DNA from: a bacterium
Lineage (GTDB): Bacteria > Armatimonadota > UBA5829
NCBI GenBank assembly: GCA_021373255.1
Contig: JAJFTD010000051.1
Coordinates: 1-32,076 of the forward strand
Direction: 5' to 3'
DNA: 32,076 nt
The stretch's first letter is position 1. Each line of letters opens with the position of its first letter. The position numbers and the translations under genes are program-made. This document shows, in pieces, positions 1 to 32,076 of the stretch. The notes under the pieces were generated by a model. That model searched no databases. It was not told the origin of the DNA and saw nothing but the letters and a program-made list of their open reading frames with translations.

Positions 1-1098
1 AGAAACCACGACCTGCGCTCCACCCAGCCTGATGGACCACCGAGCTTCATGAACAAGTCAGGCGGATCAACCGGTGAGCCGATCACATTTCTCTGGGATA
101 AGTCGACATTTGAATGGGTGATGGCTACCAAGGACTTGTTCGATGAGTGGACTGGATATCACGTAGGGATGCCACATGTCATATTATGGGGCTCTGAACG
201 GGATTTATTTGCCGGCGGCGAGCAGTTGCGAACTATGGCCGGCAGATGGCTGAGGAATGAGCTGTGGCTGAACTCATTCAGGATGACACCGGAGCGGATG
301 CGGGATTATGTTAGTGAGATTAATGCCCATCGTCCGGTGCAAATCCTCGGCTACGCCGGAAGCACCTACGACCTTGCCTGTTTCATAGAACGGGAGGGGC
401 TGGATATCCATTCGCCCAAAGCCATAATGACCTCCGCCGGGACTCTGTATCCCCACATGCGCGAGTGCATTGAGCGTGTATTTCGTGCGCCTGTGTTCAA
501 CCGTTACGGGACCAGGGAGACGGGTGATATAGCCTGCGAGTGCAGCGCTCACGATGGTCTCCATATCTGCATGCCCACCCATTACCTGGAGATACTGCGC
601 CCGGACGGTAGCCCCGCCCAGCCCGGTGAGGAAGGGGAAGTGGTCCTGACGCTGTTGACCAATTTTACAATGCCTCTTATTCGTTACCGTGTGGGTGATA
701 CGGCAATATTCAAAGAGGGTAAGTGTGCGTGTGGGGCCTCCTGGCCGATGCTTCAGCACGTGACCGGCAGGCTTACAGACTCATTCGTGCGCGAGGATGG
801 CGGCATCATCCCTGCAGAGTACATGATTATGACTTTGAACAACAGCATACTGAAATATAGCTGGATTAGAAAGTGCCAGTGCATTCAGGACGACTACACC
901 AGCGTGCGCGTGCGGATAACTCCTTGGGACCGCAACTGCTCCGCTGAAGTCACCCGCTCAGAAGAGCTTGCCCAGATTCGAGATGGAATCAGGCTGGTGA
1001 TGGGCGAGCAGTGTAATGTGGAATTCGAGTTTCCCGAGGATATCGAGTGCACGCAATCCGGCAAGTATCGTTATGTGGTCTCGCACGTCGCGAGGTGA
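1..1098 (+). CDS. Phenylacetate-CoA ligase / CapK-like AMP-dependent ligase, 5' end outside window
   Basis: The frame is open from base 1, so the gene starts upstream; the ATG at 49 lies inside the protein just before the conserved phosphate-binding loop SGGSTGEP. Other adenylate-forming-enzyme signatures follow: YGTRETGDIACEC near window residue 170 (the YGxxE motif) and RYRVGDTA (the R-x-GD motif). The C-terminal lid subdomain ends in SGKYRYVV. PaaK-family enzymes activate aryl or acyl acids as AMP esters; the CapK branch is common in capsule and exopolysaccharide loci. Next to a nucleotide-sugar epimerase and a secreted glycosidase-like protein, the CapK-type role is more likely than phenylacetate catabolism. 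The substrate cannot be read from the sequence. The TGA is followed 9 bases later by the next gene, whose GAGGAGG site overlaps this stop region, so the two are probably co-transcribed. Confidence 0.88.
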   Translation, partial: RNHDLRSTQPDGPPSFMNKSGGSTGEPITFLWDKSTFEWVMATKDLFDEWTGYHVGMPHVILWGSERDLFAGGEQLRTMAGRWLRNELWLNSFRMTPERMRDYVSEINAHRPVQILGYAGSTYDLACFIEREGLDIHSPKAIMTSAGTLYPHMRECIERVFRAPVFNRYGTRETGDIACECSAHDGLHICMPTHYLEILRPDGSPAQPGEEGEVVLTLLTNFTMPLIRYRVGDTAIFKEGKCACGASWPMLQHVTGRLTDSFVREDGGIIPAEYMIMTLNNSILKYSWIRKCQCIQDDYTSVRVRITPWDRNCSAEVTRSEELAQIRDGIRLVMGEQCNVEFEFPEDIECTQSGKYRYVVSHVAR

Positions 1099-1107
1099 GG
1101 AGGCGAT

Positions 1108-3111
1108 ATGATGAAATTGAACAGATACCCCATAACCCGCCTTTGGCTGCTCACGCTTCCGGTGCTGACGGTGGCGCTATTTCTGTTCGGCACACTGGCG
1201 CAGAGCTCAAATATGATAGATAACTCAGGCTTTGAAAAATCAACAAGCGGCTGGACTCTGTCTGACCCAGGGCGCTGTAGTGCGGCGGATGGAATTTCTC
1301 ATGGAGGGCAAAAGAGCCTTGCAATTACCTGCAGCGATGGACCGGACTTCATAACAGCCAGGCAGATACACACAGTGCAAGGTGGTGGTATCCTGCACTT
1401 CAACGCATGGGTCAAACTCGCCGACCTCCGTGGCACGGGGACATACATGACTATAAGCTGGTATGATTCAGGAGGTCGCGTCGTCGAGCGATATTACTCC
1501 TCCGCCATCGTCGGTACATTGGATTGGACCCAGGTGTCTATTGATCAAAGAGTCCCCAACGGCGCCGTACGCCTTGCTATCGGTTTACACACTTATCCCG
1601 AATGCAGCGGAATGGTCTGGTACGATGATGTGTCCGCCGAGATCAAAGACGAAACTACACTGCGCGCCATGCTCCGCTACCCGGCTTATCGGAGCACGAT
1701 CTATGCCGGGCAGGACAAGCATGCGACTGTTGGTGTGGAGGTCGCAGGTAATTCCACTCACCCAGTAGACTCGCTGAGCGCATCCGCCGTTGTCCAGGAT
1801 CGAGATGGGCAAGAAATATCGCCTTTAGTAAGCGCCAGCCCCGCAAGCTCGGGCTGGTCTGATATTCGGCTTTCTTTAGCAGATGCTAAGTCGGGGAATT
1901 ACCGAGTCCTCGTCAGGCTGAAAGACCGGGAAACCGGGGATGAACTGGGAAAGCAGGAGATTGATCTGCGCATAAGTGACAGCCCTCCGCCACAGGTCTA
2001 TGTCGATGAACACAGCCGTTGTATTGTTGATGGCAAGCCATTTTTCCCCGTGGGGTTCTACACCTGGGGAGCGGATCGGGAGCATGTGGCTGATCTGGAC
2101 CGAGTGGTTGAATGGAAGTTCAACACCCTGATTCACTACAATCTCATAGCAGGCCGTGACGCTGCATCGGTAAAGCGTTACCTGGATGAAGCAGAACGGC
2201 GCGGGCTCAAGGTATTAGTTTCGACCAAGGACTGCTATGACAACTTCCGGCAAGCGCCTGTCCGGTTTGACCGCTGGGAGGGCCCGAAGAGTACACGCGA
2301 AGGCGCGGTGGAAACGCTCAAGGGACATTCCGCGATCCTGGGCTGGTATATCAACGATGAACGCTCCGATTTCTTCCTCCCGCAGATTAACCATACTTAT
2401 GACTATATTCGAAATACTGACCCAGACCATCTCGTGTACCAAGTGCTCACACGTGAACAAGACGCTGCGGCGCATGTTGCTTGCACCGACGCCCTAGGCA
2501 CCGACTACTACCCCGTCTACGATTTCTATTCCGATAAACTGCCCAAAGTGCGGGTCGAAACTGTTGCTGATACGGCTAATCGGGTCCGGGAATCTGTAAT
2601 GGGTTCGCGCAGTATGTGGCAAGTTGTCGAGTGCAGCAAGATGGGATCAGAGGGGCGGTCGCCTACGTTCCAGGAGATAATGTGCGAGGCATATCTGGCG
2701 CTTACTTCAGGGGCACGGGGCCTCTTCTTCTTCTGCCTGCCATATGCCCTGGAGAATGGAGACCAGCAAATGCAGGTGTTGAAGTCACTTGGAGAGGAGA
2801 TGGAGCGGCTGCGCCCGTTCGCGCTAGGGATCGATGCCGGTCCTGTGCAGTCCGTTGTGGCCTCCAGCAAGGAAATTCACGCCCTGACCCGAGTGGCTAA
2901 CGGCGATGTATATGTGCTGGCTGTGAACCCAACTGATAATAATATCAAGGCAGCATTCCGAACCGGCCCAGGCTTGTCCTACTCAAGCGTACAGAGATAT
3001 ACCCCCGGCTCACAGCCTCGCTGGCTACCGATCGTAAATCACATATTTGCAGATAACATAGAATCGCTTGGCACGCGACTATACAAGTTCTCGAATGCGG
3101 CTCCATTATAA
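1108..3111 (+). CDS. Secreted protein with CBM-like domain and glycoside-hydrolase-type TIM barrel
   Basis: 667 residues, start supported by a GAGGAGG ribosome site about 7 bases upstream. Residues 1-32 form a signal peptide (charged start, hydrophobic run LPVLTVALFLFGTLAQ). Residues about 35-180 resemble a galactose-binding/CBM4_9 jelly roll (NSGFEKSTSGW at the start, VWYDDVSAE at the end). A beta-rich linker domain reaches about 285. From about 290 a TIM barrel begins (VDGKPFFPVGFYTWG), with GWYINDERS around E418, the place of the acid/base Glu in GH-A clan enzymes, and then DALGTDYYP and MWQVVECS. A short C-terminal beta domain follows. The protein probably acts outside the cytoplasmic membrane on a polysaccharide. 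No GH family can be named with confidence, and loss of catalytic activity cannot be excluded. Confidence 0.75.
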   Translation: MMKLNRYPITRLWLLTLPVLTVALFLFGTLAQSSNMIDNSGFEKSTSGWTLSDPGRCSAADGISHGGQKSLAITCSDGPDFITARQIHTVQGGGILHFNAWVKLADLRGTGTYMTISWYDSGGRVVERYYSSAIVGTLDWTQVSIDQRVPNGAVRLAIGLHTYPECSGMVWYDDVSAEIKDETTLRAMLRYPAYRSTIYAGQDKHATVGVEVAGNSTHPVDSLSASAVVQDRDGQEISPLVSASPASSGWSDIRLSLADAKSGNYRVLVRLKDRETGDELGKQEIDLRISDSPPPQVYVDEHSRCIVDGKPFFPVGFYTWGADREHVADLDRVVEWKFNTLIHYNLIAGRDAASVKRYLDEAERRGLKVLVSTKDCYDNFRQAPVRFDRWEGPKSTREGAVETLKGHSAILGWYINDERSDFFLPQINHTYDYIRNTDPDHLVYQVLTREQDAAAHVACTDALGTDYYPVYDFYSDKLPKVRVETVADTANRVRESVMGSRSMWQVVECSKMGSEGRSPTFQEIMCEAYLALTSGARGLFFFCLPYALENGDQQMQVLKSLGEEMERLRPFALGIDAGPVQSVVASSKEIHALTRVANGDVYVLAVNPTDNNIKAAFRTGPGLSYSSVQRYTPGSQPRWLPIVNHIFADNIESLGTRLYKFSNAAPL

Positions 3112-3127
3112 TGTTCACTTAGCACAA

Positions 3128-3214
3128 CTTAATCGCGAAAGCGCGAGAACGCGAAAAGGGACGAGGAGAGAACAGACAATGACGCGTGACGCAAGACGCT
3201 CGACGCCGGACGCA
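3128..3214 (-). repeat. Dispersed GCGT-rich intergenic repeat, copy A
   Basis: Read on the minus strand this stretch carries TGCGTCCGGCGTC, GAGCGTCTTGCGTCA and later a TTTTCGCG...TCGCGATTAAG block. The first part matches copy B (17648-17734) over 28 bases exactly; the last part matches copy C (24161-24288). It fills most of the 172-base space between the glycosidase-like gene and the epimerase. No gene is visible in it. Confidence 0.75.
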
Positions 3215-3283
3215 CTACATGTGATGTGTCAACCGCTGAATGACTAACGCTGAACACGATACCTGGACCACGGAGGGTCGGAT

Positions 3284-4267
3284 ATGAAAAGCGCGCTGGT
3301 AACAGGCGGAGCCGGTTTTATCGGCAGTCATCTGGTTGACTCGCTGCTAATGGACGGGTGGCGGGTGACGGTTGTGGACAACTTCGATCCATTTTACGAT
3401 CCTGTAGTAAAGTGGCTGAATATTGGTCCCCATTTCGATTATGACACCTACACCCTAATCCAGCAGGACATCCGCGATAGGGATTCTCTGCGGGAGCATT
3501 TGTCTGGGGAGTTTGATGTGATAGTCCACATTGCTGCAAAAGCTGGGGTTAGGCCGTCTATTCAGGACCCACTGACTTACCAGGACGTGAACGTTGCGGG
3601 CACGCAGAATATGCTGGAGCTTGCACGGGAGTGGGGCGTGAAGCAATTTGTATTTGCCTCATCCAGCAGTGTATACGGCGTTAACCCGAATGTGCCGTGG
3701 CGGGAGGATGATCATGTACTGATGCCTATCAGCCCCTACGCCAGCACAAAGGTCAGCGGGGAGCTATTAGGCCATGTCTATAGCCACCTCTACGGCATCA
3801 GGTTCATTGCGCTCAGATTCTTCACAGTATACGGCCCACGACAGCGCCCGGATCTCGCTATCTGCAAGTTTGCGCGGTTGATTCACGACGGCCACGATAT
3901 CCCCATCTTCGGTGACGGCTCGACCAGGCGCGACTATACTTATGTATCGGACATAGTCAAAGGCTTGCGCGCGGCTATATCCTATGCGGGCAGCCCGTAT
4001 GAGATTATCAACCTGGGAAACAATCGCACGATCAGCCTTGCAGAGATGGTAAGTTGCCTTGAGGAAGCGTTGGAGACTCGGGCCTTGATCTCCCGACAAC
4101 CGGAACAGCCCGGCGATGTGCCTCAGACTTGGGCAGACATATCCAAGGCTCACCAATTACTAGAATACCGGCCGGAAGTAGACTTTCAAGCCGGTATTCG
4201 AGGATCAGTAGAATGGGCTCGCAGTCACCTGCTTACCCAATCGGTTATGGCTAATGAGATGGGCTAG
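3284..4267 (+). CDS. NAD-dependent nucleotide-sugar epimerase (UDP-glucuronate 4-epimerase-like)
   Basis: 327 residues, an extended short-chain dehydrogenase of normal family length. The Rossmann glycine motif TGGAGFIG is at residues 7-14, the Ser-rich catalytic strand FASSSSVYG at 124-132, and the catalytic pair Y152-x3-K156 in SPYASTK. GSTRRDYTYVSDIV is the substrate-domain motif typical of GalE/CapI-type enzymes. It probably interconverts a UDP-hexuronic acid or hexose, supplying a surface glycan, in keeping with the CapK-like ligase and secreted carbohydrate-active protein upstream. The ATG has a GGAGGG site at 7 bases. The stop shares the palindrome CTAG (4264-4267) with the stop of the converging next gene. 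The exact sugar specificity is inferred only from motif resemblance. Confidence 0.88.
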   Translation: MKSALVTGGAGFIGSHLVDSLLMDGWRVTVVDNFDPFYDPVVKWLNIGPHFDYDTYTLIQQDIRDRDSLREHLSGEFDVIVHIAAKAGVRPSIQDPLTYQDVNVAGTQNMLELAREWGVKQFVFASSSSVYGVNPNVPWREDDHVLMPISPYASTKVSGELLGHVYSHLYGIRFIALRFFTVYGPRQRPDLAICKFARLIHDGHDIPIFGDGSTRRDYTYVSDIVKGLRAAISYAGSPYEIINLGNNRTISLAEMVSCLEEALETRALISRQPEQPGDVPQTWADISKAHQLLEYRPEVDFQAGIRGSVEWARSHLLTQSVMANEMG

Positions 4268-4758
4268 CGCCTGACTGGCCAGTTGGGCGGATTATAACAA
4301 TCACGCGACTGAGGCGGCCCAGCGTGTGTTCCAGGCGCATAGTTGCGGGGGTTGGGATTTACGCCTCGGTTGTAGTTATAATTAGGATTACATCCCCCAT
4401 AATAATAGCCGAACGGCTGTGGGTTCCAATAGCCATAGGGATAGAAATAATTGCCATAAGGATACTGATAACCGTATGGATACCCGGAACCATAAGGATA
4501 TTGATATTGCGATCCGGGTGGATACTGGGAACTATATGGATATTGGTAGCCATAGGGATACTGGTTACCATACGGATATTGCGAGCCATATTGGTAACCA
4601 TATTGAGACCCGTAATATGGCCCGGTGCCGCCTCCTGTTGAGACTCCGCCTGGACTAGGGATTCCTGATCCTGCGTAAACAGCTGCCGCCGATGCGGATA
4701 TGCCCCCCAGCAGCAGTATAATCAGCACAGCGGCCGATAGATATATAACTCGCCACAT
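4264..4758 (-). CDS. Secreted Tyr/Gly/Pro-rich low-complexity repeat protein
   Basis: The start is placed at MWRVIYLSAAV (ATG at 4758) because a GGAG site sits 10 bases upstream and a good signal peptide follows (IYLSAAVLIILLLGGISASAAA); the open frame to 4836 has no such support. After cleavage the 164-residue protein is almost wholly built from irregular repeats of YQYPYG, SQYPYGNQ and YFYPYGYW, then a short Asn/Pro-rich tail (NYNRGVNPNPRNYAPG) with two Cys. No catalytic fold is visible. Such Tyr/Pro/Gly-rich exported proteins can be structural or adhesive surface components, but that is only by analogy. The underlying DNA is itself repetitive, so the copy number may vary between strains. 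Confidence 0.7.
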   Translation of the reverse strand: MWRVIYLSAAVLIILLLGGISASAAAVYAGSGIPSPGGVSTGGGTGPYYGSQYGYQYGSQYPYGNQYPYGYQYPYSSQYPPGSQYQYPYGSGYPYGYQYPYGNYFYPYGYWNPQPFGYYYGGCNPNYNYNRGVNPNPRNYAPGTHAGPPQSRDCYNPPNWPVRR

Positions 4759-4834
4759 AGGTATCAACTCCGTCTCTACCGTTAATTCAAAACAAACATC
4801 TGTTCTTATTGAAATTTTACCCAAAGTGCCATGC

Positions 4835-4864
4835 AAAAAAAGCGGCCGGGCAATTGCCCGGCCG
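4835..4864 (-). terminator. Intrinsic terminator of the metV-end of the large operon
   Basis: A perfect 22-base palindrome (4843-4864, arms CGGCCGGGCAA) is followed on the minus strand by seven T (4835-4841). It begins 31 bases past the metV stop and closes the ten-gene operon. It also insulates the Tyr-rich gene, read in the same direction. Confidence 0.9.
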
Positions 4865-4895
4865 TCAGATTTTGATATTAGTTATCCAGAGATTC

Positions 4896-5573
4896 TTACT
4901 TTACGACGATCCTCTGGTCCTCGCGCACGATTTTCCTGCAGCCGCCTTCGTGACTCTTGGACCAGTCATGCATCGGCGCGGGCTCGAGAATGCGGTCGAG
5001 CTGGCCGATTGCCTTAAGGCGATCATAGATGAGTTGCCAACCGCAGTCGGTATCCGGTGAGACTTCGCACTTACCGTCGCGCGCGCCACCGCACGGGCCG
5101 TTGAGCAGGCTCTTGGAGCAGCGGGTAATCGGGCAGACTGCGCCATATTCGCCCAGCACGCACTTTCCGCACGCCGCGCACTTCTCAGTCCATATGCCCT
5201 GCTCCTGTAGGATGCCGATGAACTTGGTGTCCAGACCGGCATAGACCGGAGTATTCGGGAACCGTTCGGCCATAGCCTGCACGCCCGCGCCGCATGCCAG
5301 CGACAGCACCGCGTCTACGTTCTGAACGTTTTCGATAATCTGCTCCATGAACTCATTTTCGCACTGTCGCTCGATGGTGAGCTCCAGAATATCGTGCTCC
5401 TGCTCGTCCAGCTTATACGCGATTCTCAGGGCCGAGCTGATCATGCCCACTTCGCGCTCACCACCGGCGAGACACACGGTAACGCACGTCCCGCAGCCGA
5501 GCACCAGTATTCTCTTGTGCTGTGCCAGAAGTGATTTCAAATCCTGTATATTCTTGCGATGCGCAACTATCAT
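4896..5573 (-). CDS. metV: MetV, zinc/Fe-S C-terminal-type partner subunit of methylene-THF reductase
   Basis: 225 residues matching the methylene-tetrahydrofolate reductase C-terminal (MetV) family. The first half has LVLGCGTCVTVC (C27, C30, C34), and the second half a dense cysteine block CAACGKC (C132, C135, C138), then CPITRCSKSLLNGPCGG. In acetogens MetV binds MetF and is thought to pass electrons from Hdr-type partners to the MetF flavin. Its start overlaps the mvhD stop by 4 bases (ATGA), showing translational coupling. It is the last gene before a strong terminator, while its partner metF lies 12 kb upstream in the same operon, so the intervening genes are probably expressed with the complex. 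Confidence 0.9.
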   Translation of the reverse strand: MIVAHRKNIQDLKSLLAQHKRILVLGCGTCVTVCLAGGEREVGMISSALRIAYKLDEQEHDILELTIERQCENEFMEQIIENVQNVDAVLSLACGAGVQAMAERFPNTPVYAGLDTKFIGILQEQGIWTEKCAACGKCVLGEYGAVCPITRCSKSLLNGPCGGARDGKCEVSPDTDCGWQLIYDRLKAIGQLDRILEPAPMHDWSKSHEGGCRKIVREDQRIVVK

Positions 5574-6010
5574 CTTGATATCCCCTCAAGGACCTTCGCA
5601 GCCTCGCGTCTCAGCGGGTTAGGCCCCAGTTTCTTGATACGATCGGTCATAGTCACAACGATATCGGCAAATGTCTGCCCCATGGCTGAAGACAGATTGA
5701 ACATTTCCAACCTGTCTTTTTCCAGACCGATCTCGTCCATCAGGTCACGTACCAGCCCCACACGCTTCTTTGCGCGGAGGTTACCCTCCTGGAAGTGACA
5801 TCCGCCCTCAAGGCATCCGGCAACTATTACACCGTCCACCCCAGCCTCGAAGGCTTTCATAATATATTCTGTGTCCACCTTGCCCGTGCACGGCAGGCGC
5901 AGCACCCGCACGTTGGGGGGATACTGTGCGCGCATGGAGCCTGCCAGGTCGGCGGCGGCATACGCACAGTAGTGGCAGCACAGCGCCAATATCTTAGGTT
6001 CAAAATCCAT
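5570..6010 (-). CDS. mvhD: MvhD/FrhD-type hydrogenase iron-sulfur subunit (copy 1, full cysteine set)
   Basis: 146 residues from ATG at 6010, chosen because GGAGG lies 9 bases upstream and the ATG overlaps the HdrA stop (TAATG). The ATG at 6016 has only 3 bases spacing, and the longer open frame beyond it is out-of-phase HdrA coding. Cysteines C11, C12, C15, C41, C66 and C71 lie in CCHYCAY, LPCTGKVD and GCLEGGCHFQEGN, the pattern of MvhD, which holds a [2Fe-2S] cluster and delivers electrons to HdrA. Family length is about 140. No hydrogenase is encoded nearby, so here MvhD probably links HdrA to another donor or acceptor, as in the Moorella MetFV-HdrABC-MvhD complex. Confidence 0.9.
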   Translation of the reverse strand: MDFEPKILALCCHYCAYAAADLAGSMRAQYPPNVRVLRLPCTGKVDTEYIMKAFEAGVDGVIVAGCLEGGCHFQEGNLRAKKRVGLVRDLMDEIGLEKDRLEMFNLSSAMGQTFADIVVTMTDRIKKLGPNPLRREAAKVLEGISR

Positions 6011-9000
6011 TAACATGTTCCTCCCAGCAGCGCTTCGATTGCGCCTTCCACCTGCGCGTCCATAAAGTGCTGGAGTTGAATAGCCTTGGCGGGACACGCC
6101 GCCGCACAGCTTCCACAGCCCATGCACTTGGCTGCCTGCACCTCTACACGGTTCTTGCCGTTGAGCGTGCTCACCTCCGGCGCGCCGTAGGGACATACCT
6201 TCATGCAAGTCAGGCAGGATACGCACTTTCTTGTATCTACTCGGCTCACCTGGCCGCCCACGACCATTGTCTTCTTGCTCAGAATGGTCGCTGCCCGGCC
6301 TGCCGCGGCTCTCGCCTGCTGCATATTCTCGATGGTAGTCTTCGGAGAATGAGCGCTTCCGCAGAGGAAGATGCCCTCTGATGCGAAGTCCACTGGCCGC
6401 AGTTTGACGTGCGCCTCAAGGAAGAACCCGTCATTGTTCAACGGAATCTTCGCAAGCTCGGATACCTCTTCGTTATCCAGGGCCGGGGATGTCCCTGCTG
6501 AGAGCACGAGGAGATCAATGTCCAGGTTCACCGGCATCGCAAGCTCAGTCTCCATAAACTTCAGCTTGAGCTTATCACCACCAGCTACTTCAGGCGGGTT
6601 CTCCGGAGCGTATCTCAAGAACAGCACGCCCATCTCGCGCGCCTTCTGATAGAACAGCTCGTTCATACCGTAGGTCCGCATATCGCGATAGAGCACAACC
6701 ACCTTCGCGTCCGGCCGCATTTCCTTGATGCGAATAGCGTTTTTCACTGCATCTGTGCAGCAGGACCGGCTGCAGAACGGCCTCTGCTCGTTGCGCGAGC
6801 CTACGCACTGGATCATAGCGACAGTCGGCCTTGCAGGCAGTTCACTCACTGCTGCAATTCGTGCCTCGAGCTCACGCTGAGTGAGGATGCGCCTGTCCTG
6901 TCCGTAGAGATATTCGGTCGGCTTATACTCGATTCCGCCGGTTGCCACCAGCAGAGCGCCGTGGCTGATCTCCACCGTTCCCTCAGGAGTCTTAACCTCG
7001 CTGATAAAATGCCCGACATGCCCGGCTAGTTTAGCAACCTTGGCGCTCAGATATGTCTTAATGAGTGGATGATTCTCCACATCGGCTGTGAGTCGATCTC
7101 GTAAATCGCCGGAGGCCAATCGGCCACTAAGGCTGCTGGACTTCTCAATCAGGTTCACCATATAGCCCTGCTTCGCCAGCGACAGAGCAGCGGTCATACC
7201 ACTCGGCCCACCGCCGATCACCAGAGCGGACTGCACAACGGACAGTTCTTCGGTCATAAGCGGGGTCAGTCTTGCGGCACGCCCCGTGGCCATTTTTACA
7301 AGGTCGATTGCCTTGTTAGTTGCTGCATCAGGCTCTTGTGAATGCACCCACGAACACTGGTCACGAATATTTGCCATATCCACCAGGAACGGGTTCAACC
7401 CGCACTCCCTGGCAGTCTCGCGGAACAGAGCTTCGTGAGTTCTTGGAGTACATGATGCCACCACCAATCGGTTCAGGTTATGCTCTTTGATGAGTTCCTT
7501 CATTCTGTCCTGAGTGTTGTCGGCGCACACGTATACGGCGTTCTCAGCATAAGCCACAAACGGCATATCCTTTGCGGCTTCGACCACCTTTTCCACATCC
7601 ACCACACTGGCAATGTTAATCCCGCAGTGGCAGATGAACACACCGATGCGCGGTACGGCGTCGGCGAGATCCTGTTCTTTAGGATACTGCTTGTCTGCGA
7701 CCATAGTGCCGCGTGCGGGGGATAGCAGCTCCATCGCCATAGCCGCTGCTGCGCTGGCTTGGGTCACTGTCTCAGGGATATCTTTGGGCTCCTGGAACGC
7801 ACCAGCGACGAACACACCTTTGCGGCTCGCGGCCACTGTGGCGATTTCGTCGGACTTGCAGAATCCACACGAGTTGAGTTCGATACCAAGGATTCCGGCA
7901 GTGCGGATAGCTTCGTCGCTGGGCCGCATACCCGTGGAGAGCACGACTATATCGAACTCCTCATCCACCGGCTTGCCGCCTTTGATATATGACAGCCGCA
8001 GGCTCTTAGACCCCGGCATCTCAACTACTCGCGAAACCAGACTCCGCTCGAAGTGCACTCCACCGTTCTTCGCGCGCTCGTAATAACGATCAAAGTCCTT
8101 GCCGAACGCTCTGATGTCGGTGTAGAAAACGGCTACTTCCAACCCAGGCGCGTGGTCCATCGCTATTACTGACTCTTTAATCGCCGCCATACAGCACACT
8201 GAGGAGCAATATGCGCGATTATTAGCGGCGTCACGGGAGCCAACGCACTGGATAAACGCTATCTTCTTGGGCTCTTTGCCGTCGGAAAGACGCTGCAGGT
8301 GGCCATTATACGGGCCACTGGCGGACAACAGCCGCTCGAACTGCACGTTGGTAACTACATTATCATAGCGCCCAAAGCCGAACTCCCCGCGTTGGGTGGC
8401 GTCAAACTCATCATAACCCGGCGCAAGAAGCACTGCGCCTACTGCGAGGTCGCGGTAGGTGTCCTTCATATTGTGATCGATTGCCTTAGCAAGGCACGCC
8501 TTGACGCACTCGCCGCACTCGCAGCAGATACCGCAGGCCAGGCATCGCCCAGCCTCGGCCATCGCCTGCTCTTGGTTATAAGGCCCATGTTCGACGTCAG
8601 GCTTAACCCTTGCGCTCTTGAGTCTCTTCTCACGCTTGTGAGTAAGCTCAAGCTGCCTGTGTTGCTCATCGGTCCAAACGCGGCTGTCTGCAGTTCTGTC
8701 ACCGACCATATCTTCGCCATTTATGAACCTGTCAATGGACTCAGCCGCACGCTTGCCTGCGCCGACTGCTTCACTGAGTGTGCCTGCACCCGCGACCACG
8801 TCACCGCCCGCGAAAACGCCGGGCTTATCTGTCGCCAGGGTGACAGGATCAACGCTGAGCAGCCCCCACTTATTCGCGCAAAGCTCACTGCCTGTGGCGA
8901 ACCCAAGGTCCACTTTCTGGCCGGTCGCCATAATTGCATCATCACACTGGATAATATGCTCAGAGCCCTCTACCGCCACAGGACGTCTGCGGCCCGATGC

Positions 9001-10404
9001 GTCACGCTCATCGGATAGCTTCATGCTCAAGCACTCGATGCCGGTGAGCTTACCGTTCTGGCCGACGAACCTCTTGGGGTTGGTGAGGAAGACGAACTTC
9101 ACGCCCTCTTTGATGGCGTCCTCTACTTCCACAGGGTCAGCGGGCATCTCGCGCTTGGTTCTGCGGTAGATTATGGTTACGTCTTTCGCACCGAGCTTAA
9201 CAGCGGTCCGGGCGATATCCATGGCGGCATTTCCAGCGCCAATCACGGCAACCTTGCTGCCGATCTGTACCTTCTCACCGAGGTTAACCTGCTTGATGAA
9301 GTCGATCCCAGGCCGAACGCCCTGCAGATCCTCGCCTTCAGCACCGAGTTCACTGCTCTTCTGTGCGCCCACTGCCGCGAACACGGCCTTGTAGCCACTC
9401 TGGAGCAGACTATCGATTGTGGTGTCGGTCCCTATAGGTGAGTTGCATTTTAGCTCAACGCCCTGGTCGAGAATGTCTTGAATCTGACTGTCCAGCACAT
9501 TGCGAGGGAGTCTAAATGCAGGGATACCGGCACGCATCATACCACCAGGCACCGATGCCGCCTCGAAAATCGTGACCCCGTAGCCCTTTCGGACTAGATA
9601 ATCCGCCGCCGCAAGCCCCGCAGGCCCCGAGCCGATAATCGCAACCTTTTCCGTCCTGGCAGGCTCTTTGCTTTTCGCACTCTGCTCTCCGCTGTTCTCA
9701 ATTACAAATCTCTTCAGATTTCTGATTGCAATGGGCTCACCATAACGACCCTGCTGGCATTCGCTTTCACACGGTCTGTGGCATACATAGCCGCAGATGA
9801 GGGGCAGAGGGTTATCTCTTCGGATAATTTCAGCCGCCTCAGCCAACTTGCCCTGGGCAACCAGCGCAACATAAGCCTGCGGGTTTTGGCCCATCGGGCA
9901 TGCGCTCACGCATGGCGGCCGCTCGTCCTTGGCTATGACATAAGCATTAGGCACAGCCTGCGCTGTTACTTTATGGATAGCAGTATGCTTTGCAAGCCCA
10001 CGGTTGAACGGGTCAGGCACGTGCACCGGGCAAACCTTTTCGCAGTCGCCGCACGCGTTGCACTTGTTCACGTCTACGAACCGGGCCTTCTGCTTCAGCT
10101 TAACTTTGAAGTTGCCGGGCTCACCGCTCATGTGCTCGATCTGAGACTGGGGAATGATCTCGATGTTCATGTTTCGAGTGCACTCCACCAGCTTGGGCGA
10201 GATAATACACGTGGCGCAGTCGCCTGTCGGGAATGTCTTGTCGAGTTGGGCCATCTTGCCGCCGATGCTCGGCGACTTTTCCACAAGGTAAACCTTGTAG
10301 CCGGAGTTTGCCAGGTCAAGCGACGCCTGAATACCAGCGACGCCGCCTCCGCAAACCATTACCGCTCCAACCGGGCCCGCACTCTCATCTTTTCTTGCTA
10401 CCAT
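6010..10404 (-). CDS. hdrA: Giant HdrA-GltD-HdrA fusion flavoprotein
   Basis: 1464 residues, GAGGT site 7 bases before the ATG. Order of modules: HdrA-type FAD domain (GGGVAGIQASLDLAN near 18) with FPTGDCATCIISPK and ferredoxin cysteines C115, C118, C121, C125; an inserted GltD/NfnB-like unit about 155-590 with its Cys-rich N-terminal part, FAD loop IGSGPAG (257-263) and NAD(P)H loop IGAGNAAMD (388-396); return to HdrA with a cysteine cluster from C621; then a second HdrA unit with GVFICHCGINIA (C925, C927), another FAD loop VIGGGPSGM near 1065, and C-terminal ferredoxin clusters from C1394 and C1427. HdrA is the flavin-bifurcating core of Hdr complexes. The GltD insert would let NAD(P)H feed or accept electrons directly. 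Ordinary HdrA is about 650 residues, so two HdrA copies are fused here. A purine-rich, low-complexity linker (minus-strand reading of 9662-9699) precedes the GltD FAD domain. Confidence 0.92.
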   Translation of the reverse strand: MVARKDESAGPVGAVMVCGGGVAGIQASLDLANSGYKVYLVEKSPSIGGKMAQLDKTFPTGDCATCIISPKLVECTRNMNIEIIPQSQIEHMSGEPGNFKVKLKQKARFVDVNKCNACGDCEKVCPVHVPDPFNRGLAKHTAIHKVTAQAVPNAYVIAKDERPPCVSACPMGQNPQAYVALVAQGKLAEAAEIIRRDNPLPLICGYVCHRPCESECQQGRYGEPIAIRNLKRFVIENSGEQSAKSKEPARTEKVAIIGSGPAGLAAADYLVRKGYGVTIFEAASVPGGMMRAGIPAFRLPRNVLDSQIQDILDQGVELKCNSPIGTDTTIDSLLQSGYKAVFAAVGAQKSSELGAEGEDLQGVRPGIDFIKQVNLGEKVQIGSKVAVIGAGNAAMDIARTAVKLGAKDVTIIYRRTKREMPADPVEVEDAIKEGVKFVFLTNPKRFVGQNGKLTGIECLSMKLSDERDASGRRRPVAVEGSEHIIQCDDAIMATGQKVDLGFATGSELCANKWGLLSVDPVTLATDKPGVFAGGDVVAGAGTLSEAVGAGKRAAESIDRFINGEDMVGDRTADSRVWTDEQHRQLELTHKREKRLKSARVKPDVEHGPYNQEQAMAEAGRCLACGICCECGECVKACLAKAIDHNMKDTYRDLAVGAVLLAPGYDEFDATQRGEFGFGRYDNVVTNVQFERLLSASGPYNGHLQRLSDGKEPKKIAFIQCVGSRDAANNRAYCSSVCCMAAIKESVIAMDHAPGLEVAVFYTDIRAFGKDFDRYYERAKNGGVHFERSLVSRVVEMPGSKSLRLSYIKGGKPVDEEFDIVVLSTGMRPSDEAIRTAGILGIELNSCGFCKSDEIATVAASRKGVFVAGAFQEPKDIPETVTQASAAAAMAMELLSPARGTMVADKQYPKEQDLADAVPRIGVFICHCGINIASVVDVEKVVEAAKDMPFVAYAENAVYVCADNTQDRMKELIKEHNLNRLVVASCTPRTHEALFRETARECGLNPFLVDMANIRDQCSWVHSQEPDAATNKAIDLVKMATGRAARLTPLMTEELSVVQSALVIGGGPSGMTAALSLAKQGYMVNLIEKSSSLSGRLASGDLRDRLTADVENHPLIKTYLSAKVAKLAGHVGHFISEVKTPEGTVEISHGALLVATGGIEYKPTEYLYGQDRRILTQRELEARIAAVSELPARPTVAMIQCVGSRNEQRPFCSRSCCTDAVKNAIRIKEMRPDAKVVVLYRDMRTYGMNELFYQKAREMGVLFLRYAPENPPEVAGGDKLKLKFMETELAMPVNLDIDLLVLSAGTSPALDNEEVSELAKIPLNNDGFFLEAHVKLRPVDFASEGIFLCGSAHSPKTTIENMQQARAAAGRAATILSKKTMVVGGQVSRVDTRKCVSCLTCMKVCPYGAPEVSTLNGKNRVEVQAAKCMGCGSCAAACPAKAIQLQHFMDAQVEGAIEALLGGTC

Positions 10405-10409
10405 ATCAT

Positions 10410-11267
10410 CTACCTCGCCAGTATCGCTGAAGGGTCTACCATCAGTTTGTTGATCCCAAGCGCGGCATCGGGTATTCCGAGCGCGTGTCCCAGGAGCTGA
10501 GTGAAGTAGAACACCGGCAGTCCGATCTTTTCGCCCGTTGCTTTCTCTACATCCGCCTGCCTGAGGTCAAGGTTCGACTGACAGAGCGGGCACGCGGCGA
10601 CTATGCAGTCCGCCCCGCTCTGTTTCGCCATGCGGAGAATGTCCCCGCTCAAGCGTTCTACTGTTTCAGTGCGGGTGATCGAGAAACTTGCTCCGCAGCA
10701 CTCCGTCTTGTAAGGCCACTCCACAGGCTCCGCACCCGCCGCAGCCATTATGTTGTCCATCAATTGAGGGTCCTCGGGATCGTTGAGGATACTCAGTTCT
10801 TTGGGCCTGGTGAGGAGGCATCCGTAGTAACAGGCCACCTTGAGCCCACTAAGGCTCTTCACCACACTGTCCTTGATCTCAGAAAGCCCGATATCTTCGT
10901 TCAAAACTTGCAAGAAGTGCCGGATCTTCAATCCTCCCGCATACTCCCTGCCGGTAATCTCGGCAACTTGAGCCCGAAGATCAGCATTTTCAGCCAGGGC
11001 AACGTTTGCGCTTGCCAACCTGCTGTAACATGACGCGCAGCAGACTACCACATCTTTGCCCATATCCTGTGCAATGGCCAGGTTTCGCGCGGGCAGCGAT
11101 GCCGCCAGCAGCGAATCGGTGGCGTGAGCCGGTGTGGACCCGCAGCAGGACCAATCCGGTATTTCCTCCAGCTCGACTCCCAGAGCCTCGGCTACTGCGA
11201 GTGTTGACATCCGAAAATCACCGGCGGTCGATTCCATCGAGCATCCGGGGAAGAAAGCATACTTCAT
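10410..11267 (-). CDS. hdrB: HdrB, heterodisulfide reductase subunit B
   Basis: 285 residues with the two CCG domains that bind the non-cubane [4Fe-4S] pair in HdrB. Domain 1 spans about residues 9-80 (FFPGCSME, DWSCCGSTPAH, CCASCYSRL) and domain 2 about 147-237 (YYGCLLTRP, TECCGASFS, AACPLCQSNLD). In methanogens HdrB reduces the CoM-S-S-CoB heterodisulfide; in bacteria the disulfide is often unknown or the subunit serves as an electron relay. It overlaps hdrC by 4 bases and stops 5 bases before the hdrA start. In the MetFV-HdrABC context it probably sits between HdrC and the rest of the complex. Family length is normal. Confidence 0.93.
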   Translation of the reverse strand: MKYAFFPGCSMESTAGDFRMSTLAVAEALGVELEEIPDWSCCGSTPAHATDSLLAASLPARNLAIAQDMGKDVVVCCASCYSRLASANVALAENADLRAQVAEITGREYAGGLKIRHFLQVLNEDIGLSEIKDSVVKSLSGLKVACYYGCLLTRPKELSILNDPEDPQLMDNIMAAAGAEPVEWPYKTECCGASFSITRTETVERLSGDILRMAKQSGADCIVAACPLCQSNLDLRQADVEKATGEKIGLPVFYFTQLLGHALGIPDAALGINKLMVDPSAILAR

Positions 11268-11827
11268 CGCTTTGCCCTCCGTGCGCGCACCTTATCGAAA
11301 ATTGCTGATACCGACTTCGCGGCCCTTGTGCGAGGTGGGAAGATCTTCATCTTTCCCTTGAGCAGCATTGTCGGGAACTTGGCCAGGTCGCTGAAAAGGT
11401 CGCGAGCGCGCATTTTGTAGAAGCCCATCATACCAAGCTCATACACCCGGCCGAACTGCTTCATAGACTTGAGCATCTCATTATTAAAGATATTTATCTT
11501 CTCAAGATCCTGCGACGGCGCTGTTTGAGTCATCTCGCGGAGCTTGTCCACGAGGGCGGGGGTGTCCACCTTCATTGGACAGCGCGATACGCAGGTGTGG
11601 CATGAGACGCATGTCCATATAGCCTTGCTCTTCAGCAGCTCATCTTCCATTCCCATAAGCACCATCCGGTTCATCTGGTGGGGGAGGATGTCTGTCTCCA
11701 GCCGCATTGTGCAGCCGGCGGAGCACCTGGCGCACTGCAGGCACGATGCCAGGTTCAACTTCCCCTCAGGGTCGAGCTTTTCGAGGAGCCCCTGGTTTAC
11801 TGATGTTATCGTAGCCGGGTTATTCAT
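11264..11827 (-). CDS. hdrC: HdrC, ferredoxin-like subunit of heterodisulfide reductase
   Basis: 187 residues with two classical [4Fe-4S] motifs, CLQCARCSAGC near 29-39 and CVSCHTCVSRCP near 73-84, followed by a helical, basic C-terminal tail typical of HdrC. It should carry electrons between HdrA and HdrB. It overlaps the preceding glutaminase/GXGXG gene by 8 bases and the following hdrB by 4, so the glutamate-synthase and Hdr parts are translationally linked rather than merely adjacent. Confidence 0.93.
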   Translation of the reverse strand: MNNPATITSVNQGLLEKLDPEGKLNLASCLQCARCSAGCTMRLETDILPHQMNRMVLMGMEDELLKSKAIWTCVSCHTCVSRCPMKVDTPALVDKLREMTQTAPSQDLEKINIFNNEMLKSMKQFGRVYELGMMGFYKMRARDLFSDLAKFPTMLLKGKMKIFPPRTRAAKSVSAIFDKVRARRAKR

Positions 11828-14447
11828 CTGATTCCTCGTCGTTGTTCATCACATCATCGTCCGCCGCGGTGGCTGCTGCAGCGGCGACTTTCTTCTGTGC
11901 CGGGGCAACCTTCCGGTAGATCTTGCTCGGGTCCATCTCGGTCCCGTCCACAGTAAGCAGCCGCGAGACAGGGATATCAAACAGTTGCTCGTTCTCTTCA
12001 AGATACGGCTTGATAAGTTGCCAGTCCGCATCAGTGAGTTCGTAATACTCGCCGCCATTGAGCTGTTCGTTGTCCAGCGTCATGTGTGGGTCGCGCACGT
12101 AAATCGCGCCGCCCGATGCCAACGAGAACAGGTTGGAACCCGAATATGGCGTATCCAAGTCAATCACGCTGCCGTCTTCATCAAGTCGCACGCCGTTGAG
12201 TATAACGAACCCGCCGCCATTAAGTGGATCACCGGCCATGAACGACTCAGCCAGAAAGTCCAGGCAGGTGCCGTTAATAGTTACCCTTGGCCGTCCTACG
12301 GAGTTGATCAACGGTCGCCCTGCGGCGTTGCCCTTCACATACACGGTGCCGCCCTTCGCGCCATACATGAACGTCTGCCCGACGTCCCCGTGCACTACCA
12401 ACCGGCCCTCTCTCATAATTTGAGCGAGCTGGTCCTGTGCGTTACCGTGCACTGTTACTGTTGCGCCGTCCAGTCCCGAAGCCAGGTAGTCGCCGGTGCT
12501 GTCGTAGGCATCAATTACACAACCCTGCGAATCCGGCCCAAGGCCGACACCAAGGAATCTCTGCCCCACATAACCGTGGCAGATAAACTGCTTCCAGCCC
12601 AGCTCGTAGGCTTCATAGACCACTCGCGCGTCGCACTCGTCACCCTCGGGTGGGAAGTCGTGACCGTTTACGACCAGCACTTCCTCCAGCCCATTGGGCG
12701 CCCGGAGCATGCCCCTGGTCTCCCAGTCGATCCTCGCATATTTTGATGCAGCCTCACCCGTAATCGACGGTACTCCACCCAGCACCGCAGCCAGAGCCTT
12801 GTTGACAGCCTCAACTATGCGACCTCGCTGGTTGGGACCGGTCTGGTAGCGGCGGTCGATCATCAGCGTGAAAGCGTTAATAGCAGCCGCCCGCTCGGGG
12901 TCAGTCTTCGCGCTCTCGGCCACGCGAGTGCAGAAAGCCTTAAAGTCCTCCAGGGACATCCCAGCCGATGCGGATCTGAGCACCTGGAACAGCGACCACC
13001 CGCTCACATCAGTCAACGCACTGGAAATCCCCTGCACGGCAGACGCAAGCTCCACCGGGTCTCCAGTTCTCTGCTCTCTGCTCTTAGCTCTCCGCTCCCT
13101 GCCAAACTTATCAGTGCAGTTCAGCTTATAGGTGCCGTCGCCCTGGTGTTTGACTGTGAACATGAACGACCCGCCGTCGGTGTAGCTGCCGCCGCGAGCA
13201 TTCCAATAATCGTCCGCTACAGTGCAGAACCGGCTGTCCTCGCAGGCAAGGCTTGCAAGAGTGGCATCAATCGCCTGCTTTTCAGAGCAAACAAGGCCGA
13301 TCTGCACCTCACCATCCTGCAGCGCAAAAACCTGAGGCCGGAGCATGGCGGTGTCGGTGATTCCCAGGAGCTGGAACGCATCGTTTTCGACATCGTTGCG
13401 GGCGATGATGAAGAACCATGGCCCGTCCGGCGACGCATGAATGTGTCCCTGCTGAATCCTGCGGTAGACTTCCTGTTTTTCTTTGGGAAGCATATCGAAG
13501 TCACGCTCGCTCGTAGGCGCCAGACCCTCGATTATGTATTCCAGCGGGTACTTGTAAACGCGGTTCCACAAGTCGAACACCAGAATTGAGACCTCAGTGT
13601 CCGTGAGGAACAGCGGCTTGATGTTGCGCTGGGCGAGGTATTCACATACGGAATAGTAGTTCGCGAAGTCGCCGTTGTGCACCAGGGCCTCGTTCATCCC
13701 GCAGAACGGGTGCGCGCCGCCAGGGTGCCACACGCGGCCTCTAGTTGGATAGCGCTGGTGGGCGATCCATACATGTGCCTTGAAATCGTCGAGCTGATAA
13801 TAATTTACGATCAGTTCAGCATAACCAACGATCTTCAATATGATCATATTGCGGCCCTGCGACATCACAAAGGCCTGCTTGTCACCCAGCGCTGCATAAT
13901 ACTGGGTGTTGAGCGCGAAGGCGTTCTGATACATGAACTCTTCTTCTATATCACGCTCGCCGAGTCCCACAAGCCCACGCTCCTGCGCGAACTTCGCGAG
14001 CACGTCCTTCTTCGGCTTTACAAAGTATCTCTGGATGTCCGGTGGCCTAACGTCCAGCCCGTCTATCTCCCGATAGTCCTCAACGTGCGGCACGCTCTGC
14101 GAGTGGTGCACATCGAACATCGGCGTCACGAACTCCGCTTCCACCGTGTTCAGGCACTTCGGGTCCAGCAGAGCTATCTGTAGGATATAGTCGTTATCCA
14201 GTATCTCCCGCGTCACACCCATCTGCTCCGGCACCAGACCGACCGCTGCTATGCCGCCGCCCTTGCCGTTGCCACGGTTGTGCATCTGGACTGATGGCTC
14301 ATATATATGCTTACCGCCCACGGGTATGCTGCACGCAAACCCCGTAACGCCGCATCCGCCCTCTTCTTCAGTATGCGCGGGTTCCGACGGGCTCCAGCCC
14401 TCCATCATCCACTGCCTGCTCTGTATCAGTTTATCTGCTATGCTCAT
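11820..14447 (-). CDS. Glutamate synthase glutaminase (class II GATase) + GXGXG subunit
   Basis: 875 residues from ATG at 14447, preferred because AGGA lies 8 bases upstream; a TTG eight codons earlier has no site. After about 31 residues comes GGCGVTGF, whose C32 would be the N-terminal nucleophile of a class II amidotransferase once the propeptide is removed. HQRYPTRGRVWHP and LVHNGDFANYY are the conserved glutamine-binding elements. Residues about 600-800 form the GXGXG beta-helix (RLVVHGDVGQTFMYGAKGG, GNAAGRPLINS). The tail is Ala/Lys then Asp/Glu-rich (ATAADDDVMNNDEESDE). The FMN domain found between these in standard GltB is missing and is supplied by the next genes upstream, as in split archaeal-type or GlxBCD/MgsABC systems. 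Between domains is a purine-rich linker (RRAKSREQRTG) that looks like a repeat inserted in frame. Confidence 0.88.
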   Translation of the reverse strand: MSIADKLIQSRQWMMEGWSPSEPAHTEEEGGCGVTGFACSIPVGGKHIYEPSVQMHNRGNGKGGGIAAVGLVPEQMGVTREILDNDYILQIALLDPKCLNTVEAEFVTPMFDVHHSQSVPHVEDYREIDGLDVRPPDIQRYFVKPKKDVLAKFAQERGLVGLGERDIEEEFMYQNAFALNTQYYAALGDKQAFVMSQGRNMIILKIVGYAELIVNYYQLDDFKAHVWIAHQRYPTRGRVWHPGGAHPFCGMNEALVHNGDFANYYSVCEYLAQRNIKPLFLTDTEVSILVFDLWNRVYKYPLEYIIEGLAPTSERDFDMLPKEKQEVYRRIQQGHIHASPDGPWFFIIARNDVENDAFQLLGITDTAMLRPQVFALQDGEVQIGLVCSEKQAIDATLASLACEDSRFCTVADDYWNARGGSYTDGGSFMFTVKHQGDGTYKLNCTDKFGRERRAKSREQRTGDPVELASAVQGISSALTDVSGWSLFQVLRSASAGMSLEDFKAFCTRVAESAKTDPERAAAINAFTLMIDRRYQTGPNQRGRIVEAVNKALAAVLGGVPSITGEAASKYARIDWETRGMLRAPNGLEEVLVVNGHDFPPEGDECDARVVYEAYELGWKQFICHGYVGQRFLGVGLGPDSQGCVIDAYDSTGDYLASGLDGATVTVHGNAQDQLAQIMREGRLVVHGDVGQTFMYGAKGGTVYVKGNAAGRPLINSVGRPRVTINGTCLDFLAESFMAGDPLNGGGFVILNGVRLDEDGSVIDLDTPYSGSNLFSLASGGAIYVRDPHMTLDNEQLNGGEYYELTDADWQLIKPYLEENEQLFDIPVSRLLTVDGTEMDPSKIYRKVAPAQKKVAAAAATAADDDVMNNDEESDE

Positions 14448-14490
14448 AATCCAAGTCCTATGAAAGGTCAAAAGGTCAAAAAGTTATAAG

Positions 14491-14674
14491 GTTGCGTTGT
14501 TTCGGGAAATCCCTTCGCTCTAACTTATATTAGGTACTATCTCCCAGAGCACGATACTTCGGGACAAGTTTTTCGTCCCGAAGTCCTGGCTCTTCGAACT
14601 GCTTCGGGACGAAAAGCAGTCCCGAAGCATAAAAAGTTGCGTTGCGTTGTTTCGGGAAACCCTTTTCCCGAAAC
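14491..14674. repeat. Array of TTCGGGA palindromes between 19-base direct repeats
   Basis: This 242-base space inside the operon has no gene. The 19-mer GTTGCGTTGTTTCGGGAAA occurs at 14491-14509 and again at 14641-14659. Between them are hairpin 1 (arms ACTTCGGGAC 14556-14565 and GTCCCGAAGT 14575-14584, with an outer AGAGC/GCTCT pair) and hairpin 2 (TGCTTCGGGAC 14600-14610 with GTCCCGAAGCA 14619-14629). A third hairpin, GTTTCGGGA/TCCCGAAAC, spans 14649-14674. No T-run follows on the minus strand, so these are REP-like rather than terminators, though they may affect mRNA stability. Confidence 0.8.
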
Positions 14675-14689
14675 CGCCGAGTCAGACTT

Positions 14690-16228
14690 CTAGGCTTCTT
14701 CGTAATCCAGATGCCTCAACAAATCCGTCCGGCCGCGCAGTTCCTTCACATCGCTCATCCCGAACCTGCTCAGGATGTCTACCAACTGCAGCCGCCACGC
14801 GTGGAGCATGTTTATCAACCTCTGAGTGCCCCACTCGATATCCATCTTCTTGACCATCTCGGCGTCTGTGGTCGCTATGCCGCGAGCGCAGCCTTTGCCG
14901 CTCTCGCACTTTCCGCAGCGGATGCATCCCAGGGCCACCATCTCGGGCGTGCCGATCACTACTCCATCAGCGCCCAATGCAATCGCCTTAGCCATATCCC
15001 AAGGGGTCCGAATGCCGCCACTGACGATCAGCGTCACTTCGTCGCGGATTCCCTCTTCCACCAGGAACCGCGCTACCTTGGGGATTGCATACTCGATAGG
15101 CATTGCAATGTTCTTCTTTGCAATGTCAGGAGCCGCACCCGTTCCGCCGTAGCTGCCGTCGAGGTGGACGATATTCGCGCCTGCGAAGTATGATCCTACT
15201 GCGACCATGTCAACGTCGATAGGTGTAGAGACTTTTGCCGATACCAGCGCGCGCGGGTTAACGTGCCTTATCCAGTCCACGTGTTTTTTGTGGTCTTCGA
15301 TTGAGTAGACGCTGTGGAATGGGAATGGCGAGAATAATGACGTTCCCGGCACTGCACCGCGCATCGCCGCAACCGCAGGTGTGTTCTTATCTCCAAGCAG
15401 GTGGCCGCCCAGTCCCGGCTTCGCACCCTGTGCATATTTAAACTCGACTATGCGCGCGCGGCGGATTGTCTCCTCACGCACACCAAAGAGCCCCGTGGCA
15501 ACCTGCGTGATCATGTGATCTTTGTAAGGAATCAATCGGTCGATGTAACCACCCTCACCTGTGCAACTGAAGATGTTCCACGCCGTCGCCGCACGAGCTT
15601 TGCTCAGGATTGTGACTGGGCTTACCGATCCGAACGACATTCCTCCGCCGTATACCGGCAGGTCAATGGTGATCTTAGGCCGCCCGTCTTCCCTGCGATT
15701 CAAGGGAATAGCTGTGCTGATCTCGTCCGGGTTTGTGCGCTGGCCGTTCTCGGGGAACTTAAACCGTATCTTGTCGAACCCACCGCCGGAGTTGCCGACC
15801 TCGCTTTCGAGTTCACCTTCAGGTAATTCTCCGGTCTCGGCCATGTGCCAGGTCGAGAGAATCAAGTCAGCCGTCCAGCGGAAATCGCCCAATGATTTAT
15901 AGAGCGGGAGCACTTCTGTGCGCAGCGCCTTTTGAGGGCAGTTGTCCACGCAGTAGGTACCGTTCTTCTTGCATGTTTCCGCTGTGCACTTGGATTCTAG
16001 CGGGCGAACGAACCCCGCGTAGCCTTCGGGCCGCACGTGAACGCCGTTTGGACATATCTCCGCACACTTGCCGCACTTCTTGCACAGCTCTTCGTAGCGC
16101 CACACCCGATATTTGCCGAGCTGGTTGCGCCACCGGTCCGGCGCGGGCTTCACTTCACGCTTCGGTACCGACAGGCCAAGGTCGTGGTCGGGTCTTATGG
16201 GTCTGTGCGGGTCAACAGTTATTGCCAT
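14690..16228 (-). CDS. gltB: Glutamate synthase FMN/Fe-S subunit with N-terminal ferredoxin domain
   Basis: 512 residues from ATG at 16228, set by GGAGG 7 bases upstream and 2 bases after the preceding stop. The N-terminus has ferredoxin cysteines (CKKCGKCAEICPNG, then CTAETCKKNGTYCVDNCP). The rest is the FMN-binding TIM barrel of glutamate synthase: GGGMSFGSVS, NIFSCTGEGGY, GAKPGLGGHL, HLDGSYGGTGAAP, SGGIRTPWDMAKAIALGADG, then the [3Fe-4S] motif CIRCGKCESGKGCARGI. All expected landmarks are present, so it should be the active 2-oxoglutarate amidating subunit, taking ammonia from the GATase encoded downstream and electrons from its clusters. The 242-base gap to the GATase gene is filled with repeats. 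Confidence 0.9.
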   Translation of the reverse strand: MAITVDPHRPIRPDHDLGLSVPKREVKPAPDRWRNQLGKYRVWRYEELCKKCGKCAEICPNGVHVRPEGYAGFVRPLESKCTAETCKKNGTYCVDNCPQKALRTEVLPLYKSLGDFRWTADLILSTWHMAETGELPEGELESEVGNSGGGFDKIRFKFPENGQRTNPDEISTAIPLNRREDGRPKITIDLPVYGGGMSFGSVSPVTILSKARAATAWNIFSCTGEGGYIDRLIPYKDHMITQVATGLFGVREETIRRARIVEFKYAQGAKPGLGGHLLGDKNTPAVAAMRGAVPGTSLFSPFPFHSVYSIEDHKKHVDWIRHVNPRALVSAKVSTPIDVDMVAVGSYFAGANIVHLDGSYGGTGAAPDIAKKNIAMPIEYAIPKVARFLVEEGIRDEVTLIVSGGIRTPWDMAKAIALGADGVVIGTPEMVALGCIRCGKCESGKGCARGIATTDAEMVKKMDIEWGTQRLINMLHAWRLQLVDILSRFGMSDVKELRGRTDLLRHLDYEEA

Positions 16229-16230
16229 TT

Positions 16231-17616
16231 CTATGCCTCCACAGCCTTGCGCTGTCCAAATACCGGGCCGAAGCACTCGCGCTCCAGGTCGTCGAAGAAC
16301 ATTGCTCTGCCGACCTCTCCGCGCAGCCTCCGTGCCTCGCGAATGCCCATAGCGCCCATCATTTCAAGCATTTGGCTGTGCCATGCGGACATCAGGTTTA
16401 CCATCCTCTGCACTGCGTAGTCGTGATCCACATCCGCAAGGCCGATAGGGCACAGGATGCCCTTGGTGCAGTTCTTGCAGATCCTGCATTCTAATGCGAC
16501 CATCAACGGCACGTCCGCGCAGATCAGGTCCGCGCCACAGAGCAATGTCTTTATAACGTGCTCGGCCAAGGATATACCGCCGCTGGCTATCAGTGTAATT
16601 TCGTCCCTGCAGCCCGCAGCGACAAACGCCTGGTGAATCTCACGCACCGCTATTGATATATGCTGAGGCTTGCCGTTGTTGCCCACGACTCCTTGCCAGT
16701 CGGCGTAGACGTGGAAGGCATCGATTCCCTGCTTCGCCAGTTCCAGCGCTCGTGGTATTGATGCCGATCCCAGCGGCAGTCTCACTATCGCCACCAGGTC
16801 CGGGTTCTTCTCTTTCACAGCTTTGATGCGTGCAACAACATCCTTGCAGTCGCTCCATTGGGCCATGCGCGCCGTTATCGCAGGGTCGTCCTTGGCCTGC
16901 TCGGGGATGTGTGGAATTACACTCTCGCTGCTCATCAGCTTCGGCTCATTGGTTATAGCAAGGGTGCCCAGCGCCTTTGCAGTATCCACAATAGCCTTGG
17001 AAACGTTCACGCTCGGGGCGTGCCATGGCATCATATTGAACAGCACTGGCAGTGGAATTTCCACTTGTGCGGGGAAATCGGTCTTAAGGCTGCCATCAGG
17101 ATTAAACTCCAGCTTCATCGGCTTGCGGCCTATGTCGACCTGGGTGCTGATATATTCGCGACCATGGATTCCGTCGCGGGTAGGGCGGACGATCTCGGAC
17201 ATGTCAGTGAGAATCGAGTCAAACCCCGGCCCTCTGAACGGTCCCGGGTATCCCGCGCCTGAGACGGGTACCTTGGCAGTCTCCGCCTGATACCAGGTGC
17301 TGGATATAATGTCCGCCGTCCATACGTCGTCGCCCATCTCCAGATACTCAGGGTTGACCTGCTGGGTCAGTAGACCCTTTGTACAACTCTGCACACAGCA
17401 CAGGCATCCCTTGCATTCGTAGAGATAGTCCACATAATCCTGCACCGTCTTTTGCAGCCGGTCCCGCTCATCGTTATAAACACTGTAGATGCACTCGCGC
17501 TTGACGCAGTTATGACAGGCGGAGCAGTCCTCACGCCAATCAATGATCGCGTATTTCCCGATGCGCTTATGCTTCGGCGGGGTCGGTTTTGGATGTATAT
17601 GATATTTGGCCGGCAT
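16231..17616 (-). CDS. Divergent glutamate-synthase FMN-domain paralogue with ferredoxin domain
   Basis: 461 residues, AAGGGA site 7 bases before the ATG. It has the same layout as its downstream neighbour: N-terminal cysteines (CSACHNCVKREC, CKGCLCCVQSC), WTADIISSTWYQAET matching the neighbour's WTADLILSTWHMAET, a TIM barrel, and the cluster motif CRICKNCTKGILCPIG. However, the flavin/substrate landmarks are altered: AKPGLGGHL has no counterpart and DGSYGGTGAAP is replaced by YADWQGVVGNNG. It is therefore probably a duplicated copy that has lost or changed catalysis and may serve as a structural or electron-transfer partner. The stop lies 2 bases before the catalytic copy's ATG, so the two are made together. 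Confidence 0.82.
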   Translation of the reverse strand: MPAKYHIHPKPTPPKHKRIGKYAIIDWREDCSACHNCVKRECIYSVYNDERDRLQKTVQDYVDYLYECKGCLCCVQSCTKGLLTQQVNPEYLEMGDDVWTADIISSTWYQAETAKVPVSGAGYPGPFRGPGFDSILTDMSEIVRPTRDGIHGREYISTQVDIGRKPMKLEFNPDGSLKTDFPAQVEIPLPVLFNMMPWHAPSVNVSKAIVDTAKALGTLAITNEPKLMSSESVIPHIPEQAKDDPAITARMAQWSDCKDVVARIKAVKEKNPDLVAIVRLPLGSASIPRALELAKQGIDAFHVYADWQGVVGNNGKPQHISIAVREIHQAFVAAGCRDEITLIASGGISLAEHVIKTLLCGADLICADVPLMVALECRICKNCTKGILCPIGLADVDHDYAVQRMVNLMSAWHSQMLEMMGAMGIREARRLRGEVGRAMFFDDLERECFGPVFGQRKAVEA

Positions 17617-17647
17617 AGCTTTTCCCTTTGTTGATAGATCAGGTTGT

Positions 17648-17734
17648 GCGTTAGCGCGTTATGCGTTATGCGTCCGGCGTCGAGCGTCTTGCGTCATTGT
17701 GCATTGGCGACAACCTGTATTATCTCTTCGTCCC
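17648..17734 (+). repeat. Dispersed GCGT-rich intergenic repeat, copy B
   Basis: It starts with GCGTTA/GCGTTATGCGTTATGCG microrepeats and continues TGCGTCCGGCGTC, GAGCGTCTTGCGTCA (shared exactly with copy A), then GCGTCATTG...CAACCTG...CTTCGT (shared with copy C). It occupies the 157-base space between metF and the FMN paralogue, inside the operon, on the strand opposite to the genes. Confidence 0.75.
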
Positions 17735-17739
17735 TTGAT

Positions 17740-17767
17740 ATGCTTCGGGACGATCGTCCCGAAGCAT
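17740..17767. repeat. 28-base perfect palindrome, REP-like
   Basis: The arm ATGCTTCGGGACGA is followed directly by its reverse complement. It shares TGCTTCGGGAC/GTCCCGAAGCA arms with hairpin 2 at 14600-14629 and the GCTTCGG...CCGAAGC frame with the repeats at 28168 and 28857. It lies 6 bases past the metF stop. There is no T-run on the minus strand, so transcription need not end here. Confidence 0.8.
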
Positions 17768-17773
17768 TTTGGC

Positions 17774-18676
17774 TTAACTCTTCGAGAGTCCGTTTGTCTT
17801 GATTATCTCTGCTGCGAGATCGAAATTGGTTCCGGTCATCAGGTGCACGCCGCGCACACCATCTACCTTCTTCAGGTAAGCGACCGTTTCGTTTGCCAGG
17901 TGTATCCCGGCGGCTTTTTGATCTTGAGCAGTCTGCAGTCTATCGACTATATCATCTGTAATATCAATGGTGTTGTTCTTCTCAGAGAGAGCAATGGCTT
18001 CCTGAGCGGAGCTGAGCGGCTTTACCGATGCGATAATGCAGGCCTTCTGGTGAAGTCCGCGCTCGCGCACATAGCTCATCCAGATATTAAACCTGTCGAG
18101 GTTGAAGACTGGTGTGGTGATCACAAAATCTGCCCCGGCATCTACGGCCTTCTGCAGCATAATTACATTGAGCTCCAATGGCTCGGCGAATGGGTTGGTA
18201 TCAGTTCCTAGCAACAGGTCCACAGGCGCATCAATGGACCCACCGTCCGCCAGCTTGCCTTCTTTGCGCAGCGAGTCCGCTACCATCAGCAACTGCACCG
18301 GGTCAATATCGAATACACCCTTGGCCGAACCTGCGCTGGTAAGCGTCTGGTGCCTGCCTGTAGTGCAGAGGACATTTTTAATGCCCATTGAAGCCGCACC
18401 GAGCAGCGCGGATTGAAGCGCTATCCTGTTAAGGTCGCGGGTTAACAGTGCCATCACTGGCTCAGCACCAGCCTGCGCGATATGGCTGCACGCCGCCAGG
18501 CTCGCGAGCCTCACGCCGTCTTCATTTTGTGGTACGTAAAGCGCGTGTACTGAGTCTTTCAACGCGGCCGCGCATGCCTTAAGTCCATCCACACCTGCGC
18601 CACGTGGCGGAGTGCATTCCGCCGTCACAATAAACTGTCCGTTCTTGACCGCCTGGGCCAGAAGCTCTCCCATCAT
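17774..18676 (-). CDS. metF: Methylene-tetrahydrofolate reductase MetF
   Basis: 300 residues, a normal MetF beta8/alpha8 flavin barrel. VTAECTPPRGAG near the start carries E20, in the position of the catalytic Glu of E. coli MetF; NVLCTTGRHQT and FVITTPVFNLDRF are further family blocks. It reduces methylene-THF to methyl-THF in the methyl branch of one-carbon metabolism. Instead of an NADH-only mode, the operon supplies MetV, HdrABC and MvhD, the partners of the acetogen-type complex. The ATG overlaps the stop of the upstream mvhD-like gene (ATGA). The next gene in the operon is 157 bases away across a repeat-filled space. Confidence 0.92.
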   Translation of the reverse strand: MMGELLAQAVKNGQFIVTAECTPPRGAGVDGLKACAAALKDSVHALYVPQNEDGVRLASLAACSHIAQAGAEPVMALLTRDLNRIALQSALLGAASMGIKNVLCTTGRHQTLTSAGSAKGVFDIDPVQLLMVADSLRKEGKLADGGSIDAPVDLLLGTDTNPFAEPLELNVIMLQKAVDAGADFVITTPVFNLDRFNIWMSYVRERGLHQKACIIASVKPLSSAQEAIALSEKNNTIDITDDIVDRLQTAQDQKAAGIHLANETVAYLKKVDGVRGVHLMTGTNFDLAAEIIKTNGLSKS

Positions 18677-19080
18677 CTTGCCATCACTCCATAAGCAGCC
18701 CGGCTGTTTTCTTCAACGAATCGGGCAATTTTGTCTATAGCTGCCATCAGCGCATCTTCTCCAGGTTCGCTGGGCATAATAATCTGCAGGGAATCTGATC
18801 CTACTCCAGCTTCCGCAAGCATTTCTTTAGCGAGTTTGACCCGTCTTGTGGCTCTCAGGTTGCCTTCCATAAGCCTGCAATGGGCAATGGGACATGTGAG
18901 CACGCATACAGCGTGGGCGCCGCCCTCAAAGGCTTTGAGGAGATACCTCGGGTCGATCCTGCCACCGCAGGGAACGGCCTCCAAAGCAACATCATCCATG
19001 AGTCCAAGCCGCTGGAGTTCGTCCGGAACACCGTCTTCAACCACGTTACGGCAGAAGTAGATGCGAATGCCTTTGTTCAT
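18673..19080 (-). CDS. MvhD-like iron-sulfur subunit (copy 2, reduced N-terminal cysteines)
   Basis: 135 residues, AGAGGAG site 8 bases before the ATG. It aligns with copy 1 across IDPRYLLKAFEGGAHAV, then CPIAHCRLMEGNLRATRRVK, and keeps C10, C38, C63 and C68. The CCHYC-type N-terminal cluster of copy 1 is reduced to a single Cys (YFCRNVVEDG). It is the first gene of the operon and overlaps metF, so it probably binds MetF directly or relays electrons to it. Retaining four cysteines would still allow a [2Fe-2S] site, but this is not certain. Confidence 0.85.
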   Translation of the reverse strand: MNKGIRIYFCRNVVEDGVPDELQRLGLMDDVALEAVPCGGRIDPRYLLKAFEGGAHAVCVLTCPIAHCRLMEGNLRATRRVKLAKEMLAEAGVGSDSLQIIMPSEPGEDALMAAIDKIARFVEENSRAAYGVMAR

Positions 19081-19095
19081 GATAATTTCTCCTCT

Positions 19096-19119
19096 GAAAC
19101 GGCGTTTCTTTGCCGTTTC
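19096..19119 (-). promoter_or_regulatory. Perfect hairpin abutting the operon's first ribosome-binding site
   Basis: On the minus strand GAAACGGC pairs with GCCGTTTC around an 8-base loop and is followed immediately by AGAGGAG and, 8 bases on, the ATG at 19080. No T-run follows, so it is not a terminator. It may protect the mRNA 5' end after processing or modulate ribosome access. Confidence 0.6.
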
Positions 19120-19145
19120 TCCCTTCGCGTTCCCCTAACAGACGC

Positions 19146-19181
19146 AAAAAGGGCGTCTCCGCCGCATAAGCGGAGACGCCC
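19146..19181 (-). terminator. Intrinsic terminator within the metF-operon leader
   Basis: A 12-pair GC-rich stem (GGGCGTCTCCGC with GCGGAGACGCCC, 7-base loop) is followed on the minus strand by TTTTT (19146-19150). It lies 65 bases before the first gene. Its 5' arm GGGCG could alternatively pair with CGCCC at 19212-19216 in the preceding hairpin, a possible antiterminator. Confidence 0.85.
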
Positions 19182-19393
19182 TCGTCATTTTTGCTCAAGA
19201 AGCGCACCCTGGGGCGCACATCATCTCAATCGAGCGTATGCACAGGTCACATCATCGGACCTGCCATAAAACACAAAATCCACCCATGGCTACGTTACCA
19301 GGGTGGACTTCACATTGTCCTTCGCGCCGGAGGCTACACCGTCTCCCGCACGACAAAAAACCGCATGGCCCGGCCGTCACTGGCCGTCCATCA
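19146..19393 (-). ncRNA. Structured leader RNA / possible riboswitch or small RNA before the metF operon
   Basis: Expected transcript from the promoter at 19399-19427 to the terminator. Hairpins seen on the minus strand: 19322-19353 (11-pair stem with one mismatch), 19268-19318 (core TCCACCCTGG with CCA-T-GGGTGGA, then a long G-U-rich extension), 19243-19263 (CAGGTC/GACCTG), 19193-19235 (GCTCGA/TTGAGC enclosing a smaller GC hairpin), then the terminator. No protein gene of plausible length occurs; a 10-codon frame beginning ATGCGGTTTTTT is present but lacks a clear ribosome site. I could not match it to SAM, cobalamin, THF, ZTP, glutamine or glycine riboswitches, nor to 6S, SRP, tmRNA or RNase P RNA. 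No separate promoter is visible between terminator and mvhD-like gene, which favours a cis-acting leader over a free-standing sRNA. Confidence 0.5.
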
Positions 19394-19398
19394 ATGAC

Positions 19399-19427
19399 AG
19401 TATGCCTTATGTGAGCTTATGTGTCAA
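19399..19427 (-). promoter_or_regulatory. Sigma-70-type promoter for the leader and metF/hdr/glt operon
   Basis: On the minus strand TTGACA (19422-19427), 17-base spacer, CATACT (19399-19404). The start of transcription would be near 19392. It is the only strong promoter-like pair between the tRNA terminator and the operon. Confidence 0.7.
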
Positions 19428-19501
19428 TAGTATACCTTTGAATTTGTTTCCAAAATTTTTCACACATGAGCTTTGTAGCAGTGTTTTTGGTTCAGATAAA
19501 C

Positions 19502-19536
19502 AAAAAGCTCTCGGACATAATTAATGATCCGAGAGC
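19502..19536 (-). terminator. Intrinsic terminator of tRNA-Glu
   Basis: On the minus strand GCTCTCGGA pairs with TCCGAGAGC around an AT-rich loop and is followed by TTTTTG. It lies 18 bases after the tRNA 3' end. Confidence 0.88.
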
Positions 19537-19553
19537 GTATGAGGCGAGATGCA

Positions 19554-19628
19554 TGGCGGTCCCAAGGGGAGTTGAACCCCTCTCCCGGCCTTGAAAGAGC
19601 CGTGTGCTAACCGATGCACCATGGGACC
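19554..19628 (-). tRNA. tRNA-Glu (anticodon TTC), CCA encoded
   Basis: Minus-strand cloverleaf: acceptor GGTCCCA/TGGGACC, D arm GTGCATCGGTTAGCAC, anticodon arm CGGCT-CTTTCAA-GGCCG with anticodon TTC, T arm AGGGG-TTCAACT-CCCCT, discriminator G, then a genomically encoded CCA (19554-19556). A single gene, with its own promoter and terminator. Confidence 0.96.
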
Positions 19629-19639
19629 ACGACTAGCGT

Positions 19640-19669
19640 ATTATACCAGAATTTGTTCAGGCATAGCAA
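19640..19669 (-). promoter_or_regulatory. Promoter of tRNA-Glu
   Basis: On the minus strand a consensus TATAAT (19640-19645) lies about 12 bases before the tRNA 5' end. A weaker -35 TTGCTA (19664-19669) is 18 bases upstream of it. Confidence 0.7.
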
Positions 19670-19768
19670 GTGAAAAATGGTAGGATACATTTAGCTATCT
19701 GCCGTATATATTATCAAACCTCGGCGCATGTAAAAATACCTGGCGCCGGTGGGGGAAGGAATTGCAGT

Positions 19769-20971
19769 ATGCAGATGAAAACTGTCTTTATCATTACGGT
19801 CCTGACATCACGGATGATCATGCCGGGAATGCCAAACCTCGGGGGCCTTGGAAAAGATTTTAAGGTTCCTGGAATGGGCTCGGCTATGCGTTCCCTTAAT
19901 ATGGACCTCACCAGTGACAAGAGTGTGGACGCTCATTCAAAAGCCCAGTGTGCGATTCCCGAAGGTCTGAAACTCGGCCCTAAGGTGGACTTGCAGATCG
20001 ACCTGCCGGTGAAAGATAAACCTGTGGCAAAGGACGAAGACCCTGGGGACGAAGGCAAAGTCGAAAAGGGCAAGTTTGTCATGAAGATGTATTGGGACTG
20101 CGCGGAAACAGTTCCGCCCGGTCAGCCGAGGGTAATGGATTCGGACAAAATGATGAACGGCGTCGGTACGATGAAAGATTGGAAAATGCCGCAAATGACG
20201 AAAAATACTGCACGGGTAGCTGTATTGGATGCTGATAACTCGCGCGCCTATTGGCCGGGTAATAATGCTAAGTCTATTAAGGAAGATTCCAGCACCCCAG
20301 GCCTGTTTGAGCTTACTACCAACTATTGCGGCGGGACCTCCATCACATTCGACAAAGCACAGGATTTCCTTGCGCCTATTGATCTTATCAGCCCCGGCAA
20401 GGGTGCTGTGGATCTTGCGAAAACCATTAAGGTGGAGTGGAAGAGCGTACCCAACGCTGAAGCGTATATGATCACTGCATTTTCCGGCAAAGATAATGAA
20501 ATGGTCATGTGGACCTCAAGCTCGCAGCCGGATATGGGGTCAGACTTCATGTACAGCGCGCTCAGCAAAGAGGAAGTAAAGAAATACATAGATAACGGTG
20601 TGCTTATGCCTCCGACTAAGACCTCCTGCCGTATTCCCGCAGGCATCTTCAAGACCACCGGCGCTCCGATGATCTCGGTGCTTGCAATCGGCGCCGATAA
20701 GGCTCAGGAAAAGGACGGCATCCGCACAGTCATAACCGTACGCTCCAGTGCTGCTGTTATGCTCGGTGGTGGGATGGATGGTGAAGATGAGGAGTCTATC
20801 GATCAGTCGGATGAGCCGAAGAAAGATGCGGTAGACGACGATGCAACCGAAGACACTTCAGACGAAGATTCGGGCGATGCTATTGATAAGGTTAACGATG
20901 CATCAGATTTGGGAGAAAGAGCCAAAGACGCAGTAGGTCGCTTGGGCGGATTGTTCAAGAAGCGCAAGTAA
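19769..20971 (+). CDS. Hypothetical protein with internal beta domain and acidic C-terminal tail
   Basis: 400 residues from ATG at 19769, chosen because GGAAGGA lies 8 bases upstream; the open frame reaches back to 19670 without such a site. A short hydrophobic N-terminus (KTVFIITVLTSRMIM) could be an unusual signal or anchor. Middle residues include SPGKGAVDLAKTIKVEW then AEAYMITAF, recalling a fibronectin-III-like strand pair. The last 80 residues are strongly acidic (DGEDEESIDQSDEPKKDAV) and end in a basic LFKKRK. Many Met-Pro-Gly combinations occur near the start. I do not recognise a family. It may be exported; no functional link to its neighbours is evident. Confidence 0.6.
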   Translation: MQMKTVFIITVLTSRMIMPGMPNLGGLGKDFKVPGMGSAMRSLNMDLTSDKSVDAHSKAQCAIPEGLKLGPKVDLQIDLPVKDKPVAKDEDPGDEGKVEKGKFVMKMYWDCAETVPPGQPRVMDSDKMMNGVGTMKDWKMPQMTKNTARVAVLDADNSRAYWPGNNAKSIKEDSSTPGLFELTTNYCGGTSITFDKAQDFLAPIDLISPGKGAVDLAKTIKVEWKSVPNAEAYMITAFSGKDNEMVMWTSSSQPDMGSDFMYSALSKEEVKKYIDNGVLMPPTKTSCRIPAGIFKTTGAPMISVLAIGADKAQEKDGIRTVITVRSSAAVMLGGGMDGEDEESIDQSDEPKKDAVDDDATEDTSDEDSGDAIDKVNDASDLGERAKDAVGRLGGLFKKRK

Positions 20972-20977
20972 CAATCA

Positions 20978-21061
20978 GAACCACTGAACAGATGAAAAGA
21001 TGAGTGGATGAATTCGCACTTCTAGTTCAGCGATTCATCCACTTCATCCCTTCAGTGGTTC
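20978..21061. repeat. 84-base imperfect inverted repeat between converging genes
   Basis: Outer arms GAACCACTGAA (20978-20988) and TTCAGTGGTTC (21051-21061) are exact complements. Inner arms GTGGATGAAT (21004-21013) and ATTCATCCAC (21033-21042) are also exact. It fills the space between the hypothetical protein and murJ. It could fold into a long hairpin on either strand and serve as a bidirectional terminator, although no T-run follows. Confidence 0.8.
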
Positions 21062-21070
21062 AGAAGATTC

Positions 21071-23497
21071 TCACTCCATCGGTTCAGCCTGCACTACAGG
21101 TTCGGGTGTGGGCGTTCCACCTCCGCCTCCGGGACGCTTGAAAAACTTCCTCCTAAGCGCGCTCCAGAGGTAGTCGAGTTCATTTACCTTGAGTAGCCTA
21201 AGCAGTGCGAAATACACCGCTCCTGACAGGCCCATCGCAAGCAGAACAGTGAGCAAGGAACCCATGCGGCTTTCGACTCTGGTCTCAGACCGCTTCACTA
21301 TCAGCTCTGGATACGCTGCTTCCAGCAAGCGCCGGTTCACCTCCGCAAGCCGTTTCCCTGTAGGATGGCTCTGGGCTGTGCTGACAAGCCGGTGCGGCAA
21401 ATTATGAACAGAGGCAAACCGGCTCGGGTTGTAGATGCTGTCGCTGGTTATCGCCACATTCAGATCATGCATAAGCGAATTTGGCAGGTCTTTGGACGCA
21501 TCGTATTTTGCCGCGTAATCCGCCAACAGCGCTTTCGTTGACGCTGAGAGCTGTGACATGAGATACCCTGAAACGAGATTCTGCTTATCCCGGACTTTAG
21601 CAACAAAGAGCTGCAGGTCTCTGAAATCAGAGGACGTGAACTCCCACTTCGGTCCATGAGTAACGCGCTTTTTGTCCATTCCGAGCAGTTTGTCTACAAA
21701 CGATTCATTGGTAGCTCCCACGATTGAATCGGCGAATGCGGCGTCAAGCAGTCCGCGGTTCAAGCGCATCAATGCATTTCCACTCGCAGATTCTTGTGCC
21801 AAGCGTGTCGTAGCGGCAGAAAGTGTCACCTTTGAAAATCGTTTCTCATCGTAGAGCGAGTCTTTCCTGATCAGCTGGTTGAGATCCGACACTAGAGACT
21901 TGCGGAGCATAGGATCGAGTCTACTGACTTCCTCGCTCGCTGAGACCATACCACGTGTCTCAGTAGTCAACTTATCATAGAGATAGCTGGAGCTTGGAGC
22001 CTTAGAGTGGTGGAGTTCGGCGCCAAGTTGGACTGAGCTCGTTACGTCGCCATCCTGTAACTGCCACGATCCTATAGCTCTGGACATCCCCAGCCTAATC
22101 CCAATGCAGATCACGCCCAATGCCGCCGACGCCAGCAGAACCCTACCGACTGTTCTGACAAGTTTTGTTCCTTCGATACCATTAAGCCGTTTTCTGAGGA
22201 ACCACGTCAGAGCGAAGAAGTGCAAAGAAATAGCAATTGTTGTGGCGAGGGCAATGCCGCCGGTGCCCATCGTCTTCATCAGTATGAAGTTTGTGGGAAT
22301 AAAGATTACTGTAGCTACTGTGCCGGTGACTACTGGGGTTTTGGTGTCCTGCAGCGCAAAAAAGCCGCGTGCCACAATCGCCTGACCCGCCCAAGCGAAG
22401 ATGCCGATTGCGTAGAATATCAGTGGGATAACAGTCGCGGGCACGTTGCTTGGTTTGAACTCTCCGCTCATGTAGAGCGTTCGCACTAGTGGGTCGGCCA
22501 TAAGCACCATGAACACAGTCGCGGGTATACTCTCCACCATGATGGATCGAAGCCCCTCGCCTAAGCCGCTGCGCATGTCATCCAGCGCGTTCTTCGCTGC
22601 GTAAGCCGCCAGCATCGGCAGTATAGCCGTGCCCGCCGCCTGTGCGAATATCCCTAGTGGGAGTTGCATCAGGCGGTTTGCAAAGTTCAAAGCCGCAGGG
22701 GCCGATTCGGATACGTAGCTGGCGAACCACCTATTGATGATCACGTCTATCTGGGGCAGGCCAAGCCCGAGCACTACGGGCAGCGCCAGGCTTGCCACCC
22801 GAACCACGCCTGGGTGTCGGATGTTTAGACTGGGGTGGAACTCGAACCCTTGCCGTTTCATCCAATAGAATACGTAGATGATGTTGCCTACAAGCGCGCC
22901 GATCATAGCGCCGAATGCCAAGCCTTTTATGTTGAGCCAGTGGCTGAGTATCACAGCGCCGAAAATGATCCCGGCGTTATAGATAACGGGCGCGGCCGCT
23001 GTGGCTCTGAATTCCTGCCTCGACTGCAGTGTTGCCATCATGAGCCCACCCAGGAAGAAGAACAACTGGCACGGCAAGACGATACGCGTGAGAAGCATGG
23101 TTAGCGGGACCAGTTCCGGGTGCTGCGTTACAAAGCCAGGTACTGCGAGCACGCTGACCAGTGGCTTTGCGAATATCCAGCATATTACTATCGCTGCTGT
23201 CAGAATGATGCCCATGAAGCATGCGATGATGCTGAACACTTCCCATGCTTCTTTTTGGCGACCGGTGTTGAATCGCTCTGTGAAAACAGGTATAAACGCT
23301 GCCGAAAGGGCCCCGCTGGAAAGGAAGAAATAGAGCAAGTCCGGGACGTTAAATGCGGCATAATACGCGCTCACTGGTCCCGTCTGTCCGAACTGTCTTG
23401 CAATCAGCATTTCCCGGATAAATCCGAGTAAACGGCTGGCTATTACCGCTACGAGCATCAGCCCGGCGGCTTTCTTGAAACTTTGATGTGATGCCAT
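21071..23497 (-). CDS. murJ: Lipid II flippase MurJ with large duplicated extracytoplasmic insert
   Basis: 808 residues from ATG at 23497, where MASHQSFKKAAGLM matches normal MurJ starts. Fourteen membrane segments can be traced: the first begins GLMLVAVIASRLLGF, the thirteenth is near residues 446-470, and the last near 743-766. MurJ flips lipid II across the cytoplasmic membrane for peptidoglycan synthesis; usual length is about 510-530. The extra length lies almost wholly between segments 13 and 14, which by MurJ topology is outside the membrane. It contains two related helical units: DLNQLIRKDSLYDEKRF with RLNRGLLDAA, and DLNVAITSDSIYNPSRF with EVNRRLLEAA. The C-terminal tail is GGGGGTPTPEP-like. 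The insert's function is unknown. Confidence 0.92.
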   Translation of the reverse strand: MASHQSFKKAAGLMLVAVIASRLLGFIREMLIARQFGQTGPVSAYYAAFNVPDLLYFFLSSGALSAAFIPVFTERFNTGRQKEAWEVFSIIACFMGIILTAAIVICWIFAKPLVSVLAVPGFVTQHPELVPLTMLLTRIVLPCQLFFFLGGLMMATLQSRQEFRATAAAPVIYNAGIIFGAVILSHWLNIKGLAFGAMIGALVGNIIYVFYWMKRQGFEFHPSLNIRHPGVVRVASLALPVVLGLGLPQIDVIINRWFASYVSESAPAALNFANRLMQLPLGIFAQAAGTAILPMLAAYAAKNALDDMRSGLGEGLRSIMVESIPATVFMVLMADPLVRTLYMSGEFKPSNVPATVIPLIFYAIGIFAWAGQAIVARGFFALQDTKTPVVTGTVATVIFIPTNFILMKTMGTGGIALATTIAISLHFFALTWFLRKRLNGIEGTKLVRTVGRVLLASAALGVICIGIRLGMSRAIGSWQLQDGDVTSSVQLGAELHHSKAPSSSYLYDKLTTETRGMVSASEEVSRLDPMLRKSLVSDLNQLIRKDSLYDEKRFSKVTLSAATTRLAQESASGNALMRLNRGLLDAAFADSIVGATNESFVDKLLGMDKKRVTHGPKWEFTSSDFRDLQLFVAKVRDKQNLVSGYLMSQLSASTKALLADYAAKYDASKDLPNSLMHDLNVAITSDSIYNPSRFASVHNLPHRLVSTAQSHPTGKRLAEVNRRLLEAAYPELIVKRSETRVESRMGSLLTVLLAMGLSGAVYFALLRLLKVNELDYLWSALRRKFFKRPGGGGGTPTPEPVVQAEPME

Positions 23498-23506
23498 TGT
23501 GCTCCA

Positions 23507-23536
23507 AGTATAATTACCTGATTGCCCGGCGGTCAA
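23507..23536 (-). promoter_or_regulatory. Promoter of murJ, apparently giving a leaderless mRNA
   Basis: On the minus strand TTGACC (23531-23536), 18-base spacer, TATACT (23507-23512), then only 9 bases to the ATG. A canonical start would fall within about 3 bases of the ATG. A GGAG lies in those 9 bases but would be outside such a transcript. Confidence 0.6.
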
Positions 23537-23616
23537 GAGGCTAGTGCGCCCTTGGCACGCATCGTGCATCAGTATCTTATGTGCTTTCCTTCGAAAGAAG
23601 CGTTGGATTCCTTTCC

Positions 23617-23641
23617 AAAGGCCCGTCTCTCCCGGCGGGCC
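23617..23641 (-). terminator. Weak terminator-like hairpin after tauE
   Basis: GGCCCG/CGGGCC with a 10-base loop, followed on the minus strand by only TTT. A second hairpin (CCCTGCT/AGCAGGG) lies between it and the tauE stop. The 212-base space between murJ and tauE holds nothing else that I recognise. Confidence 0.4.
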
Positions 23642-23709
23642 AAACTTTTGTACAGCGCATTAGCCCTGCTTTGATACGTGCTCAGCAGGGATTCAGTTCC
23701 CAGGCAGCC

Positions 23710-24069
23710 TTACTTACCCAGAATCATGCGTAGTGACATCAGCAGGATTACTATGCCGAAAATCCTTCGCAGCATATCGTTGGGGATTACAGTAGCCAAC
23801 CTCGCCCCCAGGAACCCGCCTATAAAGAACCCTATCGCCAAGAGTCCCGCGACCTTGAGGTTCGTATGACCGGCCTTGTAATATGTGTAAGCGGCAAGGA
23901 ATCCTATGGGCGGCACCATCATTGCAAGTGTCGTTCCCTGGGCTTGCTGTTGGGTAAATTTGAACACGAAAACAAGCACCGGTATCAATATTACTGCCCC
24001 ACCGATACCGATAAGCCCGCTAAAGATTCCGGTTATAAGGCCAACGCTGCCGAATATAAAGGCGTTCAT
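23710..24069 (-). CDS. Half-size TauE/SafE-family membrane transporter
   Basis: 119 residues, nearly all hydrophobic, with the family hallmark GLIGIGGAVILIPVLV near residues 18-33 and about four membrane helices. Ordinary TauE/SafE proteins (sulfite, sulfonate or organic-acid exporters) are about 250 residues with two such halves. This one starts at ATG 24069 and ends with a stop after a natural-looking C-terminus (MSLRMILGK), so it is probably a genuine single-repeat version acting as a dimer rather than a fragment. Substrate unknown. It reads away from the next + strand operon across 300 bases of repeat-rich DNA. Confidence 0.85.
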   Translation of the reverse strand: MNAFIFGSVGLITGIFSGLIGIGGAVILIPVLVFVFKFTQQQAQGTTLAMMVPPIGFLAAYTYYKAGHTNLKVAGLLAIGFFIGGFLGARLATVIPNDMLRRIFGIVILLMSLRMILGK

Positions 24070-24160
24070 GAGGTGAGTTGCTCCTTCTTGCGTTACTGCG
24101 GGCTCATCAAGCCCAATATAGGATACAGCAAAACGCTTCTAAAGAGATAGTGTCCGGTAC

Positions 24161-24288
24161 GTTATCGCGTTATGCGTTAATGCGTTTTGCGTTCGGCGTC
24201 CGGCGTCCGGCGTCATTGTATGTTGGTGGCAACCTGAATTATTTCTTCGTTTTTCGCGTTTTCGTTCTTTCGCGCTGTCGCGATTAAG
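24161..24288 (+). repeat. Dispersed GCGT-rich intergenic repeat, copy C
   Basis: It opens with GTTATCGCGTTATGCGTTAATGCG-like microrepeats and three GGCGTCC units. It continues GCGTCATTG...TTGG.GGCAACCTGAATTAT.TCTTCGT (as copy B) and ends with TTTTCGCG...TCGCGATTAAG (as copy A). It lies in the 319-base divergent space between tauE and the TIM-barrel gene, where no other gene is visible. Confidence 0.75.
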
Positions 24289-24339
24289 AGCATCATCGCC
24301 ACGGAGGATATCATTGCGCTAACGGGGAACGATATATGG

Positions 24340-24361
24340 GGCCGGGGCGTTTTGCCCGGCC
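24340..24361 (+). promoter_or_regulatory. GC-rich hairpin just before the TIM-barrel gene
   Basis: GGCCGGG pairs with CCCGGCC around an 8-base loop, followed by TTTGC. It lies 15 bases before the GAGGAG ribosome site of the next gene, so it could act as a weak attenuator or a 5' mRNA stabiliser. It may equally be part of the dispersed repeats. Confidence 0.4.
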
Positions 24362-24388
24362 TTTGCTATGTGTTATGAGGAGTATATC

Positions 24389-25303
24389 GTGTCGGGAGTA
24401 TTTCGTTTAGGTGTGTCCAGCAGTGCATTTGTGCGTACAATGCCGCCGGAGATCGTGCAGGCTATGCAGTCCAATGTACGTGAGGGGGTGCCTCGCAAGC
24501 TGGATTCTCGTTTGAATCGCATGATGGTCGATTTTACGCGCGGGATGATGCAGGCGATCAATGCGTCCGATATCGCCACGCTGGAATGCTATCATTCCAC
24601 AATCTGGGACTGCGATGACGTGCTGGAGCCTATTCTTGATAATCCCAACGTGGAGTTTTGGTCGGTTCACGCGCCATACGGCCGGATGGCGGACCCGTCT
24701 TCACCGGATGTTGATATTCGCGCGGCGGCGAAGAATGCCTACTGCGCCGGAGTAGACGCGGCTGAGAAACTTGGAGCCGGGCGCATTGTCGCGCACCCTG
24801 GGGCGAATCGTGCTTATGATGTTCCTAAGCAGCTCAGGATGGGTTATACGGCGGATATCATCACCGAAGTCGCGGATTATGCCGGTGAGCGTGGGATAAA
24901 AGTAGCCGTCGAGCCGCTGCCCAAGCAGGAGGTTGGCAATAGCCTTGAGGAGGTTTTTTGGATTCTGGACAAGGTCGACAGGCCGAATGTTGGGATAAAC
25001 TTTGACGTAAACCACCTTTTCCCTGCCAGCGCCGTTCCTGAACTCATAACTAAAGCTGGAGATCGCATTTTCAGCGTCCACATCTCAGACCAGGACGATA
25101 ACGAGCGTCACTGGCTGCCGTTCGAGGGCAAACTCGACTGGCAAGCTGTTCTCTCAGCCCTCCATAACACCGGCTATCAAGGCCCTCTGATCTACGAAAC
25201 TCACGTCCCGGATGTTACCACATGCGAAGAGGCCGCTGCGAAGGTGGTGGAGAACTACGGCAGGCTTATTCAGCTTGCACCGGCAGAGATGAGCGTCTGC
25301 TGA
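24389..25303 (+). CDS. Sugar-phosphate isomerase/epimerase-like TIM barrel (xylose-isomerase-like)
   Basis: 304 residues from GTG at 24389, chosen because GAGGAG (24377-24382) is 6 bases before it; the ATG at 24368 would place that site inside the gene. The fold is recognisable from strand-end metal-ligand motifs: FWSVHAPYG, RIVAHPGANRA, VAVEPLPKQEVG, INFDVNH, FSVHISDQD and LIYETHV. Such proteins (AP_endonuc_2/Xyl-isomerase-like) isomerise or epimerise sugars and related polyols; the substrate here cannot be deduced. Its stop is 4 bases before the PIG-L gene, so the two form an operon. Confidence 0.85.
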   Translation: MSGVFRLGVSSSAFVRTMPPEIVQAMQSNVREGVPRKLDSRLNRMMVDFTRGMMQAINASDIATLECYHSTIWDCDDVLEPILDNPNVEFWSVHAPYGRMADPSSPDVDIRAAAKNAYCAGVDAAEKLGAGRIVAHPGANRAYDVPKQLRMGYTADIITEVADYAGERGIKVAVEPLPKQEVGNSLEEVFWILDKVDRPNVGINFDVNHLFPASAVPELITKAGDRIFSVHISDQDDNERHWLPFEGKLDWQAVLSALHNTGYQGPLIYETHVPDVTTCEEAAAKVVENYGRLIQLAPAEMSVC

Positions 25304-25307
25304 GCCT

Positions 25308-25991
25308 ATGCCAGTCTCGCTAAACGCCCCATTGCCTAATAACGATGCCCTCCGGGAGAAGCTGTTTTCGGCAAAGCGGGTGCTATTCATAGGCGCGCAT
25401 CCCGATGACATTGAGTTTTACTGTGCAGGGCTGGTTTACTTGCTACGCATGCAAGGGGTAGAGGTTACATTCGCAATTGCGACCAGGGGCGGCAAGGGAT
25501 ACATTCGCCCAGCCCGAACTCTGCTGGAGGCGATGCGCACCCGTGACCAGCTTCATTCGGCGGAGATACTCGGAAGCGTCGACGTAATCTTTCACAATTA
25601 TCCCGACAAAGCCCTGCCTGATCACATCCAGCCGTTTGCGAGCGATATCAAAGCCTTAATATCAGACCTCAAACCGGATATAATCTTCTCCTGGGACCCC
25701 GATTTTATTTATAATCCTCATCCCGACCACCAGGCCGCCGCTGATGCCGTCAGGCTTGCGTGTGAGGATTGCCAGGTGTGCTATTACGGCACCCGCGAAC
25801 CAAACCTATGGATCGGTTTCGGCAGTGATATTCTTAGAATAAAGTTACGTTCCATACGAGCGCATCGTACTGAGACCCCATGGTTCTACTGGCGCTTGAT
25901 CAAAAATCCGTTGATGGAAAGGCTTGTAGGTGAGGGTGCAAAGGTTGGTGAAGATTATGCTGAGATATTGCGAATTCCTGAATGTTGGTAA
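25308..25991 (+). CDS. PIG-L / LmbE-family N-deacetylase
   Basis: 227 residues with the zinc-binding motif AHPDD at 30-34 and HPDH at 138-141, the usual pair of metal sites in the LmbE/BshB/MshB superfamily. These enzymes remove acetyl groups from N-acetylated sugars or sugar-linked thiols. Coupled to the sugar-isomerase-like protein it could belong to glycoconjugate or low-molecular-weight-thiol metabolism, but no bacillithiol or mycothiol ligase is nearby. Start supported by close coupling to the gene before it rather than by a clear ribosome site. Confidence 0.87.
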   Translation: MPVSLNAPLPNNDALREKLFSAKRVLFIGAHPDDIEFYCAGLVYLLRMQGVEVTFAIATRGGKGYIRPARTLLEAMRTRDQLHSAEILGSVDVIFHNYPDKALPDHIQPFASDIKALISDLKPDIIFSWDPDFIYNPHPDHQAAADAVRLACEDCQVCYYGTREPNLWIGFGSDILRIKLRSIRAHRTETPWFYWRLIKNPLMERLVGEGAKVGEDYAEILRIPECW

Positions 25992-25994
25992 TTA

Positions 25995-26102
25995 CCGGGT
26001 CACAGACCCGGAAGAGGCCCGCCGCGGATCGCAGATCCACGACGATCATCGATCATGTCATCCCGAACCATCAAACCATCAGGCTATCCAACCATCTAAC
26101 TA
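25995..26102. repeat. Short hairpins and CCATC microrepeats upstream of dinG
   Basis: CCGGGTC-ACA-GACCCGG (25995-26011) and a smaller GGATC/GATCC hairpin are followed by irregular CCATC repeats (AACCATC, AAACCATC, CAACCATCTAAC). The same units appear inverted after dinG near 28118-28139 (TTAGATGG, TTGATGGTT). No gene is visible. Confidence 0.55.
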
Positions 26103-26112
26103 AAGGTTCCTA

Positions 26113-26142
26113 TTGACTCTCGAATATCTGTTCGGTTAGAAT
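26113..26142 (+). promoter_or_regulatory. Promoter of dinG, apparently giving a leaderless mRNA
   Basis: TTGACT (26113-26118), 18-base spacer, TAGAAT (26137-26142), then 9 bases (TCTTAAAGC) to the ATG at 26152. No ribosome-binding sequence exists there. The geometry is the same as at murJ. Confidence 0.7.
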
Positions 26143-26151
26143 TCTTAAAGC

Positions 26152-28116
26152 ATGCATGACGAAATTCGGAAGACGCTCGATCCGGGTGGCCGGTTTGCGC
26201 GGATTTGTGATGGATATGAATATCGGCAAGAGCAGATCGACATGGCTCAGGCTGTGGCCGATGCGCTTCTTGCCAAGGAGCACCTGCTCGTGGAGGCAGG
26301 GACCGGCGTCGGTAAGACGGTGGGCTACCTCACGCCTGCCATCGTCTACGCCTCCGGCGACAAGCCTGTGGTCATCTCTACGCACACCATCAACCTCCAA
26401 GGCCAGCTTGTAAGTAAAGATATCCCAATGATGCAGCAGGTGATGGAGGATCACCCGTTCCAGGCTGTGCTGATGAAGGGCCGTAGCAACTTTCTGTGCC
26501 TGCAGGAGCTCGACCACGCCGCGCAGTCGATACTCTTCCATGATGATCCACTCTTCGAGCAGCTTCGCAAATGGGCGTCGGAAACTGAGACCGGCGATGT
26601 GAGTGAGCTGGACTTTGCGTTCCCGGATTGGTCTGAAGTTTGCTGCAACCAGGACACCTGCCGGCACCAGGAGTGCCATTACTTCGGCGAGAGATGCTTC
26701 TACTACAACATGCGCCGCCAGGCTGAGCACGCTGACATTATCATCGTAAACCACGCGCTGTTTCTGAGCGATATGGGGATGCGCATGACCGATCCCAGGA
26801 ACACTATCCTGCCGGAATACGGCGCGGTGATCTTCGATGAAGCGCACCACCTGGAGGACGTGGCCAGCAATATATTCGGCATAGAGTTTTCCAATTATCG
26901 TATACCGCAGCTCATCAACCGCATCAAGAAGCGCCGGGACATATCCGTGGAGCCGGGCGAGCTGGAGTATATACTGAGTCTCAACAATTCGCTTTTCGAG
27001 ATGTTCGAGCGCGTGCGCAGGCAGGAGTTTTTCTTCGACGAGATGTACCAGTCCGTGGAAAAGCACTCCACAGAAGAAGCCGTAAACCAGCTCATCACGC
27101 ACCTCGACGGCCTCAACACCACGCTTCTGGGCCAGGATGTTGATGACAACCAGGAGCTCAAAGACCGTCTTGATGGATATCGCCGGATGCTGGCGCGTGC
27201 GCGCGGTGAGCTAAGCGACCTGTTCTTTTCTGATCAGCCGAACTACTTCCGATGGTGCGAGAAACCCAGCGGGGGGAGGTTTGTAAACTGCTATCTGCAC
27301 CTGTCGCCCGTGAACGTCGCTGACATCCTTCACGACGCGCTTTGGGGTCAGCCAGAGGCAGTCATCTGCACCTCCGCTACGCTCTCCAACTCCGGCACAT
27401 TTTGCTATATGAAAAAGCGGCTGGGTGTGCCTGAGTGTAATGAGTTGATACTCGGCTCCCCGTTCGATTTCCAGAACCAGGCGTTATTATATGTACCCGA
27501 TGATTTAGGATTTCCTTCCAATGAACCCGAATATGCCGATGCTCTCTCCGAGCGGATAAACGAACTCATCACAGCCGCCGGAGGCCGGGCGTTTATGCTC
27601 TTTACCTCCTACAGAATGCTCAACGAGGTTTTCAACCGTCTGGTAGCGCACGTGCCATTCAGGCTGCTCAAGCAGGGGGATATGTCCAACGAGCGCTTGA
27701 TCAAGGAGTTTCGTGAGGATGACAGCACCTGCCTGATGGGTGTGCACAGCTTCTGGGAGGGTGTGGATGTAAAGGGCGAGCGGCTGTCGTGCGTGATCAT
27801 AGACAAACTCCCCTTCGCCGTGCCCGACACCCCAACCAACAAGGCGCGATGCGAGCAGATAGAGCGCGAGGGTGGCAACTGGTTCACCGAATACGCCGTC
27901 CCACAAGCCCAAATCCGCCTGAAACAAGGCTTCGGCCGCCTGATCCGCACCAAATCCGACCACGGCGTAGTAGCAATCCTGGACTCCCGCATCCACAAGA
28001 AGTTCTACGGCAAAGAGTTCCTCCGGTATCTCCCGCACTGTAAGGGAACGAAGAAAGTGGCCAGGGTGGGAGAGTTTCTAGGTGCGGAACAAGTCTTGGA
28101 CGGTAATAAAGTTTGA
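26152..28116 (+). CDS. dinG: DinG/Rad3-type ATP-dependent DNA helicase
   Basis: 654 residues, a superfamily 2 XPD-like helicase. Walker A EAGTGVGKT is at 48-56, the DEAH box at 229-232 and the motif VI QGFGRLIR at 592-599. Between motifs I and II is the cysteine group C164/C165, C170, C175 and C182, in the position of the [4Fe-4S] cluster domain of XPD/DinG helicases. Such enzymes unwind damaged or structured DNA (D-loops, R-loops, G-quadruplexes) 5' to 3'. There is no fused exonuclease domain. The start is the first ATG after the promoter, and a second ATG lies 4 bases on, out of frame. The gene stands alone, flanked by repeats. Confidence 0.92.
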   Translation: MHDEIRKTLDPGGRFARICDGYEYRQEQIDMAQAVADALLAKEHLLVEAGTGVGKTVGYLTPAIVYASGDKPVVISTHTINLQGQLVSKDIPMMQQVMEDHPFQAVLMKGRSNFLCLQELDHAAQSILFHDDPLFEQLRKWASETETGDVSELDFAFPDWSEVCCNQDTCRHQECHYFGERCFYYNMRRQAEHADIIIVNHALFLSDMGMRMTDPRNTILPEYGAVIFDEAHHLEDVASNIFGIEFSNYRIPQLINRIKKRRDISVEPGELEYILSLNNSLFEMFERVRRQEFFFDEMYQSVEKHSTEEAVNQLITHLDGLNTTLLGQDVDDNQELKDRLDGYRRMLARARGELSDLFFSDQPNYFRWCEKPSGGRFVNCYLHLSPVNVADILHDALWGQPEAVICTSATLSNSGTFCYMKKRLGVPECNELILGSPFDFQNQALLYVPDDLGFPSNEPEYADALSERINELITAAGGRAFMLFTSYRMLNEVFNRLVAHVPFRLLKQGDMSNERLIKEFREDDSTCLMGVHSFWEGVDVKGERLSCVIIDKLPFAVPDTPTNKARCEQIEREGGNWFTEYAVPQAQIRLKQGFGRLIRTKSDHGVVAILDSRIHKKFYGKEFLRYLPHCKGTKKVARVGEFLGAEQVLDGNKV

Positions 28117-28167
28117 TAGTTAGATGGCTTGATGGTTGAGAATGGGTAGCTAGACAGCTAACGCAAG

Positions 28168-28206
28168 TTGCTTCGGCATCCTGATGCCGAAGCCGCCGGA
28201 CGCACA
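28168..28206 (+). repeat. REP-like repeat, left copy beside transposase remnant
   Basis: TTGCTTCGGCATCCTGATGC, then CGAAGCCGCCGGACGCAC. CTTCGGCATC pairs with GATGCCGAAG. Only one base differs from the copy at 28857 over about 38 bases, and the two have the same orientation. The space 28117-28261 holds this element and GATGG microrepeats only. Confidence 0.85.
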
Positions 28207-28261
28207 ACGTGACCTGACATAAGCAAAATAACTGCCAGATCAAGACGCACCAAACAACCCT

Positions 28262-28736
28262 TCAAAGTGAAATCTCCCCCCACTCATCACAAACAAACGG
28301 TACATCGTGGATTCCCAGAACAAGCTGCCGAAAGCTGGAATGCAGCCAATCCTCGGGATTTACCGCCAGTTCCCTGCGAAGAGGATTGCGATGAATGTAG
28401 TCCACCTTGGTTTTGAGCACCTCACTTGAGTAGAGTGGTAACACGCGTGGATTTTCCTTCCACAAACCTCCACCAGGCTGGAGGCGTTTGATGTTAAGGA
28501 AGATGTTCTTCGGAGGATACCATCACGTTGTGGCTGTTCTCTGACATCAAGATTATTTGGTAATGCTCCGGCATTGCAACATACGCGAGAACTTGTACAT
28601 CGAGCAACTTCCTCGAGTGTTCCCACACATCGTAAAGAACTTGAATGCCATCTGGAATGAGTATCTGCCGCCAATCTGTGACAGTGGCGGTGCAGAAGTG
28701 AGGATGGTTGTCAATGTAATGGTTGTGCCATCTCAT
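28262..28736 (-). pseudogene. Frameshifted Y1 (REP-associated) transposase
   Basis: Two reading frames together give one Y1_Tnp/RAYT-like protein. The upstream part (28736-28494) has HFCTATVTDWR, VQVLAYVAMPEHYQIILM, and breaks at a stop after SSEEHLP. The downstream part, one frame over, resumes at LNIKRLQPGGGLW and continues VDYIHRNPLRRELAVN, then WLHSSFRQLVLG, to the stop at 28262. The usual MPxHxHLL metal-binding HUH motif reads MPEHYQI, so the second His is gone. It is therefore inactive twice over: frameshift near 28495-28510 and active-site loss. Such enzymes act on REP hairpins; two REP-like copies flank it directly. The tyrosine of the catalytic helix cannot be assigned with confidence. 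Confidence 0.85.
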
Positions 28737-28856
28737 AATAAGATAGTACTCTGCGTTACGTTGGTGTCGCCGCCTGCGGCGGCGGGTTCGGCGTCAGGAC
28801 ACCGAACCAACTTGGCTTGGTCACTTGTCTGCAACTGTCGAAGAGCTTATGCCAGG

Positions 28857-28895
28857 TTGCTTTGGCATCCTGATGCCGAAGCCGCCGGACGCACA
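28857..28895 (+). repeat. REP-like repeat, right copy beside transposase remnant
   Basis: Same sequence and orientation as the copy at 28168, with TTGCTTTGG in place of TTGCTTCGG. Between transposase start and this repeat (28737-28856) are two more GC-rich hairpins: CGCCGCC-TGC-GGCGGCG and GGTTCGG/CCGAACC. Confidence 0.85.
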
Positions 28896-28944
28896 TACGC
28901 AACATAGATGTGCCCCATTAGGCCGTGCTACAGCTTGTAGTCTT

Positions 28945-29997
28945 CTACCGCGATACCGATAAGCGCCGCCGCAACATACCGGCGACTCCAGCCAGTCCAC
29001 CTACCAAAGCAATCAAGCTGGATGGCTCAGGAACCGGCATCCATATTACAGCGTGACCCGATGATACGCCGACGATCCAACCATTATTGTTGATTGCTCT
29101 CGCTTCGGCTTCTCCGCCGTTTAATGTGTTTAGGTATTGTGCTCCATTCACGCTGTCCCAGACATACGCTTGGTGCTTGCCATCTGAATCTAGGGTGCTG
29201 CCCACAATAAGTCCCTGGTTGTTGATGTCAAAGGCGTATGCGGCGGACGCTTCTGGTATGACAATTTCCTGCATAAGGTTTACTTCATCCCAGATGAAAA
29301 CTTTTGCATCACTTGAAACTTTATAGTCGTAATTACAACTATAGCCTACCACTGTACCGGATTGATTAATGCCACAGGCGTTGCTATAAGTGGCATTGTT
29401 GAGTGAACCGATAATCTGCATGTGGTTTACATCTTGCCAGAAGCACGCTGAATTACAAAAGGATCCAACCGCCTGTCCTGCATCATTGATATCGCTTGCT
29501 GAGCTGAAATAATTAACTGGCGCCATGTTGTGCTTAATCCCAGATGTGTCCCAATAACACGCATCTCCATTGGATTCTCCAACAATTACACCTTGTGTGT
29601 TTATTCCACACGCAAAACCGTATCCAAGATCTTTCAGACCGCCGGTGTTGCTCCAGGCGAATGCATGGACACCATCAGATAATGGTAATGAATACCCAAC
29701 GATTGTGCCTGATTCGTTAATGCTACACGCTATACATTTTCTACTTACTATGCCTGAACCAGGTTGAGCAAGGAATTCCTGCATTCCATTTGAATCCCAG
29801 AGAAACGGATATTCTATACCAGGAACTAGGTTATAGTAGCCTACGACCTGGCCGGTGTTGTTTACATCATGGGCACAGCTATCACCGGATGTAAGTATCC
29901 CGAGATCAATGATCTTATACTCTATAGCGTTTGCTGCAATAGAGACAACCCCGATCAGCAACAACACCAACATCATACTGCATGCAAAACGCTTCAT
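28945..29997 (-). CDS. HAF-repeat secreted protein with PEP-CTERM sorting signal
   Basis: 350 residues from ATG at 29997, where MKRFACSMMLVLLLIGVVS begins a signal peptide ending ANA; AGGAAGG lies about 11 bases upstream. The mature part has seven HAF-type repeats, each centred on an IN-x-x-G-x-(I/V)VG unit: HDVNNTGQVVGY, CSINESGTIVGY, CGINTQGVIVGE, SDINDAGQAVGS, CGINQSGTVVGY, FDINNQGLIVGS and RAINNNGWIVGV. They probably form a beta-propeller-like array. The C-terminus VPEPSSLIALVGG, a hydrophobic run, and RRRLSVSR is a PEP-CTERM signal, which directs exosortase-dependent surface anchoring or export along with exopolysaccharide. No exosortase gene is in the window. Its own strong promoter indicates separate regulation. 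Confidence 0.9.
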   Translation of the reverse strand: MKRFACSMMLVLLLIGVVSIAANAIEYKIIDLGILTSGDSCAHDVNNTGQVVGYYNLVPGIEYPFLWDSNGMQEFLAQPGSGIVSRKCIACSINESGTIVGYSLPLSDGVHAFAWSNTGGLKDLGYGFACGINTQGVIVGESNGDACYWDTSGIKHNMAPVNYFSSASDINDAGQAVGSFCNSACFWQDVNHMQIIGSLNNATYSNACGINQSGTVVGYSCNYDYKVSSDAKVFIWDEVNLMQEIVIPEASAAYAFDINNQGLIVGSTLDSDGKHQAYVWDSVNGAQYLNTLNGGEAEARAINNNGWIVGVSSGHAVIWMPVPEPSSLIALVGGLAGVAGMLRRRLSVSR

Positions 29998-30085
29998 ATG
30001 CTCAAGCCCTTCCTGTCCTGCTTCATTATCTTGCCAGGTTCGTGCAATGATCACAAATGACTGCACCACATCAATATATAATGTC

Positions 30086-30114
30086 AGTATACTGTGGCCA
30101 GCAGGCTTTGTCAA
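30086..30114 (-). promoter_or_regulatory. Sigma-70 promoter of the HAF/PEP-CTERM gene
   Basis: On the minus strand TTGACA (30109-30114), 17-base spacer, TATACT (30086-30091). Transcription would begin near 30079, giving an 80-base leader. It starts about 50 bases past the stop of the upstream perM-like gene. Confidence 0.8.
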
Positions 30115-30165
30115 CGGCTTGAGCAGGTGTTGTGACAGGCGTTTATACCAGATTTGTGCAGGGCG

Positions 30166-31272
30166 TCACGTGTCCTTCCGTTCGCCCCCATTTCCGTTCC
30201 TAATCGCTGGTAGTACGATTTCTTTGATCAATACTTGTAGTGCAGCGGCTACGGGTATTGCCAGCAGGGCGCCTACTATTCCCAGCAGCGCAGCGCCTGC
30301 CAGTAGGGCTAGAATTGTGATCAGGGGGTTTAGGCCTACGTGCCTTTGCATGATCTTTGGGGCTAGAATATTGTTTTCAACTTGTGTGAGAATGGTGAAG
30401 AAGATGACTATTGGTATCAATTTCCACAGCGGGCCGAAAAGTGCCAATAACACAGCAGGTATGGCAGCTGCCACCGGGCCGACCATGGGGACACACTCAC
30501 CGACAGCGCCGACCACTCCTATCACGAACGGGTAGGGGATGCCGATCAGCCACATTCCTGCTGATGTCACGACGCCGATTATCAGCGCCAGAGTCAATTG
30601 CCCACGCAGCCAACCGCCCATAGCGGCGGCCATCAGGCTTAGTGTCCTGTCGGTTTTCTCTACGTGCTTCGGCGGCATCAGCGACAGGAACGACGCCTTA
30701 ATGGTTTCGTAGCTGGAAAGCAGGTAGAGCGTTATAACAGCCACTGATATCAGGCCGATGATGCTGCCGAAGAACCCCAGCAGCGCAGGAGCTGAGCCTA
30801 GTACATACTCTCCTGCTTTGTCGATTTGAGATCGGCCGCGATCCACCAGCCCAGCGTAGTCAGGCACACGCGGGTAGTGCTGGTGAATGTCCGCAAGCCA
30901 GGACTTTACGCTCGCGATATACTCCGGCAGGTGGTTGGCGAACTTGATGCTCTCGCCAACTACCGGGACTACAATCAGCGCCGCCAGTCCGAGGGCAACG
31001 ATAATCGCCAATATGTAGATGATTATTATCGCGAGGATACGTGGAAATCGCCTCCCCCTGGGCAGTCTGATCCGCTCCAACCTGGCTACAGCCGGTGCGA
31101 GACCTGTGGCGAACACCACACATATGATCAACAGCACCACCAGTGACTTGAGCTTGACGATCAGCCAGAAGAACAGCAGTATCCCCAGAATCGCAAGAAA
31201 CGTGAGCACGTTCTGCCCGACTGATGAGCTTCGCGGCCTGATAGGCTCGTTATTTCTCTCTTGTTGCGCCAT
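30166..31272 (-). CDS. AI-2E/PerM-family membrane protein
   Basis: 368 residues, GGGAGGG site just before the ATG. Hydrophobic segments occur at both ends with a periplasmic-type amphipathic middle (YIASVKSWLADIHQHYP). The family blocks GGWLRGQLTLALIIGV, GECVPMVGPVAAAIP and NNILAPKIMQRHVGLNPL are clear. Members include the E. coli autoinducer-2 exporter TqsA and the permease PerM; most have unknown substrates. It lies 21 bases after the flavin reductase gene in the same direction. No terminator is evident after it, though the next gene has its own promoter. Confidence 0.9.
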   Translation of the reverse strand: MAQQERNNEPIRPRSSSVGQNVLTFLAILGILLFFWLIVKLKSLVVLLIICVVFATGLAPAVARLERIRLPRGRRFPRILAIIIIYILAIIVALGLAALIVVPVVGESIKFANHLPEYIASVKSWLADIHQHYPRVPDYAGLVDRGRSQIDKAGEYVLGSAPALLGFFGSIIGLISVAVITLYLLSSYETIKASFLSLMPPKHVEKTDRTLSLMAAAMGGWLRGQLTLALIIGVVTSAGMWLIGIPYPFVIGVVGAVGECVPMVGPVAAAIPAVLLALFGPLWKLIPIVIFFTILTQVENNILAPKIMQRHVGLNPLITILALLAGAALLGIVGALLAIPVAAALQVLIKEIVLPAIRNGNGGERKDT

Positions 31273-31293
31273 CCCAACCCTCCCGTCTCCGAA

Positions 31294-31803
31294 CTATTTT
31301 GTCAGGCAGTTCACGATCTTGCCCACATACATCCTGTGGTAGTCCTTATCTGGATAATTAACTTCGATGCCGGAGTCCAGGAAGTGCGCTGGGTCCAGGT
31401 CGTGGAAATAGATTTTCCTGCACTCAATTACTAATCGGGCTTGGGTAAAGGTGGTCGTGCCGTCGATTGTGCCTGCAATGGGTGTGAGGCCGGTTACGGC
31501 GGCCTTGTCTATGTCCCGTCCGGATTTGCTCCCGCACACCTCCAGCGCCTTTCTGTGCTCTTCACCAAAGAACGAAAGCGTGAAGTAGTCTGCTTTTTCC
31601 ATAAAGCCATAGGTGTGCCTTTGTGGCCTTACCACGCACCAGCAGATGTTCTTGTTCCACAGCACTCCGAGCCCACCCCAACTGGCAGTCATCATGTTAT
31701 AGGCATCGCGAGCCCCTGCGGTGATGAGCATCCAATCACTGCCTATGAGTTTGAATGTGTTGTCGGTAATTTCTTCTGGTTTTATAATCTTGAAACCGTT
31801 CAC
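31294..31803 (-). CDS. Flavin reductase-like, FMN-binding split-barrel protein
   Basis: 169 residues, GTG start at 31803 with GGAGG 5 bases upstream. DWMLITAGARDAYNMMTASWGG and VVRPQRHTYGFMEKADYFTLSFF match the FMN-binding split-barrel (flavin reductase-like) family, and IECRKIYFHDL lies in the C-terminal strand region. Related proteins reduce flavins or act as NADH-dependent FMN proteins in redox defence of anaerobes. The GTG overlaps the stop of the GerW-like gene (GTGA), so the two are coupled. Redox partner unknown. Confidence 0.88.
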   Translation of the reverse strand: MNGFKIIKPEEITDNTFKLIGSDWMLITAGARDAYNMMTASWGGLGVLWNKNICWCVVRPQRHTYGFMEKADYFTLSFFGEEHRKALEVCGSKSGRDIDKAAVTGLTPIAGTIDGTTTFTQARLVIECRKIYFHDLDPAHFLDSGIEVNYPDKDYHRMYVGKIVNCLTK

Positions 31804-32076
31804 TTATTCCTCCCATGACTAAGAAGTCTGGTAATCATGCATGTTGCCATTCCGGCGAACATCAGCGATGCCAGCACTACACGAGTGACATCAATCACCG
31901 GTATCAGTTTGGTCTCTTCGTCAGTGACCTCAAGTACCGCGAGCGGTTTGGTTCGCATGCCTCCGCCCCCGCCTCCACCGGTGCCTTCTTGTGCAGGCTC
32001 ATTTTCTCGTGCTTGCTTGCCTTCGCCACCACCAAAACCAAACCCGGTGCAAACCGTGGCTATAGGTATGATAGTC
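31800..32076 (-). CDS. GerW/YtfJ-family protein, 5' end outside window
   Basis: The minus-strand frame is open from the window edge to TGA at 31800-31802 (about 91 residues). It shows TGFGFGGGEGK, then GTGGGGGGGMRTKPLAVLEV and KLIPVIDV, the glycine-rich core and the (V)KLIPV element of the GerW (YtfJ) sporulation-protein family. A membrane segment follows (VVLASLMFAGMATCMI). In Bacillus GerW aids spore germination, but homologues occur widely in non-sporulating phyla, so sporulation should not be inferred from this alone. The extra C-terminal membrane helix is unlike short Bacillus YtfJ. Confidence 0.75.
   Translation of the reverse strand, partial: TIIPIATVCTGFGFGGGEGKQARENEPAQEGTGGGGGGGMRTKPLAVLEVTDEETKLIPVIDVTRVVLASLMFAGMATCMITRLLSHGRNK

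Follow-up and report, generated by a model that had tools for sequence, protein, structure and literature searches.

The window, i.e., the whole stretch of 32,076 nt that was analysed, carries on its minus strand an operon that opens with an mvhD/FlpD gene and continues with metF, glutamate synthase-type and hdr-like genes (Table 1). A leader of about 310 nt lies between the promoter and the mvhD/FlpD start at 19080. Upstream of the leader, a tRNA-Glu gene (19628-19554) is followed by a hairpin and U tract at about 19536-19500, which is probably the tRNA-Glu terminator; because this hairpin and U tract would close the upstream gene, the leader appears to be a separate transcription unit. The TTGACA promoter described in an earlier note on this DNA was recovered by a consensus scan, its TTGAC and the AT box of the -10 element line up across five relatives (alignment A1), and RNA polymerase would start at about 19392 as read off the -10 box. 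In agreement with that note, the promoter scan found no second promoter. The series of hairpins it had listed was borne out as well: the predicted fold of the leader is strong (minimum free energy -150.1 kcal/mol, z -6.3; 0 of 100 shuffles equally good) and the upstream hairpins pair and covary beyond chance.

Table 1. Coordinates of the leader elements and of the operon genes in the window, in the order of transcription
Feature	Position	Strand	Remarks
Promoter	19399-19427	minus	TTGACA (19427-19422), 17-nt spacer, CATACT (19404-19399); consensus scan 10/12
P1 hairpin	19371-19386	minus	CGGCC[AGUGAC]GGCCG; A1/G4 hexaloop, C:G closed; stem covaries
P2 hairpin	19322-19353	minus	apical C[GGUGUA]G; stem covaries (both sides changed in 4 pairs)
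P3 mini-hairpin, candidate antiterminator	19305-19320	minus	GGAC-AAUGUGAA-GUCC; overlaps T1 5' arm
T1, first intrinsic terminator	19268-19310	minus	AAGUCCACCC...GGGUGGAUUUUGUGUUUU; kept in 7 leaders; -22.4 kcal/mol in the window
P5 hairpin	19240-19264	minus	GCAGGUC-CGAUGAUGU-GACCUGUGC; relatives have a hairpin of other sequence in the same place
P5b small hairpin	19193-19203	minus	GCUU-CUU-GAGC, 6 nt before P6; triloop in the window, larger loop in relatives
P6 mini-hairpin, candidate antiterminator	19175-19186	minus	GAC[GAGGGC]GUC; overlaps T2 5' arm
T2, second intrinsic terminator	19146-19183	minus	GAGGGCGUCUCCGC...GCGGAGACGCCCUUUUU; -30.6 kcal/mol in the window
Hairpin beside ribosome site	19096-19119	minus	window genome only; absent from G003 and G004
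mvhD/FlpD, first gene	18673-19080	minus	ATG at 19080; PF02662 1.6e-19
metF, methylenetetrahydrofolate reductase (MTHFR)	17774-18676	minus	PF02219 2.3e-22
Partial glutamate-synthase-domain protein	16231-17616	minus	PF01645 1e-14
Archaeal-type glutamate synthase central subunit with Fe-S domain	14690-16276	minus	PF01645 1.9e-92
GATase and GXGXG glutamate-synthase-type protein	11820-14471	minus	PF01493 7.1e-11, PF13522 5.4e-5
hdrC-like	11264-11827	minus	TIGR03290, below cut-off
hdrB-like	10410-11267	minus	TIGR03288, below cut-off
gltD/HdrA fusion	6010-10404	minus	NF040770
Second mvhD	5570-6226	minus	PF02662 2.8e-48
MetV-like C-terminal MTHFR protein	4896-5573	minus	PF12225 2e-36

A nitrogen-related target lies downstream, as the operon holds the sole high-scoring PF01645 glutamate synthase in all leader-bearing genomes except that of the window. 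The window genome (G000) is alone among them in carrying a second high-scoring glutamate synthase gene (G000:C107:21655-22737), and the upstream stretch of that gene that was examined contains no such leader. Complexes of MetF, MetV, HdrABC and MvhD are discussed in the literature for acetogens.

Distribution and covariation of the leader

The leader occurs in nine genomes of one bacterial class, with one copy each. In eight of them it precedes the same mvhD-metF-glutamate synthase-hdr operon, while in G018 it lies at the contig end and the downstream gene is unseen. Seven further genomes of the class (of 28) have close orthologues of the first gene mvhD, and the sequences upstream of these can be aligned with the window. 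A covariance model (R1) built on the leader's 5' half detected one copy each in G000, G002, G003, G004, G016, G020 and G018 with E values of 8.8e-30 to 2e-18, including G018 (E 7.9e-23) though it was left out of model building; nothing comparable was present in the rest of the 291 genomes of the phylum, with no other match below E 5e-4. The two remaining leaders, those of G026 and G027, are divergent: their second half is kept, whereas the first half is barely recognisable.

Covarying helices, as the comparative alignment proposed in the earlier note should reveal for a structured RNA, were present. Across the leaders, 92.7% of cells were paired and seven pairs had changed on both sides as compared to 2.6 in shuffles, a result that beat 500 of 500 shuffles, and slid controls paired at only 34-47%; the relatives are few and related, so that counts over leaders are not independent. 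P1 and P2 are the covarying hairpins. The stems of P3 (GGAC/GUCC) and P6 (GAC/GUC) are invariant, and covariation is therefore silent on them, for or against. The Rfam search, likewise proposed earlier, gave no match to a known trans-acting RNA or any other family: at gathering and permissive thresholds the window yielded a tRNA only and the seven relatives nothing above chance. A further covariance model, R3, matched beyond the leaders, G017 and the glnA region of G016 only antisense to leaders or weakly (E at least 0.001); those extra matches that were inspected turned out to be ordinary terminators, for example after 5S rRNA. Of the stretches examined upstream of the remaining canonical gltB genes in the class, only that in G017 has such a leader.

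Tandem terminators and hairpin loops

The earlier note had described one intrinsic terminator. This is T2, which is strong and ends in a U5 tract; T1, which had been missed, lies before it, and the two are conserved in series. T1 is terminator-like in every relative that retains the leader's 5' half, with the pattern GUCCACCC...GGGUGGAY-UUU, except in G020, where its tail is different and weaker and T2 is missing. Each terminator overlaps a small upstream hairpin. The 3' strand of P3, whose GGAC/GUCC stem is invariant in seven leaders, is common to the 5' arm of T1, and P6 and T2 share a strand in the same way, so that each mini-hairpin excludes its terminator. Across the leaders, the predicted energies are -17.8 to -25.1 kcal/mol for T1 and -24.7 to -43.4 kcal/mol for T2, but only about -4 kcal/mol for P3 and P6 (-3.9 to -4.8 kcal/mol for P3), and the terminator is the stronger structure in every leader that has both. 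Since T1 and T2 are far stronger than the weak overlapping P3 and P6, the default state would be OFF, i.e., termination. The 12-mer GACGARGGCGUC, which forms P6 and the 5' arm of T2, is invariant in eight mvhD leaders while the 3' arm of the terminator drifts, a pattern that a second role of the 5' arm would produce. Part of this conservation could have another cause, because the 12-mer recurs as the apex of a REP-like palindrome (GGTTTCGGGACGAGGGCGTCCCGAAACAAC) that is dispersed in the genome. Copies of this palindrome occur on contigs C49, C66, C67, C76, C78, C80, C85 and C151 of G000 and also in G016, G005 and G002; the variants GGGACAAGGGTGTCCC and GGGATAGGGGTATCCC carry compensatory changes, and a larger inverted-repeat element contains some of the copies. 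When the 12-mer (GACGARGGCGTC) was followed genome-wide, the other inspected copies were REP-like palindromes, coding or unremarkable, save that in G017.

Other elements vary more. P2 is missing from the G002 leader, and the stem of P5b is GCUU/GAGC within the genus and CUCU/AGAG in G016, G018 and G026, with GAUC[AUAGCU]GAUU as the counterpart in G017. In G016 (contig C122) the gap between T2 and mvhD is about 300 bp, clearly longer than in the other T2-bearing leaders. Two details of the earlier note were retained in part. The window does have a hairpin beside the ribosome site, but the leaders of G003 and G004 lack it. Likewise, the CGCCC proposed to pair with the GGGCG arm of the terminator is present at 19216-19212, but the antiterminator pairing is not conserved, because CGCCC sits in an insertion of about 30 nt unique to the window genome (alignment A1). 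Within 19119-19072 of the window an alternative hairpin, GUUUC[AGAGGA]GAAAU, with A at position 1 (A1) and G at position 4 (G4) of the loop, includes the Shine-Dalgarno sequence, which may be chance.

The hexaloops of P1 (AGUGAC, AGUGGC, AGUGAG, AGUGUC, GAUGGC, AUUGAA, GACGGC), P2 (GGUGUA, GGUGCU, GGUGUU, GGCGAA, GUUGUU, ACCGCA) and P6 (GARGGC) are all closed by C:G and have a purine at position 1 and G at position 4, while most other positions vary. G4 with C:G closure was found in 7/7 P1, 6/6 P2 where present and 8/8 P6 hairpins, and the purine at position 1 in all seven P1 loops. P3 has an 8-nt loop and thus differs from this pattern. Position 1 is A in five of seven P1 loops, one of six P2 loops and none of the eight P6 loops, where it is always G; double hairpins of the strict A1/G4 type were absent from all mvhD leaders scanned. 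Hairpins of the type C-[RNNGNN]-G numbered 20 in eight (related) leaders versus 4.2 in dinucleotide shuffles, an about five-fold excess that was reached in 0 of 300 shuffles, whereas purine-1 loops without G4 were at background (10 versus 8.7) and other loop classes at or nearer to it. The linkers measure 17 nt between P1 and P2 in the window, 9 nt between P1 and P3 in G002, and 5-8 nt between P5b and P6 across the leaders, the P5b loop being degenerate in the window. As judged from the sequences, the loop pattern is the published preference of ANTAR proteins with position 1 relaxed.

ANTAR proteins and ANTAR-type leaders in the class

ANTAR proteins are encoded in 26 of the 28 genomes of the class; as they are nearly universal, their co-occurrence with the leader is uninformative. 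The window genome has two ANTAR genes, on contigs C99 and C105. The C99 regulator is paired with a GAF histidine kinase and has as its closest solved structure 1s8n (E 6e-60), which is Rv1626 of M. tuberculosis (PMC7496416).

About 90 PF00120/PF01645/PF00909 loci (glutamine synthetase, glutamate synthase, ammonium transporter) were scanned strictly, the scan requiring A1 in the first loop, 4 or more pairs, a linker of at most 30 nt and a second hairpin overlapping a terminator. Only four places were found, all directly upstream of glnA (G016, G020, G026 and G027). Both loops have A1 in G016 and G020, and the second loop is GCAGAA in G026 and G027, so that G at position 1 occurs there too. These glnA leaders share the architecture of the mvhD leader but have a single attenuator. 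In G016 the terminator-overlapping hairpins of the two are near-identical, GGAC[AAAGGC]GUCUUC before glnA versus CGAC[GAAGGC]GUCUUC in P6, differing in one loop base and one base-pair position below. With position 1 relaxed, 17 distinct places were obtained in about 2 Mb on both strands of redundant loci. One of these places is a leader in G017 that precedes an archaeal-type glutamate synthase operon and has GAUC[AUAGCU]GAUU, a 9-nt linker, GAC[GAAGGC]GUC and a terminator; several of the others are probably chance. An amt leader in G012 carries AGC[AAAGAC]GCU and AGC[AAAGGA]GCU before a terminator, which matches the published site AGCAANGRRGCUY, and adjoins genes for glutamine synthetase and for an ANTAR protein.

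A probable tandem attenuator of ANTAR-like type

Known ANTAR targets have A1/G4 loops, a C:G closing pair and a second hairpin over a terminator, and include glutamate and glutamine synthase genes (PMC3369931, PMC7496416, PMC8164766). The mvhD leader resembles eutP, eutG, eutS and eutA of Enterococcus faecalis, nasF of Klebsiella and amiE of Pseudomonas in its hexaloop hairpins with C:G closure and G4 (PMC3369931, PMC7496416), in the mini-hairpin strand common to the 5' arm of an intrinsic terminator, and in the setting of several attenuators per system, nitrogen genes and an ANTAR regulator with histidine kinase in the genome. It differs from them in the purine at position 1, mostly G in P2 and P6, in the extra P2 that separates the first hairpin from the one overlapping the terminator, an arrangement that we did not find described, and in two attenuators before an MTHFR-Hdr-glutamate synthase operon. 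Linkers of eut targets are 5-12 nt. The relaxed loop consensus is shared with actinobacterial ANTAR RNAs, in which A1 and G4 are more than 50% conserved and linkers are 2-25 nt (PMC8164766); in few of these is the overlap with a terminator and in many it is with the ribosome site or the start codon (PMC8164766), whereas the hairpins of the mvhD leader overlap terminators. Among the papers listed by a full-text search, none dealt with ANTAR leaders upstream of an operon of this kind.

We consider it probable, at roughly two in three, that the leader mediates protein-dependent, nitrogen-linked tandem antitermination of a variant ANTAR type before the glutamate synthase/MTHFR/Hdr operon. That an attenuator lies before this one-carbon/nitrogen operon, as the earlier note had proposed, is backed by conservation, covariation and the terminator architecture. 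Because A1 is not present in both loops, we term the leader ANTAR-like rather than a certified member; this lowers the label, not the proposed way of working. Polymerase starting at about 19392 would by default stop at T1 or T2. P3 before T1 and P6 before T2, if held in place, would block the terminators with which they share their 3' strands. An ANTAR response regulator, the partner of a GAF histidine kinase, would recognise the C-[RNNGNN]-G loops found in P1, P2 and P6, and its activated dimer on these loops would hold the mini-hairpins so that polymerase passes; a nitrogen-related signal would thus lead to readthrough into the operon. Possible dimer sites are P1 with P2, P1 with P3, or P5b with P6. 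As P5b lacks a hexaloop in the window, P5 or P2 may partner P6 there, or control at T2 may be weaker. In this scheme we infer that a protein binds, which ANTAR protein this is, what the signal is and in which direction the operon is regulated.

The new riboswitch class suggested by the earlier note, in which P1 to P3 would form an aptamer (e.g., for glutamine, 2-oxoglutarate or folate) and T1/T2 the expression platform, seems improbable to us. A conserved, covarying and structured leader with terminators before one metabolic operon per genome and without Rfam match would suit a riboswitch, but the conserved bases are isolated positions in separate ANTAR-type hairpin loops instead of a multi-helix junction core, P2 is missing in G002 and the 5' half has faded in G026 and G027, and the T2 module recurs before glnA and a glutamate synthase operon with loops of the same type. 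An equally small chance is given to antitermination through some other RNA-binding protein whose target loops happen to be alike: mini-hairpins so weak against such strong terminators call for a stabilising factor of some kind and the loops deviate from A1, yet the loop signature, C:G closure and terminator overlap fit ANTAR, and canonical ANTAR leaders are present in the same genomes. The independent small RNA named as the main alternative in the earlier note would end at T1 or T2 and leave the operon to another promoter; its own promoter and two terminators would suit it, but we regard it as very unlikely, because the element is single-copy and lies only directly upstream of the operon in the eight genomes in which the contig allows this to be seen, and neither an Rfam sRNA match nor a second promoter was found. 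Ribosome-mediated attenuation can practically be set aside, since a search across the leaders for the leader peptide that serial hairpins and terminators could accompany gave none with a ribosome site that is conserved.

Returning to tandem antitermination of ANTAR type, a more specific version can be offered only tentatively, namely a three-hairpin ANTAR element with altered loop specificity (position 1 taken by a purine, in most cases G) and two attenuators in series, which couples glutamate synthase to an MTHFR-Hdr complex. If true, this would to our knowledge be the first description of an MTHFR/Hdr operon under ANTAR control. With the first loop position relaxed, it would be understandable that such leaders escape strict searches. 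Taken together, the ANTAR-type reading would add a lineage, a type of target operon and a relaxed loop grammar to what is known of how ANTAR proteins control nitrogen metabolism. It also suggests that nitrogen status may gate an operon in which glutamate synthase is combined with methylenetetrahydrofolate reductase and with heterodisulfide reductase proteins.
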